A DNA stretch of 64,000 bases from Rhodobacter sp. SGA-6-6 (GTDB lineage Bacteria; Pseudomonadota; Alphaproteobacteria; Rhodobacterales; Rhodobacteraceae). The DNA lies in the NCBI RefSeq assembly GCF_011043545.1, contig NZ_JAAKGP010000011.1, positions 1 to 64,000 on the forward strand, in the 5' to 3' direction. The position numbers and the translations under genes were made by a program. A model generated the notes under the pieces. That model made no database searches and was not told the origin of the DNA. It was given only the letters and a program-made list of their open reading frames with translations. Below, piece after piece: positions 1 to 64,000 of this stretch. Every line of letters starts with the position of its first letter. The first letter of the stretch is position 1.

Positions 1-297
1 CGATGAATCTGCACCGTGCGTGGCGCTGGGCGAGGAAAGCCCAGTTTCTTCTTGTTGGTCATGGGTTTATCGCTGCTTTTGGAGGCGAGCGGGGTATGCA
101 TCTGCACCCACCAAGGCTTGCATAAGCAAGCCGCTGCTCTCGCTAGGGGCTTCGGCGTTCATCCCGCTCTTCTAATGGTGGCCCTCAACACCACCAGCCA
201 GCCCGCTAGTTGACTTGGAAAGCAGCACCCAGCAACGTGCCACATCCCTGCCAGCAGGTGGAGCCAACCGCCGAGCCGCTATGGAACGGAAGACACG
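1..297. other. No recognisable gene; lower-GC left edge
   Basis: The sequence is visibly less GC-rich than the rest of the window and its short ORFs look neither like known proteins nor like the local codon use, with strong GC at third positions missing. A 65-codon GTG-started ORF at 16-213 has a hydrophobic N-terminus but no recognisable family. Together with the nuclease-like ORF that follows, this suggests the end of a phage or other mobile insertion, but no integrase, repeat or attachment site is visible. Confidence 0.35.
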
Positions 298-600
298 GTG
301 CGGAAGCTAGGTTACGTCATCTACAAGATCACCTTCCCCAACGGGAAGATCTACGTCGGGAAGGACATCGGCGAACCCGGCCACTCGATGCGCTACTTCG
401 GTTCCTGGAATAACGCGGTAGTAGAGGCTGACTTCTCAAGCGAAGAGCTTCGTGACTTCACGCTGCGCAAGGAAATCCTGTTCGAGAGCCAAGACAAGGC
501 GGAAGTATCGCGGCGAGAGGGGGAGTTCATCCGCGCTCTCAACTCCAACGACCCTCTCGTCGGCTACAACCGGTCTCACCGTCCTCGGAGCCGTAGATGA
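298..600 (+). CDS. Small GIY-YIG nuclease-like protein
   Basis: A 100-residue protein read from a GTG start. Residues 4-18 (GYVIYKITFPNGKIYVG) match the GIY...YIG hairpin of the GIY-YIG endonuclease family, followed by a possible catalytic Arg in HSMRYFGSW (about residue 32) and a possible metal-binding Glu in the SRREGEFI helix (about residue 75) before a terminal Asn (GYNRS). Stand-alone proteins of this size are typical of phages and homing elements. No good Shine-Dalgarno site precedes the GTG, so the start is uncertain. Lower GC and less biased codon use than the neighbours support recent transfer. Nuclease activity is inferred from family motifs only. Confidence 0.6.
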   Translation: MRKLGYVIYKITFPNGKIYVGKDIGEPGHSMRYFGSWNNAVVEADFSSEELRDFTLRKEILFESQDKAEVSRREGEFIRALNSNDPLVGYNRSHRPRSRR

Positions 601-808
601 GCGCGGGGATGGTAGATGCTCCCTCAAGGCACTTGCGGCACCCTCACAGTTACCGCAGTGTAGGCACACAATCGCAACCCACCAGACACACACCGCAACT
701 AGACCGCTCACCACGCATCCCAGCAAACTCTTGATACTCCAAGGTAAATCCGAGCTGGCCGCAGGACACTTCGACCCCTAGCCGCCTACCGCCGGAGCCA
801 AATGACAA
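601..808. other. Intergenic stretch, no clear gene
   Basis: Lower-GC sequence between the nuclease-like ORF and the terminator. A minus-strand TTG-started ORF (726 down to 436) would encode a hydrophobic segment followed by CLHCGNCEG, with GGAG about ten bases upstream, but it runs antisense through half of the nuclease ORF, so it is not called. Confidence 0.3.
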
Positions 809-837
809 AAAGGGCCGGGTCGCAAGACCGGCCCTTT
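809..837 (-). terminator. Rho-independent terminator of the frc repressor operon
   Basis: A 10-bp perfect stem AAAGGGCCGG / CCGGCCCTTT with a nine-base loop. Read on the minus strand it is followed by TTTTTGTCATTT, as expected for a factor-independent terminator just beyond the ROK repressor stop codon at 856. Confidence 0.85.
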
Positions 838-855
838 GTCTTTTCCTCCCGTCCC

Positions 856-2091
856 TCACCCCGCCTGCGCCGGGGCGTTCTGGTCGATGAGATACCGCTG
901 CGACAGCGGCGTGGTCGCCGCCCCCAGCACCCGGGCATCCGCGCCGACCGTGCCCTCGCGGATCGCCGGCGGGTCGATGCCGGAGAGGTCCAGCCGGTGC
1001 AGGGCGGCGCCGGTGCGGGCGGTCAGTTCGGCGCGCACCGAGACCGGCATCCAGCCGTCGATCAGCACCGCCTCGATCTCGGTCAGCGCGGCGGCCGAGA
1101 GGGTGGCCCAGGCCAGCCCCTCGGCGGCGGTGTCAAGCCAGCGCTCCAGCAGCGCCGGGCCGACGCGCCATTCCTCGTGCTGCTCCCAGAGGTGGTCCGG
1201 GCTTTCGCCGGCGGCCTCCATCGCATCGGCCAGCACCGTCATCGAGGCGGCATCGAACAGCCGGCCCATGCGGCCGTCGCCGCCCGGGACCGGCATCGGG
1301 CCGACGCCGGCGGCATTGCCGGTGCGGCCGGTGAAGAGCTGGCCGTTCAGCACCAGCCCGCCGCCGATGAAGGTGCCGCAGTAGAAATACAGGAAATCCC
1401 GCGGCCGCTCGCCCCGCCCCAGCACCAGTTCGGCTGCGCAGGCGGCGGTGGCATCGTTGCGGATCACCACCGGCATCCCGGTCAGCGCCGCCAGTTCGGC
1501 CTGGATGTCGCGGTGGCGCCAGCTGTCCATCTCCTGCTGCGGCGCGCCGAGGGCATGGACCCAGTTCCACAGCTGGAACGGCATGGCGACGCCGAGGCCG
1601 CCGATGCGGGCGCGGCCGTCGGCGGGCAGGGTGGCGGCCAGCTCGGGCAGCGCCTCGCGGACGAAGGCGACGGCGCCGTCTGGGGTGGGATAGCGGTGGA
1701 TGCGCCGCCGCATCCCGACGACCTGGCCGAGGAAGTCGATCAGCACCAGGTCGGCCGACCGCCGCCCGATCTTCAGCCCGAAGAAATAGGCCCCGCCGGC
1801 GGCCAGCGACATCGGGATCGAGGGCTGGCCGATCTGGCCCCGCTGCGGCTCCCCGCGCTGCAACAGGCCGTCGCCCTCCAGCCGCCGCATGATCACCGAG
1901 ACGGTCTGCGCCGACAGCCCGGTCATCCGGGCGATGTCGGATTTCGCCAGCGCGCCCAGCTGGCGCAGCAGCGTCAGCACCAGCCTTTCGTTCTGCGCCC
2001 GCATCCCGGACTGGTTGGTTCCGCGGAACTGCGGGTCCTCGCCGGGCCGCTCGGGCGCCAGCCGCTCGGCCGCGGTGGTCTCTGTCGTCAT
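856..2091 (-). CDS. frcR: ROK-family transcriptional repressor of the sugar importer
   Basis: A 411-residue protein with an N-terminal winged helix-turn-helix (about residues 35-90: SDIARMTGLSAQTVSVIMRRL) and a C-terminal ROK sugar-kinase-like fold with RNDATAACAAE and the glycine-rich GTFIGGGLVLNG segment. Repressors of this NagC/XylR class bind a sugar or sugar phosphate and release DNA. Its ATG overlaps the stop of the mutarotase gene (ATGA), so the two are co-translated, and both are divergent from frcBCA. It probably controls both sides through the palindrome at 2578-2611. The name frcR follows rhizobial and rhodobacterial frc loci; the actual inducer is not shown by sequence. Confidence 0.85.
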   Translation of the reverse strand: MTTETTAAERLAPERPGEDPQFRGTNQSGMRAQNERLVLTLLRQLGALAKSDIARMTGLSAQTVSVIMRRLEGDGLLQRGEPQRGQIGQPSIPMSLAAGGAYFFGLKIGRRSADLVLIDFLGQVVGMRRRIHRYPTPDGAVAFVREALPELAATLPADGRARIGGLGVAMPFQLWNWVHALGAPQQEMDSWRHRDIQAELAALTGMPVVIRNDATAACAAELVLGRGERPRDFLYFYCGTFIGGGLVLNGQLFTGRTGNAAGVGPMPVPGGDGRMGRLFDAASMTVLADAMEAAGESPDHLWEQHEEWRVGPALLERWLDTAAEGLAWATLSAAALTEIEAVLIDGWMPVSVRAELTARTGAALHRLDLSGIDPPAIREGTVGADARVLGAATTPLSQRYLIDQNAPAQAG

Positions 2092-2519
2092 TGCGCCTCT
2101 CCGATCACGCCCTTGCGCAGGATGACATTGGCGTAAAGCGCCGTCTCGCCGGTGGCAACGATGGTATGGGCGGCGCGGATGCGGGGATAGAGCGCCGCTC
2201 CGGCCAGCGCCTGCACGGCAAGGCCGGGACGGAGCCGGGCGCAGATTTCATCGATCCGCCGGTGGATCGGGCCGGCAAGCGCGGGGTCGTTGTCCAGGCC
2301 GGCGCGGAGGATGGCGGGGGCGTCGGCATCCAGCGGCAAGAGCTGCAGCACCGCCTCCAGCAGCACCGGCAGGCCGTGGCCATCGGCGCGGACCAGCCGG
2401 CGGGCGTGCTCCTGCGCCGGGTAGTTGCCGTCGACCAGCGCGATCTCGTCGCCATGGCCCATGGCGCGCAGGGTGGCCAGCAGGTCAGGCCCCAGAACCG
2501 GCGGTATCCCGATCAGCAT
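2088..2519 (-). CDS. RbsD/FucU-family sugar mutarotase
   Basis: A 143-residue protein starting MLIGIPPVLGPDLLATLRAM, with the FucU/RbsD hallmark MGHGDEIALVDGNYPA containing the catalytic His and Asp. These cytoplasmic enzymes interconvert the alpha and beta anomers of imported sugars. I chose the ATG at 2519 because GGGGGAG precedes it and because it gives the normal family N-terminus; a longer reading adds 18 unlike residues. It is the first gene of the repressor transcript and overlaps the repressor start. Its position suggests that it supplies the correct anomer of the sugar brought in by FrcBCA. Confidence 0.85.
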   Translation of the reverse strand: MLIGIPPVLGPDLLATLRAMGHGDEIALVDGNYPAQEHARRLVRADGHGLPVLLEAVLQLLPLDADAPAILRAGLDNDPALAGPIHRRIDEICARLRPGLAVQALAGAALYPRIRAAHTIVATGETALYANVILRKGVIGEAQ

Positions 2520-2577
2520 CCTTGTCTCCCCCGCCCTCTGCCAGAGCCCCAAGGGTTGGGCCGAAGCCAGCATTCTG

Positions 2578-2611
2578 TCAATACTAAATCAATCTGATTT
2601 ATTTATATTGA
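2578..2611. promoter_or_regulatory. Candidate operator for the divergent frc promoters
   Basis: In the only AT-rich patch of the divergent gap, two nested inverted repeats share one centre: AAATCA-ATC-TGATTT (2586-2600) and the outer arms TCAATA (2578-2583) and TATTGA (2606-2611). The position between the mutarotase-repressor pair and frcB makes it the obvious ROK repressor site. frcB also has a strong GGAGG at 2698-2702. Confidence 0.55.
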
Positions 2612-2708
2612 CGCAAAGCGCCGAATCGGTTTTCCTTGCCCCATCGCAGCGGGAGGAACGGCTGCGCGACCGCGGCGGGGAGCTGCCGCTTCCAACTGGA
2701 GGACTGCC

Positions 2709-3725
2709 ATGACCATTTCGATGAAGGCCCTTCTGGGCTCGGCCGCGCTTGCGCTGGCGGCGACCGGCGCCAGCGCCGAGACCGGCGCCTGCCTGATCAC
2801 CAAGACCGACACCAACCCCTTCTTCGTCAAGATGAAGGAAGGCGCCGAGGCCAAGGCGGCCGAACTGGGCATCACGCTGAAATCCTATGCCGGCAAGATC
2901 GACGGCGACCACGAGGCCCAGGTCTCGGCCATCGAAGCCTGCATCGCCGACGGCGCCAAGGGCATCCTGATCACCGCCTCGGACACCAAGGCCATCGTCG
3001 ATTCGGTCAAGGCCGCGCGGGATGCGGGCCTGCTGGTGATCGCGCTGGACACGCCGCTGGACCCGATCGACGCCGCCGACGCCACCTTCGCCACCGACAA
3101 CTTCCTGGCCGGCGAGCTGATCGGCAAATGGGCAGCGGCGACGCTGGGGGCCGAGGCGGCGAATGCCAGGATCGCGCTGCTCGACCTTGCCATCGCGCAG
3201 CCCTCGGTGGACGTGCTGCGCGACCAGGGCTTCCTGCAAGGGTTCGGCATCGACCTGGCCGACCCGGCGAAATGGGGCGACGAGACCGATCCCCGCATCG
3301 TCGGCCATGACGTGACCGCCGGGAACGAGGAAGGCGGGCTGAAGGCGATGGAATCGCTCTTGGCCAAGGACCCCGAGATCAACGTGGTCTATACCATCAA
3401 CGAACCCGCCGCCGCCGGCGCCTACGAGGCGCTGAAGGCCGTGGGCCGCGAGGGCGAAGTGCTGATCGTCTCGGTCGACGGCGGCTGCCCGGGCGTCACC
3501 AACGTCAAGGACGGCGTGATCGGCGCCACCTCGCAGCAATACCCGCTGCAGATGGCCTCGCTGGGGATCGAGGCCATCGCCGCCTTCGCCAAGGACGGCA
3601 GCAAGCCCGTCCCGACCGAGGGCAAGGACTTCTTCGACACCGGGGTGACGCTGATCACCGACAAGCCGGTGGAGGGCGTGGAATCGATCGACAGCGCCAA
3701 GGGGCTGGAGCTGTGCTGGGGCTGA
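2709..3725 (+). CDS. frcB: Sugar ABC importer, periplasmic binding protein (FrcB type)
   Basis: A 338-residue precursor with a Sec signal peptide (cleavage expected after ATGASA, near residue 23). The mature part is a type-I periplasmic sugar-binding fold: [16 protein letters not shown] at its start, an [20 protein letters not shown] segment and [11 protein letters not shown] near the hinge. It closely follows the fructose-binding proteins of rhizobial FrcBCA, which also take ribose and mannose. It is the first gene of the plus-strand operon, has GGAGG seven bases before ATG, and is followed by a hairpin that may allow extra binding protein relative to the membrane genes. The exact sugar is inferred. 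Confidence 0.85.
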
Positions 3726-3780
3726 GCCCTGCACGGAAAGGTTGATCGGTTCCCGGAACCGGCACACAGTTGACCCGGCG

Positions 3781-3802
3781 GGGGCGGCCTTGGCGCCGCC
3801 CC
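3781..3802 (+). other. Intercistronic hairpin between frcB and frcC
   Basis: An 8-bp GC stem (GGGGCGGC / GCCGCCCC) with a six-base loop and no U-run follows the binding-protein gene. A similar small stem (CGGTTCCCGGAACCG) lies just before. In binding-protein operons such hairpins usually protect the upstream message or dampen read-through; here that role is inferred. Confidence 0.5.
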
Positions 3803-3856
3803 TGTCACGACCGGCACCCGTCCGGCCAGTCCCGGACGCGCGAGGGAGGGGACCCC

Positions 3857-4930
3857 ATGTCATCTGACGCCAAGGCCGCAACCAGTTACGAGGAGGGCCT
3901 GAAAGGCGCCTCGACCCGGGTCGCGGAATTCCACGAGGACAAGACGGCGCTGAAACGGTTGCAGACCTGGCTGCACCAGACGCCATCGGCAGTGCCGATG
4001 ATCGTGCTGGTGGTGGCGCTGGTGGTGTTCGGCTTCCTGTCGCCGAACTTCTTCAAGCCCGCCACGCTGTCGACCATCCTGCAGCAGATCGCCATCGTCG
4101 GCATCCTGGGCTGCGCGCAGTCGCTGGTGGTGCTGACCGCCGGCATCGACCTTTCCGTGGGCGCCATCGCGGTGTTCTCCTCGGTGATCATGGGGCAGTT
4201 CACCTTCCGCTACGGCATACCGGCCCCGGCCTCGATCCTGATCGGGCTGGCGGCGGGCACCGCCATGGGCTTCGCCAACGGCTGGCTGGTGGCGAAGGTC
4301 AAGCTGCCGCCCTTCATCGTCACCCTCGGCACCTGGCAGATCCTGCTGGCGGCCAACTACATCTATTCCGCCAACGAGACGATCCGGTCGTCCGACATCG
4401 CCGCCAGTGCCGCGTCGCTGCAGTTCTGGGGCTCCTCGATCCAGCCGGGCGGGGTGAAGGTGCTTTATGCCGTCTTCCTGCTGGTCGCGCTGGTGGCGGT
4501 GATGGCCTATGTCCTGCGCCACACCGCCTGGGGCCGCCATGTCTATGCCGTCGGCGACGACCCCGACGCGGCGGAGCTGGCGGGGGTGCAGACCAAGCGG
4601 GTGCTGATCCAGGTCTATGCGCTGGCGGGCCTCTTCTGCGCCGTCGCCGGCTGGGTGATGATCGGCCGCTTCGGCTCGGTCTCGCCTTCCGCCTCCACCG
4701 GGGTGATGGGCAACATCCAGTCGATCACTGCGGTGGTGATCGGGGGGATCTCGCTCTTCGGCGGCCGCGGCTCCATCGTCGGCATGTTCTTCGGCGCGCT
4801 GATCGTCGGCGTGTTCGAGATGGGGCTGAAGATGGTCGGCACCGACCCGCAATGGACCTTCTTCCTCATCGGCCTGCTCATCATCATCGCCGTGGCGGTG
4901 GACCAGTGGATCAGAAAGGCAGCGGCATGA
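3857..4930 (+). CDS. frcC: Sugar ABC importer permease (FrcC type)
   Basis: A 357-residue polytopic inner-membrane protein of the BPD_transp_2 (RbsC-like) family. After a hydrophilic N-terminus of about 45 residues come some nine or ten hydrophobic segments and the family signatures LTAGIDLSVGAI and GGISLFGGRGSI. The ATG at 3857 is preceded by GGGAGGGGA and removes a 29-residue Arg-rich extension with no family likeness. Its stop overlaps the ATPase start by four bases (ATGA). It should form a homodimeric pore for the sugar delivered by FrcB. Confidence 0.88.
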   Translation: MSSDAKAATSYEEGLKGASTRVAEFHEDKTALKRLQTWLHQTPSAVPMIVLVVALVVFGFLSPNFFKPATLSTILQQIAIVGILGCAQSLVVLTAGIDLSVGAIAVFSSVIMGQFTFRYGIPAPASILIGLAAGTAMGFANGWLVAKVKLPPFIVTLGTWQILLAANYIYSANETIRSSDIAASAASLQFWGSSIQPGGVKVLYAVFLLVALVAVMAYVLRHTAWGRHVYAVGDDPDAAELAGVQTKRVLIQVYALAGLFCAVAGWVMIGRFGSVSPSASTGVMGNIQSITAVVIGGISLFGGRGSIVGMFFGALIVGVFEMGLKMVGTDPQWTFFLIGLLIIIAVAVDQWIRKAAA

Positions 4931-5721
4931 CTGTTCAAGTGTCGGGGGAACCCATCCTCAAGGCGCGCGGCCTGGTGAAGCGCTACGGCAAGGTCACCGC
5001 GCTGAACAACTGCGACTTCGACCTGATGCCGGGCGAGATCCTCGCCGTCATCGGCGACAACGGCGCCGGCAAGTCCAGCCTGATCAAGGCGCTGTCCGGC
5101 GCGGTTCAACCGGACGAGGGCGAGATCATGCTGGAAGGCAGGCCGGTGAAGTTCGCCAGCCCGCTGGACGCGCGGGGGTCGGGCATCGAATGCGTCTACC
5201 AGACGCTGGCGATGTCCCCTGCCCTCTCCATCGCCGACAACATGTTCATGGGCCGCGAGTTGCGCAAACCCGGGATCATGGGCCAGCTGTTCCGCCAGCT
5301 CGACCGCCCGGCGATGGAGAAATTCGCCCGCGAGAAGCTGAACGAGCTGGGGCTGATGACGATCCAGAACATCAACCAGGCGGTGGAGACGCTTTCCGGC
5401 GGCCAGCGCCAGGGGGTGGCGGTGGCCCGGGCGGCGGCCTTCGGCTCGAAGGTGGTGATCCTGGACGAACCGACCGCGGCGCTCGGCGTCAAGGAAAGCC
5501 GCCGGGTGCTGGAGCTGATCCGCGACGTGCGCGCGCGCGGGATTCCGATCATCCTGATCAGCCACAACATGCCGCATGTGTTCGAGGTGGCCGACCGCAT
5601 CCACATCCACCGCCTCGGCAGCCGGCTCTGCGTGATCGACCCGAAGGACCATTCGATGTCCGACGCGGTGGCCTTCATGACCGGCGCCAAGCTGCCGGAA
5701 GGGGTGGAGGAAGCCGCCTGA
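4927..5721 (+). CDS. frcA: Sugar ABC importer ATPase (FrcA type)
   Basis: A 264-residue single ABC domain with Walker A GDNGAGKSS, signature LSGGQRQGVAVARA, Walker B VVILDEPTAALGV and the H-loop ISHNMPHV. FrcA proteins are half the length of RbsA or XylG, which carry two ATPase domains, and this one has the short form. It ends the operon; no frcK kinase follows. Instead the first copy of the ~215-bp structured repeat begins about 20 bases after the stop. Confidence 0.9.
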   Translation: MTVQVSGEPILKARGLVKRYGKVTALNNCDFDLMPGEILAVIGDNGAGKSSLIKALSGAVQPDEGEIMLEGRPVKFASPLDARGSGIECVYQTLAMSPALSIADNMFMGRELRKPGIMGQLFRQLDRPAMEKFAREKLNELGLMTIQNINQAVETLSGGQRQGVAVARAAAFGSKVVILDEPTAALGVKESRRVLELIRDVRARGIPIILISHNMPHVFEVADRIHIHRLGSRLCVIDPKDHSMSDAVAFMTGAKLPEGVEEAA

Positions 5722-5742
5722 GACGGGAAGGCCAACGGCTTG

Positions 5743-5955
5743 GCCGGGCGGGATGAGGCGAGGCATTGCCTCGCCCCCGCCCGCCCGCGGCGGTTGCACC
5801 CGGAGGCGGTGGCAGCACATAACCCCGAGAGGCCAGCGCCCGAACCCGGCGGGCGAGAAGCGCCCGCCGAGGGCGGGCGCTGGCCGGGACTTGTGGTCCC
5901 GGCCGGGACAAGGGTAACCGTTGCCCTGCGGCGAAGGCGCGCGCCTTCGCCGAAC
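5743..5955 (+). repeat. Structured ~215-bp dispersed repeat, copy 1
   Basis: The repeat lies between the convergent frcA and amidohydrolase genes. In order it holds stem I (GAGGCGAGGCA-T-TGCCTCGCC), a variable stretch with CCCGGAG, stem II (GGCCAGCGCCCG ... CGGGCGCTGGCC) enclosing GGCGGGCG-AGAAG-CGCCCGCC, a GGTCCCGGCCGGGAC element and stem IV (CGGCGAAGGC-GCGC-GCCTTCGCCG, 5929-5952). The same order recurs at 22028, 50559 and 63464. In this copy the outer pair of stem IV is C-G; in the others it is T-A. Confidence 0.85.
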
Positions 5956-5992
5956 AGGCCGCAGAAGATCGGCGCTCCGCCTCTTCCGCCGC

Positions 5993-7159
5993 TCACCCCA
6001 CCGGCAGCCGCGCCTCGGCCATGCCGGCATACCAGCTGGCGCCGAAGGGGATGGCGCTGTCGTCGAAATCATAGGCCGGATGGTGGACCATGGCGGTGTC
6101 GCCGTTGCCGAGGAAGATATAGGCCCCCGGCCTTTCGTTCAGCATGTAGGAGAAATCCTCCGCCGCCATCAGCGGCGCCACATCCATGTCGACCCGGCCC
6201 GAGACGGCGCGGGCGACCTCGGCCGCGAAGCCGGTGTTCTCGGCGGCGTTGACGGTGACCGGATAGCCGCGGTGATAGTGCAGCTCCGCCCGGGCGCCGA
6301 GCGCCAGCGCGGTGCCCTCCACCACCTCGGCCAGCCGCTTCTCCACCAGGTCCTGCACCTCGGGGTCCAGGGTGCGGACGGTGCCCTTCATCTGCACCAC
6401 CTGCGGCAGCACGTTGTGGGCCGGGCTGTCGGTCTCGACCGTGCAGACCGAGACCACGGCCTGTTTCAGCGGATCGACGTTGCGGCTGGCGATGGTCTGG
6501 ATCGCCACCACGATATGGGCGGCGACCACGGTGGTGTCGATGCAGTCGTGCGGCTTGGCGGCATGGCCGCCCTTGCCGGTGACCACGATCTCGAACTGGT
6601 CGGCGGCGGCCATCATCGCGCCGGGGCGGATGGCGAACTGGCCGACCGGGATGCCGGGCATGTTGTGCATCCCGTAGACTTCATCTATTTTCCAACGGGT
6701 TATCAGGCCATCTTCCACCATCTTCAACCCGCCGCCGCCGCCTTCCTCGGCCGGCTGGAAGATGCAGACCACGGTGCCGTCGAAGTTGCGGGTCTCGGCC
6801 AGGTATTTCGCCGCGCCGAGCAGCATGGCGGTGTGGCCGTCATGGCCGCAGGCGTGCATCCGCCCCGGCGTTTCCGAGGCATAGGGCGCGCCGCTCCGCT
6901 CATGGATCGGCAGCGCGTCCATGTCGGCGCGCAGGCCGATGCTGCGGCCCCGGCTGTCGGTGCGACCCCGGATCACCGCCACCACACCGGTCTTGCCGAT
7001 GCCCTCCACCACCTCGTCGCAGCCGAAGCCGCGGCACAGCTCGGCCACCCGGGCGGCGGTGCGGTGGACCTCGAACAACAGCTCGGGGTGGCGGTGGAAA
7101 TCATGCCGCCAGGCGGTGATCTCGGGCAGGAGTTCGGCGAAACGGTTCTTGACAGGCAT
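5993..7159 (-). CDS. M20D-family amidohydrolase (hippurate hydrolase-like)
   Basis: A 388-residue cytoplasmic metallopeptidase-fold enzyme. Motifs of the M20 peptidase/aminoacylase family are present: RHDFHRHPEL, LRADMDALPI, HACGHDGHTAMLLGAA (metal ligands and catalytic base), FQPAEEGGGGG and the late MAAEDFSYML. Such enzymes cleave N-acyl amino acids, hippurate or similar amides. The ATG at 7159 has GGAG about eight bases before it and gives the family N-terminus; a 16-residue longer reading is unlikely. The next gene upstream encodes an amino-acid-type FAD oxidase on the same strand, so the pair may act on an acylated amino compound, but the substrate is unknown. Confidence 0.85.
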   Translation of the reverse strand: MPVKNRFAELLPEITAWRHDFHRHPELLFEVHRTAARVAELCRGFGCDEVVEGIGKTGVVAVIRGRTDSRGRSIGLRADMDALPIHERSGAPYASETPGRMHACGHDGHTAMLLGAAKYLAETRNFDGTVVCIFQPAEEGGGGGLKMVEDGLITRWKIDEVYGMHNMPGIPVGQFAIRPGAMMAAADQFEIVVTGKGGHAAKPHDCIDTTVVAAHIVVAIQTIASRNVDPLKQAVVSVCTVETDSPAHNVLPQVVQMKGTVRTLDPEVQDLVEKRLAEVVEGTALALGARAELHYHRGYPVTVNAAENTGFAAEVARAVSGRVDMDVAPLMAAEDFSYMLNERPGAYIFLGNGDTAMVHHPAYDFDDSAIPFGASWYAGMAEARLPVG

Positions 7160-7273
7160 GGCAGGCTCCTTTGCGCGGAGCCTGGACCGGCGCGGGGCGG
7201 AGGGCAAGGGCTCCTCGGGGACTTCGTCCCTCGTCGCCTGCCGACGACAAGCCGAAGGCGCAGGAGGAGGACC

Positions 7274-8617
7274 CTACAGGCTCGGCCCCGGCCTGATCTT
7301 CGTGCCGTCGGAAAAGCGCGACAGCCGGAAGCGGCTCAGGTCGTGACCCACCGCGCCGCCCGCCACCAGGTCGGCGACCACCCGGCCCATGCCGGGGCCG
7401 ATGCCGAAGCCGTGGCCGCTCATCCCGGTGGCGATGGTCAGGCCGGGAACCAGTGCATGGTCCACCACCGGCACCACGTCCGGCATCGTGTCGATCATCC
7501 CCGCCCAGGCCGAGGCCAGCCGCGGCCGGCCGAGCGCCGGGAAGGCGGCGGCGAAGGCGTCCTGCACCTTGCCAAGCGTCTTCAGGTTCGGCGCCGGGTT
7601 CAGAATACGCATCGCCTCGAAGGGCGAGGCCGCGTCCTCCGCCCAGGTCCGCGGCGTGCCCCAGGCGTCGGGGAAGCCCTTGGGCGCGGCAAGGCGGAAG
7701 GTGGTGGCGCGGAAATCGTTCCGCAGCACCGGCAGGTAGGAGAAGAACGAGGCGAAGGCATCCCGGCCGATGAAGAAGTCATGCGCCGAGCCGCCGGGGG
7801 CCAGCGTGTAACCGCCATCGGCGCGGCGGCGGAAGGCGAAGTCGTCGTCGGCCGCAGCGCCGGGGAAGACCTCCGGCATCGGCCCGGTGGCGCCGACCGA
7901 GGCCAGCACCGACAACTGCGGAATCCTCACCCCATGGCGGCGCAGGAACAGCCGCGACCAGGCCCCGGCGGCGACCACCACATGGTCGCACGCCACCCGG
8001 CCCGCCTCGGTGACGACGCCCGCAACCCTGCCGCCCGCGATGTCCAGCGCGCGGACGGCGCAGGCTTCGCGGATCATCACCCCGCGGTCCTCGGCAGCGG
8101 CGGCCAGCATCGGCACCGCCACCCAGGGCTCCGCCCGCGCGTCCGAGGCGGTCCAGAGCGCGCCCTTCCACGCCGCCGCGGCGCCGTTCAGCATCGCCGC
8201 GGCCTCGGCCGCGGTCAGCAGGCGCGTGTCCAGCTGATGCGCCCGGGAATGCTCGGTCCAGGCCTCGAAACCGGCGATCTCGCGGTCGGTCTTCGCCAGA
8301 TACATCACCCCGGTCTGCCGGAACCCCAGCCCCTCGCCCAGCTCGGCGGCGAGGCGCTTCCAGATCGACAGGCTTTCCACCATGATCGGCAGCTCGCCCG
8401 GGTCCCTGCCCTGCTGGCGCACCCAGCCCCAGTTGCGGCTGGACTGTTCGCCGGCGATCCGGCCCTTCTCGCAGAGGAAGACCGACAGGCCCTTCTGGCG
8501 CAGGAACCAGGCCGTCATCACCCCGATCACGCCGCCGCCGACGATCACCACATCGGCACGGGGCGGCAGCGGGGCGGAGAAGCGGACGGGGGTGCCGTCG
8601 TGGATCGGGAAGGTCAT
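7274..8617 (-). CDS. FAD-dependent oxidoreductase, DAO family
   Basis: A 447-residue protein with a dinucleotide-binding fingerprint at about residues 22-35 (DVVIVGGGVIGVMTAW), then EQSSRNWGWVRQQGRDP typical of D-amino-acid-oxidase-like dehydrogenases, and a C-terminal TGMSGHGFGIGPGMGR that binds the flavin. Members oxidise amino acids, opines or sarcosine-like amines in the cytoplasm. The ATG at 8617 follows GGAG; the longer reading adds 23 residues without family likeness. It lies 114 bases upstream of the amidohydrolase on the same strand, so shared transcription is plausible. The substrate cannot be read from sequence. Confidence 0.85.
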   Translation of the reverse strand: MTFPIHDGTPVRFSAPLPPRADVVIVGGGVIGVMTAWFLRQKGLSVFLCEKGRIAGEQSSRNWGWVRQQGRDPGELPIMVESLSIWKRLAAELGEGLGFRQTGVMYLAKTDREIAGFEAWTEHSRAHQLDTRLLTAAEAAAMLNGAAAAWKGALWTASDARAEPWVAVPMLAAAAEDRGVMIREACAVRALDIAGGRVAGVVTEAGRVACDHVVVAAGAWSRLFLRRHGVRIPQLSVLASVGATGPMPEVFPGAAADDDFAFRRRADGGYTLAPGGSAHDFFIGRDAFASFFSYLPVLRNDFRATTFRLAAPKGFPDAWGTPRTWAEDAASPFEAMRILNPAPNLKTLGKVQDAFAAAFPALGRPRLASAWAGMIDTMPDVVPVVDHALVPGLTIATGMSGHGFGIGPGMGRVVADLVAGGAVGHDLSRFRLSRFSDGTKIRPGPSL

Positions 8618-8769
8618 CGCCGGGCCTCCGGGGCCCCGCAGGCCCGCAGCTGACGCAGTATCAGGATTTCCATGTCCCTTCCCCATATCTTGCGGCCAGC
8701 CTCTGCGCGCCGGTGCGGACTGTCAATATCTGGCCTGCGGTCAAGGGTGCCGATTCCCGGACGAAACCC

Positions 8770-10047
8770 CTAATGCATCGCCTTCCTGATCCGGCGGACC
8801 ATCAGCCAGACCAGCCCGATCACCGGCAGCACAAGGGCGGCGGTCAGCATCTCCTTGGTCCAGCCCATCGCCGCGGCGAAAGGATAGGCCAGATAGGCGG
8901 CCAAGCTGACGGCATAATAGCTGATCGCCACCACCGACAGCCCCTCGACCGTGTGCTGCAACCGCAGCGCCAGGTCGGCGCGGCGGTCCATGCTCTCCAG
9001 CAGCCGCTGGTTCTGGCCCGAGCGCTCGACATCCACCCGCGTCCGCAGCAGCTCGGCCGCGCGGATGGCGCGTTCGGACATCTCGCGCAGGCGCTTCTCG
9101 GCGGATTTCACCGTGCGCATGGCGGGGTCGTAGCGGCGCATCATGAATTCGGCCAGGGTCTGGCGACCGCCGAGCCGGTCCTCGCGCAGGACCTGGATAC
9201 GCTGGTTCAGGATCGCCTCATAGGCCGCCGTCGCGCCGAAGCGGAACGAGAAGCGGACCGCCAGGCCCTCCAGCTCCGCCGCGATGGAGAGAAGCTCGTG
9301 CAGCACCTCTTCAGAGGGCCGGGCGCCGCTGTCCAGCCCCGCGACCAGCGCCTCCATCTTCGGGTCGAGCGCGTTCAGCCATTGCGTCAGCTGGCGCGCG
9401 CGCATCAGCCCCAGCATCGACATGGCGCGATAGGTTTCGATCTCGCAGAGCCGCTGGACGATGCGGCCCACCCTGCGGGGCGAGCCGCCGGGCCGGACGA
9501 AGACGGCAAAGCGCATGTGGCCGGCCGGGTCGATGCGGAAATCGCCGGCGATCACCGCCGCGTCGTCGACCACGCGAGACAGCACCATGCTTTCGGGCAC
9601 GAACCAGTCGGCGCAGGCGCGCAGGATGTCGTCCTCGTCCGCCGGCATCGGCGCGACGCGGATCAGTGCCGAGACCAGGCGGTCGCCCGGCGCGGCCTCG
9701 ACCCAGTCGGGCGGGAAGACCTCGGCCTCCGCCGGGTCGAAGGGGCGGGGCGAGAGGCCGGGGCAGAAGGCCGAATAGGTCACGAATTCGGTGTGGCTCT
9801 CCCATTTCAGCTCGGCCCGGCCGATGGGACCGGAGTAATGGGTGGCCTCTGGCTGCGGATGGGCGCCGCCGTGGCGGTCGATCAGCGCCAGCAGGTGGGC
9901 GCGGTCGCGCGCCCGGTCGCGGTTGGCGGCGTCCACCGGCGGCTTGATCGCCAGGAAGACGGCGGTGCAGGGCAGCTCCAGCGCCGGGAAGGGGCGGGCG
10001 TGCAGTTCGTTGACGGTGGCATAGCGCAGGGGATGGTCGGCAGGCAT
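8770..10047 (-). CDS. DUF3422 family membrane-anchored protein
   Basis: A 425-residue protein starting MPADHPLRYATVNELHARPF, the conserved N-terminus of DUF3422, with the DSGARPSEEVLHELLSIAAELE region and a long helical middle part rich in Arg and Glu that may form a coiled coil. Two hydrophobic segments close the protein (about residues 365-385 and 395-412), so it is probably anchored in the inner membrane with a large cytoplasmic domain. Function is unknown. The open frame continues far upstream, but only the ATG at 10047 gives the family N-terminus; no strong ribosome site precedes it. The pntB terminator separates it from the transhydrogenase genes. Confidence 0.8.
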   Translation of the reverse strand: MPADHPLRYATVNELHARPFPALELPCTAVFLAIKPPVDAANRDRARDRAHLLALIDRHGGAHPQPEATHYSGPIGRAELKWESHTEFVTYSAFCPGLSPRPFDPAEAEVFPPDWVEAAPGDRLVSALIRVAPMPADEDDILRACADWFVPESMVLSRVVDDAAVIAGDFRIDPAGHMRFAVFVRPGGSPRRVGRIVQRLCEIETYRAMSMLGLMRARQLTQWLNALDPKMEALVAGLDSGARPSEEVLHELLSIAAELEGLAVRFSFRFGATAAYEAILNQRIQVLREDRLGGRQTLAEFMMRRYDPAMRTVKSAEKRLREMSERAIRAAELLRTRVDVERSGQNQRLLESMDRRADLALRLQHTVEGLSVVAISYYAVSLAAYLAYPFAAAMGWTKEMLTAALVLPVIGLVWLMVRRIRKAMH

Positions 10048-10161
10048 CTTCGGCGGTCCGGTGGGGTCTGTTTCGGCCAGATGGACGGCGGCACGGCGGC
10101 GGATGCCAGAAGTTTCGCGGGATACCGGGGTATGCGGCGGGGGTGTTGCGCGAATGCAAAA

Positions 10162-10184
10162 GGCCCCGGCGCGATGCCGGGGCC
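10162..10184 (-). terminator. Rho-independent terminator after pntB
   Basis: Nine-bp stem GGCCCCGGC / GCCGGGGCC with a five-base loop, extended by A-T pairs after one mismatch. On the minus strand it is followed by TTTTGCATT. It lies 30 bases beyond the pntB stop. Confidence 0.85.
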
Positions 10185-10214
10185 CTTGCACGATTTTTGG
10201 GCGCAAGATCGGTC

Positions 10215-11648
10215 CTAGTCGATCATCGGCAGCAGCGCGTCCAGCGATTTCTTGGCGTCGCCGTAGAACATCCGGGTGTTGTCCTTGTAGAACAGCGGGT
10301 TCTCGATGCCGGAATATCCCGTGCCCTGCCCGCGCTTCGACACGAAGACCTGCTTGGCCTTCCAGCACTCCAGCACCGGCATCCCGGCGATGGGGGAGTT
10401 CGGGTCCTCCTGCGCCGCCGGGTTGACGATGTCGTTCGAGCCGATGACGATGGCGACATCGGTTTCCGGGAAGTCCTCGTTGATCTCGTCCATCTCCAGC
10501 ACGATGTCGTAAGGCACCTTCGCCTCGGCCAGCAGCACGTTCATGTGGCCGGGCAGTCGCCCCGCCACCGGATGGATGGCGAAGCGGACGTTCTTCCCCT
10601 TGGCGCGCAGCTTGCGGGTCAGTTCGGAAACCGACTGCTGCGCCTGCGCCACCGCCATGCCGTAGCCGGGGATGATGATCACGGAATCCGCATCGTTCAG
10701 CGCCGCCGCCACGCCCTCGGCGTCGATGGCGATCTGCTCGCCGGTGACTTCCATGGCCGGGCCCGAGGTGCCGCCGAAGCCGCCGAGGATCACCGAGATG
10801 AACGAACGGTTCATCGCCTTGCACATGATGTAGGACAGGATCGCACCGGAGGAGCCAACCAGCGCGCCGACCACGATCAGCAGATCGTTCGACAGCGAGA
10901 AGCCGATCGCCGCCGCCGCCCAGCCGGAATAGCTGTTCAGCATCGACACCACTACCGGCATGTCGGCGCCGCCGATGCCCATGATCAGGTGGTAGCCGAT
11001 GAAGAAGGCCAGCAGCGTCATCCCGATCAGCGCCAGCACCGAGCCGGAGTTCAGGTAGACCAGCAGCAGCAGCAAGGAGCCAAGGGCCGCGCCGGCATTC
11101 AGCACATGCCCGCCCGGCAGCTTCTTCGCCTTGCCATCCACCTTCCCGGCCAGCTTGCCATAGGCGATGACCGAGCCGGTGAAGGTGACCGCGCCGATGA
11201 AGACGCCGAGGAACAGTTCCACCCGCAGGATCGACAGTTCCACCGGGGTCTTGTGCGCCAGAAGGGCGGCGAAGCCGGTCAGCCCGGCCCGGCCCGCGGC
11301 ATCCAGCCCCGCCACGTCGGCGGCCTCGATATGGGCGTTGTAGCCGATGAAGACCGCAGCGAGGCCGACCAGGCTGTGCATGGCGGCGACAAGCTGCGGC
11401 ATCTCGGTCATCTGGACGCGCTGCGCGACATACCATCCGGCGGAACCGCCGATGACCAGCATGGCCAGGGTGACATACCAGTTGCCCGCGCCCGGGCCGA
11501 TCAGCGTGGCCAGCACCGCCAGCGCCATGCCCACGATGCCATACCAGACCGCGCGCTTGGCGCTTTCCTGCCCCGACAGACCGCCCAGCGACTGGATGAA
11601 GAGGACGGCGGCGACGACATAGGCCGCGGTGGTGAATCCGATTTCCAT
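10215..11648 (-). CDS. pntB: NAD(P) transhydrogenase subunit beta
   Basis: A 477-residue membrane protein. The N-terminal half has eight or nine hydrophobic segments (domain II part of the proton channel), and the C-terminal half is the NADP(H)-binding domain III with [35 protein letters not shown] and [12 protein letters not shown]. With PntA it couples hydride transfer from NADH to NADP+ to proton entry, supplying NADPH. It starts 12 bases after the pntA stop with AAGGGG before the ATG, so the genes form a two-gene operon closed by the terminator at 10162-10184. Confidence 0.95.
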
Positions 11649-11660
11649 CTGCCCTGCCCC

Positions 11661-13235
11661 TTACGACTTCTGGAACATGGCCAGCATCCGCCGCGTGACC
11701 ATGAAGCCGCCGAAAATGTTGACCCCCGCCATCAGCACCGACAGCGCGCCGAGGATGATGACCAGGATGTTCCCCGATCCGATCTGCAAGAGCGCGCCGA
11801 GGATGATGATCGAAGAGATCGCGTTGGTCACCGCCATCAGCGGCGTGTGCAGCGAATGCGAGACGTTCCAGATCACCTGGAAGCCGACATAGCAGGCCAG
11901 CACGAAGACGATGAAGTGCGACATGAAGCTGGCCGGGGCGTAAAGCCCGGCCAAGAGCAGCAGCCCGCCGCCGATGGCCAGCAGGCCGACCTGGCTGCGG
12001 GTCTGCGCCTTGAAGGCGGCGACTTCCTGCGCCCGGCGTTCCTCGGGCGTCAGTTCCTTGGGCTTTTCCTTCGGCTTCTGCGCCGCGATGGCCTGCACCT
12101 TGGGCGGCGGCGGCGGATAGGTCACCGCGCCGGCATGGGCCACGGTGGCGCCGCGGATCACGTCGTCTTCCATGTTGTGGTCGATCACGCCGTCCTTCTT
12201 CGGCGTAAGATCGGTCAGCATGTGCCTGATGTTGGTGGCATAAAGCGTGGAAGCCTGCGTCGCCATCCGGCTGGGGAAGTCGGTGTAGCCGACGATGGTC
12301 ACGCCGTTGTCGGTGACGATCTTCTGGTCCGGCACCGTCAGGTCGCAGTTGCCGCCGCGCTCGGCCGCAAGGTCGACGATGACGCTGCCGCGCTTCATCA
12401 TCGCCACCATGTCCGCGGTCCAGAGCTTCGGCGCCGGGCGGCCGGGGATCAGGGCGGTGGTGATGACGATGTCCACCTCCGGTGCCAGCTCGCGGAACTT
12501 CTTCAGCTGCGCCTCGCGGAACTCCGGGGACGAGGGCGCCGCATAGCCGCCGGTCGCGGCGCCGTCCTGCGCCTGTTCGGAGAAATCGAGATAGACGAAC
12601 TCCGCCCCCATCGACTCGATCTGCTCGGCGACCTCGGGGCGCACGTCGAAGGCCAGCGTGATCGCGCCGAGGCTGGTCGAAGTGCCGATGGCCGCCAGCC
12701 CCGCCACGCCCGCACCGACCACCAGAACCTTCGCCGGGGGCACCTTGCCCGCCGCCGTCACCTGGCCGGTGAAGAAGCGGCCGAAGTTGTTGCCGGCCTC
12801 GATCACCGCGCGGTAGCCGGCGATGTTCGCCATCGAGGACAGCGCGTCCATCTTCTGGGCGCGCGAGATGCGGGGCACCATGTCCATGGCGACCACGGTC
12901 GCGCCGCGCTCGGCCACCAGCTTCAGCAGCGCCTCGTTCTGCGCCGGCCAGAAGAAGGAGATCAGCGTCTGGCCCGCACGGAGAAGCTTGGCCTCCTTCT
13001 CCTCCGGCCCGCGCACCTTGACCAGCACGTCGGCGGCATCGACCACGGCCTTCGCCGTCTTCAGCACCTCGACGCCCGCCGCGGCATAGGCGTCATCGGT
13101 GAAGCCCGCCTTCGTCCCCGCGCCCGCCTGGATGCAGCACGCATGCCCCAGCTTTTGCAGCTGCAGCGCCGAATCGGGGGTCATCGCCACCCGGTTCTCG
13201 CCCTCGAAAATCTCAGCCAAAGCGCCGATCTTCAC
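11661..13235 (-). CDS. pntA: NAD(P) transhydrogenase subunit alpha
   Basis: A 524-residue protein: N-terminal NAD(H)-binding domain I ([15 protein letters not shown]; Rossmann motif [17 protein letters not shown] at about residues 175-190; [19 protein letters not shown]), a Pro/Lys-rich linker near residue 400, and four C-terminal transmembrane segments. It is therefore the single-chain E. coli-like form, not the split PntAA/PntAB form of Rhodospirillum. The start is GTG at 13235, preceded by GGGGGAG; the open frame runs on upstream over kynU antisense but has no support there. Confidence 0.93.
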
Positions 13236-13304
13236 CGATCTCTCCCCCTTCCGTGGCGGTTTTCCCGCCTGTCCCGTCGCTGCTGTAGCATCGGGGACCA
13301 TGAT

Positions 13305-13317
13305 TTCAACCGTTGAA
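13305..13317. promoter_or_regulatory. Palindrome upstream of pntA
   Basis: TTCAAC-C-GTTGAA, a perfect 6-bp inverted repeat with a one-base centre, lies 70 bases upstream of the pntA start. The overlapping minus-strand TTGAAA, 16 bases and TACAGC look like a sigma-70-type promoter for pntAB, so the palindrome could be an operator. This is inference only. Confidence 0.35.
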
Positions 13318-13440
13318 TGCTGCCCCGCGGCGTTTCCTCCGGGCCCTGCGGCCCCGCTTCTTGGGGCCGCGCCACTCTTCCCGGCCCGGCCGGCGGCGTC
13401 AATCCCGGCGGCCCGTCCGCGACGCCGCAGGCGGCAAGAC

Positions 13441-13456
13441 ATTTCAAGCTTGAAAT
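13441..13456. promoter_or_regulatory. Perfect palindrome upstream of kynU
   Basis: ATTTCAAGCTTGAAAT is a 16-bp perfect palindrome 68 bases before the kynU start and the only AT-rich patch in a very GC-rich leader. It is a good candidate operator for the kynurenine genes. It shares the TTCAA/TTGAA arms with the palindrome at 13305-13317. Confidence 0.45.
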
Positions 13457-13523
13457 TTCTCGCCGGAAGCCCTATGGCTGGGGCAAGAGGAACGGGGCGG
13501 CCGCCCCGCGGGAGAGGATGCCG

Positions 13524-14720
13524 ATGACCACCGATTTTGCCGCGACCCGGGCGATATTCGACCTGCCCGAGGGGGTGATCTACCTCGACGGCAACTCGCT
13601 GGGGCCGATGCCCAGGGCCGCCGCCGCGCGGGTGGCCCATGCGGTGACCGAGGAATGGGGCAAGCTCCTGATCCGCGGCTGGAACGCGGCCGGCTGGATG
13701 GAGATGCCGGCGCGGGTGGGCGACCGGATCGCCCGGCTGGTGGGAGCGGAGCCCGGCTCGGTCGTCATGGGCGACACCCTGTCGATCAAGGTCTACCAGG
13801 CGCTGGCCTCGGCGCTGGAGATGAACCCCTCGCGGAAGGTGATCCTGTCCGACACCGGCAACTTCCCCTCCGACCTCTACATGGCCGACGGGCTGGTGCG
13901 GACCCTCGGCGAGGGCTACGCCCTGCGCACCGTCGCCCCGGAAGAGGTGGAGGCCGCGATCGGCCCCGACGTGGCGGTGCTGATGCTGACCGAGGTCGAC
14001 TACCGCACCGGGCGCAAGCACGACATGGCGAAGCTGATCGCCAAGGCCCATGCGGCCGGCGCGCTGGTGGTCTGGGACCTCGCCCATTCGGCCGGGGCGA
14101 TCCCGGTGCATCTGGCCCGCGACGGCGCCGATTTCGCCGTGGGCTGCAGCTACAAGTATCTGAACTCCGGCCCCGGCGGCCCGGCCTTCATCTATGTCGC
14201 GCCGCGCCATCAGGCGGTCGCGCGCCCGGCCCTTTCGGGCTGGCTGGGGCATGAAGCGCCCTTCGCCTTCGATCTCGACTACCGCCCCGGCCATGGCGTC
14301 GAACGGATGCGCGTCGGCACCCCGCCGATCCTGCAGCTGGCGGCGCTGGATGCCGCGCTGGACATCTGGGACGGCGTGGAGATGGAGGACCTGCGCGCCG
14401 CTTCGCTGGCCTTGCAGGACCGCTTCATCGCCGGGGTGGAGGACGCCTGCCCCGACCTGGTGCTGGCCACGCCCCGCGACCACGCCATGCGCGGAAGCCA
14501 GGTGTCGTTCCGTCACGCCGAGGGCTATGCCATCATGCAGGCGCTGATCCATGAGGGCGTGATCGGCGACTTCCGCGCCCCCGACATCCTGCGCTTCGGC
14601 TTCACTCCCTTGTATATCGGCGCGGCCGAGGTCGACCGGGCGGTGGAGATCCTGTCGCGGATCATGGCGACCCGCGGCTGGGACCGGCCGGAGTTCAAGG
14701 CCCGGGCCCGGGTGACCTGA
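13524..14720 (+). CDS. kynU: Kynureninase
   Basis: A 398-residue fold-type I PLP enzyme that cleaves kynurenine to anthranilate and alanine. Visible signatures are [11 protein letters not shown] near the N-terminus, [11 protein letters not shown] (the PLP-binding Asp) and [16 protein letters not shown], where Lys211 should bind PLP. Two ATGs compete, 13518 and 13524; GGGAGAGG abuts the first, so the second has better spacing and is used here. It is followed 144 bases later by the tryptophan dioxygenase gene, so the pair carries the first and third steps of the kynurenine path. The formamidase KynB is not in the window. Confidence 0.92.
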
Positions 14721-14864
14721 TGGCCGCCCTGCCGCCCAGCCTGCCGCCGGTCTGCCGCCCTGCGGGCTGGGTCGCCATCTGGCGGCGGCTGGGCAATCTG
14801 TCGGTGCTGAACCGGAGGGCTGAACTTTCCCCTTGAAGCCTTTAGATTCACAGGAGAAAGAGAC

Positions 14865-15701
14865 ATGACCAAACTACCCGACCCCGCCTCAGACGGCGCC
14901 CAGATGTCCTTCGACGGGCGGATGTCCTATGGCGACTATCTCGCCATCGACCAGATCCTGACCGCACAGAAGCCGCTCAGCACCGCGCATGACGAGATGC
15001 TGTTCATCATCCAGCACCAGACCTCCGAGCTGTGGATGCGGCTGGCGCTGCACGAACTGGACGCCGCCCGCCGTTGCGTGGCCGAGGACCGCGCCCGCGA
15101 GGCCTTCAAGATGCTGGCGCGGATCGCCCGCATCTTCGAGCAGTTGAACAACGCTTGGGACGTGCTGCGGACGATGACGCCCGCCGACTACACCACCTTC
15201 CGCGAAAGCCTGGGCCAGTCCTCCGGCTTCCAGTCCTGGCAATACCGGCTGATCGAATATGCCGTGGGCAACCGCAACCTTGCGATGCTGAAGCCCCATG
15301 CCCACCGGCCCGACCTGCTGGCGAAGCTGGAGGCGGAACTGGCGCGGCCCTCGCTTTACGACGAGGCGCTGCGGCTCTTGTCCCGGACGGGCTTTGCGGT
15401 GCCGGAGGCGGTGCTGACCCGCGACCTGCGCCAGCCCTGGGCCTTCGACGAGCGCGTGCAGGAGGTCTGGGCGCAGGTCTACCGCAATCCCTCGGCGCAT
15501 TGGGAAGCCTATGAACTGGCTGAGAAGCTGGTGGATTTCGAGGACTACTTCCGCCGCTGGCGCTTCAACCACGTCACCACGGTGGAACGGGTGATCGGCT
15601 TCAAGCGCGGGACGGGGGGCACCTCGGGCATCGCCTATCTCAAGCGGATGCTGGAGGTGCAGCTGTTCCCCGAACTCTGGTCGCTGCGGACGGCGCTGTA
15701 G
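14865..15701 (+). CDS. kynA: Tryptophan 2,3-dioxygenase
   Basis: A 278-residue heme dioxygenase that opens the indole ring of tryptophan to N-formylkynurenine. It has the family core [20 protein letters not shown] with distal His51, the [12 protein letters not shown] helix, the [13 protein letters not shown] segment holding the likely proximal heme ligand His236, and the closing [13 protein letters not shown] loop. Length matches the bacterial family. An AGGAGAAAG ribosome site precedes the ATG. It probably shares the kynU transcript and is followed by a decayed copy of the structured repeat. Confidence 0.94.
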
Positions 15702-16032
15702 GCACTCTCCAGCCGGGCGGGAGAAGAGGCACCGCCTCGCCCCCGCCCGCGCCCAGCGGTTCGACCGGAGACCTGTCAACCCGAGACCGGGAAGACCGGC
15801 GCCGCCCCGGCGGGCCCGGCTGGTCTATGGAAATGATGCTTTGGGACGAAAGCGGTGGCCGTCGCCAGGACAAGAGCGCGGACAGACCTTTCCCGTTCAC
15901 GAAGCCGTCATCGGCGGGCGGTCCGCCGCCCGCCGGCCCCGCGGCGGTTTGACGCTCCTTCCGGCCTCGGCTAGTGTCGCCCCCGTGAATCCGGGAGCAT
16001 TGTTCCCGGAATGGAAACCTGTGAGCCCAAGC
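15702..16032 (+). other. Gap with a decayed structured-repeat copy and a promoter
   Basis: 331 bases without a gene. From about 15714 it carries a degraded relative of the ~215-bp repeat: GCCGGGCGGGAGAAGAGGCA, then GCCTCGCCCCCGCCCG, then CCGGAGAC and CCCGAGA, after which similarity fades, with a possible stem IV remnant near 15858. The right end holds the transpeptidase promoter and an inverted repeat (TCCGGGA-7-TCCCGGA, 15990-16010). Confidence 0.6.
15949..15977 (+). promoter_or_regulatory. Sigma-70-type promoter of the transpeptidase gene
   Basis: TTGACG, a 17-base spacer and TAGTGT, placed about 55 bases upstream of the chosen ATG. The inverted repeat TCCGGGA / TCCCGGA would lie at the start of the transcript. 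Confidence 0.55.
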
Positions 16033-17031
16033 ATGATCCTGACCGGCCGCCTTGCCCTTTCCCCGCTGCTCCGAACGCCGGCCTTCGCGCTGGCCGCGGC
16101 CCTGCTGCTGGCGGGCTGCGTCGACCCGATCACCGGGCAGCCGGCCGGCACCCCCGCCGCCGCGGGCCCCGAACTGCCGAAGCCCGAGGACAATGTCTAC
16201 GTGGCCAAGTCGGACGGGCAATACACCGTCCCCGCCCTGCCGGTCGAACAGATCCCCGAGGCCTACCGCCGCCAGGTCGTGGCCTACACCACCGAACAGG
16301 CCCCCGGCACCATCATCATCGACCCCAGCCAGCGCGTGCTCTACTACGTCCTCGGCAAGAACAGGGCGCTGCGCTACGGCATCGCCGTCGGGGCCGAGGG
16401 CTTCGGCTGGTCGGGCGAGGCCATCGTCGCCAACAAGAAGCACTGGCCGACCTGGACCCCGCCGAAGGAGATGATCGCGCGCAAGCCCGAGCTGGCGAAA
16501 TGGGAGAACGGCCAACCCGGCGGCCCGACCAACCCCTTGGGCGCGCGGGCGATCTACCTGACCTCGAACGGCGTGGACTACGGCTACCGCATCCACGGCA
16601 CCCCGGAGTGGAAGTCGATCGGCCGCAACGCCTCCTCCGGCTGCTTCCGCATGATCAACCAGGACGTGATGGACCTGTTCGAGCGGGTGAAGGGCGGCGA
16701 GAAGGTGATCGTGCTGACCTCGAAGGGCGAGATGCCGAACGGCCTCAACATCCCGAAACCGCCGGCGGTGAAGAAGAAGGCCCCGGCCGCCGCGCCGGTG
16801 GTGGCGCCGCCGCTGGCCGTGCTGCCGCCCCCCAGCATCGTCGGCGGACCTGCCGCGCCGGCCGCCCCGTCGGCGGAGCCCGCCGCGGCCCCGGCGACTG
16901 CGCCGGCGGTGCCGGCCCCCGCCGCCGATACGCCGCCCGCCGCCGTGCCGGAGGCCCCGGCGGCCGCGCCCGAACCCGCCGCCCCGGCCTGCCCGGTGCC
17001 GATGGTCGACGGCGCCTGCCCGCAGGACTGA
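16033..17031 (+). CDS. L,D-transpeptidase (YkuD domain) lipoprotein
   Basis: A 332-residue protein with a signal peptide ending in the lipobox LLAGC (Cys29 is the lipidated residue), then a YkuD catalytic domain at about residues 85-240 with IHGTPEWKSIGRNASSGCFR, the His...Ser-x-Gly-Cys-x-Arg motif of L,D-transpeptidases. The last 90 residues are Ala/Pro-rich low complexity ending in two Cys (PACPVPMVDGACPQD), probably a periplasmic spacer. Such enzymes make 3-3 peptidoglycan cross-links or attach proteins to the wall. A GTG at 16021 is an alternative start four codons upstream. Confidence 0.88.
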   Translation: MILTGRLALSPLLRTPAFALAAALLLAGCVDPITGQPAGTPAAAGPELPKPEDNVYVAKSDGQYTVPALPVEQIPEAYRRQVVAYTTEQAPGTIIIDPSQRVLYYVLGKNRALRYGIAVGAEGFGWSGEAIVANKKHWPTWTPPKEMIARKPELAKWENGQPGGPTNPLGARAIYLTSNGVDYGYRIHGTPEWKSIGRNASSGCFRMINQDVMDLFERVKGGEKVIVLTSKGEMPNGLNIPKPPAVKKKAPAAAPVVAPPLAVLPPPSIVGGPAAPAAPSAEPAAAPATAPAVPAPAADTPPAAVPEAPAAAPEPAAPACPVPMVDGACPQD

Positions 17032-17047
17032 CGGAACATCTCCAAGG

Positions 17048-17092
17048 CCCCGAAGATCGCGCGATCTTCGGGGTGATTTCCGCGCGGAAATC
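17048..17092. terminator. Double palindrome between convergent genes
   Basis: Two perfect palindromes in tandem: CCCCGAAGATCGC / GCGATCTTCGGGG (17048-17073) and GATTTCCGC / GCGGAAATC (17075-17092). They fill the gap between the transpeptidase gene and the convergent small gene. No long U-run follows, so they may act as a bidirectional terminator or as 3'-end protection. Confidence 0.6.
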
Positions 17093-17096
17093 GCCG

Positions 17097-17324
17097 TTAC
17101 AACAGCCGCCGCAACGGCCCCCGGTTGCAGAAGATCACGAACTGTCCGGCATTCTCGACCAGCGAGAAGCCGCGCCGTCTTATCTCGGCCATGAAGGCCG
17201 CGCGGCCGACATACCGCTCCACATCCCGCACCTGCCGGCGGATCACCGCGCCGTCGCGTGCGGCCTTCGAGGCGAACAACTCGCCGAAGAACTGGTCCTG
17301 GGAAAGGGGCGGCAGGGCGGACAT
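17097..17324 (-). CDS. Conserved small protein, function unknown
   Basis: A 75-residue basic protein starting MSALPPLSQDQFFGELFASKA and holding RRQVRDVERYVGRAAFMAEIRRRGF and ENAGQFVIFCNRGPLR. I remember similar short proteins in Rhodobacteraceae, often mislabelled as phosphoribosylanthranilate isomerase; nothing here resembles that enzyme. An ATG three codons upstream (17333) is an equal alternative; neither has a strong ribosome site. It lies 41 bases downstream of the glutamine-amidotransferase-like gene on the same strand and may be co-transcribed with it. Confidence 0.65.
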   Translation of the reverse strand: MSALPPLSQDQFFGELFASKAARDGAVIRRQVRDVERYVGRAAFMAEIRRRGFSLVENAGQFVIFCNRGPLRRLL

Positions 17325-17365
17325 GAGGCCCATGCTGGCCGCAAAGGGTTGACGAAACCTTGACG

Positions 17366-18154
17366 CTACTCCGCCGCCAGCCGCTTCTTCCGCCCCTCGG
17401 CCCAGTCGGTGCAGGCGCGGCCGAAGGCCTCGAACAGCGGGCGCGACACCGGGTCCTCGCCCGCCCGCCATTCCGGGTGCCATTGCACCGAAAGGGTGAA
17501 GCCGGGCGCGTCCCTGACATGGATCGCCTCCGGCGTGCCGTCCGGCGCGATGCCCTCGACCACGATCCGCGGCCCCGGCCGGTCGATGCCCTGGCCGTGC
17601 AGGGTGTTGGTCATCACCTCCGCCGCGCCCATCAGCCGGTGGAACACCCCGCCCTCGGTGAAACGCACCGCATGGCGCAGGGCGAACTGCTCTTCCAGCG
17701 TGCCCTCGGGCGGCATCCGGTGGTTCATCCGCCCCGGCAACTCGCGGATTTCCGGGTGGAGCGAGCCGCCCATGGCCACGTTCACCTCCTGGAAGCCGCG
17801 GCAGATGCCCAGGAAGGGCTGGCCGCGGTCGACGCAGGCGCGGATCAGCGGCAGCACCACCGCATCGCGGCCGCGGTCGAAGGCGCCATGCGCCGGCGTC
17901 TCCTCGGCGCCGTATTCCGAAGGATGGACGTTCGGCCGGCCGCCGGTCAGCAGGAAGCCGTCGCAAAGGCCCAACAGGTCCTCGACCGAGACATAGCGCG
18001 GGTCGGTCGGGATGATCAGCGGCAGACAGCCCGCCACGTCCGCCACCGCCTCGGAATTCATCGTGCCGCTGGCATGGACGAAATAGCGGTCGTTCATCGC
18101 ATGGGAGTTGCCGATGATGCCCACCACGGGGCGACGGCTGGTCAGGCAGGACAT
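17366..18154 (-). CDS. Class-I glutamine amidotransferase-like hydrolase (peptidase C26, PuuD-like)
   Basis: A 262-residue cytoplasmic enzyme. The nucleophile elbow GICRGFQEVNVAMGG carries the catalytic Cys, and SVQWHPEW near residue 230 carries the His of the triad. The GFLLTGGRPNVHPSEYG segment is typical of the gamma-glutamyl-GABA hydrolase group, which frees GABA from its glutamyl conjugate in putrescine breakdown. No other puu genes are nearby, so the substrate is uncertain. The ATG at 18154 gives the family N-terminus (RRPVVGIIGNSH) although its ribosome site is weak; the longer frame is GC-rich filler. Confidence 0.82.
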   Translation of the reverse strand: MSCLTSRRPVVGIIGNSHAMNDRYFVHASGTMNSEAVADVAGCLPLIIPTDPRYVSVEDLLGLCDGFLLTGGRPNVHPSEYGAEETPAHGAFDRGRDAVVLPLIRACVDRGQPFLGICRGFQEVNVAMGGSLHPEIRELPGRMNHRMPPEGTLEEQFALRHAVRFTEGGVFHRLMGAAEVMTNTLHGQGIDRPGPRIVVEGIAPDGTPEAIHVRDAPGFTLSVQWHPEWRAGEDPVSRPLFEAFGRACTDWAEGRKKRLAAE

Positions 18155-18338
18155 GTCCGGGGTCCGGCAATGGTGACTTTCGCGGGCAGGATAACCCCCC
18201 GGCGCGGCAGGGTGAAGGGGCTGATGCGGGCCGCGACGCACAGGCCGGTTGCGCTGGCGCAGGGGCTCACCGGCTCGTGACTTGCCTTCCAGCGGGGGGA
18301 AGCTGCGAGACGGAGCGGAGCACAGGAAAGGACCCCCG

Positions 18339-18704
18339 ATGAAACGGATCATGCTTGCCGCCTCGCTGCTTGCCGCCCTCGCCCTGCCCCTGCCGGCCGA
18401 GGACGCGCCGGCCGCGATGGACCATTCCGGCCATGGCGCCGCCGCTGCCGCCCCTTCGACCGAGGCCTTCGCCGCCGCCAATGCCGCGATGCACGAGGCG
18501 ATGGCGATCGACTACAGCGGCGATGCCGATGTCGATTTCATCCGCGGCATGATCCCGCATCATCAGGGCGCGGTGGCGATGGCCCGGGTGGTGCTGGAGC
18601 ACGGCAAGGACCCGGAGGTGCGCAAACTGGCCGAAGCGGTGATCGCCGCGCAGGAGGCGGAGATCCGGTGGATGCAGGAGTGGCTGGCGGACCACGCGCC
18701 CTGA
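18339..18704 (+). CDS. DUF305 domain protein, exported
   Basis: A 121-residue protein with a short signal peptide ([20 protein letters not shown]) and a DUF305 ferritin-like helical domain. The hallmark [20 protein letters not shown] and the closing EIRWMQEWL are present, and MDHSGHG before it adds possible metal-binding His and Met residues. Such proteins are often linked to copper or other metals, but no copper genes are adjacent. The ATG at 18339 follows AGGAAAGGA. Confidence 0.85.
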
Positions 18705-19132
18705 GCCACGCCTCCGAGTTCTCCTGCCGTCTGCCCGGGAGCGGGAGGATCGTCCCCATCCTTGCCTTTCGCTCTCGGGCAAGCCCCCGCCCCGCAGGCA
18801 AGGTCGGCATCCGGCACCGCAAGCCCGCCAGCCCGCCGGACTTGCGTGCCATATCGGCGGGCGAATGCCCCCAACGTCGCCCAAGGGCGTCTGGCCAAGA
18901 GCGGCGGTCAGGGTCGGGCCACCTGCCCGAGCGCGGATCGCCTCCCCCGCGATGCCCGCACTCCGCCCTTGCCCTCGCTCTCGGCCAAGTCCTTGCCCGC
19001 AGCCGGGTCGGCATCCGGCGCCGGAAGCCCCGTCGACCCGCCGGAGCCGAAGGTTCGGAATACTCCATCCCGCTGCCTCCCCCGTCGCTTTCAGGCAGGC
19101 ATCCCGCGCAGCCCGCCCATAGCCTGCCCGGC
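18705..19132. other. Gene-free gap with two diverged direct repeats
   Basis: 428 GC-rich bases. Two related ~80-bp units, 18761-18840 and 18968-19045, both start CTTGCC, pass through GGTCGGCATCCGGC or GGGTCGGCATCCGGC and end CCCGCCGGA. The GGCATCCGGCGCCGG core appears again near 50530. No coding signal: frames on either strand have no family likeness. Confidence 0.5.
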
Positions 19133-20065
19133 ATGACACGCGCCCCCTCCCCCGCCCGGCCGCAGCCGAGGCCGCTGCTCGGCATCGGGCTGATGCTCGC
19201 CGCCATGGCGATCCTGCCGCTGATCGACGTGCTGGCGAAGTTCCTCGGCCAGGCCGGGCTGCCGATCCTGGTGGTGGTCTGGGCGCGGGCGCTGTTCGGG
19301 GCGCTGATGGTGGCGCCCTTCGCCTTCCGCGCCGCCGGGCGCCGGGCGCTGCTGCCGGAGCGGCCGCTCTACCACAGCCTGCGGGCGCTGCTCCTCTACG
19401 CCTCCACCTGGTTCTTCTTCACCGCGCTGACATACCTGCCCATCGCCGATGCGCTGGCGATCTTCTTCGTCAATCCGCTGGTGGTCACCCTGCTCTCCGC
19501 CCTGGTGCTGGGAGAAAGGGTCGGCCCGCGCCGGTGGGCGGCGGTGGCGGTGGGGTTCCTCGGCACCATGATCATCATCCGCCCCGGCCTGGTGGAACTG
19601 AACCCCGGCACCCTGCTGGCGCTGCTGGCGGGGACCAGCCTCGGCAGCTATTTCGTGATGACCCGCGCCCGCGCCGTGCACGACGACGCCAATGTGATGA
19701 CCTTCCAGACCAGCGCCATCGGCACCCTCGGCCTGACGCTGCTGCTGCCGCTCGGCTGGCAGATGCCGCAGCCGCAGGAATGGCTGATGCTGCTGGGGGT
19801 CGGCATCATCGCCACCGCAGGGCATCTGCTGATCACCCGCGCCTACGAACAGGCCGAGGCCTCGCTGCTGGCGCCCTTGGCCTTCACCGAGATCGTGGTG
19901 GCGGTGCTGGTCGGCTGGTGGTTCTTCGGCGACTGGCCCGACCGCTGGACCCTGCTCGGCGTGGCGGTGCTGATCGGCTCGGCCGTCTACATCTCGCTGC
20001 GCGAGCGGCGGGTGCGGAAAATCTCCCCTTCACAGCCGCCCGCAAAAGCGGCATCCGGGGGCTGA
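19133..20065 (+). CDS. DMT-superfamily permease (EamA domains)
   Basis: A 310-residue inner-membrane protein with ten hydrophobic segments arranged as two EamA repeats, the S-adenosylmethionine/drug/metabolite transporter layout. FFFTALTYLPIADALAIFFVNPLVVTLLSALVLGE ends the first repeat and the matching ASLLAPLAFTEIVVAVLVGWWFFGD ends the second. The substrate is unknown. The plus-strand frame is open far upstream, but the ATG at 19133 is the first that leads directly into the membrane domain. It is followed 19 bases later by the exoD-like gene. Confidence 0.85.
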   Translation: MTRAPSPARPQPRPLLGIGLMLAAMAILPLIDVLAKFLGQAGLPILVVVWARALFGALMVAPFAFRAAGRRALLPERPLYHSLRALLLYASTWFFFTALTYLPIADALAIFFVNPLVVTLLSALVLGERVGPRRWAAVAVGFLGTMIIIRPGLVELNPGTLLALLAGTSLGSYFVMTRARAVHDDANVMTFQTSAIGTLGLTLLLPLGWQMPQPQEWLMLLGVGIIATAGHLLITRAYEQAEASLLAPLAFTEIVVAVLVGWWFFGDWPDRWTLLGVAVLIGSAVYISLRERRVRKISPSQPPAKAASGG

Positions 20066-20084
20066 ACCCCGGGTCCCCCAACCG

Positions 20085-20699
20085 ATGCCGCAGCCCGCCC
20101 CTCCGCCCCGCCTTTCCGAGATCCTCGCCGCGCTGGCCGGGGACGACAGCCGCGACCGCATCTCGGTCCACGACATGGTGGAGACGATGCGCGCCCGCGC
20201 CTTCGGGGCGCTGCTCCTCATCTTCGCCTTCCCCAACATCCTGCCGACGCCGCCGGGGACCGCCGGAATCCTCGGCCTGCCGCTGATCTTCCTGTCGGCG
20301 CAGATGATGCTGGGGCTGGACCCCTGGCTGCCCGGCTTCATCGCCCGGCGGTCGATGGCGCGCAGCACCTTCCAGGCGCTGGTGGCGCGGATCGAGCCCT
20401 GGCTGCTGCGGGCCGAGCGGCTGCTGCGGGCGCGGATGCAGGTCCTGGCCCATCCGCGGGCGCAGCGGATCCTGGGGGCGCTGTGCCTGATCGTCTCCAT
20501 CGCGCTGGTGCTGCCGGTGCCCTTCGCCAACATGGCCCCCTCCATCGCGCTCTGCCTGATCGGGCTCGGGGTGCTGGAGCGCGACGGGCTCTGGATCGTC
20601 CTCGGCGTGCTGGCCGCCTTCGGCTCGCTGGTCTATGTGGCGGGGCTGGCCTATGCGCTGGTGAAATCGGTGGTCTTCCTGCTGATGAACGCGTTCTGA
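20085..20699 (+). CDS. ExoD-like exopolysaccharide synthesis membrane protein
   Basis: A 204-residue protein of the ExoD family: conserved RISVHDMVETMRARAFGALLLIFAFPNILPTPPGT, then further hydrophobic segments at about residues 60-75, 130-150 and 155-195. ExoD was first described in rhizobial exopolysaccharide production and alkali tolerance; its biochemical role is unknown. Only 19 bases separate it from the DMT permease gene, so they probably share a transcript. Confidence 0.85.
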   Translation: MPQPAPPPRLSEILAALAGDDSRDRISVHDMVETMRARAFGALLLIFAFPNILPTPPGTAGILGLPLIFLSAQMMLGLDPWLPGFIARRSMARSTFQALVARIEPWLLRAERLLRARMQVLAHPRAQRILGALCLIVSIALVLPVPFANMAPSIALCLIGLGVLERDGLWIVLGVLAAFGSLVYVAGLAYALVKSVVFLLMNAF

Positions 20700-20703
20700 G
20701 GTC

Positions 20704-20724
20704 CGATTTTTCAGCGAAAAATCG
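20704..20724. terminator. Palindrome between convergent genes
   Basis: CGATTTTTC-AGC-GAAAAATCG, a 9-bp perfect stem, fills most of the 30-base gap between exoD and the convergent aminotransferase gene. It belongs to the TTTTC-nnn-GAAAA palindrome family and may act as a bidirectional terminator. Confidence 0.65.
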
Positions 20725-20729
20725 AAATC

Positions 20730-21941
20730 TTACGCCCCCGCCGCGACCACCTTCGCCGCCGCCTCCAGCGCGCCGGCCCCGTGCGGCAGGTCCAGCGCCT
20801 TCAGCCCGGCGTCCATCACCGCCAGCGCCCCCAGCGTCATATGGGCGTTGACATGGCCCATATGCGCCACCCGCAGCGCGCCGTCGCTGGCCGGGTCCTC
20901 CGGCGTCGCCATGCCGAGACCGATGCCCAGGGTGACGCCCGCCCTGTGCTCGCACCATTCCCGCAACCGGGTTGCCTGCGGCGCTCCGAAGCGCGCCGCG
21001 GTGACCGAGCGGCCGCGCCAGTCGGGATCGGCGACGTTCATGGCGATCTGCGGGTTGCCCCGGCCCCAGGCGTCGAAGGCGGCCCAGACCGCACCGGCCA
21101 GCACCTCGTGGCGATGCCAGACGGCCTCCAGCCCCTCCTCGTGCACCAGCATGGTCAGCGCCTCGCGCAGCCCGTAAAGGTGCGCGGTCGGCGCGGTGCC
21201 GTCCCAGAGGTGCCAGAATTCGTCCGAGGCGCCGGGGATGCGCGGCCCCCACCGCCAGTAGGGGCTGGCGAGGTCGCCCTCGCCGCAGCGCTGCCGCGCG
21301 GCTTCGGTGAACCAGACGAAGGCCAGGCCCGGCGGGGTCATCAATCCCTTCTGGCAGGCCGCCACGGTGACATCGACGCCCCATTGGTCCATGCGGAATT
21401 CGTCGCAGCCCAGCGAGGCAATGCAGTCCACCGCGAACAGCGCCGGATGACCCGCGGCGTCGATGGCGCGGCGCAGGGCGGGGATGTCGTTGCGGATGGT
21501 GGTGGCGGTGTCGACATGGGTGGTCAGCACGGCCTTGATCCGGCCCTCGCGGTCGGCCCGCAGCGCCGCCTCCACCTGCCCCGGATCGGCCGGGGCCTGC
21601 CGGCCGAAGTCGAGGACATCGACCTCCACCCCCAGTTGTCTTGCGTGGTTGGCCCAGCCATGGCCGAACTGCCCGGTCGCCAGCACCAGCGCCTTCTCGC
21701 CGCGCGAGAACAGGTTGGCCGTCGCCGCCTCCCACCCCGCATGGCCGTTGCCGATCCAGGCCGCGACATGGCCCGAAGTCCCGGCCAGCGTCCGCAGATC
21801 GGGCCAGAGGCTTTCCACCAGGTCGAGCAGCCCGCCCTCGTAGATGTTCGGGCTGCCCCGGTGCATCGCCCGCTGCACCCGGTCGGGAATGACCGAGGGG
21901 CCGGGGATGGCAAGATAGGGCTGGCCGTTGGCAAGGGTCAT
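20730..21941 (-). CDS. Class V PLP-dependent aminotransferase
   Basis: A 403-residue fold-type I enzyme of the alanine-glyoxylate/serine-glyoxylate aminotransferase group. It starts IPGPSVIPDRVQRAMHRGSPNIYEG, has ALFAVDCIASLGCDEF (PLP-binding Asp) and AACQKGLMTPPGLAFV with the Schiff-base Lys. The ATG at 21941 has GAGGAG seven bases upstream. These enzymes move amino groups from alanine, serine or similar donors to glyoxylate. Neighbours do not indicate a pathway. Confidence 0.87.
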   Translation of the reverse strand: MTLANGQPYLAIPGPSVIPDRVQRAMHRGSPNIYEGGLLDLVESLWPDLRTLAGTSGHVAAWIGNGHAGWEAATANLFSRGEKALVLATGQFGHGWANHARQLGVEVDVLDFGRQAPADPGQVEAALRADREGRIKAVLTTHVDTATTIRNDIPALRRAIDAAGHPALFAVDCIASLGCDEFRMDQWGVDVTVAACQKGLMTPPGLAFVWFTEAARQRCGEGDLASPYWRWGPRIPGASDEFWHLWDGTAPTAHLYGLREALTMLVHEEGLEAVWHRHEVLAGAVWAAFDAWGRGNPQIAMNVADPDWRGRSVTAARFGAPQATRLREWCEHRAGVTLGIGLGMATPEDPASDGALRVAHMGHVNAHMTLGALAVMDAGLKALDLPHGAGALEAAAKVVAAGA

Positions 21942-22384
21942 CGCGGGCTCCTCTCCGTTCGCCGGACATGGCTAGGCCGGATCGGGGCGCGGTGCAACCG
22001 GGGGGATTGGACGGGTTGCACGGCTTGACCGGGCGGGAGAAGGCGAGGCACTGCCTCGCCCCCGCCCGTGCGCGACGGCAGCACCCCGGAGACGGTGCGG
22101 CACGAGACCCCGAGAGGCCAGCGCCCGACCCGGCGGGCGAGAAGCGCCCGCCGAGGGCGGGGCGGGCGCTGGCCGGGCCTTTGGGGACCGGCCGGACAAG
22201 GTAAAGCGTTGCGCTGTGGCGAAGGCGATGGCCTTCGCCAAGGCAAGGAACGGAGCGGCGGGGTGAACCCCGCCCTACCACGGGTTCACCCCGGCGGGCG
22301 CCTTGCGCCGGGACGACGGTCGGGGACTCCTTGAGACCCGCGCCCCGATCCGCTACACCCGTGCCACCCCAGCGGAGGCCCGAC
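21942..22384. other. Divergent gap holding structured-repeat copy 2
   Basis: 443 bases between the divergent aminotransferase and ABC exporter genes. About half is the ~215-bp structured repeat (22028-22243). This is the only good copy outside a convergent gap. Promoters for both flanking genes must lie here but no clear -35/-10 pair was found. Confidence 0.6.
22028..22243 (+). repeat. Structured ~215-bp dispersed repeat, copy 2
   Basis: Same order as copy 1: stem I GAGGCACTGCCTC core, CCCGGAGACGG, then CCCGAGAGGCCAGCGCCCG leading into the large nested stem II, the GGGCCTTTGGGGACC element and stem IV TGGCGAAGGC-GATG-GCCTTCGCCA (22217-22240). The outer stem IV pair is T-A here against C-G in copy 1. 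Confidence 0.85.
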
Positions 22385-24133
<1,749 letters not shown>

Positions 24134-24147
24134 ACGCCTATATGGAG

Positions 24148-24189
24148 CCTGTCCGGCAAAAGTGGAGCCCGGTTTTGCCGAAAGACAGG
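24148..24189. promoter_or_regulatory. Inverted repeat before the ygfZ-like gene
   Basis: CCTGTC and CGGCAAAA are mirrored by TTTTGCCG and GACAGG across a short spacer. It sits 36 bases before the ATG of the folate-binding protein gene and just after the ABC exporter stop. It could be an operator or an intergenic mRNA hairpin; no U-run follows. Confidence 0.4.
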
Positions 24190-24224
24190 CGACCACCACA
24201 GACTGTCGGCAAAGGGGTGCGACG

Positions 24225-25001
24225 ATGATCGGCGAGGCGATGGAAGGACGGGCGGTCTGGCGGCTTTCGGGCAGCGACGTGCTGCCCTTCCTGCAGGGGC
24301 TGGTGACCAACGACGTGCTGCCGCTCGGCCAGGCGCCGGGGCTGGTCTGGGCGGCGCTGCTGACGCCGCAGGGCAAGTATCTGGCCGATTTCTTCCTCGC
24401 CCGCCTGCCCGGTCAGGACGACATCCTGCTGGACCTGCCGGAGCCGATGGCCCAACCCGTGCTGAAGCGCCTCCAGATGTATCGCCTGCGCGCCGATGTG
24501 CAGATCGCCCCCACCGCTTTGCAGGTGACCCGCGGGCTCGGCGAGCCCCCCGAGGGCGCCCTGCCCGACCCGCGCCACTCCGGCCTCGGCTGGCGGCGCT
24601 ATGGCGATGCCCCGGGCACGGCGCCGGCGACCGACTGGGACGCACTGCGGGTGGAACTGATGGTGCCGGAATATCCCGCCGATCTGGTGCCCGACGACAG
24701 CTACATCCTGGAGATGGGCTTCGAGCGGCTGAACGGGGTGAACTTCCGCAAGGGCTGCTATGTCGGGCAGGAGGTCACCGCCCGGATGAAGCACAAGACC
24801 GAGCTGAGGAAGGGCCTGGTCCGCCTGTCCATCGACGGCGAGGCCGCCCCCGGCACCCCGATCACCCTGCCCGACGGGCGCGAGGCGGGACGGTTGGGAA
24901 CCTCTGCCGGGGGCTTCGCGTTGGCGCATATGAGGTTCGACCGGATGGAAGGGGAATTGCGGGCGGGGACGGCCCGGCTGGCGGCGATCCGAGGCCGCTG
25001 A
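24225..25001 (+). CDS. ygfZ: YgfZ/GcvT-like folate-binding Fe-S cluster repair protein
   Basis: A 258-residue protein with the diagnostic YgfZ motif KGCYVGQE near residue 180 (GVNFRKGCYVGQEVTARMKHK), where the Cys is functionally required in the family, and a GcvT-like fold. YgfZ/IBA57 proteins help assemble or maintain certain [4Fe-4S] enzymes in a folate-dependent manner. The ATG at 24225 follows AAAGGGG. The frame is open further upstream, but that part overlaps the ABC exporter. Confidence 0.88.
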   Translation: MIGEAMEGRAVWRLSGSDVLPFLQGLVTNDVLPLGQAPGLVWAALLTPQGKYLADFFLARLPGQDDILLDLPEPMAQPVLKRLQMYRLRADVQIAPTALQVTRGLGEPPEGALPDPRHSGLGWRRYGDAPGTAPATDWDALRVELMVPEYPADLVPDDSYILEMGFERLNGVNFRKGCYVGQEVTARMKHKTELRKGLVRLSIDGEAAPGTPITLPDGREAGRLGTSAGGFALAHMRFDRMEGELRAGTARLAAIRGR

Positions 25002-25217
25002 AAAATACGGCAAAAGCTCTGCCGGAATGTTGAAATTGCCTGCGCCACCCCCATATGTCGCAGGCTGCTTGCGCTAACGAACACCAGATATCGTGGCCGG
25101 AGGAAGCAGCCATGCGCCAGACGCAAGGCTGTCATTCCAAACCGGAAACCCCCGAATCGTGTTCAAATCGTTACAAGCGCAGGGCGAACAGAAAAGACAA
25201 GACCAAGGATTTCGCTG

Positions 25218-25544
25218 ATGCTCGACTCCATCGACAGCACGGCCTTCAACTTCGAGCAAGGCCAGCGGGCGCGCAAGCTGTTTGCCGCCGTGGTTCTGGC
25301 GGCCCTCGACGACGCCATCGCCGACGACAAGAAATATGGCAACGGTCCTGACCAGATCGCCCGCTGGGCGCGGTCGCGCGACGGCCGCGAAGTGCTGTCC
25401 TGCGCCGGCATCGACCCGAACGAGCGGGTGGTGAAGGGGCTGATGGAATTCGTCTCCAAGGGCGTGCGCACCTCGGTGGCGCTGAGCCGCGAGGAATCCG
25501 AGCGCCGCCACGCGCTGGAAGCCGAACAGGCCGAAGCCGCCTGA
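25218..25544 (+). CDS. Conserved small protein (probably DUF6280)
   Basis: A 108-residue acidic-ended helical protein. FNFEQGQRARKLFAAVVLAALDDAIADDKKYGNGP and ARSRDGREVLSCAGIDPNERVVKG are sequences I associate with a Rhodobacteraceae-specific family, probably DUF6280. No domain of known function is visible. AAGGA lies eight bases before the ATG, and a strong terminator follows. The 216-base leader has TTGAAA about 17-18 bases from ATATGT (25030-25058), a possible promoter, overlapping an inverted repeat GCCTGCG / CGCAGGC. Confidence 0.75.
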   Translation: MLDSIDSTAFNFEQGQRARKLFAAVVLAALDDAIADDKKYGNGPDQIARWARSRDGREVLSCAGIDPNERVVKGLMEFVSKGVRTSVALSREESERRHALEAEQAEAA

Positions 25545-25564
25545 GCCGGTTTTCCCGGCCGAAG

Positions 25565-25595
25565 AAAAAGGCGCGCCCCTGCGGCGCGCTTTTTC
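25565..25595 (+). terminator. Rho-independent terminator after the small gene
   Basis: AAAAAG-GCGCGCC-CCTGC-GGCGCGC-TTTTTC: a 7-bp GC stem with flanking A-U pairs and a U-run, 20 bases after the stop codon. Confidence 0.85.
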
Positions 25596-25653
25596 ATTTC
25601 GGAGGCTTGGGAATGCCTGCGTCGCCCGGGGCGCACCGCAGACCTTCGACCCC

Positions 25654-25674
25654 CGACTTTTCGTCGAAAAGTCG
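25654..25674. terminator. Palindrome at the 3' end of the PopZ-like gene
   Basis: CGACTTTTCG-T-CGAAAAGTCG, a 10-bp perfect arm pair 20 bases beyond the minus-strand stop at 25694 and facing the terminated plus-strand gene. It belongs to the TTTTC-nnn-GAAAA palindrome family. Confidence 0.6.
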
Positions 25675-25693
25675 ATGGCGCCCGGACCTCCGA

Positions 25694-26542
25694 TTACTCG
25701 AATTCCCGCGCGGTCAGGGCGCGGTTGATCTCCACCCGCACCAGCTTGCGCACGTTGCGGGTGATCCTTTCTCCCAGCGTCCCGGCCAGTTCCTCGCGGA
25801 TGATGTCGCGGACGATCTCGCGCAGCATCTCCTCGTCGATGCCGGTCTCGCCGTCGAAGAGGCCCGGCCCTTCCGCCGCAGTCTCCGGCTCCGCCGCGGG
25901 CGGCACCACCGTCTCCGCCCTGGCCGCCGGAGTCTCGTCCAGTTCGGCCCGCACCGCGGCCTCGGCACGGTCGGCCCAGGCGCGGGCCAGCGGCTCTTCG
26001 GTCAGCTCGGGCTTGCGGGGATGGGCGACGAAGGCGACCGGCTCGGGCTCCACCCAATCGGTTTCCTCCTGCACCCAGTCCAGCCCCGGCACCTCCTGCG
26101 CCGTCCAGTGGCCATGCAGCGGCGCCGGCCCGGCGGCAGGCTCCACGGCTTCGGTCTCCTCGCCGGCCGAGGCCCAGAGAACCTCGCCCTCGCCCGCCGT
26201 CAGGCCGGAGGCGGCATCCGCCATCCCGGCATCGTCGTAGACTTCGTCATAGGCGTCATCCGCCGGGGCGATGGCTGCGGGGGCGGTTTCCTCAAGCGCG
26301 GGCGCATCGGCCAGATCGGCCAGCGCCGCCGTCTCCGGCTCCGGCCAGGCCGGCGCGGCGGCCTCTTCCGGTTCCGCCGACACCACCCGCAGCGCGGGGG
26401 TCAGCAGCAGCTTCCCGGCCTCGGCCTTCGCCTCCGGCGCGGCGGCCATGGCGGCGCGGGCCGGGCGCAGGTCTTCCGAGACCAGCCGGCGGATGGAGGA
26501 CAGCACATCCTCGATCTCATGCGAAGTCAGGGGTTCGGACAT
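25694..26542 (-). CDS. PopZ-like (DUF2497) polar organising protein candidate
   Basis: A 282-residue very acidic protein. The N-terminus SHEIEDVLSSIRRLVSED and the C-terminal helical part EEMLREIVRDIIREELAGTLGERI...RKLVRVEINRAL match the two conserved ends of PopZ/DUF2497 proteins, joined by about 200 residues of Glu/Ala/Pro-rich disordered sequence. In Caulobacter PopZ assembles a pole matrix anchoring chromosome origins through its C-terminal helices. Whether this homolog does the same is unproven. It is last in the run pcm - tolC - this gene, with 164 bases after tolC. The ATG at 26542 gives the conserved N-terminus. Confidence 0.7.
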   Translation of the reverse strand: MSEPLTSHEIEDVLSSIRRLVSEDLRPARAAMAAAPEAKAEAGKLLLTPALRVVSAEPEEAAAPAWPEPETAALADLADAPALEETAPAAIAPADDAYDEVYDDAGMADAASGLTAGEGEVLWASAGEETEAVEPAAGPAPLHGHWTAQEVPGLDWVQEETDWVEPEPVAFVAHPRKPELTEEPLARAWADRAEAAVRAELDETPAARAETVVPPAAEPETAAEGPGLFDGETGIDEEMLREIVRDIIREELAGTLGERITRNVRKLVRVEINRALTAREFE

Positions 26543-26706
26543 GTCGCTCTGCCTGCCGGTCTTGTGTGTTTTGCCGGGCACCATAGCCAGAACCGCCCCG
26601 CGTGACAAGAAATTGGCGCAAGACCCGTCAAGGATTGGTTAAAATCGGGGCAGAGAGGCGACAGGGCGGAAACGGTCCGCCCCGTCTCAGCGGGATGGCC
26701 CCCCGC

Positions 26707-28083
26707 TCAGTCGCCGATCTTCTTCAGGATCTCGTCCAGCTTCTTGCCGCGGCTGGTGTGCGACGGGGCGGTCTTCACCGCATCGTAATAGGCCTTGGGG
26801 TCGTAGGTCGGGATGCCCAGATTCAGATGCTCCACCGTCAGCAGGCCCATGCTGGCCAGCACCTGGTAGACCGCGACATAGCGGCCCGCCTCGGCCTGCA
26901 GCCGCGAGGCGCGGGCGTCCAGCAGTTCCTGCTCGGCGTTCAGCACGTCCAGCGTGGTGCGGGCGCCCAGGGTCGCCTCCTCGCGCACGCCCTCGAAGGC
27001 CGCCTGCGCCGCGCGGATCTGCCGGTCCGAGGCCTCGATGGAGGCCGCATAGACCGCCAGCGCGGCCCAGGCGTTGCCGACGTTCTGCAGCACGTCGACC
27101 ACGGTCTGGCCCAGGCCGGCCCGCGCCCGGTCCTGCCCGGCCAGCGCCTTGCGGTAGCGCGCCGAATTGGCGCCGCCGGCATAGAGCGTCTGGTTGAAGT
27201 TCAGCCCCAGCCGCTTGGTCAGGTCCTCGTCGTCGTTCCAGCCGACCGAGGCCCCCAGGCCCAGCGTCGGCTTCATGGCGGCATCGGCCAGGCCGACCTG
27301 CGCCTCTGCCACCGTCACCAGCTCCTGCGCCTGCAGCACCAGCGGATGGCTGCGCCGCGCCACCGCCTGCGCCTCTTCCAGCGTCTTGCCGATCCTCGGC
27401 GCCGGCGGCAGCGCCGCCAGCCGGCCCGGATAGGCCCCGGTCGCGGCCTTGTAGGCCTCGCGCGCCACCATCAGGTCGCCCTGCGCCGCGGCAAGGTTCG
27501 ACCGGGCCGCGGCCAGCCGCGCCTCGGCGATGGAGACATCGGTCCGCGTCACCTCGCCCACGTCGAAGCGGTCCTGCGCCGCGCGCAGTTCCTGGGTGAT
27601 CAGCCGCACGTTCGATTCGCGCAAGGTCACGATCTGCTGGGTCAGCTGCACGTTGACATAGGCCGAGACCGCCGCCAGCAGCACCTGCTGCTCCACGTTC
27701 ACCAGCGCGTGCCGGGTGGCAAGCACGGTATGCTCGGCGATGCGGATGCCGAATTCGCGGCGGCCGAAGTCCAGCAGCACCAGCTCGGCCGACAGCGTGG
27801 CCGAGTTGACCAGGCTTTCGTTGGTCGTGCGCACGCCGAGCAGGTTCAGGCCCTCGCTGTAGGTATAGGCCGTCGATCCGACGAAGTTGATCGTCGGCCG
27901 CAGCGCAGAGATCGCGATGGCCACGTCCTCGTCCGCCGCCCGCAGCACGGCCTGGTTCTGGTCGAGGAGATGCGAGTTCTTGTAGGCCGCGATCAGCGCA
28001 TCGGCCAGCGTCTCGGCGCTGGCCTGAGCCGCTGACAGGGCAAGGGCCGCCGTGACCGTCACTGCCCGCAGGAGTTTCCGCAT
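26707..28083 (-). CDS. tolC: TolC-family outer-membrane channel protein
   Basis: A 458-residue precursor with a signal peptide (cleaved near AQASA, residue 23) and two OEP repeats of long helices, including VTRTDVSIAEARLAAARSNLAAAQGDL and the mirrored TLGARTTLDVLNAEQELLDARASRLQAE. It should form a trimeric beta-barrel and periplasmic tunnel serving type I secretion and efflux pumps. It follows the methyltransferase gene by 99 bases, with a GCGCCCC / GGGGCGC hairpin between them (28155-28174). Confidence 0.9.
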   Translation of the reverse strand: MRKLLRAVTVTAALALSAAQASAETLADALIAAYKNSHLLDQNQAVLRAADEDVAIAISALRPTINFVGSTAYTYSEGLNLLGVRTTNESLVNSATLSAELVLLDFGRREFGIRIAEHTVLATRHALVNVEQQVLLAAVSAYVNVQLTQQIVTLRESNVRLITQELRAAQDRFDVGEVTRTDVSIAEARLAAARSNLAAAQGDLMVAREAYKAATGAYPGRLAALPPAPRIGKTLEEAQAVARRSHPLVLQAQELVTVAEAQVGLADAAMKPTLGLGASVGWNDDEDLTKRLGLNFNQTLYAGGANSARYRKALAGQDRARAGLGQTVVDVLQNVGNAWAALAVYAASIEASDRQIRAAQAAFEGVREEATLGARTTLDVLNAEQELLDARASRLQAEAGRYVAVYQVLASMGLLTVEHLNLGIPTYDPKAYYDAVKTAPSHTSRGKKLDEILKKIGD

Positions 28084-28182
28084 TGATCCGCCTTCCTGTT
28101 TCGCTGGCCCGCCCGGCCTATACGGCCGGCGCCGGCCTTTCCGTCGGCACTTGCGCGCCCCTTGGCCGGGGCGCGGCTCTCA

Positions 28183-28836
28183 TCACAGAACGAAGCTGCG
28201 GGCGCGGGCGAAGCCCGGCAGCAGCGGGGCCGCGGCGTTGAAGGCGAAGCGCCAGTCGATCCGCCCGCCCTGCTTGATGCCGGCCTTCACCGTGCCGAGC
28301 GCGCCGTCCATGAAGACGGCGGCGATGCGGCCGCCCTCCTTCAGCTGGTCGGCCAGCGCCTGCGGCAGGGTCTCGATCCCGCCCTCGACGGTGATCACGT
28401 CGTAGGGGCCGTGCTTGGCCGCGCCGGCGGCCAGCGGCCCGGCCACCACCACGGCATTGTCGACGCCCTCCTCCGACAGCGCCCGCTGCGCCTCGGCCGC
28501 CAGCTCGGTATCCTCCTCCACGGCGACCACCGTATCGGCCAGCCGGGCGATGACGGCGGCCGAGTAGCCGAGCCCGCAGCCGAGATCGAGCACGATCTCA
28601 TGCGGCTGGATGTCCAGCGCGTCCAGCATCTTGGCCAGCGTCCGCGGCTCCAGCACCACCCGGCCGGGGGCGATCTCGACGTTCTCGCCGACATAGGCCG
28701 CTTCCTGGCGGTCGCGCGGCACATAGACCTCGCGCGGGACCTGAAGCATGGCGTCGATGATCGGGAACTTGGTCACGTCCGAGGGGCGGACCTGGGTGTC
28801 CACCATCATCATCCGGCGGGAGGCGAACTCGCTCAT
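28183..28836 (-). CDS. Protein-L-isoaspartate O-methyltransferase-like protein
   Basis: A 217-residue class I methyltransferase with the SAM-binding motif [19 protein letters not shown] and the neighbouring [13 protein letters not shown] acidic loop. It starts [22 protein letters not shown], usual for alphaproteobacterial Pcm-like proteins, in which the classical catalytic SQP motif is replaced (here [12 protein letters not shown]). Repair activity on isoaspartate is therefore uncertain. It is the first gene of the pcm-tolC-PopZ-like run. Confidence 0.82.
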
Positions 28837-29052
28837 TCTGAACCCTTCGGTTTAGATCGTGTCTTGTGAATGTATAACCGCAGCCCCTGCCCGGGGGCAA
28901 CAGGCTTGCTTGCCGCCTTTGTGCCGCAGATGCCGGGGGATTTCCAGCCCCGGCGGGCAGGTCCGCGCGGAAACCGCGCTGCCGCCAACCTTCCGTTAAG
29001 GAAACTGCGGCAGGCTGCCCGGATCGGACGCACGCAACAGAAGGGGCGACGG

Positions 29053-29378
29053 ATGACGATGACCTGCCTTGCCGACGAACTGGCCGAGATCAGGGCCGAG
29101 ATCCTGCGCCTGCGGCGGCGCGAGGCCGCGCTGCGCCAGGCGCTGATCGCGGCGCCCGCGGCCGGGCGGCTCGGCCGCTGGCACGAGGCGGAGGTGAGTT
29201 TCCGCAAGCGGCTGGTGTTCAACCGCTGGCTCCTGCCCGCCGAAGTCCGGCAGGACCCCCGCTGCTGGGAGGACCGCCCGTCGCATCTGGTGACGCTGCG
29301 CCCGGTGCAGGCCGGTCCGAAGCCGCGGCCGGGCTGGCCGATCCGGCGCGACCCCCCCCCGGCCTCGCGCTGCACTGA
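29053..29378 (+). CDS. Small conserved-looking protein with an apparent poly-C frameshift
   Basis: It starts MTMTCLADELAEIRAEILRLRRREAALRQ after AGGGGCGACGG and reads as a short helical N-terminus followed by GRWHEAEVSFRKRLVFNRWLLPAEVRQDPRCWEDRP and KPRPGWPIRRD. At 29352-29360 there is a run of nine C. As written, the frame then loses coding character and runs open for 1.6 kb antisense to the mutase gene. Adding one C gives PPPGLALH and an immediate TGA at 29376-29378. A sequencing slip, a real frameshift or slippage are all possible. Function is unknown. Confidence 0.55.
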
Positions 29379-29459
29379 GGCGGCTTCCAGAAGGAGCGCC
29401 TTGCGGCGCAAGCCTTTCGTCTCGCCTCTGCGCGCAAGCGCGCAACCGGCTCGGGCGTG

Positions 29460-29562
29460 CCTCCGGCGGGGATATTTGGAGGCAGGTGAATTGCAAGAAG
29501 TGCTCTTCTTCAAATTCACCTGCTGCAAATATCCTCAGGGGGTTTGGGGGCAGAATGCCCCC
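29460..29562 (+). repeat. Long hairpin cassette, copy A
   Basis: CCTCCGGCGG, then a long imperfect stem (GGATATTT ... GGCAGGTGAATT ... AAGAAG-TGCT-CTTCTT ... AATTCACCTGC ... AAATATCC, 29470-29534), then GGGGGTTTGGGGG and a GGGGG-CAGAATG-CCCCC hairpin. The same flanks surround a stem of different sequence at 39791-39878. It sits 3' of the minus-strand mutase gene. Confidence 0.8.
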
Positions 29563-29643
29563 ATCAGGCGACAGCAGCCCCATGAGACTCCGCCGGCCAC
29601 CACGAAAAGGAATGCGGCGGCAGCCGCACCGCCGGATCGCGGC

Positions 29644-30999
29644 TCAGCCGAGGATCAGCGCCCGGACCGTCTCGACCGACCGCGCCACCAGCGCCGCGTC
29701 GCCCCGCGCCTCGACGTTCAGCCGCAGCAGCGGCTCGGTGTTCGACGACCGCAGGTTCAGCCGCCAGTCGCCGAAATCGAGGCTCAGCCCGTCGGTCAGG
29801 TCGCGCGCCCGCGCCTGCGGGCCGAGCGCCGCCTCCACCCGCGCCACCGCCGCCTGCGCATCCGCCACCCGGAAGTTGATCTCGCCCGAGGAGGGGAACC
29901 CCGCCCGCATCCGCCCGACCAGGGCCGAGAGCGGCTGGCCGCTCCGCCCCATCAGTTCGGCCACCAGCAGCCAGGGGATCATCCCGGAATCGCAGGCCAT
30001 GAAGTCGCGGAAATAGTGATGCGCCGACATCTCGCCGCCGTAGACCGCGCCGGTCTGCCGCATCGCCGCCTTCAGGAAGGCATGGCCGGTGCGCGCCAGC
30101 ACCGCCCTACCGCCGCCGCACGCCACCGCATCCTGCGTCGCCCAGACCACCCGCGGGTCGTGGACGATCGCCGCCCCCGGCTCTTTCTCCAGGAAGGCCG
30201 AGGCGAGAAGCGCCACCACATATTCCCCCGGCACGAAGCCCCCCGCCTCGTCGAAGAAGAAGCAGCGGTCGAAATCGCCGTCGAAGGCGATGCCGAGGTC
30301 GGCCCCCGCTTCCACCACCGCCCGCGCCGTCACCGGCTGGTTTTCCGGCAGAAGCGGATTGGGGATGCCATTCGGGAAGCTGCCGTCGGGGTCGTGGTGC
30401 AGGCGGGTGTAGCGGAAGGGCGCGCCCTGCGCCGCCAGCGCTTCGGCCAGCGCGTCGAAGGTCGGCCCCGCGGCGCCGTTGCCGCAATTGACCAGGACGT
30501 GCAGCGGCCGCAGCGCCTGCGGATCGGCGAAGCCCGCCACGCCGGCGACATAGGCCGCCCGCGCCCCCGCCGCCGGCACCACCCTGCCCTGCCCGCCCGG
30601 CGGGAAATCCACGCTCTCGGCCAGGTCGTGGACCGCGCGCATGGTGGCGGGGTCCAGCGGCGCCGAACCCGCGCGGACCATCTTCATCCCGTTGTAATCC
30701 ATCGGATTGTGCGAGGCGGTGACCTCGATCCCGCCCCCGGCGCCGAAATGCGTCACCGCGTGATACATCTCCTCGGTGCCGCAAAGGCCGAGGTCCAGCA
30801 CCTCCACCCCCGCCGCCAGCAGCCCCTCGACCGCAGCCGCCATCAGCGCCTCGGAAGAGGCCCGGCAGTCGCGGCCGACGCAGACCTTCCGCGCCCCCAG
30901 CACATGGGCGAAGGCCCGGCCGATGCGGCGGGCGATGTCCTCGTCCAGTTCCTCGCCGAGGCGGCCGCGGATGTCGTAAGCCTTGAAGCAGCTCAACAT
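29644..30999 (-). CDS. manB: Phosphomannomutase/phosphoglucomutase
   Basis: A 451-residue alpha-D-phosphohexomutase. It has the active-site serine loop VTASHNPMDYNGMK, the metal loop FDGDFDRC, the sugar-binding GGEMSAHHYF and the phosphate-binding RSSNTEPLLRLNVEA. It interconverts the 6- and 1-phosphates of mannose or glucose for GDP-mannose and exopolysaccharide synthesis. The ATG at 30999 lies five bases after the soeC stop, so it is probably translated from the soeABC message although no functional link to sulfite oxidation is known. The frame remains open upstream into soeC but the family N-terminus is MLSCFKAYDIRG. Confidence 0.92.
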   Translation of the reverse strand: MLSCFKAYDIRGRLGEELDEDIARRIGRAFAHVLGARKVCVGRDCRASSEALMAAAVEGLLAAGVEVLDLGLCGTEEMYHAVTHFGAGGGIEVTASHNPMDYNGMKMVRAGSAPLDPATMRAVHDLAESVDFPPGGQGRVVPAAGARAAYVAGVAGFADPQALRPLHVLVNCGNGAAGPTFDALAEALAAQGAPFRYTRLHHDPDGSFPNGIPNPLLPENQPVTARAVVEAGADLGIAFDGDFDRCFFFDEAGGFVPGEYVVALLASAFLEKEPGAAIVHDPRVVWATQDAVACGGGRAVLARTGHAFLKAAMRQTGAVYGGEMSAHHYFRDFMACDSGMIPWLLVAELMGRSGQPLSALVGRMRAGFPSSGEINFRVADAQAAVARVEAALGPQARARDLTDGLSLDFGDWRLNLRSSNTEPLLRLNVEARGDAALVARSVETVRALILG

Positions 31000-31004
31000 T
31001 TTGC

Positions 31005-31874
31005 TCACCGCTTGCCGTAGTAAAGCCCGACGACATGCTCGGCCTCGGCGAAGAACAGCCAGCGGGCGGCGAAGGCGCCGGCCAGGTGCAGCGCGAAGGC
31101 CAGCGCCCGCATCCCGGGCAGCGGGACCAGCACCAGCACGGCCGGCAGCGCCGCCGCCAGCACCAGCGCGATGACCCGCAGCTTCGCGGCATGGCGGCGG
31201 CCGACGACATGGATCATCTCGCGCAGCAGGTAGTTGCCGGCGGTATGGGCGGGCTCGAACACCTCCGCCCTGCCCAGCCGGTCCAGCCCGGTGGCGGTGC
31301 CGAGGGTCTGCGCCGCGGCCGCGAAGGCGCCGTCGCCGCGCTGCCAGCCGTAAAGCAGGCAGGCGCCGAGGATCGGGCACAAGACCGCAGCGGCCCAGCC
31401 GGGGGCGGCGAGGATCGCCCCGCCCGCCGCCGCGAAGGCGAAGAAGGTGACGGGCGTGGACCAGTGGTTCCAGCGCGGCACCGTCTTCAGCTGGGCATAG
31501 ATCATCGAGGTGCAGAGCACGGTCAGGACGCAGAGCCCCGCGCCCCCCCAGCCGATCCAGCGGCCCAGCCCGAGGCCCAGCCAGTCCGACAAGGCCAGCG
31601 GCGCCAGCGCCAGCAGCGCCAGCACCGAGGTCCAGCCCTCGCGCGACAGCCAGCTGGACCGCCATTGGGTGAAGGCCAGCAGCGCCCTTTGCGGATTGCC
31701 GAGGTGGAAGGTCGAGGCCAGAAGCCCCCCCACCGCCAGCCCGTAGCCGAGGCCCCAGGCGGCGAAGGCCATCCAGCCGGCCACCGGCAGCAGGCCCAGG
31801 GCGAGGCAGGCGAGGAAGCCGAAGCCCGCGCCCGACAGCACGGTGAAGACGATGACCGAAGGCGCCGGATGCAT
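31005..31874 (-). CDS. soeC: Sulfite dehydrogenase membrane anchor (DmsC-like)
   Basis: A 289-residue membrane protein with about eight hydrophobic segments, of the DmsC/YnfH anchor family (MHPAPSVIVFTVLSGAGFGF; STFHLGNPQRALLAFTQWRSSWLSREG). It should hold the SoeAB enzyme on the cytoplasmic face of the inner membrane and pass electrons to quinone. Its ATG shares one base with the soeB stop (TGATG), so translation is coupled. The assignment as SoeC rather than DmsC rests on the xsc/tauE/tpa neighbours. Confidence 0.85.
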   Translation of the reverse strand: MHPAPSVIVFTVLSGAGFGFLACLALGLLPVAGWMAFAAWGLGYGLAVGGLLASTFHLGNPQRALLAFTQWRSSWLSREGWTSVLALLALAPLALSDWLGLGLGRWIGWGGAGLCVLTVLCTSMIYAQLKTVPRWNHWSTPVTFFAFAAAGGAILAAPGWAAAVLCPILGACLLYGWQRGDGAFAAAAQTLGTATGLDRLGRAEVFEPAHTAGNYLLREMIHVVGRRHAAKLRVIALVLAAALPAVLVLVPLPGMRALAFALHLAGAFAARWLFFAEAEHVVGLYYGKR

Positions 31875-32593
31875 CAGATCTTCCCCAGCAGCCGGTCGAG
31901 CCAGCCGGCGATGCCGGTGGCCGCCAGCGGCTCCAGCGCCGGCGCGGCGGCGGCGCCCTTCTTCCGCGGCGGCAGGTAGCGGTTGACCGGCTTGGTGCCG
32001 AGGTCGGGCATCAGCTCATAGCCCCCCCGCGCCTCGACCAGCCGCGACACCGCGCTGTCGGGGTCGGAGAGGTCGCCGAAATGCCGCGCGCCGGTCGGGC
32101 AGGTGCGGACGCAGGCGGGGATGCGGTCCTCCTCGGGCAGGTTGTCGTTGTAGATGCGGTCGACGCAGAGGGTGCATTTCTTCATCACCCCCTGCACGGC
32201 ATCCATCTCGCGCGCGCCATAGGGGCAGGCCCAGGCGCAGAGGCCGCAGCCGATGCAGGTATCCGGGTTCACCAGCACGATGCCGTCCTCGGCCCGCTTG
32301 TAGCTGGCCCCGGTCGGGCAGACGGTCACGCAGGGCGCGTTCTCGCAATGCAGGCAGGAGCGCGGGAAGTTCACCACCTGCGCCGGGCCGTCCTCCGGCC
32401 GGACCTGGTAGGAATGCACCCGGTTCAGGAAGGTGCCGGAGGGGTCGGCGCCATAGGGGTCCTGGTCCGACAGCCCGGCGCCCTGGTCGTTCCAGCCCTT
32501 GCAGGCGGTCACGCAGGCCTGGCAGCCGACGCAGGTGTCGAGGTCGATCACCAGCCCCAGCCGCTTCTCCACCTTGGCGGGAAGGCAGGTCAT
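31874..32593 (-). CDS. soeB: Sulfite dehydrogenase iron-sulfur subunit (DmsB-like)
   Basis: A 239-residue ferredoxin-like electron-transfer subunit with four Cys groups: CVGCQACVTACK, CLHCENAPCVTVCPTG, CIGCGLCAWACPYG and CTLCVDR...CVRTCPTGA, enough for four [4Fe-4S] clusters. There is no Tat or Sec signal, so it stays in the cytoplasm. Its ATG overlaps the soeA stop (ATGA) and its stop overlaps soeC, as in one translationally coupled unit. Confidence 0.88.
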   Translation of the reverse strand: MTCLPAKVEKRLGLVIDLDTCVGCQACVTACKGWNDQGAGLSDQDPYGADPSGTFLNRVHSYQVRPEDGPAQVVNFPRSCLHCENAPCVTVCPTGASYKRAEDGIVLVNPDTCIGCGLCAWACPYGAREMDAVQGVMKKCTLCVDRIYNDNLPEEDRIPACVRTCPTGARHFGDLSDPDSAVSRLVEARGGYELMPDLGTKPVNRYLPPRKKGAAAAPALEPLAATGIAGWLDRLLGKI

Positions 32594-35436
32594 GCCGCGC
32601 CCTCCCCTGATTTTCGCCGAAAATCAGGATCGAGTTTTCGCAGAAAACTCGTGCCCCTTCCGCCGCCGGCGCGCGGCGGGTCGGGGAGGATCGGGAACTG
32701 CGGCTGCGCGCCGCGGCCCGCGGGCCGGTCTTCGGCCGCCACCCGCTCCACCCGCACCCGCTGGTCGAACCAGGCCGCCTGCCCGGTCACCGGATCGGAG
32801 TTGGAGAGCCGCCCGTCGCCCGGCAGCAGTTCCGAGATCAGGTGGTTCAGGAGGAACCCCACCACCCCCTCCGGCGCGTCCTTGTCCAGCGCCCAGGCCC
32901 CGCGTCTTTTGCCGATGGCGTTCCAGGTCCAGACCGTGTTCGGGTTCAGCGCCGCCATATGCGCCGCCGGCACCTCGATCACCCCGTTGCGCGACGACAC
33001 CCGCGCCCAGTCGCCGGGCTGGAACCCCTGCCCCTCCCAGATTGCCGTCGGCAGGTAGAGGGCATTGTGCCCCTTGATCTGCCGCAGCCAGGCGTTCTGG
33101 CTGCCCCAGCTGTGATACATGTCCATCGGCCGCTGCGTCAGCGCGTGGACCGGATAGCCGTAGTCCGCATCGGCATCGCCATAGGGCGGATACCAGATCG
33201 GCAAGGGGTGCATCGCCTGCCGCAGCCGCGCCCGCAGGTGATCCGGCGGCTGGCGGTCGCCCTGCCCCTCGGCGGCCAGCTGGAAGCGCCGCATCGGTTC
33301 CGACCAGAGCGAGAACAGATAGGGCTGCGGCGTCTCGTAGAGGCCGAGGCGCACCGCCCAGTCCTGATAGGCGGCATTCCAGGGCTTGAAGAAGGCTGCG
33401 CCCTCGGGGACATGGGCCTGACAGAAAGCGCCGTTCTCGATATAGCGCTGCAACTGCGCCGGATTCGGCGCACCGCGGCCGGTCTCGTCGCCGTTGCCGC
33501 GGAAGCCCATCAGCGGCCCCACCCCCGGCCGGCGCTGGTGGTTGACGATGTAATCGGCGTAGTCGCGGTATTTCGGGCTGCCGTCCTCGGCCACCATCCC
33601 CGGCAGGCCCAGCCTTGCGCCGAGGTCCAGCAGCACCGACTGGAAGCAGCGCACCTCGCGGTCCGGCTGGATCACCGGCCAGCGGATGGCGTCGCCGGCC
33701 GCATCGGGCTCGGAGATCGGCCGGTCCAAGAGCGAGATGCAGTCGTGCCGCTCCAGATAGGTGGTGTCGGGCAGGATCAGGTCGGCATAGGCCACCATCT
33801 CCGAGGCATAGGCGTCGGAATAGATGATCCGCGGGATGAGATATTCCCCGTCCGCGCCCTTCTCGGTCAGCATCTCCATGACCCGGGCGGTGTTCATCGA
33901 GGAGTTCCACGACATGTTGGCCATGTAGAGGAACAGGGTGTCGATCCGGTAGGGATCGCCGGCATGGGCGTTGGGGATCACCATATGCATCAGCCCATGG
34001 GCCGAGAACGGGTTCTCCCAGGTGAAGCCCTTGTCGATCCGGGCCGGGCTGCCGTCGGGCAAGAGCGCCAGGTCGTCCGGGCCGCGGACATAGCCCAGAT
34101 GCGGGCCGGACAACGGCTTGCCCGGGGTGCAGGCGAAATGCGGGGTCGGGTGGGCCTCGACGGGCTTGGGGTAAGGCGGCTTCAGCCGGTATCCGCCGGG
34201 GGCCTCGACCGAGCCGAGCAGGATCTGCAACAGGTGCAGGGCGCGGGCGGTCTGGAAACCGTTGGAATGGGCGGAAATCCCCCGCATGGCGTGGAAACTG
34301 ACCGGGCGGCCCTGCATGGTGTCGTGCCGGTTGCCGCGGAAATCCACCCAGGGACGGTCCAGCGCGAAGGCCCGGTCGAAGGCCGCCTGCGCCAGTTCCG
34401 CCGCCAGCCCGCGGATGCGTCCGGCGGGGATGCCGACCCGTTCGGCCACCTGTTCAGGCGCATATTTCGGGTCCAGGTATTCCTCGGCCATGTGACGGAA
34501 CACCGTGCGGTTGCCCTGCCATTCGGCCCCGAGGTCCGGCTCCACCCCCGGCCCGTCCCAGGGTGCGGGATGGCCGGTGCGGCGGTCGATGACGAAGGGC
34601 TGGCGCTCGGCGTTCTTGACCAGCATCCCCTTCTCGGGACCCTCCTCGCCGTTGACCAGCATCGGCGCGTTGGTCCACTGCGCCAGGTAGTCCAGGTCGA
34701 TCCTGCCCGCCTGCATCAGGCAATGGATCAGCGACAGGATGAACAGCCCGTCCGTCCCCGGCGTGATGCCATACCAGTCGTCGGCCACCGCGGAATAGCC
34801 GGTGCGCACCGGGTTGACGCTGATAACCCGCGCGCCGCGCGCCTTCAGCTTGCCGATGCCGATCTTGATCGGGTTGCTGTCGTGATCCTCGGCTACGCCG
34901 AACATCACGAAGACCTCGGTCCGCTCCCAATCCGGCTGGCCGAATTCCCAGAACGCGCCGCCGATGGTGTAGATGCCGCCCGCCGCCATGTTGACCGAGC
35001 AGAAGCCGCCATGGGCCGCGTAGTTCGGGGTGCCGAAGGCCTGCGCCCACCAGCCGGTGAGGGACTGCGACTGGTCGCGGCCGGTGAAGAAGGCCAGCCT
35101 TTCCGGCGCGGTCTCGCGCAAAGGCTTCATCCATTTCACCGCCAGATCGAGGGCCTCGTCCCAACTGATCTCCTCGAAGGCCCCCGATCCGCGCGGCCCC
35201 ACCCGCCGCAACGGCGCCTTCAGGCGCGAGGGCGCGGTGACCTGCATGATCCCGCTGGCCCCCTTGGCGCAGAGGACGCCCTTGTTGATCGGGTGGTCGC
35301 GGTTGCCCTCGATATAGGTGACCCGCCCCTCCTTCAGGTGCACGTTGATGCCGCAGCGGCAGGCGCACATGTAGCAGGTGGTCTGCCGGATCTCGTCAGA
35401 GACGGCGGGCGAGGTGTCGATCCGCGGGGCGGTCAT
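32590..35436 (-). CDS. soeA: Sulfite dehydrogenase molybdopterin subunit
   Basis: A 948-residue CISM-family molybdoenzyme. The N-terminal [4Fe-4S] motif is C21-x2-C24-x3-C28-x27-C56, followed by the molybdopterin oxidoreductase domain (FFTGRDQSQSLTGWWAQAFG) and a molydopterin-dinucleotide-binding domain near the C-terminus. No Tat signal is present, which fits the cytoplasmic SoeABC type described in Allochromatium and Roseobacters and not periplasmic DMSO reductases. It should oxidise sulfite from Xsc to sulfate. Residues 930-943 are encoded by two short palindromes (32606-32651), so the tail looks like repeat-derived padding. A DMSO/polysulfide role is the alternative. Confidence 0.83.
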   Translation of the reverse strand: MTAPRIDTSPAVSDEIRQTTCYMCACRCGINVHLKEGRVTYIEGNRDHPINKGVLCAKGASGIMQVTAPSRLKAPLRRVGPRGSGAFEEISWDEALDLAVKWMKPLRETAPERLAFFTGRDQSQSLTGWWAQAFGTPNYAAHGGFCSVNMAAGGIYTIGGAFWEFGQPDWERTEVFVMFGVAEDHDSNPIKIGIGKLKARGARVISVNPVRTGYSAVADDWYGITPGTDGLFILSLIHCLMQAGRIDLDYLAQWTNAPMLVNGEEGPEKGMLVKNAERQPFVIDRRTGHPAPWDGPGVEPDLGAEWQGNRTVFRHMAEEYLDPKYAPEQVAERVGIPAGRIRGLAAELAQAAFDRAFALDRPWVDFRGNRHDTMQGRPVSFHAMRGISAHSNGFQTARALHLLQILLGSVEAPGGYRLKPPYPKPVEAHPTPHFACTPGKPLSGPHLGYVRGPDDLALLPDGSPARIDKGFTWENPFSAHGLMHMVIPNAHAGDPYRIDTLFLYMANMSWNSSMNTARVMEMLTEKGADGEYLIPRIIYSDAYASEMVAYADLILPDTTYLERHDCISLLDRPISEPDAAGDAIRWPVIQPDREVRCFQSVLLDLGARLGLPGMVAEDGSPKYRDYADYIVNHQRRPGVGPLMGFRGNGDETGRGAPNPAQLQRYIENGAFCQAHVPEGAAFFKPWNAAYQDWAVRLGLYETPQPYLFSLWSEPMRRFQLAAEGQGDRQPPDHLRARLRQAMHPLPIWYPPYGDADADYGYPVHALTQRPMDMYHSWGSQNAWLRQIKGHNALYLPTAIWEGQGFQPGDWARVSSRNGVIEVPAAHMAALNPNTVWTWNAIGKRRGAWALDKDAPEGVVGFLLNHLISELLPGDGRLSNSDPVTGQAAWFDQRVRVERVAAEDRPAGRGAQPQFPILPDPPRAGGGRGTSFLRKLDPDFRRKSGEGAA
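32606..32651. repeat. Two short palindromes inside the soeA 3' end
   Basis: CCTGATTTTC-GCC-GAAAATCAGG (32606-32628) and CGAGTTTTC-GCA-GAAAACTCG (32631-32651). Both belong to the TTTTC-nnn-GAAAA family and are translated as SFLRKLDPDFRRKS at the very end of SoeA. Confidence 0.85.
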
Positions 35437-35611
35437 GCGCCGGTCTCCTGCAAGGCGCGGGGCGCCGCGATCCGGCGTTGCGTGTCGGCTGGGGTCACTG
35501 GCACCTGACTGTCCCTGGCTCTCCGGTCGGGCCTGCGGACCCGGTTGTCGTCCCCGCCAATACCGCCTGCGGCGGCGGTGGCGTCAAGCCCCCGCATCGG
35601 CGATCCCGCTG

Positions 35612-36355
35612 TCACAGCAGCGCCTTGCCCAGGCCGAGCGCGGCCAGCCCGGCCAAGAGCAGCAGGGCGAAGCGGCGGAATTCCCGCGGGTCGGTGCCGA
35701 AGAAATGCCGCCCGCCCAGCCAGTTGCCGAGGACCGTCAGCGGCAGCGCCCAGAGCGCGGCCAGCAGCGTGTCGCGGCCGATCATGCCATGCGCCCAGTA
35801 GAGCGGCGCGGAATAGAGGTCCAGCAGCGGGAAATAGGCGATCAGCGTCGCCCGGAACACCGGCGCCGGGATCGGCTGGGCGGCGAAGAACGCTGCCAGC
35901 GGCAGCCCGCCCATCCCCGGCGCATTTGCCAGGCCCGAGGCCAGCCCCGCCGCCAGGTTCGCGCCCGCCCCGCGCGCCTCGGCCGCCGTCCGCCAGCCCA
36001 TCAGCAGCACCGCGCACATCGCCAGCACATAGGCCGAGATCGCCGCCCGCGCGGTATCCTCGGAGACCGCCGTCAGCGCCCAGAGGCCGAGCGGCAGCCC
36101 GACCGCGGCCCCCAGCATCAAGAGCAGCACCCGCCGCCAGTCGATGTCCGGCCCGGCGCCGCGCCAGGACTGCACCGACATGGCGAATTCCATCACCATC
36201 ACCACGGCGACGAGGTTCAGCGGATTGGTGACCAGCGCCGATCCGGCGATGACGATGGCCGAATAGCCGAAGCCGGAATAGCCGCGCACGAAGGCGGCGA
36301 CCAGCACCACCGCCGCAAGCCAGACCGAACCGCCGGCCGTCAGGTCGAAGGGCAT
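35612..36355 (-). CDS. TauE/SafE-family sulfite exporter-like permease
   Basis: A 247-residue membrane protein with seven or eight hydrophobic segments. RGYSGFGYSAIVIAGSALV and the mirrored GLASGLANAPGMGGLPLAAFF are the two half-repeats of the TauE/SafE family. In taurine-degrading bacteria such proteins (TauE, TauZ) are proposed to export sulfite or sulfoacetate. Its ATG shares one base with the xsc stop (TGATG), so it is translated together with the enzyme that makes sulfite. That coupling is the main support for the proposed substrate. Confidence 0.82.
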   Translation of the reverse strand: MPFDLTAGGSVWLAAVVLVAAFVRGYSGFGYSAIVIAGSALVTNPLNLVAVVMVMEFAMSVQSWRGAGPDIDWRRVLLLMLGAAVGLPLGLWALTAVSEDTARAAISAYVLAMCAVLLMGWRTAAEARGAGANLAAGLASGLANAPGMGGLPLAAFFAAQPIPAPVFRATLIAYFPLLDLYSAPLYWAHGMIGRDTLLAALWALPLTVLGNWLGGRHFFGTDPREFRRFALLLLAGLAALGLGKALL

Positions 36356-38124
36356 CAGCCGGGGCGTGCCATGTCGGAGGGCTCGATCCCCGCCACCGCG
36401 ACCGGCTTCTTCATCGCGTCGCGGCGGAAGGGCTCGCCCAGTTCCTGGTTGATCATCGCCTCGATCAGCGTGGTCCTGCCCGCCTTCTGGTCGGCCAGCG
36501 CCTTGGTCAACGCCTCGCGCAGTTCCTCCATGGTCCGCGCCTGCACGCCTTGCAGCCCGCAGGCCCTGGCGATCCCGGCGTAGGAGACCTTGGTGTCCAG
36601 TTCGGTGCCGACGAAGTTGTCGTCGAACCAGAGGGTGGAGTTGCGCTTCTCCGCGCCCCATTGGTAGTTGCGGAAGACGACCATGGTGACGGCGGGCCAT
36701 TCCTCGCGACCGATGGCGGTCAGTTCGGTCACCGCGATGCCGAAGGCGCCGTCGCCCGAGAAGCCCACGACCGGAGTGTCCGGGCAGGCGATCTTGGCGC
36801 CGACCACCGCGGGCAGGCCATAGCCGCAGGGGCCGAACAGGCCCGGGGCAAGGTATTTCCGCCCGGCCTCGAAGGTGGGGTAGGCATTGCCGATGGCGCA
36901 ATTGTTGCCGATGTCGGAGGAGATGATCGCCTCTTTCGGCAGCGCCGACTGGATCGCCCGCCAAGCCATGCGGGGCGACATCCAGTCCGGCTTGGCGGCG
37001 CGGGCGCGTTCGTTCCAGCTGGTGCCGGGATCGTCGGCCTCATGGTCCATCGAGGCCAGTTCCTGCGCCCAGCGGCTCTTGGTGGTCGAGATCAGCGCAC
37101 GGCGGCTCTCCCTCCCCTCGTCGCCCGCGGTGCCCGAGAGCCGCGACAGGATGCCCTCGGCCACCTTCCTCGCATCGCCGACGATACCGACGGTGACCTT
37201 CTTGGTCAGGCCGATGCGGGCGGGGTTGATGTCGACCTGGATGATGGCGGCATCCTTCGGCCAGTAATCGATGCCATAGCCCGGCAGGGTGGAGAACGGG
37301 TTGAGCCGCGTGCCCAGCGCCAGCACCACATCGGCCTGCGCGATCAGTTCCATCGCCGCCTTGCTGCCGTTGTAGCCCAAGGGGCCGGCAAACAGCGGAT
37401 GGCTGCCCGGGAAGGCATCGTTGTGCTGGTAGCCGACGCAGACCGGCGCCTCCAGCCGTTCCGCCAAGGCCATCGAGGCCGGGATCGCCCCGCCGATCAC
37501 CACCCCGGCGCCGTTCAGGATCACCGGGAACTTGGCCTGCGACAGCAGCTTCGCCGCCTCGTCCAGCGCCGCCTCGCCGCCCTGCGGCCGCTCGAACTCC
37601 ACGATCCGCGGCAGGTCGATGTCGATCACCTGGGTGAAGAAATCGCGGGGGAAGTTGATCTGCGCCGGGGCCGAGTGGCGCTTGGCGTTCAGGATCACCC
37701 GGTTCAGCACCTCGGCCACGCGGGAGGGGTCGCGGACCTCCTCCTGATAGGCCACCATGTCCTTGAACAGCGCCATCTGCTCGACTTCCTGGAAGCCGCC
37801 CTGACCGATGGTCTTGTTCGCCGCCTGTGGCGTTACCAGCAGCAAGGGGGTATGATTCCAGTAGGCGGTCTTCACCGCGGTGACGAAATTGGTGATGCCC
37901 GGCCCGTTCTGGGCGATCATCATGCTCATCCGCCCGCTGGCGCGGGTATAGCCGTCCGCCATCATCCCGCCCGAGCCCTCATGGGCGCAGTCCCAGAACC
38001 GGATGCCGGCGCGGGGGAACAGGTCGGAAATCGGCATGAAGGCCGATCCGATGATGCCGAAGGCATCAGAGATGCCGTGCATCTGCAGCACTTTGACGAA
38101 GGCTTCCTCGGTGGTCATCCTCAT
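36355..38124 (-). CDS. xsc: Sulfoacetaldehyde acetyltransferase
   Basis: A 589-residue thiamine-diphosphate enzyme that converts sulfoacetaldehyde and phosphate to acetyl phosphate and sulfite. It starts MRMTTEEAFVKVLQMHGISDAFGIIGSAFMPISDLFP, close to known Xsc, and has the ThDP motif GDGAFGIAVTEL...NYQW. Length is right for the family. The ATG at 38124 has GAGGGA about eight bases before it; MTTEEAF two codons on is an alternative. A candidate TauR box lies 88 bases upstream. The phosphotransacetylase usually paired with Xsc is not in the window. Confidence 0.95.
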   Translation of the reverse strand: MRMTTEEAFVKVLQMHGISDAFGIIGSAFMPISDLFPRAGIRFWDCAHEGSGGMMADGYTRASGRMSMMIAQNGPGITNFVTAVKTAYWNHTPLLLVTPQAANKTIGQGGFQEVEQMALFKDMVAYQEEVRDPSRVAEVLNRVILNAKRHSAPAQINFPRDFFTQVIDIDLPRIVEFERPQGGEAALDEAAKLLSQAKFPVILNGAGVVIGGAIPASMALAERLEAPVCVGYQHNDAFPGSHPLFAGPLGYNGSKAAMELIAQADVVLALGTRLNPFSTLPGYGIDYWPKDAAIIQVDINPARIGLTKKVTVGIVGDARKVAEGILSRLSGTAGDEGRESRRALISTTKSRWAQELASMDHEADDPGTSWNERARAAKPDWMSPRMAWRAIQSALPKEAIISSDIGNNCAIGNAYPTFEAGRKYLAPGLFGPCGYGLPAVVGAKIACPDTPVVGFSGDGAFGIAVTELTAIGREEWPAVTMVVFRNYQWGAEKRNSTLWFDDNFVGTELDTKVSYAGIARACGLQGVQARTMEELREALTKALADQKAGRTTLIEAMINQELGEPFRRDAMKKPVAVAGIEPSDMARPG

Positions 38125-38187
38125 GGCGCGGTCCCTCTGGCAATGCTTTGCGTCCACGCCCTGACGGCGCGGCCCTTGGGGTGGACT

Positions 38188-38221
38188 TTACAGCCCCCGG
38201 CACCGCGGGCCTTAGGGCCAG
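38188..38221 (-). promoter_or_regulatory. Candidate TauR box upstream of xsc
   Basis: Minus-strand CTGGCCCTAA (38212-38221) matches the pattern of the boxes before tpa, and a weak second half GGGGCTGTAA (38188-38197) lies 24 bases closer to the gene. From memory, TauR of Rhodobacter capsulatus binds direct repeats resembling CTGGACTTAA. This is a pattern match only. Confidence 0.45.
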
Positions 38222-38246
38222 CCCCTGCCCCGAGATGCGGCCAGTT

Positions 38247-39701
38247 TCACCGGCCCAGCGCCCGGCCGATCCGGGCGATTCCCTCGGGAATCCGGTTCGG
38301 CGGGATCGAGGAATAGGCGAGGCGGTAGAAGTTCCGCGCCTCGCGCGCCGGATCGAAGAACCCCCGCCCCGGCTCGATCAGCACGCCCTCGGCGCGCAGA
38401 CGGCGGCCGAGGTCCTCGGTGTCCACCCCTTCCGGCGCGGCCATCCAGAATGACGAGCCGCCGAAGCCGCCCTGCCCCGCCACCCGCAGCCCGGCCTCGG
38501 CGATGGCCTCCTCCATCACCTGCCGCCGCCGCTTGAAGGCCGCGCGCATCCGGTTGATCAGCGCGTCGTAATGGCCCTCGGCCAGGAAATAGGCCACCGT
38601 GCGCTGGCTGTGGCCGGGCGGGTGCTTCAGCACCATCGACCGCAGGGCGCGGGCCTCGGCGATGAAGCTGGGCGGGCCGACCAGATAGCCGAGCCGCATT
38701 CCCGGGAAGATCGACTTCGAGAACGACCCGGCGTAGATCACCCGCCCGCCTTTATCCAGCGATTTCAAGGCCGGCGAGACCGGCTTCAGGAAGGACATCT
38801 CGAATTCGTAATCGTCCTCCACCACCACGAAATCCTCGCGGCTGGCGGCCTCCAAGAGCGCCAGCCGCCGCTCCAGCGGCATGGTGGCATTGGTCGGGCA
38901 TTGATGGCTGGCGGTGGTGAAGACCACATCGGCCGGCGGCAGCCGCACCGGCAGGCCGCCTTCGTCCACGTCCACCGATGCCACTCCAGCCCCGCAGGTC
39001 TGCAGGATGCGCCGCAGCCCGGGGTAACAGGGGTTCTCGACCACCGCCCGCCGCCCCGGCGCCAGCAGCACCGTCGCCGCCAGCCAGAGCGCGTTCTGCG
39101 CCCCCATGGTCAGCAGCACCTCCTCCGCCCCCGCGGCGATGCCCCGGCGCGGCAGGATCACCCGCAGGATCTGCTCGATCAGCAACGGGTCGTCGCGTTC
39201 GTAGTAATCCGAGGTCAGCGAGTCGAAATCCCGCCGCCCCAGCGCCCGCAGGGCACAGGCGCGCCAGTTCTGGTGGTCGAACAGCGTCGGATCGGCCTGG
39301 CCGTAGATGAAGGGATAGGGAAACCGCTCCCAATCCCCCGGCCGGTCCACCCCGGCCATCGCCCGAGTGAAGCGGGCCGAGGACAGCGCGGCATAATCCA
39401 CCTCCTCCTGCGGCCGGGCGGCGGCGGGAAACTCCGGCGCGCGAGGGGCGTTGTCGGAGACGTAATAGCCCGACCGCCCCCGCGCGGTCAGGTAGTCCGA
39501 GGAGACCAGGTCGGCATAGGCCAGCGTCACCGTGATCCGGCTGACCCCCAGATGCTCCGCCAGCCCGCGCGACGACGGCATCCGCTGCCCCGGCCGGAAC
39601 CGCCCGGCAAGGATACCCTCTGTCACCATCGCCCGGATGCGGCGCTGCAGCGTGCCGCCCGGCCCGGCAGTCAGGAAGAAGGCTTCGACGGGAATCGACA
39701 T
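38247..39701 (-). CDS. tauR: MocR-type taurine regulator TauR
   Basis: A 484-residue chimera: an N-terminal GntR winged helix (GQRMPSSRGLAEHLGVSRITVTLAYADLVSSDYL, about residues 37-75) joined to a fold-type I aminotransferase-like domain with VVENPCYPG and AGSFSKSIFPGMRLGY holding the PLP Lys. MocR regulators of this branch activate taurine genes when taurine is present. The gene lies between tpa and xsc on the same strand, where in other species it is often divergent. GAGG precedes the ATG at 39701. Confidence 0.88.
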   Translation of the reverse strand: MSIPVEAFFLTAGPGGTLQRRIRAMVTEGILAGRFRPGQRMPSSRGLAEHLGVSRITVTLAYADLVSSDYLTARGRSGYYVSDNAPRAPEFPAAARPQEEVDYAALSSARFTRAMAGVDRPGDWERFPYPFIYGQADPTLFDHQNWRACALRALGRRDFDSLTSDYYERDDPLLIEQILRVILPRRGIAAGAEEVLLTMGAQNALWLAATVLLAPGRRAVVENPCYPGLRRILQTCGAGVASVDVDEGGLPVRLPPADVVFTTASHQCPTNATMPLERRLALLEAASREDFVVVEDDYEFEMSFLKPVSPALKSLDKGGRVIYAGSFSKSIFPGMRLGYLVGPPSFIAEARALRSMVLKHPPGHSQRTVAYFLAEGHYDALINRMRAAFKRRRQVMEEAIAEAGLRVAGQGGFGGSSFWMAAPEGVDTEDLGRRLRAEGVLIEPGRGFFDPAREARNFYRLAYSSIPPNRIPEGIARIGRALGR

Positions 39702-39790
39702 TCTGGCCTCATCCGGGGCGGCAACTGGCCCCATCAAGGCTCCTGCGCGCGCGGAATGTCAACCGGAGTGCCTTGCAGCAACCGCGGATG

Positions 39791-39878
39791 CCTCCGGCGG
39801 GAGTATTTCTTGCCAAGATGAAGGAGCATGTCTTCATCTTGGCAAAAATACTCTGGGGGTTTGGGGGTGAAACCCCCA
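39791..39878 (+). repeat. Long hairpin cassette, copy B
   Basis: CCTCCGGCGG, then a 22-23-bp near-perfect stem (left arm 39801-39823, right arm 39832-39853, including TTGCCAAGATGAAG / CTTCATCTTGGCAA, loop GAGCATGT), then TGGGGGTTTGGGGG and GGGGG-TGAAA-CCCCC. The architecture is the same as at 29460 with a different stem. It lies 54 bases beyond the tpa stop. Confidence 0.85.
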
Positions 39879-39932
39879 AGGCTTCCGCCCGGAGCGCCTG
39901 CATGGCGAACGCTCCGGGCGGAGGCAAGGGGT

Positions 39933-41312
39933 TCAGCCGAAGACCTTGGTCAGCGCCTTGTCGATGGCGCCGGTGATCTCGTCGATGTCGTCGGGCGTGG
40001 CGATCAGCGCCGGCGACAGGCAGAGGGTGTTGTTCAACCCGGGCAGCGAACGGTTGGTCATGCCGATGATCACCCCCTGCGCATTGCAGTCGGCCACCAC
40101 GGCGGCGACCTTCTTCTCGTCCATCGGCTCCTTGGTCTGGCGGTCGGCCACGAGTTCGGCGCCGAGGAACAGGCCCGCGCCGCGCACGTCGCCGATGACC
40201 TTGTGCTTCTCCATCAGCCCGCGCAGGTTGGAAAGGCAGCGCTCGCCCATCTTCTGCGTGTTCTCCAGCAGCCCCTCGTCCTCGATGATCCGCATGTTCT
40301 CCAGCGCCGCCGCCGGGCCGGAGGTGCAGCCGCCGAAGGTGGAGATGTCGCGGAAGTAGCTCAGCGGATCGGCGGCGTCATTCTTGAACATATCGAACAC
40401 CGCCTCGGTGGTAACGGTGCAGGAGATCGCCGCATAGCCCGAGGCGACGCCCTTGGCCATGGTCACGAAATCCGGCTTGATGCCGTAGTTCTGGTAGCCG
40501 AACCACAGCCCGGTGCGGCCGACGCCGCAGACCACTTCGTCGATGTGCAGCAGGATATCGTATTTTTTGCAGATTTCCTGCACCCGCTCCCAATATCCCT
40601 TCGGCGGCACGATCACCCCGCCGCCCGCCGTCACCGGTTCCAGCACGATGGCGCCGACGGTATCCGGGCCCTCGCGCAGGATCACCTCCTCGATGGCATC
40701 CGCCGCCCGCTCGCCGTAGTTCTCGACATCCCATTGCTTGCGGTATTCCAGGCAATGCGGGACCATGACGAAGCCGTCCGGGAAGGGCCCGTATTGCATC
40801 GCCCGCTCCGCCTGGCCCGAGGTCGCCAGCGCGCCGATGGTGGTGCCGTGGTAGTCGCGCTCGCGGTAGAGGATCTTCCATTTCTTGCCGCCGTGGACCC
40901 GGTGCGACAGCTGGCGCACCATCTTGTAGACCTTCTCGTTCGCCTCCGAGCCCGAGTTGGAATAGTAGACCCGGCTCATCCCCGGCATCTTCTCGATCAG
41001 CTTCTCGGCGAAGAGCGCCCCGGGAACCGAACCGCCGACGCCGGCGAAGTAGTTCATCTTGATCAGCTGGTCGCGCACCACATTGGCGATGCTTTCCCGG
41101 CCATAGCCCACGTTCACCGTCCAGACCGCGCCCGAGACCGCGTCGAGATATTCCCGGCCCGCGGCATCCCAGACCCGCATCCCCTTGCCCTCGACGATGA
41201 CGCGGGGATCGACGGTCTCGAACTGCTTGTGGTTGACGAGGTGGTGCCAGACATGGGCGCGGTCGGCCTCGACCACGCGGCTCATGTCGTTCATTCCGCT
41301 GATGCCTTCCAT
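39933..41312 (-). CDS. tpa: Taurine-pyruvate aminotransferase
   Basis: A 459-residue class III aminotransferase. SNSGSEANEKVYKMVRQL binds the cofactor phosphate, LLHIDEVVCGVGRTG holds the PLP Asp and FVTMAKGVASGYAAIS holds the PLP Lys. It moves the amino group of taurine to pyruvate, giving sulfoacetaldehyde for Xsc and alanine. The assignment over other omega-aminotransferases rests on the overall match and the tauR/xsc neighbours. The ATG at 41312 gives MEGISGMNDMSRVVEADRAHVWHHL, the family N-terminus. Confidence 0.92.
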   Translation of the reverse strand: MEGISGMNDMSRVVEADRAHVWHHLVNHKQFETVDPRVIVEGKGMRVWDAAGREYLDAVSGAVWTVNVGYGRESIANVVRDQLIKMNYFAGVGGSVPGALFAEKLIEKMPGMSRVYYSNSGSEANEKVYKMVRQLSHRVHGGKKWKILYRERDYHGTTIGALATSGQAERAMQYGPFPDGFVMVPHCLEYRKQWDVENYGERAADAIEEVILREGPDTVGAIVLEPVTAGGGVIVPPKGYWERVQEICKKYDILLHIDEVVCGVGRTGLWFGYQNYGIKPDFVTMAKGVASGYAAISCTVTTEAVFDMFKNDAADPLSYFRDISTFGGCTSGPAAALENMRIIEDEGLLENTQKMGERCLSNLRGLMEKHKVIGDVRGAGLFLGAELVADRQTKEPMDEKKVAAVVADCNAQGVIIGMTNRSLPGLNNTLCLSPALIATPDDIDEITGAIDKALTKVFG

Positions 41313-41345
41313 GGCATGATCCTTCCCGGGAGTTTCGCTGCCGCC

Positions 41346-41404
41346 ATTATCGGGGAAAAGCCCGCGCCGGATTAGGACCAGACCGCGGGCCCGATTAGCG
41401 CCAG
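41346..41404 (-). promoter_or_regulatory. tpa promoter with two TauR-like direct repeats
   Basis: On the minus strand, CTGGCGCTAA (41395-41404) and CTGGTCCTAA (41372-41381) are direct repeats 23 bases apart, followed after 20 bases by GATAAT (41346-41351), a good -10 element. The inner repeat overlaps the -35 position. This is the arrangement expected for MocR activation by TauR. Confidence 0.6.
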
Positions 41405-41562
41405 TTATGGCGGCGCCGGCTGCTGTGGAATCGCCGAAAATCCGCGGCAATCGCCTTCGCCCGGCAATGATTCCTTAAACAGCCGCCCGCTATCACTGCC
41501 GGGCGGTTCCCGCGCCGGGCGTGCCTCCCGGACGGGCGCCGGGGCAGAGAGGACAGCACCAG

Positions 41563-41847
41563 ATGACAGCACCGCCTGAATTCACCCTGCCGGAGCGGAT
41601 TTCCGTGACGGGCGAGAACGCGCTCCTCCCCTTCCTGCGCGCCCACCCGGATGCGGCGGTGCAGGTCTCGGCCGCCCGGCTGCGCCGGCTGGACACGCCG
41701 CTGGTCCAGGCCCTGCTCGCCGCAGCCGCCGACCGGCGCGCCCGCGGCATTCCCTTCCGGCTGACCGAGCTGGCGCCGGAGCAGGCGGCGCATTTGGCCG
41801 CGCTCGGCGTCACCGCGGCGATGCTGGACACCGGGGGGGCGGCATGA
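41563..41847 (+). CDS. STAS-domain protein of the chemotaxis operon
   Basis: A 94-residue protein with an STAS (MlaB-like) pattern: short strands, then AARLRRLDTPLVQALLAAAADRRARGIPFRLT, where the helix after RLDTP is the part usually phosphorylated or used for binding. It opens the che operon, and its stop overlaps the cheY start (ATGA). Small STAS genes head che operons in several Rhodobacterales; their role is unknown, perhaps coupling another signal to the pathway. Confidence 0.75.
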   Translation: MTAPPEFTLPERISVTGENALLPFLRAHPDAAVQVSAARLRRLDTPLVQALLAAAADRRARGIPFRLTELAPEQAAHLAALGVTAAMLDTGGAA

Positions 41848-42218
41848 CGATCCGGGTGCTTGCCATCGACGACAGCCGCACCATCCGCAACCTCGTCCGC
41901 AAGGCGATGGAGGAGGCGGGCTTCGCCTGCACCACCGCCGACGACGGCGTGCAGGGGGTGGAACGCTTCGCCGAGGTCGATCCCGATGTGGTGATCACCG
42001 ACATCAACATGCCGCGGCTGGACGGTTTCGGCGTGATCGACGCCATCCGCGGCGGCGGCGGCAACCGGACCGTGCCGATCCTGGTCCTCACCACCGAATC
42101 GGCCGAGGAGCTGAAGGCCCGCGCCCGCCGCGCCGGGGCCACCGGCTGGATCGTGAAGCCGTTCGAGGACACGGCGATCGTCTCGGTCGTCCGCCGCGTC
42201 ACCGGCGCAAGGGGGTAG
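41844..42218 (+). CDS. cheY: Chemotaxis response regulator CheY (first)
   Basis: A 124-residue stand-alone receiver with the full active site: acidic pair D9/D10, phospho-acceptor D53 (VVITDINMPRLDG), T83/T84 and K105 (IVKPFED). It is translationally coupled to the STAS gene and stands three bases before cheA. It should take phosphate from CheA and act on the flagellar motor or serve as a phosphate sink beside the second CheY. Confidence 0.93.
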   Translation: MTIRVLAIDDSRTIRNLVRKAMEEAGFACTTADDGVQGVERFAEVDPDVVITDINMPRLDGFGVIDAIRGGGGNRTVPILVLTTESAEELKARARRAGATGWIVKPFEDTAIVSVVRRVTGARG

Positions 42219-42220
42219 CC

Positions 42221-44260
42221 ATGGCATCGATGAACGCGATCCGCGACAGTTTCTTCGAGGAATGCGAGGAACTGCTGGAGGCGCTGGCCGAGGGGCTGGC
42301 GCTGATGGCCAGGGGCGCCCACGACGCCGAGACGGTGAACGCCGTCTTCCGCGCGGTGCATTCGGTCAAGGGCGGCGCCGGAGCCTTCGCGCTGGAGGCG
42401 CTGGTGGCCTTCGCGCATCGGTTGGAGACCGTGCTGGACGGGCTGCGCGCCGGCCGCATCGCGCTGACGGCCGAGGTGATGCATGTCCTTCTGCGCTCGG
42501 CCGACCATCTGGCCGACCAGGTGGAGGCGGCGCGCGACGGCACCGCGGTGGGGCCAGAGGCGACGGCGGGGTTCCTGTCCAACCTCGATGCCGTGCTCGG
42601 CGGCCCACCCACGCCGGTGGCGGAAGAGGACCCCTGCTTCGGCTTCGCCGCCCTGCCGCTGGACCTGGGCCTGCCGGCGGAGGAGGCGCCGCAGGTCTAC
42701 CGGATCCGCTTCCATCCCCACCCGGCGCTTTTCGCCAACGGCCACGACCCGGCGCTGATCCTGGCCGCGCTGGCCGACCTCGGCGCGCTGGAGGTCACGC
42801 TGGACTGCTCCGGCCTGCCGCCCTGGCCGGCGTTCGATCCCGCCGCCAGCTACCTGTCCTGGACCCTCCACCTGACCACGGCGGAGCCGGAGACCGTGCT
42901 GCACGAGGTGTTCGAATTCGTCGAAGGTCTCTGCGATCTGGAGATCCTGCCCGAGGCTTCCGCGCCCGCGGAGGAAGCGCCCGAACCGGAACCCGCCCCC
43001 GCAGCCGCCCCGCCCGCCGACCCGCCCCCGAAGCGCGAGGCCCGGCCTGCCGAGGAGGACGGCGCCGAGGGCCGCGGCCCCAAGCCCACCCTGCGGGTGG
43101 ACCTGGAACGGGTGGACCGGCTGATCAACGCCGTGGGTGAACTGATCATCAACCAGGCGATGATCGAGCAGAGCATCTCGGTCCTGTCGCTGCCCGCCGA
43201 CGCCGAGGTGATCGCCCATGTCGAGGATTACCGCCTCTTGGCCCGCGACATCCAGGAAGCGGTGATGGCGATCCGTGCCCAGCCGGTGAAGCCGCTGTTC
43301 CAGCGCATGTCCCGCATCCTGCGCGAGGCCGCCGAGGCCACCGGCAAGCAGGCCCGGCTGATCACCCTGGGCGAGGCGACCGAGGTCGACAAGACCGTGA
43401 TCGAGCGGCTGGCCGACCCGCTGACCCACATGATCCGCAACGCGGTGGACCACGGGCTGGAGCCGCCCGACCGCCGCGCCGCCGCCGGCAAGGACCCCGA
43501 GGGCACCATCCGCCTGCAGGCCGCCCACCGTTCCGGCAGCGTGGTCATCACGCTGCGCGACGACGGCGCCGGGCTGGACCGCGCCCGCATCCTGGCCAGG
43601 GCGGTGGCCAAGGGCCTGGTCCCGGCCGAGGCCGAACTCGGCGAGGCCGAGATCGACAACCTTCTGTTCCTGCCCGGCTTTTCCACCGCCGAGCAGGTCT
43701 CCAGCCTCTCCGGCCGCGGCGTCGGGCTGGATGTGGTCAGGAACGCCGTCGCCGCGCTCGGCGGCCGGGTCGCCATCGCCTCCACCCCCGGCGAGGGCAC
43801 CGAATTCACCATCTCGCTGCCGCTGACGCTGGCGGTGATGGACGGGATGGTGATCTCGGTCGCCGGCCAGACCATGGTGGTGCCGATCAATTCGGTGATC
43901 GAGACCATCCGCCCCGGCCCCGGCGACCTGCACCGGATCGGCACCGGCGAAAGCCTGCTGGCGATGCGCGGCCGCTTCATCCCGATGATCGACGTGGCGG
44001 CCGCCCTCGGCTTCCCGGACCGCGATCCCGGCGAGCCGCCGCTGCTCTTGCTGGTGGAAACCGAAAGCCAGAGCCAATGCGCGCTGGTGGTCGATGCGGT
44101 GCAGGACCAGCGGCAGGTGGTGATCAAGGGGCTGGAGTCGAACTACGGCGCCATCCCGGGCATCTCGGCCGCCACCGTCCTCGGCGACGGCCAGATCGCG
44201 CTGATCCTCGACGCCGATGCCCTGACCTCCACCCGTGCCGCCCGTCCCGCCGCCGCCTGA
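42221..44260 (+). CDS. cheA: Chemotaxis histidine kinase CheA
   Basis: A 679-residue kinase. P1 HPt domain with phospho-His47 (FRAVHSVKGGAGAF); residues ~110-250 form a diverged linker/P2 region; a Pro/Glu-rich hinge at ~250-280; P3 dimerisation near 285-345; HATPase_c with HMIRNAVDHGLE (N box), RDDGAGLD (G1), FSTAEQVSSLSGRGVGLDVV (F and G2 boxes); CheW-like P5 from ~530 to the end. It autophosphorylates and passes phosphate to the two CheY proteins. CheB, whose receiver is degenerate, is probably not a substrate. Confidence 0.95.
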   Translation: MASMNAIRDSFFEECEELLEALAEGLALMARGAHDAETVNAVFRAVHSVKGGAGAFALEALVAFAHRLETVLDGLRAGRIALTAEVMHVLLRSADHLADQVEAARDGTAVGPEATAGFLSNLDAVLGGPPTPVAEEDPCFGFAALPLDLGLPAEEAPQVYRIRFHPHPALFANGHDPALILAALADLGALEVTLDCSGLPPWPAFDPAASYLSWTLHLTTAEPETVLHEVFEFVEGLCDLEILPEASAPAEEAPEPEPAPAAAPPADPPPKREARPAEEDGAEGRGPKPTLRVDLERVDRLINAVGELIINQAMIEQSISVLSLPADAEVIAHVEDYRLLARDIQEAVMAIRAQPVKPLFQRMSRILREAAEATGKQARLITLGEATEVDKTVIERLADPLTHMIRNAVDHGLEPPDRRAAAGKDPEGTIRLQAAHRSGSVVITLRDDGAGLDRARILARAVAKGLVPAEAELGEAEIDNLLFLPGFSTAEQVSSLSGRGVGLDVVRNAVAALGGRVAIASTPGEGTEFTISLPLTLAVMDGMVISVAGQTMVVPINSVIETIRPGPGDLHRIGTGESLLAMRGRFIPMIDVAAALGFPDRDPGEPPLLLLVETESQSQCALVVDAVQDQRQVVIKGLESNYGAIPGISAATVLGDGQIALILDADALTSTRAARPAAA

Positions 44261-44273
44261 ACAGGAGAGACCG

Positions 44274-44735
44274 ATGCACAGCCCCGACACCCGCCCCGCC
44301 GATGCGGAATTCGTCACCTTCCAGGCCGGCGGGCAGAGCTTCTCGCTCGACATCACCCAGGTCCGCGAGATCCGCCGCTGGACCGCGGTGACGCCGCTGC
44401 CCCACGCGCCGAAGGAGGTGCTGGGGGTGATGAACCTGCGCGGCTCGGTGATCCCGATCTACGACCTCTCGGCCCGTTTCGGCCTCGGCCCCACCCCGGA
44501 AAGCCCGCGCAACGTGGTGGTGGTGGCGATGATCGACGGCCAGACCGTCGGCCTCCTGGTCGAGGCGGTGTCGGAAATCCTCTCCGTCGCCCGCGACCGC
44601 ATCCAGGACACCCCGGACATAAGGTCCGAGACCGCGCGGCAGAGCATCACCGGCGTCATCCCGGTGGACGAGGGCATGACCCGGGTGATCGACCTCGCCG
44701 CGGTGATCCAGGCCCGCGCCCGGCAGGCCGCCTGA
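44274..44735 (+). CDS. cheW: Chemotaxis coupling protein CheW
   Basis: A 153-residue CheW-like SH3 double barrel: FVTFQAGGQSFSLDITQVREIRRW, LPHAPKEVLGVMNLRGSVIPIYDLSARFGL and VGLLVEAVSEILSV are the family landmarks. It links receptors to CheA. The ATG at 44274 follows AGGAGAG; its stop shares one base with the cheR start. Confidence 0.94.
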   Translation: MHSPDTRPADAEFVTFQAGGQSFSLDITQVREIRRWTAVTPLPHAPKEVLGVMNLRGSVIPIYDLSARFGLGPTPESPRNVVVVAMIDGQTVGLLVEAVSEILSVARDRIQDTPDIRSETARQSITGVIPVDEGMTRVIDLAAVIQARARQAA

Positions 44736-45616
44736 TGGCCCTGCTGGCCCCTCCTCCGGCGGCACCGGGCGACCCTCCCTTCACCGCCCGCGATTTCGAC
44801 CGCATCGCCGCCTTCGCCTATCGCGAATTCGGCCTTTCCTTGCAGGAGTCGAAGAAGGACCTGGTCTATTCCCGGCTGGTCCGGCGGCTGCGGGCGCTGC
44901 GCCTTTCCGGCTTCCAGCCCTATTGCGACCTGCTCGAAGGCCCCGAGGGCCGGGCCGAGCACGACGCGGTGGTCTCGGCCCTGACCACCAACGTCACCCA
45001 TTTCTTCCGCGAGCCGCACCACTTCGACCTTCTCGCCGCCCTGGCGGTGAAGCCGCGGCTTCAGGCGCTGCGGGCGGGGGAAAGGCTGCGGATCTGGTCG
45101 GCCGGCTGCTCGGCCGGGATGGAGCCCTATTCCATCGCCATGACCCTGCTCGACGCCCTGCCCGAGGCCGCGCAGCTGAACATCCGCATCCTCGCCACCG
45201 ATGTCGACCCGGCGATCCTGGCCCGCGCCCGCGAGGCCCGGTTCACCGACGAGGAGGTCCGGCCGATCCCCGCGCGGATGAAACCCTGGGCGCTGGTCCC
45301 GGCCGGCGAGGGCCGGCACGGCATCGCCCCGAAACCCGCCCGGATGGTGCGCTTCGCCGGGCTGAACCTGATGCAGGACTGGCCCGTCCGCGGCCCCTTC
45401 GACGCCATCTTCTGCCGCAACGTGGCGATCTATTTCGACAAGCCGACGCAAGCCCGGCTCTGGCAGCGCTTCGCCGGGCTGCTGGCGCCCGGGGGCCTGC
45501 TGTTCATCGGCCATTCCGAACGGCTGGGCGGCCCGGCCGAGGCCGCCTTCGCCTCGGTCGGCATCACCGCCTACCGCAAGACCGGGACCTCCGCAGGAAG
45601 GAAGGAAACCGCATGA
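44735..45616 (+). CDS. cheR: Receptor glutamate methyltransferase CheR
   Basis: A 293-residue SAM-dependent methyltransferase. The N-terminal helical domain includes GLSLQESKKDLVYSRLVRRLRAL, followed by TNVTHFFREPHHF and the SAM pocket RIWSAGCSAGMEPYSIAM and FDAIFCRNVAIYFD. It adds methyl groups to receptor glutamates for adaptation, opposed by CheB. It overlaps cheW by one base and the second cheY by four. Confidence 0.94.
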   Translation: MALLAPPPAAPGDPPFTARDFDRIAAFAYREFGLSLQESKKDLVYSRLVRRLRALRLSGFQPYCDLLEGPEGRAEHDAVVSALTTNVTHFFREPHHFDLLAALAVKPRLQALRAGERLRIWSAGCSAGMEPYSIAMTLLDALPEAAQLNIRILATDVDPAILARAREARFTDEEVRPIPARMKPWALVPAGEGRHGIAPKPARMVRFAGLNLMQDWPVRGPFDAIFCRNVAIYFDKPTQARLWQRFAGLLAPGGLLFIGHSERLGGPAEAAFASVGITAYRKTGTSAGRKETA

Positions 45617-45999
45617 GCCTGAGGGACTCGCTGCGCGTGATGGTGGTCGACGACATGTCGGTCAGCCGGGCGCTGATCTCGCAATCGCTGGAGGAGATCG
45701 GCATCCGCCATGTCGCGACCGAAGCCGACAGCAGGGCCGCGCTCGGCAAGCTGGCGGCCAATCCGGTGCATCTGGTGATCTCGGACATGAACATGCCGGG
45801 CCTGTCGGGGCTGGACCTGCTGGGGGCGATCCGGCAGAACCGCAACACCCAGCGGATGGGATTCATCCTGATCACCGGCACGCCGACGCCGGAAATCCTG
45901 CAGAAGGGTCAGCAGCTTGGCCTGAACAACCTGATCCGCAAGCCCTTCACCACCGCCACCGTCAAGGCCAGCATCGAGCGCGTGGTCGGCCCGCTATGA
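45613..45999 (+). CDS. CheY-like response regulator (second)
   Basis: A 128-residue receiver with D13/D14, phospho-acceptor D58 (LVISDMNMPGLSG), T88 and K110 (NLIRKPFT), so it should be phosphorylated. It is coupled by ATGA overlaps to cheR before it and to the small helical gene after it. Two CheY proteins in one operon often divide motor control and phosphate-sink roles; which does which cannot be told here. Confidence 0.9.
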   Translation: MSLRDSLRVMVVDDMSVSRALISQSLEEIGIRHVATEADSRAALGKLAANPVHLVISDMNMPGLSGLDLLGAIRQNRNTQRMGFILITGTPTPEILQKGQQLGLNNLIRKPFTTATVKASIERVVGPL

Positions 46000-46328
46000 C
46001 CGGGCTGGCCGAGCTGCTGCGGCGCACGGCGGCGGAGATCCGGCGCTGCCGCGGGATGGTGATCCGGCTGGAGGATGCGGTCCACGGTCTGGTCGACGGC
46101 CCGTCCGGCGCGGCCTTGCAGGACCTGCAGGCGATCGACCTCCTGGACCAGCGGCTGCACGACCTCGCGCTCTGGACCGAGGCGCTGGCCGCCGCCGCCG
46201 GGACGGCCCGGGCGGACCGCAGCGGCGCCGACCTGGCCCGCGGGTTGCTGCTGGCCGAGATGCGCCGGGCGCTCGGCGGCGCCGAGGCGGGCGACACCCC
46301 CGCCGCAGGACATACCGAGTTCTTCTGA
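45996..46328 (+). CDS. Small helical chemotaxis protein, CheZ/CheT-like phosphatase candidate
   Basis: A 110-residue, nearly all-helical protein overlapping the second cheY by four bases. The central helix LQDLQAIDLLDQRLHDLALW contains D48-x-x-x-Q52, the spacing used by CheZ, where the Asp and Gln of a DxxxQ motif remove the CheY phosphate; the surrounding pattern (Q-x-x-D-L-x-x-Q) also resembles CheZ QDFQDLTGQ. From memory, CheT of Sinorhizobium is a small protein with the same motif. No other CheY phosphatase (CheC, CheX, CheZ) is in the operon. The function is inferred from the motif and position only. Confidence 0.55.
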   Translation: MTGLAELLRRTAAEIRRCRGMVIRLEDAVHGLVDGPSGAALQDLQAIDLLDQRLHDLALWTEALAAAAGTARADRSGADLARGLLLAEMRRALGGAEAGDTPAAGHTEFF

Positions 46329-46431
46329 CACCCCGGAAAACGCCTCGGATTTGATCCTTCGCCGCCGGCCTTAACCCTTCGGAAGCCTCTCCCGCCGCAA
46401 GCTGCCCCCGACCGCCCGCCAGGACCCCGCC

Positions 46432-48771
46432 ATGCTCCGCCCCGCCCTGCCCATCCGCCTCAAGGTTCCCGCCGCCGTGATCGGCCTCAGCCTGCTGGTC
46501 GCCGGGATCACCCTGGCGCTGGCCTGGCTGACCCTGCGCGACCTGGCCGTGCAGGAGGCCGAGGCCCGCGTCGCCCGCATCCTTCGGGCCGAGGAGGAGG
46601 CGGTCGCCCGCTGGCTCGCCGACACCGGCGCCGGGGCCGCGGCGCTGGCCGCCAGCCCGACGGTGGCGAAATCGCTCGGCCAGTTGCGCGCCTCGGTGCA
46701 GGACTTGGGCGAGACCGCCTTCGACCAGTTGCGCGCGGCCTATGTCACCGGCAACCCCCATCCGCCCGGCGAACGGGCCCGGCTGGCCAAGGCCGAGGGC
46801 AAGGGCGGCTATCATTTCCGGCACGAGGCGCTGCACCGCTATTTCGACACCGTGGTCGCCCGGGCGGGCTATGCCGATGTCCTGCTGATCGGCCCGGACG
46901 GCGACGTGCTCTACAGCCACGCCAAGGCGGAGGATTTTGCCACCAACCTGAGGAGCGGCCCCTACAGGGACAGCGAACTGGCCCGGACCGTCGCCCGCGC
47001 CGCCGCGCTGGCCCCGGGCGAGGTGGCGGTCTCGGACTTCCTGCCCGATCCGGCGGCCGGCGCGGTGGCGATGGTCCTCGCCACCCCGGTCGACGACGGC
47101 TACGGCAATCCGGCCGGGGTGCTGGCGGTCCGGCTGCCGCCCGGCCTCTTGCAGCGCATCGTCGCCGATGCCGCCGGTGGAGGTGTCGGGATGGAGGTCT
47201 ATGTCGCCGGCCCCGACGGGCTGGCCCGGGCCGCGGTGGGCGGGATCGCGCCGGGGACACCGCTGCTGCCCCTGCCGCATCTGGCGGAGCCGGGCGGGAC
47301 AGCCGATGCACCGCTGCAATCGGGGCGGACGGGTTTCGCCCGCTCGACGCCCGTGGCGCTGCCCGGCGGGGACCCCTGGCTCCTCGCGGTCGAGCTGGAC
47401 CGGGAGGCGGCCATGGCGGGGCCCGAGGAATTCCTGCGCCGCAGCCTGAGCTTCGGCGCCGCAGCCCTGCTGGCCGTCGGCGCCGCGGGGCTGGTGCTGG
47501 CGCGCTCGATCACCGGCCCGGTGGCGCGGCTCTGCACGGCGATGGCCGCGGTCGGGGCGGGCGACCTGCAGGCCGCCATTCCCGGCACCGCCCGCCGCGA
47601 CGAGGTGGGCGCCATGGCCCGCGCGCTGGAGGAGTTGCGCGCCCGTCTGGCCGACTCGCGCGCCCGGGACGCGGAGCGGCAGGCGGCGCGCGAGGCCGAC
47701 GACCGGGCGGTGGACGCGCTGCGGCAGGCCCTGGGGGACCTGTCGGCGGGCGACCTGACGCTGCGGCTGGAGGCGGCCTTCCCCGCCGGGCTGGACCGGC
47801 TGCGGCAGGATTTCAACCGGGCCATCGGACGGGTGAACGAAGCCATGGCCGATGTGGTCGGGGCGGCCGGCGGCATCGGCCGGGCGGCCGGAGAGGTGGG
47901 CCGGTCCGCCGCCGACCTGTCGCGCCGGACCGAGACCCAGGCCGCCACGCTGGAGGAAACCGCCGCCGCGCTGGACCAGCTGACCGCCTCGGTCCGCGGC
48001 ACCGCCGAGGGCGCGCGCCATGTCGAGCGGCTGACCCGCGACGCCCGGGCCGAGGCCGGACAGGGCGCCGAGGTGGTGCGATCCGCCGTCGCCGCGATGA
48101 CCGGGATCGAGACCTCGGCCCGCCACATCGGCCAGATCATCGGGGCGATCGACGACATCGCCTTCCAGACCAGCCTGCTGGCGCTGAACGCCGGGGTGGA
48201 AGCCGCACGGGCGGGCGAGGCCGGCAAGGGCTTCGCCGTGGTGGCCTCGGAGGTGCGGGCGCTGGCGCAAAGGTCCTCGGCCGCGGCGAAAGAGATCGCG
48301 GCGCTGGTCGCCGCCTCCGGCCGGCAGGTCGAGGCCGGCGTTACCCGGGTGGCGGAGACCGGCGCGGCGCTGGACCGCATCCTCCGCCGGGTCGAGGAGA
48401 TCGCCGCGCTGGTTTCCGGCATCGCCCGGGCCGCGGCGGACCAGTCCGGCGGGCTGTCCGAAGTGAATGCCGGGATGATCCAGCTGGACGGCGTGACCCA
48501 GCAGAACGCCGCCATGGCGGCGGAGGCCGAAGCCGCCGGCGCGGCCATGGCCCGCAGCGCGGCGCATCTGCAGGAGCTGGTGGCGCGCTTCCGCACCGCC
48601 CCGGCGGCGGAGCCGGAAACGGCGCTTCCGCCGCCCGGCCCCCCGTCCGATGCCGGGGAGGCCGGTTTCCCCTCCCCGCCGGCCGAAAAACCCGCCTTCG
48701 TGGCAGACACCAGCGTCGGGATGCCTTCTGGCAGGCACAGCACCGCGCCGCGCCTGAGGGCCGCCTCCTGA
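46432..48771 (+). CDS. Methyl-accepting chemotaxis protein
   Basis: A 779-residue receptor: transmembrane segment at ~13-36, a large periplasmic sensor of about 300 residues with PAS/Cache-like stretches ([21 protein letters not shown]), a second transmembrane segment near 340-357, HAMP, and a signalling domain whose tip is [40 protein letters not shown]. There is no C-terminal NWETF-type pentapeptide for CheR/CheB docking; the tail is Pro-rich. Its ligand is unknown. It lies inside the che operon, probably as its cognate receptor. Confidence 0.92.
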
Positions 48772-48822
48772 TGCCGCCCGCGGCGGCATCCCGCCGCGCG
48801 TCCCTTCCCGGAAAGACCCGTC

Positions 48823-49821
48823 ATGAGTGCGATCCCCACCGTCATCGTCACCGCCAGCCCGCTGGCGCTCTCCCGGCTCGGCCGCGCGCTGGAGGGGCTG
48901 GAGGAGCTGCGGCTCTGCGGCCGGGCCAGCGACCTGTCCGGCGCCTATGTCCGGGTCGAGGAGGTCGAGCCGAAGCTGGTGATCCTCGGCCCCGAACTGA
49001 TGCGGCACCCGGACTTCCCCGGCCTGCTGGCGATGTTCCGGGTGATGGGCATCGCCTGGATGCGCATCGCCTCCGGCCCGCCGCCGCCCGGGGCCGGCGG
49101 GCAGGCCCCGGCGCTGGACCCGGCGCTGCCGCCGGCGGCGATGCTGGCGGCGATCCGGGCGGCGCTGGCCCGGCCCGCCGCCCCGCCCGCGCCGGTGCCG
49201 CCGAAAGTGCCGGCGGTCACCGGCCGCAGCCGGGCCGACCGCTTCATCCTGATCGGCGCCTCCACCGGCGGGATCGACGCCTTGTCGCGGGTGCTGTCGG
49301 TCTTCCCGGCCGACTGCCCGCCCACCGCCATCGTCCAGCACACCGGCGCGGCCTTCTCGGGCAGCCTGATCCGCCTGCTCGACCGCGCCTGCGCCGCCCG
49401 GGTGCTGGCCGCGCAGCCGGGCGCGCCCTTCCTGCCCGGCATGGTGGTGGTCGGAGCCGGCTGCGGCGGCCACCTGCGGCTGCTGCCGGGACTGCCGCCG
49501 CGGGTCGAGGTCGCTTCGGGCAACCCGGTGTCCGGCCACCTGCCCTCGGTCGACGAACTCTTCCGCTCCGCGCTGCCCTTCGCGCCGCGGGTGACGGCGG
49601 CGCTGCTGACCGGCATGGGCCGCGACGGCGCCCAGGGGATGCTGGAGCTGCGCCGCGCCGGCGCCGCCACCCTGGCGCAGGACGAGGCGAGCTCGGTCGT
49701 CTACGGGATGCCGCGCGCCGCCTGGGAGACCGGCGCCGCCGCCGAGCGGCTGCCGCTGGACCGCATCGGCCCCGCCCTGCTGGCCCGCTGCGCCGAACCG
49801 CGGGCGGAGGGCGGCCGGTGA
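48823..49821 (+). CDS. cheB: Protein-glutamate methylesterase CheB with a degenerate receiver
   Basis: A 332-residue protein. The C-terminal methylesterase is intact: GASTGG with Ser147, VQHTG with His173 and GMGRDGA with Asp268. The N-terminal receiver keeps the fold pattern but lacks the acidic pair (VIVTASPLAL in place of V-DDS) and the phospho-acceptor (KLVILGPEL in place of LDVEMP), so CheA cannot switch it in the usual way. It probably demethylates or deamidates receptors constitutively or under other control. Its stop shares one base with cheD. Confidence 0.92.
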   Translation: MSAIPTVIVTASPLALSRLGRALEGLEELRLCGRASDLSGAYVRVEEVEPKLVILGPELMRHPDFPGLLAMFRVMGIAWMRIASGPPPPGAGGQAPALDPALPPAAMLAAIRAALARPAAPPAPVPPKVPAVTGRSRADRFILIGASTGGIDALSRVLSVFPADCPPTAIVQHTGAAFSGSLIRLLDRACAARVLAAQPGAPFLPGMVVVGAGCGGHLRLLPGLPPRVEVASGNPVSGHLPSVDELFRSALPFAPRVTAALLTGMGRDGAQGMLELRRAGAATLAQDEASSVVYGMPRAAWETGAAAERLPLDRIGPALLARCAEPRAEGGR

Positions 49822-50351
49822 TGCATTTCGCCCCGCGGATGATGCAGGTGGTGCAGGGCGAATTCCGCGTCTCCGCCGATCCGGGCGAGGAATTGTCCAC
49901 GATCCTCGGCTCCTGCATCGCCGCCTGCATCTGGGATCCGGGCCGCGGTATCGGCGGCATGAACCATTTCCTGCTGGCGCAGTCGCTGGGCAATTCCTCC
50001 GCGCCGGACAACCGCTACGGCGTCCATGCGATGGAGGTGCTGATCAACGGCCTTCTGCGCGCCGGGGCGCGGCGCGAGGCGTTGCAGGCCAAGCTGTTCG
50101 GCGGCGCGAAGATCGCCGCCAACCTGCGCGACATCGGCGCCTCCAATGCCGATTTCGCCCGCGGCTTCCTGCGGACGGAGGGGATCGCCTGCCGCGCCGA
50201 AAGCCTGGGCGGCACCCGGGCGCGGCGGGTCAGCTTCCACCCCGCCACGGGACGGGCACGGCAATTGCTGATCCCGAACGACCAGCTGGACGAGACCCCG
50301 CTGCGCAGCCCGCCGAGGCCGGCGGCGGGGACCAGCATCGAGCTGTTCTGA
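49821..50351 (+). CDS. cheD: Receptor glutamine deamidase CheD
   Basis: A 176-residue enzyme with the Thr-Cys-His active site of CheD: T27 and C32 in STILGSCIAACIWD and H49 in GGMNHFLLA. It deamidates receptor glutamines; in Bacillus it also binds CheC, but no cheC is seen here. It is the last gene of the operon, translationally coupled to cheB. Confidence 0.93.
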   Translation: MHFAPRMMQVVQGEFRVSADPGEELSTILGSCIAACIWDPGRGIGGMNHFLLAQSLGNSSAPDNRYGVHAMEVLINGLLRAGARREALQAKLFGGAKIAANLRDIGASNADFARGFLRTEGIACRAESLGGTRARRVSFHPATGRARQLLIPNDQLDETPLRSPPRPAAGTSIELF

Positions 50352-50806
50352 AAGGCGCGATGCCGGCAGGCGGAGGAAAGCGCCGCAGCGGGTCCGGCCG
50401 GCAGAGCGTCCATCCGCGGACTGCCGGACTTGCAGAACGCTCCGCAGGAGGCTCCTTCGCCGCGCCAAGGAAAGGCGTCCTCGGCTGCAAGAAAACTCCG
50501 CATCGCGCAGCCGGCAAGGGGCCGGGCCGGCATCCGGCGCCGGAAGGGCCGCGGCAGGGCCGGGCGGGATGAGGCGAGGCACTGCCTCGCCCCCCGCCCC
50601 TGCGGGACATGTCACCCGGAGACGGCAGTGGCACAAGACCCCGAGAGGCCAGCGCCCGACCGGGCGGGCGAGAAGCGCCCGCCGAGGGCGGGCGGGCGCT
50701 GGCCGGGCCTTTGGGGCCCGGCCGGGACAAGGGGAAGCGTTGTGCTGTGGCGAAGGCACACGCCTTCGCCAAGGGGATCGTCCAGGCAAAGCGGCAGCCC
50801 GTTCCC
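50352..50806. other. Convergent gap with structured-repeat copy 3
   Basis: 455 bases between cheD and the convergent serine hydrolase gene. The left 200 bases are GC-rich with loose internal repetition (GCCGGCATCCGGCGCCGG near 50530 also occurs in the 18.7-19.1 kb gap). The right half is the ~215-bp structured repeat. No gene was found. Confidence 0.6.
50559..50774 (+). repeat. Structured ~215-bp dispersed repeat, copy 3
   Basis: GCCGGGCGGGATGAGGCGAG opens the copy as in copy 1; CCCGGAGACGG, CCCGAGAGGCCAGCGCCCG, the nested GGCGGGCGAGAAGCGCCCGCC core, GGGCCTTTGGGGCCC and stem IV TGGCGAAGGC-ACAC-GCCTTCGCCA (50748-50771) follow in order. It ends 33 bases before the serine hydrolase stop codon. 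Confidence 0.85.
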
Positions 50807-51967
50807 TTACCCCAGATGCCGGAACAGCGCCTCGAACAAGGCGATGTTGCGCTGGTCGATGTCGTCGTCCACCGGCTCGGCCTGCGAGGAGAGCTTGACG
50901 ACGACCACCTCGCTGGCGGGGTCCACCGCCAGCCATTGGCCGTGGATGCCGATGGCGCAGAACCAGTCGCCGCCGGAGCGATACCACTGGTTGCGATAGG
51001 CCCCGCCCGGCAGCAGCTCGGGGAAGTCGCCGCGGGCCCATTGGCCGCGGTCGCCGCCCTCCACCGTGTCGCGGACCCAAGGCCCGGGCACCACCCGGCC
51101 GCCGGGGCCGATGCCGCCCTGCCGCATCATCTCGCCCACCCGGGCGAGGTCGCGCGCCGTCATCGACACCCCGCCGGCGGCGCGTCCCAGCCCCACGGCA
51201 TCGACGGTCAGCGCCACGGGCCCGCGGCAGCCGATCCGGGTCCAGACCCTTTCCTGGAACAGGTCGGCCAGCCGCGCACCGCCCGCGCGCTCCACCATCG
51301 CGCCCAGCATGTCGGAATTGGGCGAGCGGTAACGGAAGGCGTCGCCATAACCCCCGGGCAGCGGCGGGATGGTGCAGAGGAATTCGAGCAGCGTCAGGCC
51401 GTCCGTCCCCGGGTTCCACAGCATCGCCCGGCGGTAGCGGGCGAAGGGGCTGTCCGGGGTCAGATAGGCCTCGTCGAAATCCAGCCTTGTGGTCATGTCG
51501 AGAAGGTGCCGCAGGCTGGCCTCGCCGAAGGCGGAGCCCGCGGCCTCGGGCACGAAGCGGGTCACCGGGTCCCCGGGCGAGAGCCTGCCCTCGGCCTCCA
51601 GCGCCCCCGCCAGCAGCGCGGTCAGGGACTTGGAGATCGAGAACACCAGATGCGGCAGCGCCGGGTCGGCATGGGGCGCGGCCCAGTCGGCCAGCACCCG
51701 GCCGGATTTCATCACGCAGAAGAGGTCGGTGTCATGCGCGGCCAGATGCTCCGCCACCGTCGTCCCGCCCGCGCCGAGCGGCGCCTGCAACAGGGCGGGG
51801 TCCTCGGCCGGCGCCTCCGGGCGCGGATCGGCGGGAAGGCGGATCGCGCTCGGCACCAGTTCGGCAACGTTCTGGAAGGCCCAGCGGCTGAAGGGCGCCG
51901 TGCGCCAGTTCGCCAGCGTCACCTCTGCGCGCCGGAACCCGTAGCGCGCCGCGAAATCCGTTGCCAT
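50807..51967 (-). CDS. Serine hydrolase, class C beta-lactamase family
   Basis: A 386-residue protein with the S-x-x-K nucleophile motif in FSISKSLTALLAG and the Y-x-S/N motif in RYRSPNSDMLG, the core of the beta-lactamase/esterase (EstB-like) family. There is no signal peptide, so a cytoplasmic esterase or amidase is more likely than antibiotic resistance. The ATG at 51967 is preceded by GGGAGG. Its role next to the glp locus is unclear. Confidence 0.82.
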   Translation of the reverse strand: MATDFAARYGFRRAEVTLANWRTAPFSRWAFQNVAELVPSAIRLPADPRPEAPAEDPALLQAPLGAGGTTVAEHLAAHDTDLFCVMKSGRVLADWAAPHADPALPHLVFSISKSLTALLAGALEAEGRLSPGDPVTRFVPEAAGSAFGEASLRHLLDMTTRLDFDEAYLTPDSPFARYRRAMLWNPGTDGLTLLEFLCTIPPLPGGYGDAFRYRSPNSDMLGAMVERAGGARLADLFQERVWTRIGCRGPVALTVDAVGLGRAAGGVSMTARDLARVGEMMRQGGIGPGGRVVPGPWVRDTVEGGDRGQWARGDFPELLPGGAYRNQWYRSGGDWFCAIGIHGQWLAVDPASEVVVVKLSSQAEPVDDDIDQRNIALFEALFRHLG

Positions 51968-52027
51968 GCCTGCCTCCCTGTCCGTCCCGACAGGGGTAGC
52001 GCCCGGCCCGGCCCGCCGCAAGCCCCG

Positions 52028-52048
52028 CGGATTTTCGGCGAAAATCCG
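52028..52048. terminator. Palindrome downstream of glpR
   Basis: CGGATTTTC-GGC-GAAAATCCG, a perfect 9-bp stem five bases beyond the glpR stop. Apart from the loop it is identical to the palindrome inside the alcohol dehydrogenase gene at 62468-62488. Confidence 0.7.
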
Positions 52049-52052
52049 GGGT

Positions 52053-52811
52053 TCAGGCCAGCACCACCCGCGTGCCCCAGTCGCGGCAGGCCGTTGCCAA
52101 GGGCTCGGGCAGGGCCACATCGGTGAACACGGTGTCGATCTCGGACAGCGAGGCGATCCGCGCCGGGGCGGAGCGACCCAGCTTGGAGCGGTCCGTCACC
52201 AGGAAGCGGCTACGCGCCCGGCCAAGGATCGCCCGGCTGACCCGCACCTCGGCCAGGTCGAAGTCCAGCATGTCGCCGTCGAGGTCCAGCGCCGAAGTGC
52301 CGACCACGGCGAAATCGACCTTGAACTGCTCGAAGAACTGGGTGGTCAGTTCGCCCACCAGCCCGCCGTCCGACCGCCGCAGCGCGCCGCCCGCCACCAT
52401 GATCTCGCAGCCCGGGTTGGCCAGCAGGATATTGGCCACGTTCATGTTGTTGGTCACCACGGTGATGTTCTTGTGGTGCAAGAGCTCGCGCGCCACCGCC
52501 TCGGTGGTGGTGCCGAGGTTCAGGATCAGGCTGGAATTGTCGGGGATCTCCGCCGCGCAGGCGCGGGCGATGGCGGCCTTGGCATCCTCGTTCATCCGCC
52601 GGCGCTGCTCGTAGCCGATGTTGACGACGCCGGTGCGCGCCACCGCGCCGCCATGCACCCGGTCGAGGAACCCCGCCTCGGCCAGTTCCGACAGGTCGCG
52701 GCGGATGGTCTGCAGCGTCACCTCGAAGCGCTGCGCCAGGTCCTCGACCCCCACCCTGCCCTCGGCCCGGGCGATGTCGAGAATCTCGCTCTGCCGGATG
52801 TTCATCGCCAT
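52053..52811 (-). CDS. glpR: DeoR-family repressor GlpR
   Basis: A 252-residue regulator. The DeoR winged helix occupies about residues 3-58 (VEDLAQRFEVTLQTIRRDLSELAEAGFLDRVHGGAV), and the C-terminal sugar-phosphate sensor has NLGTTTEAVARELL and VVTNNMNVANILL. GlpR proteins release DNA on binding glycerol-3-phosphate. It is divergent from glpD with operator-like repeats between them. The ATG at 52811 follows GGGGAAAGG; MNIRQSE two codons on is the alternative. Confidence 0.9.
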   Translation of the reverse strand: MAMNIRQSEILDIARAEGRVGVEDLAQRFEVTLQTIRRDLSELAEAGFLDRVHGGAVARTGVVNIGYEQRRRMNEDAKAAIARACAAEIPDNSSLILNLGTTTEAVARELLHHKNITVVTNNMNVANILLANPGCEIMVAGGALRRSDGGLVGELTTQFFEQFKVDFAVVGTSALDLDGDMLDFDLAEVRVSRAILGRARSRFLVTDRSKLGRSAPARIASLSEIDTVFTDVALPEPLATACRDWGTRVVLA

Positions 52812-52851
52812 GGAACGCCTTTCCCCATCGCGGCCGGTTACTTGCTGCGGT

Positions 52852-52875
52852 TGCATTCGTTATTGCGCGAATGCA
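52852..52875. promoter_or_regulatory. Candidate GlpR operator 1
   Basis: TGCATTCG-8-CGAATGCA, a perfect 8-bp inverted repeat 41 bases upstream of the glpR start. The TTCG/CGAA arms resemble GlpR half-sites of other bacteria. It may mediate autoregulation. Confidence 0.55.
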
Positions 52876-52923
52876 GAAAATCCGGCCCTGCGGGCAGAGT
52901 ATGATGCCGCCCTGGCATTTTCA

Positions 52924-52962
52924 AATGTTCGTTTTTCCGGCAATCGCGCAAAAACGAAAATT
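52924..52962. promoter_or_regulatory. Candidate GlpR operator 2 (glpD side)
   Basis: AATGTTCGTTTTT and AAAAACGAAAATT face each other; the exact arms are TTCGTTTTT (52928-52936) and AAAAACGAA (52950-52958). The half-site ATGTTCG matches the E. coli GlpR half-site. It is about 80-110 bases upstream of glpD. Confidence 0.6.
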
Positions 52963-53039
52963 CCCGATTGACGACGGCCGCGCCCCCGGTGCAGGCTTTG
53001 CCCGCGGAAGGCGAAGCCCTTCCCGGGGGAGGATCCACA

Positions 53040-54626
53040 TTGACCGAAGCGGCCCGGCCCGGCAGGACCGATCTCTTCATCATCGGCGGCGGCATCAACG
53101 GCTGCGGCATCGCCCGCGACGCCGCCGGCCGCGGGCTGACGGTCACCCTGGCCGAACAGGGGGATCTGGCGCAGGCCACCTCCTCGGCCTCGACCAAGCT
53201 GTTCCACGGCGGCTTGCGCTACCTGGAATATTTCGAGTTCCGGCTTGTGCGCGAGGCGCTGGAGGAACGCGAGACGCTTCTGGTCGCCATGCCCCACATC
53301 AGCTGGCCGATGCGCTTCGTGCTGCCGATCCACGCCGGGATGCGCTTCGACAGCGACACCCCGACCAGCCGGCTCTTGTCGGTGGTCATGCCCTGGATGC
53401 GCGGCCGCCGCCCGGCCTGGCTGATCCGGCTGGGGCTGTTCCTTTACGACACCATGGGCGGGCGGAAGATCCTGCCCGCCACCCGGGCGCTGGACCTGAC
53501 CCAGGACCCGGCCGGAAAGCCGCTGAAGCCGAAGTTCCGCCGCGCCTACGAATATTCCGACTGCTGGGTGGAGGATTCGCGGCTGGTGGTGCTGAACGCC
53601 CGCGACGCCGCCGCCCGGGGGGCCACCATCCTGACCCGCACCCGCGTCACCCACGCCACCCGGCAGGGCGACGGCTGGGAGATCGCCACCGAAACCCCGG
53701 ATGGCCCGCGCATCCACCATGCCAAGGTGCTGGTCAACGCCGGCGGGCCCTGGGTCGAGGATGTGATCCGCAACGTCGCCCATATCGCCACGCCCGAGGG
53801 CGTGCGGCTGGTGCGCGGCAGCCATATCGTCACCCGCCGGCTTTACGACCACGACCGCTGCTATTTCTTCCAAGGGGCGGACGGGCGGATCATCTTCGCC
53901 ATCCCCTTCGAGCAGGACTTCACCCTTATCGGCACCACCGACATGGACCACGAGGGCGCGCCCTCGGAGGCCCGCTGCACCGAGGCGGAGCGCGACTATC
54001 TGCTGGCCTTCGCTTCGGAATATTTCGTCAGACCGCTGGCGGCGGAGGATGTGGTCTGGACCTATTCCGGCGTCCGCCCGCTCTACAACGACGGGGCGAA
54101 GTCGGCCACCGCGGCGACGCGCGACTACGTGCTGTCGCTGGACAGGGACGGCCCGCCCTTGCTGAACGTCTTCGGCGGCAAGATCACCACCTCGCGCCGG
54201 CTGGCCGAAAGCGCGATGGCCAAGCTGGCGCCGTTCTTCCCGGGACTGAAGGGCAACTGGACCGCCCGCGTGCCCCTGCCCGGCGGCGATTTCCCGCATG
54301 ACGGCAAGGCGGCGCTGACCGCAAAGCTGCGGGCCGAATACCCGTTCCTGACCGACTACCACGCCGCAAGGCTGATCCGCGCCTATGGCACCGAGGCCTT
54401 CGCGCTGCTCGGCCCGGCGAAGGCCATGGAAGACCTCGGCCGCGATTTCGGCGCCACCCTGACCGAGGCCGAGATCCGCTGGCTGACGGCCCGCGAATGG
54501 GCGCGGACGGCCGAGGACGTGGTCTGGCGGCGCAGCAAGCTGGGCCTGCGGCTGAGCGCGGAGCAGATTGCCGCGATCGGGCAACACATGACGGAAGGCC
54601 GGGCGATCACCCCGGCCGCGGAATAG
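53040..54626 (+). CDS. glpD: Glycerol-3-phosphate dehydrogenase (aerobic type)
   Basis: A 528-residue FAD enzyme that oxidises glycerol-3-phosphate to dihydroxyacetone phosphate and passes electrons to quinone at the inner membrane. Rossmann motif DLFIIGGGINGCGIARDAAGRG at the N-terminus, SASTKLFHGGLRYLE and the C-terminal GVRPLYND...DYVLSLD region are diagnostic. The start is TTG at 53040 because GGGGGAGGA lies six bases upstream; no ATG gives a full-length N-terminus. It opens the long glp operon, nine bases before glpS. Confidence 0.94.
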   Translation: MTEAARPGRTDLFIIGGGINGCGIARDAAGRGLTVTLAEQGDLAQATSSASTKLFHGGLRYLEYFEFRLVREALEERETLLVAMPHISWPMRFVLPIHAGMRFDSDTPTSRLLSVVMPWMRGRRPAWLIRLGLFLYDTMGGRKILPATRALDLTQDPAGKPLKPKFRRAYEYSDCWVEDSRLVVLNARDAAARGATILTRTRVTHATRQGDGWEIATETPDGPRIHHAKVLVNAGGPWVEDVIRNVAHIATPEGVRLVRGSHIVTRRLYDHDRCYFFQGADGRIIFAIPFEQDFTLIGTTDMDHEGAPSEARCTEAERDYLLAFASEYFVRPLAAEDVVWTYSGVRPLYNDGAKSATAATRDYVLSLDRDGPPLLNVFGGKITTSRRLAESAMAKLAPFFPGLKGNWTARVPLPGGDFPHDGKAALTAKLRAEYPFLTDYHAARLIRAYGTEAFALLGPAKAMEDLGRDFGATLTEAEIRWLTAREWARTAEDVVWRRSKLGLRLSAEQIAAIGQHMTEGRAITPAAE

Positions 54627-54635
54627 GGAAACGGC

Positions 54636-55733
54636 ATGACGCTGGAGCTTCAGGGCGTATCGCGGGCGGCCGGCGGGCGGGTGCACATCCACCCGACCAG
54701 CCTGACGCTGGCGAAGGGCACGATGAACGTGCTGCTGGGGCCGACGCTGGCCGGCAAGACCAGCCTGATGCGGCTGATGGCCGGGCTGGACGCGCCGACG
54801 CAGGGCCGCATCCTGTGGGACGGCACGGACGTCACCGGCGTGCGGGTGCAGGACCGCGGCGTCGCCATGGTCTACCAGCAATTCATCAACTACCCCGGGC
54901 TGACGGTCTACGAGAACATCGCCTCGCCGCTGCGCATCCTCGGCCGCGACCGGGCGGAGATCGACCGCGCGGTGCGCGAGACCGCCGAGATGCTGCGGCT
55001 GACGCCGATGCTGGACCGGCGCCCGCTGGAGCTGTCGGGCGGCCAGCAGCAGCGCTGCGCGCTGGCGCGGGCGCTGGTCAAGGGCGCGGGGCTGGTGCTG
55101 CTGGACGAGCCGCTGGCCAATCTGGACTACAAGCTGCGCGAAGAGCTGCGCGTCGAAATCCCAAGGATATTCGAGGCTTCCGGCGCGATCTTCGTCTACG
55201 CCACCACCGAGCCGGAGGAGGCGCTGCTGCTCGGCGGCAACACCGCAACGCTGTGGGAGGGCCGGATCACCCAGTTCGGCCCGACGCCGCAGGTCTACCG
55301 CCAGCCCGCCGACATGGTGACGGCGCGGGTGTTCAGCGATCCGCCGATGAACTTCGTCCCGGCGGTCAAGGCCAGCGGCAGCCTGACCTTCGGCGGCACC
55401 GCCCGGCTGCCGGCGGCGGGCGCGCTGGCGGCGCTGCCGGACGGGGAATATACTGCAAGTTTCCGCGCCAACCATCTGGACTTGCTGAAACATTCTCCGC
55501 AGGCGCTGGAATTTTCCTGCAGCCTGATCGTGACCGAGATCACCGGGTCCGAGACCTTTCTGCACCTGACCCATGGCGCCGACCGCTGGGTCGGGCTGGT
55601 CCATGGCGTGCAGAACCTTTCCCCCGGGGCCGAGGTGCGGGTCTGGCTGGACCCGGCGCACCTTTACCTCTTCGACGGCGCGGGCCGCCTTGCCGCCCCT
55701 GCCGCCTATGCCGACCTGAAGGGGGCTGCCTGA
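54636..55733 (+). CDS. glpS: Glycerol ABC importer ATPase GlpS
   Basis: A 365-residue MalK-like ATPase: Walker A GPTLAGKTS, signature LSGGQQQRCALARAL, Walker B LVLLDEPLANLD, then a C-terminal OB-type regulatory domain. In Rhizobium glpSTPQUV encodes a glycerol importer with two different ATPases; this is the one with the intact signature. It stands two bases before glpT. Confidence 0.9.
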   Translation: MTLELQGVSRAAGGRVHIHPTSLTLAKGTMNVLLGPTLAGKTSLMRLMAGLDAPTQGRILWDGTDVTGVRVQDRGVAMVYQQFINYPGLTVYENIASPLRILGRDRAEIDRAVRETAEMLRLTPMLDRRPLELSGGQQQRCALARALVKGAGLVLLDEPLANLDYKLREELRVEIPRIFEASGAIFVYATTEPEEALLLGGNTATLWEGRITQFGPTPQVYRQPADMVTARVFSDPPMNFVPAVKASGSLTFGGTARLPAAGALAALPDGEYTASFRANHLDLLKHSPQALEFSCSLIVTEITGSETFLHLTHGADRWVGLVHGVQNLSPGAEVRVWLDPAHLYLFDGAGRLAAPAAYADLKGAA

Positions 55734-55734
55734 C

Positions 55735-58476
<2,742 letters not shown>

Positions 58477-58477
<1 letters not shown>

Positions 58478-58902
58478 TGACCGACGCCGCAACCGCAGCC
58501 CCCCGCCGCCCGAACTGGACGCTGATCGCGCTGGCCGCCGCCGCCGTCATGGCCGCCGCGCTGATCGCCCTCCTCCTCGTGGCCCCGAAGAAGGACGGCG
58601 CCATCGACTGGTTCGCGCCGATGATCCGCGGCGGCTGGATGGCCTGGACGCTGCCCATCGCCCTGTTCTTCTGGACCATCGCCTGCCTTCTGGTCGCCAT
58701 GACCCTGCTGGCGATCCGCTTCCCCGAAACCCCGCGCATCGGCCTTCTTCGGATCGAGACCACGCGCGGCGACCGGCTGTTCATCAGCCTCTTGGGCTCG
58801 GCCTTCATCCATCTGGCCTGGCTGTTCTTCGCGGGACCGCCCCTCTGGGGCGCCACCGCGCTCTGCCTCGTCTATGCCGCGGCGGTGTTCCGCTGGGTCT
58901 AG
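58477..58902 (+). CDS. glpU: GlpU, DUF2160 membrane protein
   Basis: A 141-residue protein with three or four hydrophobic segments (residues 14-37, 55-77, 95-115, 120-138) and the DUF2160 motif PETPRIGLLRIETTRGDRLFISLLGSAFIHLAWL. This small protein always accompanies the glpSTPQ genes; its role in the importer is unknown. Confidence 0.88.
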
Positions 58903-58917
58903 GACAGGAAACGAAGC

Positions 58918-58964
58918 GCCCCGGGGCCTGCGCACGGATGCGACCCCAGCACCGGCCCCGGGGC
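58918..58964 (+). other. Intercistronic hairpin between glpU and glpV
   Basis: GCCCCGGGGCC (58918-58928) pairs with GGCCCCGGGGC (58954-58964), and each arm is itself nearly palindromic, so two small hairpins or one large one can form. It precedes the binding-protein gene, where processing or attenuation could raise glpV message over the membrane genes. Confidence 0.6.
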
Positions 58965-59006
58965 ACGAATGCGAAACCGAAGTGTCACATTCCACGGGAG
59001 GACTAG

Positions 59007-60728
59007 ATGAGACACCGCCAGACCACAACCGCCATGGCGCTTGCGCTGATGGTTTCCGGCCTGCCCGCCTGGGCCGACATGGAGGCCGCCAAGGCCTTCC
59101 TCGATGCCGAGATCGGCGACATGTCCAGCCTCGACCGCGCCGGGCAGGAGGCCGAGATGCAATGGTTCGTCGACGCCGCCGCCCCCTATGCCGGGATGGA
59201 GATCAAGGTCGTCTCCGAGACCATCACCACCCATGAATACGAATCCAAGGTGCTGGCCCCGGCCTTCACCGCCATCACCGGGATCAAGATCACCCACGAC
59301 CTGATCGGCGAGGGCGACGTGGTCGAGAAGCTGCAGACCCAGATGCAGACCGGCGAGAACGTCTACGACGCCTATATCAACGACAGCGACCTGATCGGCA
59401 CCCACTGGCGCTATCAGCAGGCCCGCAGCCTGACCGACTGGATGGCCGGCGAAGGCGCGGCCGTCACCAACCCGGGGCTGGACCTGAACGACTTCATCGG
59501 CATCAAGTTCACCACCGCGCCGGACGGCCAGCTGTATCAGCTGCCCGACCAGCAGTTCGCCAACCTCTACTGGTTCCGCTACGACTGGTTCACCGATCCG
59601 AAGACCATGGAGGATTTCAAGGCCAAGTATGGCTACGACCTCGGCGTGCCGGTCAACTGGTCGGCCTATGAGGACATCGCCGAATTCTTCACCGGCCGCG
59701 ACATGAGCTACATGGGCGGCCCGGCCAGCGGCGTCTTCGGCAGCATGGACTACGGCAAGAAGGACCCCAGCCTCGGCTGGCGCTACACCGATGCCTGGAT
59801 GTCGATGGCCGGTATGGGCGACAAGGGGGAGCCGAACGGCCTGCCGGTGGACGAATGGGGCATCCGGGTGGACGAGAACAGCCGCCCCGTCGGCTCCTGC
59901 GTCGCACGCGGCGGGGCGACCAACGATGCGGCCGCGGTCTATGCCGTCACCAAGGCCATCGAATGGCTGCAGAAATACACCCCGCCCGAGGCGCAGGGCA
60001 TGACCTTCGGCGAGGCGGGCCCGGTTCCGGCGCAGGGCAACATCGCCCAGCAGATGTTCTGGTATACCGCCTTCACCGCCGACATGGTGAAGCCCGGCCT
60101 GCCGGTGATGAACGAGGACGGCACGCCGAAATGGCGCATGGCCCCCTCGCCCCACGGCGCCTACTGGTCCGAGGGGACGAAGATCGGCTATCAGGACGTG
60201 GGCTCCTGGACCATCCTGAAGTCGACCCCGGTCGACCGCGCGCAGGCGGCCTGGCTCTACGCCCAGTTCGTCAGCTCGAAGACGGTGGACGTGAAGAAAT
60301 CCCACGTCGGCCTGACCTTCGTGCGCGAATCCACCATCCAGCACGACAGCTTCACCAAACGCGCGCCCGAGCTTGGCGGCCTGGTCGAGTTCTACCGCTC
60401 GCCCGCCCGCGTGGCCTGGTCGCCGACCGGCACCAACATCCCGGACTATCCGAAGCTGGCGCAGCTGTGGTGGCAGAACATCGGCGACGCCATGTCGGGG
60501 GCGAAGACCCCGCAGGAGGCGCTGGACGCGCTGTGCGCCGAGCAGGAGAAGGTGCTGGAGCGGCTGGAACGCGCCGGCGTGCAGGGCGACATCGGCCCGA
60601 AGCTGAACGAGGAGAAGGACCCGCAGGAATGGCTGGACGCGCCGGGCTCGCCGGTGGCCAAGCTGGAGAACGAGGATCCCGCCCCGGAAACCGTCAGCTA
60701 TGACGAACTGATCAAGTCCTGGCAGTAA
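59007..60728 (+). CDS. glpV: Glycerol-binding periplasmic protein GlpV
   Basis: A 573-residue precursor with a signal peptide ending LPAWA and a long family-1 extracellular solute-binding domain (HEYESKVLAPAFTAITGIKITHDLIGEGDV). The mature protein is much longer than usual sugar-binding proteins, which is typical for GlpV. It delivers glycerol to GlpPQ. It has its own ribosome site GGGAGGA. Confidence 0.92.
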   Translation: MRHRQTTTAMALALMVSGLPAWADMEAAKAFLDAEIGDMSSLDRAGQEAEMQWFVDAAAPYAGMEIKVVSETITTHEYESKVLAPAFTAITGIKITHDLIGEGDVVEKLQTQMQTGENVYDAYINDSDLIGTHWRYQQARSLTDWMAGEGAAVTNPGLDLNDFIGIKFTTAPDGQLYQLPDQQFANLYWFRYDWFTDPKTMEDFKAKYGYDLGVPVNWSAYEDIAEFFTGRDMSYMGGPASGVFGSMDYGKKDPSLGWRYTDAWMSMAGMGDKGEPNGLPVDEWGIRVDENSRPVGSCVARGGATNDAAAVYAVTKAIEWLQKYTPPEAQGMTFGEAGPVPAQGNIAQQMFWYTAFTADMVKPGLPVMNEDGTPKWRMAPSPHGAYWSEGTKIGYQDVGSWTILKSTPVDRAQAAWLYAQFVSSKTVDVKKSHVGLTFVRESTIQHDSFTKRAPELGGLVEFYRSPARVAWSPTGTNIPDYPKLAQLWWQNIGDAMSGAKTPQEALDALCAEQEKVLERLERAGVQGDIGPKLNEEKDPQEWLDAPGSPVAKLENEDPAPETVSYDELIKSWQ

Positions 60729-60736
60729 GCCCAAGG

Positions 60737-60813
60737 TTTGCGGGCGGTTCCTCCCGGGACCGCCCGCAAATTTCTTCCAAGAAATTTGCCAAGAATTCTC
60801 CAGAATTCTTGGC
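60737..60813 (+). repeat. Three overlapping perfect hairpins between glpV and glpK
   Basis: TTTGCGGGCGGT / ACCGCCCGCAAA (60737-60770), GCAAATTTCTT-CC-AAGAAATTTGC (60766-60789) and GCCAAGAATTCT-CC-AGAATTCTTGGC (60788-60813). Neighbouring stems share five and two bases, so they compete at their edges. They fill most of the 111-base gap. Confidence 0.85.
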
Positions 60814-60839
60814 GCTCACCGCCGGGGCTGCCGCTCGCC

Positions 60840-62324
60840 ATGACCCATATCCTCGCCATCGACCAGGGCACCACCTCATCGCGCGCGATCCTGTTCGATG
60901 CGGCCCTGCGCCCCGTCGCCCAGGCCCAGGCCGAGTTTTCCCAGCATTTCCCGCAGCCCGGCTGGGTGGAGCATGATCCGGCGGACCTCTGGTCCACCGT
61001 CGCCTCCACCGCCCGCGCCGCCATCGAGAAGGCCGGCATCGGCAGCGATCGGATCGCCGCCATCGGCATCACCAACCAACGCGAGACCACGATCCTGTGG
61101 GACCGCACCACCGGCCAACCCCTGCACAAGGCCATCGTCTGGCAGGACCGCCGCACCGCCGACACCTGCGAGGCCCTGCGCGCCGCCGGTCACGAGCCGA
61201 TGATCACCGCCCGCACCGGCCTGCTGCTCGACCCCTATTTCTCCGGCACCAAGGTGAAATGGCTGCTGGACCACATCCCCGGCGCCCGCGACAGGGCGGC
61301 GCAGGGGGAACTCGCCTTCGGCACCGTCGATTCCTGGCTGATCTGGAACCTGACCGGCGGGCGGGTCCATGCCACCGACGCCACCAACGCCGCGCGGACG
61401 CTGCTCTACAACATCGCCAGCAACGAATGGGACGCCGAGATCTGCGGCCTGCTCGACATTCCGATGCAGATCCTGCCCGAGGTGCGCGACTGCGCCGCCG
61501 CCTTCGGCGCCACCCGCCCCGACCTGTTCGGCCGCGAGATCCCGATCCTCGGCGTGGCGGGCGACCAGCAGGCCGCCACCGTCGGACAGGCCTGCTTCCG
61601 GCCGGGGATGATGAAATCCACCTATGGCACCGGCTGCTTCGCGCTGCTGAACACCGGGGCGGACCGGGTGCCGTCGAAGAACCGGCTCCTGACCACCATC
61701 GCCTACCGGCTGGACGGGCGGACGACCTATGCGCTGGAAGGCTCGATCTTCATCGCCGGCGCGGTGGTGCAATGGCTGCGCGACGGGCTGAAGATCATCC
61801 GCGAGGCGCGGGAAACCCAACCGCTGGCCGAGGCGGCCGAGGCCGCGCAGGAGGTGGTGCTGGTCCCCGCCTTCACCGGCCTCGGCGCGCCCTACTGGCG
61901 GCCCGACTGCCGCGGCGCGGTCTATGGCCTGACCCGCAACTCCGGCCCGGCCGAATTCGCCCGGGCGGCACTGGAAAGCGTCGGCTACCAGACCCGCGAC
62001 CTGCTGGAGGCGATGCGGGCCGACTGGGGGGCCGCGGCCGAGGGCGTCTTGCGGGTGGACGGCGGCATGGTGGCCAGCGACTGGACCATGCAGTTCCTGG
62101 CCGACATCCTGGGCGCGCCGGTGGACCGGCCGGTGGTGACCGAGACCACCGCCCTCGGCGCCGCCTATCTGGCCGGGCTGCAGGCCGGGCTCTGCCCGCC
62201 GCCGGAGGACTTCGCCAGGGCCTGGGCGCTGGAGCGCCGCTTCGCCCCCGCCATGGCGGCGGAGGAGCGCGACCGCCGCTATGCCCGCTGGCAGCGGGCG
62301 GTGCAGGCGACGATGTCGGTATGA
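60840..62324 (+). CDS. glpK: Glycerol kinase
   Basis: A 494-residue FGGY-family kinase, normal length. It starts [17 protein letters not shown] (phosphate-binding loop), has [13 protein letters not shown]...AIVWQDRRT with the substrate-binding Arg/Glu pair, [25 protein letters not shown], and [18 protein letters not shown]. It traps imported glycerol as glycerol-3-phosphate for GlpD and as the GlpR inducer. The ATG at 60840 lies 26 bases after the hairpin array; its stop overlaps the next gene (ATGA). Confidence 0.95.
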
Positions 62325-63463
62325 GCTTCGCGATCCTCCAGCCGCCGCGCATCCTGTTCGGCCGGGGGACTTCGGCGCAGGCGCTGCCGCTGGCGCAGGG
62401 CTTCGGCCCGCGCGGTCTGGTGGTGCATGGCGCTTCCCCGGAGCGGGCCGTTGCCGTCCTGGGCGGGCGGATTTTCGACGAAAATCCGGGGCTTCTGGCG
62501 ATCTCCGTCGCGCAGGAACCCACCCTGGCCTTGCTGGAGGCCGCCCTCGCCCGGGCCCGCGGCCATGCGCCGGACTGGGTGCTGGCCATCGGCGGCGGCT
62601 CGGTCCTCGACATGGGCAAGGCGCTGGCGGCGCTGGTGCCGGCCCCGGGCGGGCCGATGGATCATCTGGAAGTGGCCGGGCCCGGCTTGCCGCTGCCTGC
62701 CCCGCCGCTGCCCTTCGTCGCGGTGCCGACCACAGCGGGGACCGGCTCGGAGGTGACGAAGAATGCGGTGATCGGCCTGCCCGGTCACGGCCGCCCCGAT
62801 CACGGCCGCAAGGTCAGCCTCCGCGACGACCGGATGATGGCGCGGATCGCCATCGTCGACCCGGCGCTGACCGACCAGTGCGCGCGGGCGGTGACGCTGG
62901 CCTCCGGCCTCGACGCGGTGACGCAGGTGATCGAGCCCTATGTCAGTTGCAAGGCCACGCCCTGGACCGATGCCATCACCCGGCCGGTCCTCGCCCGGGG
63001 GCTGGCGGCTTTGGTGCGGCTGATGCAGGGCGAGGAAGCGGGCGCAAGGGATGCGCTGGCCTGGACCTCGCTCTGCGGCGGGCTGGCGCTGGCGAATGCC
63101 GGGCTCGGCGCGGTGCACGGACTGGCGGGGGTGATCGGCGGACGGACCGGCGCGGCGCATGGTGCGATCTGCGGCGCGCTTCTCGGGCCGGTGCTGGCGA
63201 TGAACCGGCGGCTGGCCCCGGGACCGCGGGTGGAGGAGGTCTGCGGCCTGATCGCCGGCGTGCTCGGCGGCCCGGCGGCAGAGGCCCCGGCCCGGCTGGC
63301 GGCCTGGGCCCGGGCGGAAGGCTTGCCGGGGCTAGCGAACCAGGGGCTGCGGGCGGCGGATCACCGGGAGGTGGCGGAGGCGGCGCTGGAGTCCAGTTCG
63401 ATGAAGGGCAATCCGGTGCAGCCCGCGGTGGAGGACCTGATCGCGGTGCTGGAGGCCGCGTGA
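62321..63463 (+). CDS. Iron-type (group III) alcohol dehydrogenase
   Basis: A 380-residue Fe-ADH fold: NAD-binding [31 protein letters not shown] and the metal site. Expected ligands are D198, residue 202, H266 and H280; residue 202 is Gln ([14 protein letters not shown]) where FucO-type enzymes have His, a change shared by a subgroup I recall. It is translationally coupled to glpK, so it may oxidise glycerol or a related polyol or aldehyde, but this is inference. Residues 50-56 (RIFDENP) are exactly encoded by a palindrome of the intergenic TTTTC family. Confidence 0.85.
62468..62488. repeat. Palindrome inside the alcohol dehydrogenase gene
   Basis: CGGATTTTC-GAC-GAAAATCCG, seven codons in frame, read as RIFDENP. 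The stem is identical to the intergenic palindrome at 52028-52048 and both are followed by GGG. Confidence 0.85.
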
Positions 63464-63677
63464 GGCGGGCGGGAGAAGGCGAGGCACTGCCTCGCCCCCG
63501 CCCGTGCGGATGGGTTCACCCGGAGGCGGCGGTCACAAAAAACCCGAGAGGCCAGCGCCCGACCCGGCGGGCGAGAAGCGCCCGCCGAGGGCGGGGCGGG
63601 CGCTGGCCGGACCTTTGAGGCCCGGCCGGGATGGTTGATATGGTGCGCGGTGGCGAAGGCAATGGCCTTCGCCAAGG
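63464..63677 (+). repeat. Structured ~215-bp dispersed repeat, copy 4
   Basis: Starts at the base after the alcohol dehydrogenase stop codon: GGCGGGCGGGAGAAGGCGAG, CCCGGAGGCGG, CCCGAGAGGCCAGCGCCCG, the nested core, GGACCTTTGAGGCCC and stem IV TGGCGAAGGC-AATG-GCCTTCGCCA (63651-63674). It ends 16 bases before the convergent DUF1345 stop codon. Confidence 0.85.
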
Positions 63678-63692
63678 AGAGGAAATCCGCCC

Positions 63693-64000
63693 CTACAGCA
63701 CCCCCGCCAGCACGTTCACCGCAAAGGCCAGAACGCCGAGGTTGAAGAAGAAGGCGAACAACCCGTGCAGGGTGACGGCGCGGCGGATGGCGCGGGAGGA
63801 GATCGCCAGGTCCGCGGTCTGGCAGGTCATGCCGATGGTGAAGGCGAAATAGACGAAATCGGCGAAGACCGGCTCGCCGCCCCCCTCACCGCCTTCGGGA
63901 AAGACGATGCCGCCGGCATCCTTCTCCCCCACCCGGTCGTAGAACAGGTGGCCGTAGTGGAAGGCAAAGACCAGGTTGGCGAAAAGCCAGGCCAGCACCA
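63693..64000 (-). CDS. DUF1345 membrane protein, 5' part beyond the window
   Basis: The last 102 or so codons of a minus-strand gene that runs off the right edge. LAWLFANLVFAFHYGHLFYD, an insert rich in Gly and Glu, DFVYFAFTIGMTCQTADLAISSRAIRR and a final hydrophobic helix match the C-terminal half of DUF1345 integral membrane proteins of unknown function. The true start is outside the window. Confidence 0.8.
   Translation of the reverse strand, partial: VLAWLFANLVFAFHYGHLFYDRVGEKDAGGIVFPEGGEGGGEPVFADFVYFAFTIGMTCQTADLAISSRAIRRAVTLHGLFAFFFNLGVLAFAVNVLAGVL

What the first reader, a model, noticed from the sequence alone, without database searches (positions are those of the whole stretch)
5743..5955. 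A ~215-bp multi-stem repeat in four good copies within 64 kb
Copies at 5743-5955, 22028-22243, 50559-50774 and 63464-63677 share the same order of elements: a GAGGCGAGGCA/TGCCTCGCC stem, CCCGGAG, CCCGAGAGGCCAGCGCCCG leading into a large nested stem around GGCGGGCG-AGAAG-CGCCCGCC, a CCTTTGGGGCC-like element, and a GGCGAAGGC/GCCTTCGCC stem. The segment after stem I varies while stems are conserved, all four copies have the same orientation on this strand, and no protein is encoded. It could be a structured non-coding RNA, a non-autonomous mobile element or a chromosome-organising repeat. I do not recognise it as a named family.
Basis: seen in the sequence. Interest (0 to 1): 0.8.

Follow-up and report, generated by a model that had tools for sequence, protein, structure and literature searches.

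The report
Folded repeat scattered after gene ends
A 210-base DNA repeat that folds into a chain of hairpins is scattered about 200 times through one bacterial genome, almost always just behind the end of a gene and mostly pointing against DNA replication; it belongs to a family found in related bacteria that we could not match to any named repeat.

Summary
In detail: four full copies, all +, none overlapping a called gene, plus a decayed fifth at 15715-15866. The repeat is much larger than the window shows: 206 core matches in the 4.29-Mb genome (backwards control 3) and 174 full copies in the 1.63 Mb examined. The ~210-bp unit shows no target duplication. None of 173 classified copies overlaps a called gene; 159 border a gene 3' end (nearest stop: median 30 bp). 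The + strand opposes the local G-rich strand in 137 of 173 (47 of 62 between convergent genes). An ~82-nt core recurs across the host's family (named hits: Rhodobacterales); there, 93 of 99 classified copies border a 3' end. Stems covary across genera, and core G-T wobbles outnumber A-C mismatches 37 to 2, suggesting that this strand's fold is selected. No Rfam match; no Y1 (PF01797) or TnpB zinc-ribbon (PF07282) hit in this genome. Best reading: a non-autonomous, fold-dependent mobile repeat of REP/MITE kind, mobiliser unknown, orientation linked to replication. Main rival: a host-serving 3'-end RNA element. Mobility and transcription are untested.

The parts
5746..5951 (+). full copy 1, between convergent genes (stop of + gene at 5721; stop of - gene at 5993)
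   Evidence: CM R1 hit 1-210; gene calls
22031..22239 (+). full copy 2, between divergently transcribed genes (aminotransferase-like - gene starting at 21941; MsbA-like ABC transporter gene starting at 22460)
   Evidence: CM R1 hit; gene calls; families, matches below the curated cut-offs of the named models
50562..50770 (+). full copy 3, between convergent genes (CheD-like gene ending at 50351, about 211 bp away; - gene ending at 50807, about 37 bp away)
   Evidence: CM R1 hit; gene calls; families, below cut-off
63467..63673 (+). full copy 4, 3-4 bp after the stop of an iron-alcohol-dehydrogenase-like gene and about 20 bp before the stop of a convergent gene
   Evidence: CM R1 hit; gene calls; families, below cut-off
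15715..15866 (+). decayed fifth copy (stem I recognisable, core damaged), about 13 bp after the stop of a + gene at 15701
   Evidence: CM R1 44.1 bits, E 3.9e-10; nhmmer E 7.6e-6 over model positions 2-108; sequence
22031..22067 (+). stem I of copy 2: outer GGGCGGG/CCCGCCC with inner GGCGAGGC/GCCTCGCC
   Evidence: MFE fold; covarying helices 1 and 2 across relatives
22116..22174 (+). core of copy 2: outer stem GGCCAGCGCCCG/CGGGCGCTGGCC around inner hairpin GGCGGGCG-AGAAG-CGCCCGCC (22132-22152); the family-wide part
   Evidence: 21-mer position, the rest counted by hand on the sequence; conservation and covariation
22218..22239 (+). 3'-terminal hairpin of copy 2, GGCGAAGGC/GCCTTCGCC
   Evidence: fold; covarying helix 8

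Best explanation
It is a non-autonomous interspersed repeat of the REP/MITE kind, about 210 bp long, from a family seen here only in Rhodobacterales, and amplified to about 200 copies in this genome. Shown: a common unit at unrelated loci, intergenic position just behind stop codons, a conserved fold, and orientation that follows the local GC skew (taken as replication direction) more than gene direction. Inferred: the folded + strand (as RNA or single-stranded DNA) is the substrate of an unknown trans-acting enzyme that copies the unit into new sites without target duplication. The enzyme may act on single-stranded DNA exposed at forks and transcribed gene ends, which would set the polarity. 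Insertions survive where no promoter or coding frame is broken, mostly within 60 bp of a stop codon. There the hairpins may also affect the 3' ends of neighbouring mRNAs as a side effect.
For: About 203 core matches here net of the control, against 3 full-length and 1 core-only place in the best congener G011, one each in G010 and G006, one weak match each in G004 and G009, and no model match in the other 7. In the four closest pairs displayed (95-97% identical) similarity stops at CGGGCGGGA and CTTCGCCA and the flanks are unrelated. No target-site duplication over 174 copies. A homologous intergenic region holds a copy in G011 and none here. 0 of 173 overlap genes: 62 convergent, 65 opposite, 32 same, 14 divergent; 141 of the 159 beside a 3' end lie within 60 bp of a stop. 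In named relatives 93 border a 3' end, 2 are divergent, 4 overlap a gene call. Across relatives 96.1% of cells pair (shuffles 77.4%, slid <=46%) and 43 of 53 pairs show both-side changes. On an alignment not fitted to the model 97.9% pair (shuffles 92.0%, slid <=46.5%), 8 of 22 pairs with both-side changes. Core G-T 37 against A-C 2. The + strand opposes the G-rich strand in 137 of 173 with copies masked, p 4.5e-15; convergent subset 47 of 62.
Against: No mobilising enzyme was found: no PF01797 and no PF07282 match in this genome, and the one RVT_1 match is DRT2-like, a defence protein; other transposase classes were not searched. No clean empty site of exactly the unit was recovered; one search compares diverged intergenic regions. 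No two compared copies are identical (nearest-neighbour identity median 91%, best 96.7%), so no recent jump is seen. Weak sequence preference reaches about 13 bp beyond both ends, so the ends are less sharp than the pairs suggest. Carrier gaps are longer than other gaps of >=40 bp even with the unit removed for codirectional (166 against 106 bp) and divergent pairs (294 against 174), not for convergent ones (80 against 86). The wobble bias is confined to the core stems: the other stems of own copies show 17 G-T against 15 A-C once one misplaced column pair is left out, and both strands fold equally well by z-score. Strong conservation in old copies could equally mean host function.
Confidence: 0.5

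Rival explanations
1. A host-serving structured RNA element: it is transcribed as 3'UTR, intercistronic or antisense RNA and blocks exonucleases or read-through, and is kept by selection; copy number rose by duplication and gene conversion.
For: Compensatory changes across genera; wobble bias in the core; position close behind stops in own genome, four relatives and named relatives, as reported for a significant proportion of E. coli REPs (PMC12306157, passages read).
Against: Not oriented with the neighbour gene: 65 opposite against 32 same, 35 against 31 in named relatives. About 200 copies in one species and 0-4 places in 12 congeners. No terminator-like site at copy 1, the only copy scanned.
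Confidence: 0.27
2. The orientation bias comes from loss, not entry: copies insert both ways, but the orientation that puts the better-folding strand on the lagging-strand template is deleted during replication.
For: The + strand is mostly the one opposed to the G-rich (presumed lagging-template) strand, the direction this predicts; the + strand of copy 2 folds slightly better than its complement, -139.8 against -135.0 kcal/mol. The replication-strand reasoning is recalled, not tested.
Against: The energy difference is small and the z-scores are equal; only 9 of 183 nhmmer matches were not full length, so few deletion remnants are seen.
Confidence: 0.2
3. A polar chromosome-organising site (a nucleoid or segregation signal) read by a DNA-binding protein.
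For: Regional polarity, a copy about every 21 kb on average, GC-rich palindromic core.
Against: 36 of 173 copies point the other way; no listed copy in the last 234 kb of contig C1 or the first 139 kb of C44; few or no matches in 12 congeners, which must organise their chromosomes too.
Confidence: 0.08
4. A classic REP family moved by a RAYT (IS200/IS605-like) transposase.
For: Extragenic, palindromic, high copy, near stop codons, no target duplication.
Against: PF01797 absent from this genome and from 13 of 14 carriers searched, this one included; unit about 210 bp rather than 20-40 bp; no GTAG or CGTC tag at its ends.
Confidence: 0.05
5. Similarity limited to GC-rich words (artefact).
For: High GC of the examined DNA (0.70).
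Against: Backwards-pattern control 3 against 206; E-values to 4.8e-55; covariation with slid controls.
Confidence: 0.005

Closest known systems
REP / BIME elements with RAYT transposases (PMC2817692, PMC3733652; passages read)
   Same: High-copy extragenic palindromic repeats, often close to gene 3' ends
   Different: Those are 20-40 bp with a GTAG or CGTC tag and an associated Y1 transposase; this unit is ~210 bp with several stems, no tag at its ends, no Y1 match in the genome, single dispersed copies with skew-related orientation
MITEs (recalled definition; review PMC10969869 seen only in a search listing)
   Same: Short, non-coding, multi-copy, intergenic
   Different: No target-site duplication and no covariation of the outer flanks; the outermost parts are two different hairpins
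attC sites and other structured-DNA motifs (e.g. OTH-22-1, PMC8632094, passages read)
   Same: A folded DNA strand can be the substrate of recombination
   Different: No RYYYAAC/GTTRRRY core recognised by eye; no formal attC test was made
Standalone HEARO / omega-RNA-like elements (recalled)
   Same: ~200-nt structured non-coding units in many copies
   Different: No Rfam match of any family in the window; no TnpB-type zinc-ribbon match in the genome; IscB itself was not searched

Membership tests
REP/RAYT | 20-40 bp palindrome with a conserved GTAG or CGTC head | tested here: not met
   Unit ~210 bp starting CGGGCGGGA and ending CTTCGCCA, base frequencies at both ends over 174 copies and the pairs
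REP/RAYT | Y1 (IS200/IS605-like) transposase in the genome | tested here: not met
   PF01797: 0 in own genome; found in 1 of 14 carrier genomes, own included
REP/RAYT | extragenic, near stop codons | tested here: met
   0 of 173 in called genes, 159 of 173 beside a 3' end
REP/BIME | clusters of alternating orientation | tested here: not met
   Copies within 10 kb of each other share orientation in 78 of 98 pairs
MITE | target-site duplication | tested here: not met
   No direct-repeat signal beyond multiple-testing noise (best z 3.8 of 1600 offset pairs)
MITE | terminal inverted repeats of a related full transposon | tested here: inconclusive
   Outer flanks show no covariation; no systematic search for a parent transposon with these ends was made
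MITE | short, non-coding, multi-copy, dispersed | tested here: met
Rfam family | score above a curated gathering threshold | tested here: not met
   0 matches in the whole window; only weak sub-threshold matches around copy 1
TnpB/omega-RNA type element | TnpB/Cas12f-type protein in the genome | tested here: not met
   PF07282: 0 matches at E <= 0.001
attC | RYYYAAC / GTTRRRY core sites | not tested
   Only looked for by eye

The most novel reading that the evidence does not exclude
A new kind of bacterial mobile repeat: a ~210-nt multi-hairpin unit whose folded strand, as RNA or single-stranded DNA, is copied into gene 3' ends by an enzyme outside the Y1 and TnpB classes, with orientation fixed by the replication fork, and which has spread and re-amplified independently across Rhodobacterales.
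Probability: 0.2. Interest if true: 0.8.

Novelty: new variant of a known kind. Interest (0 to 1): 0.6.

Why it matters
It adds an apparently undescribed structured repeat family of Rhodobacterales that also occurs in the model organism Rhodobacter capsulatus. It combines selection on a fold, placement behind stop codons and skew-linked orientation. If mobile, it needs an enzyme that is not one of the two classes searched; if host-serving, it is a 3'-end RNA device repeated about 200 times in one genome. Both readings can be tested in R. capsulatus.

Tried and rejected
Rejected or dead ends. (1) Early guess that the host is an Acetobacteraceae: wrong; the hits named to genus are Rhodobacterales (orders looked up for four of them, and given for Leisingera, the rest recalled), and two contig lengths of carrier G179 equal those of Meinhardsimonia xiamenensis records. 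The species of the window's genome was not identified. (2) RAYT/Y1 and TnpB mobilisers: no match in this genome. (3) Reverse transcriptase as mobiliser: the single RVT_1 match is DRT2-like beside an SSB gene, with no copy in that 3.6-kb locus. (4) Outer closing stem: the flanks looked weakly complementary but showed no covariation. (5) Model helix 3 (long-range closing helix) is the weakest (82.8% paired); I do not rely on it. In the unfitted alignment the inner hairpin shows no both-side change, so its covariation rests. (6) Phage records: no match; two IMG/VR contigs match the core pattern, not followed. (7) Plasmid records: one match, Leisingera. (8) Terminator-like or sigma-70-like site at copy 1: none. 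(9) Fork direction was inferred from GC skew only; oriC and ter were not located. In relatives the orientation signal is weak: 27 of 42 opposed, my hand tally with ~8-kb skews. (10) Fetched pieces were mostly chosen around copies, so the fractions of gene pairs carrying a copy are inflated.

Counts dropped or partial: 1 of 174 copies at a piece edge; one search took 44 of the 98 places (4 of 8 genomes), 1 at an edge; one search used 118 of the 120 named loci (>=3000 bases), set aside 19 places near locus ends and counted 4 overlaps apart; several of these loci come from the same species. Of the 7 congeners without a model match, G008 has a 33-bp BLAST match to the core.

Full report
What was checked. 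A fifth, decayed copy lies at about 15715-15866, also +. Rfam gives no match in the window at gathering thresholds and only weak sub-threshold matches around copy 1.

Genome census. The 21-bp core with up to 3 mismatches occurs 114 + 92 times in the 4.29-Mb genome, against 3 for the pattern read backwards; 169 of 173 full copies satisfy that pattern, so the total is about 200-210. In 1.63 Mb (window plus fetched stretches) nhmmer found 183 matches, 174 of them full length; fragments are few. Median pairwise identity is 85%, median nearest-neighbour identity 91%, and the best pair 96.7%. Most stem columns are nearly invariant while the linkers between stem I and the core and before the last hairpin vary. 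In the four closest pairs displayed, similarity runs from CGGGCGGGA to CTTCGCCA and stops there; over all 174 copies a weak base preference reaches about 13 bp further on both sides.

Position. Genes were called with a codon-usage model trained on the same DNA (1593 genes, coding density 0.87). None of 173 copies overlaps a called gene: 62 lie between convergent genes, 65 with codirectional genes running opposite to the copy, 32 with codirectional genes running the same way, and 14 between divergent genes. A 3' end is thus adjacent in 159 of 173; the nearest stop codon is a median 30 bp away, and within 60 bp in 141 of the 159. In 43 copies of four relatives the counts in the same order are 15, 12, 14 and 1, plus 1 overlap. 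In named loci the counts are 27, 35, 31 and 2, plus 4 overlaps, and the nearest stop is a median 34 bp from the core. The preference for 3' ends therefore holds in relatives too and does not depend on the sense of the gene. Gaps that carry a copy are longer than other gaps of at least 40 bp even with the unit removed, for codirectional (166 against 106 bp) and divergent pairs (294 against 174), but not for convergent ones (80 against 86).

Orientation. Copies run in regional blocks, for example 21 + and 0 - on contig C1 in the 150-copy list. With copies masked and GC skew taken over +/-75 kb, the + strand of the copy is opposed to the G-rich strand in 137 of 173 (p 4.5e-15); the range is 120-138 for skew windows of +/-10 to +/-300 kb. 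The clean subset, between convergent genes, gives 47 of 62. Among codirectional genes, copies run against the presumed fork in 52 of 58 at leading-strand genes and in 26 of 39 at lagging-strand genes, so fork and gene direction both matter, fork more. The element itself is slightly G-rich on its + strand (90 G, 72 C), which works against the signal. In four relatives the tally is 27 of 42, weak, with noisy local skews (hand count). Fork direction is inferred from skew and from the excess of genes on the G-rich strand (893 against 700); the origin was not located.

Family. With the full model, 73 of 198 sampled genomes of the family, this one included, have a match at E <= 0.001 (12 candidates scored per genome). 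An 82-position core model finds 3-27 matches in each of 8 carriers. In a sample of 240 genomes of the class only two match at E <= 1e-4, this one and another of its family; a third family member and the remaining 237, of which 218 rows are not shown, do not (19 candidates scored each at most). The titles that name a genus are, as far as looked up or recalled, Rhodobacterales; the rest are order-, family-, class- or phylum-level MAGs. The full-length architecture occurs in Rhodobacter capsulatus and Pseudorhodobacter, and its 3' half at a locus edge in Tabrizicola. In the genus of this genome, G011 has 3 full-length places and 1 core-only place, G010 and G006 one each, G004 and G009 one weak match each, and 7 of the 12 others none by the model.

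Selection on a fold. On 35 matches from relatives (34 distinct, fitted to the model), 96.1% of cells pair, against 77.4% in shuffles and 38-46% when partners are slid; 43 of 53 pairs show changes on both sides. On a separate MAFFT alignment of 31 cores (the structure being its own RNAalifold consensus), 97.9% pair, against 92.0% in shuffles and 41-47% slid, with 8 of 22 pairs changed on both sides against 3.1 in shuffles, all 8 in the outer stem. In that alignment G-T wobbles number 37 and A-C mismatches 2; over the model-fitted alignment without helix 3 they number 72 and 13. In own copies the two core stems show 28 against 3, but the other stems show no bias, 17 against 15 once a misplaced column pair (143 A-C cells) is left out. 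Wobbles on one strand read as A-C on the other, so in the core the strand as written is the one whose fold seems to be kept. As whole molecules both strands of copy 2 fold equally well against shuffles (z -6.23 and -6.24). Both RNA and single-stranded DNA would fit.

Mechanism. No target-site duplication and no covariation of outer flanks were found over 174 copies. A homologous intergenic region of G011 carries a copy where this genome has unrelated sequence. The genome has no Y1 transposase match and no TnpB-type zinc-ribbon match; its one reverse-transcriptase match is DRT2-like. Y1 is found in only 1 of 14 carriers. Other transposase classes were not searched. I therefore favour a non-autonomous repeat whose folded strand is the substrate of an unknown enzyme, with survival restricted mostly to gene 3' ends, and I mark the enzyme, the RNA-or-DNA intermediate and the cause of polarity as inferred. 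Host function in mRNA 3'-end control is the main rival and may coexist.

Known or new. Papers were searched for repeats and structured RNAs (the first two under the mistaken host guess) and for five literal core strings (none). The library holds only CC-licensed PMC papers. Passages of four papers were read: REP studies PMC3733652, PMC12306157 and PMC2817692, and the structured-RNA survey PMC8632094, which reports other Rhodobacterales motifs (HRC-8-4 between cco operons, uORFC-8-2 before cysS) that differ in context. Its supplements were not read, so an unnamed listing there cannot be excluded.

Noticed in passing
window 22256-22275 and the examined stretches of the same genome: A second, shorter palindromic repeat, GGGCGGGGTTCACCCCGCC, in several flanks preceded by GTA like GTAG-type REPs: 83 matches with <=2 mismatches in the 1.63 Mb examined (reversed control 0), both strands counted, 80 intergenic, sometimes beside a copy of the main repeat. 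No Y1 transposase match in the genome.
   Followed up: partly
L365:1174-2469 (genome contig C13): A 431-aa reverse transcriptase matching DRT2 defence models (E 3.3e-129) beside an SSB gene.
   Followed up: partly
genome contig C1 440-674 kb and C44 0-139 kb: Long stretches with no full copy among those listed or fetched, although the average is one per ~21 kb; possibly acquired DNA, another replicon or a special chromosomal region.
   Followed up: no
genome G015, e.g. C1:2227774-2227906: Most core matches in this relative span ~126-139 bp instead of ~82, as if the core carried an insertion; the core of L189, from another genome, spans 141 bp with an insertion between the arms of the inner hairpin.
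   Followed up: no
L363, L364 (IMG/VR contigs): Two viral-collection contigs carry the core pattern, L363 near its end; could be host DNA or prophage borders.
   Followed up: no
core, window 22132-22174: The inner hairpin's 3' arm (CGCCCGCC) can pair either with GGCGGGCG before it or with the G-rich stretch after it, so two exclusive folds are possible; seen by eye, not tested.
   Followed up: no
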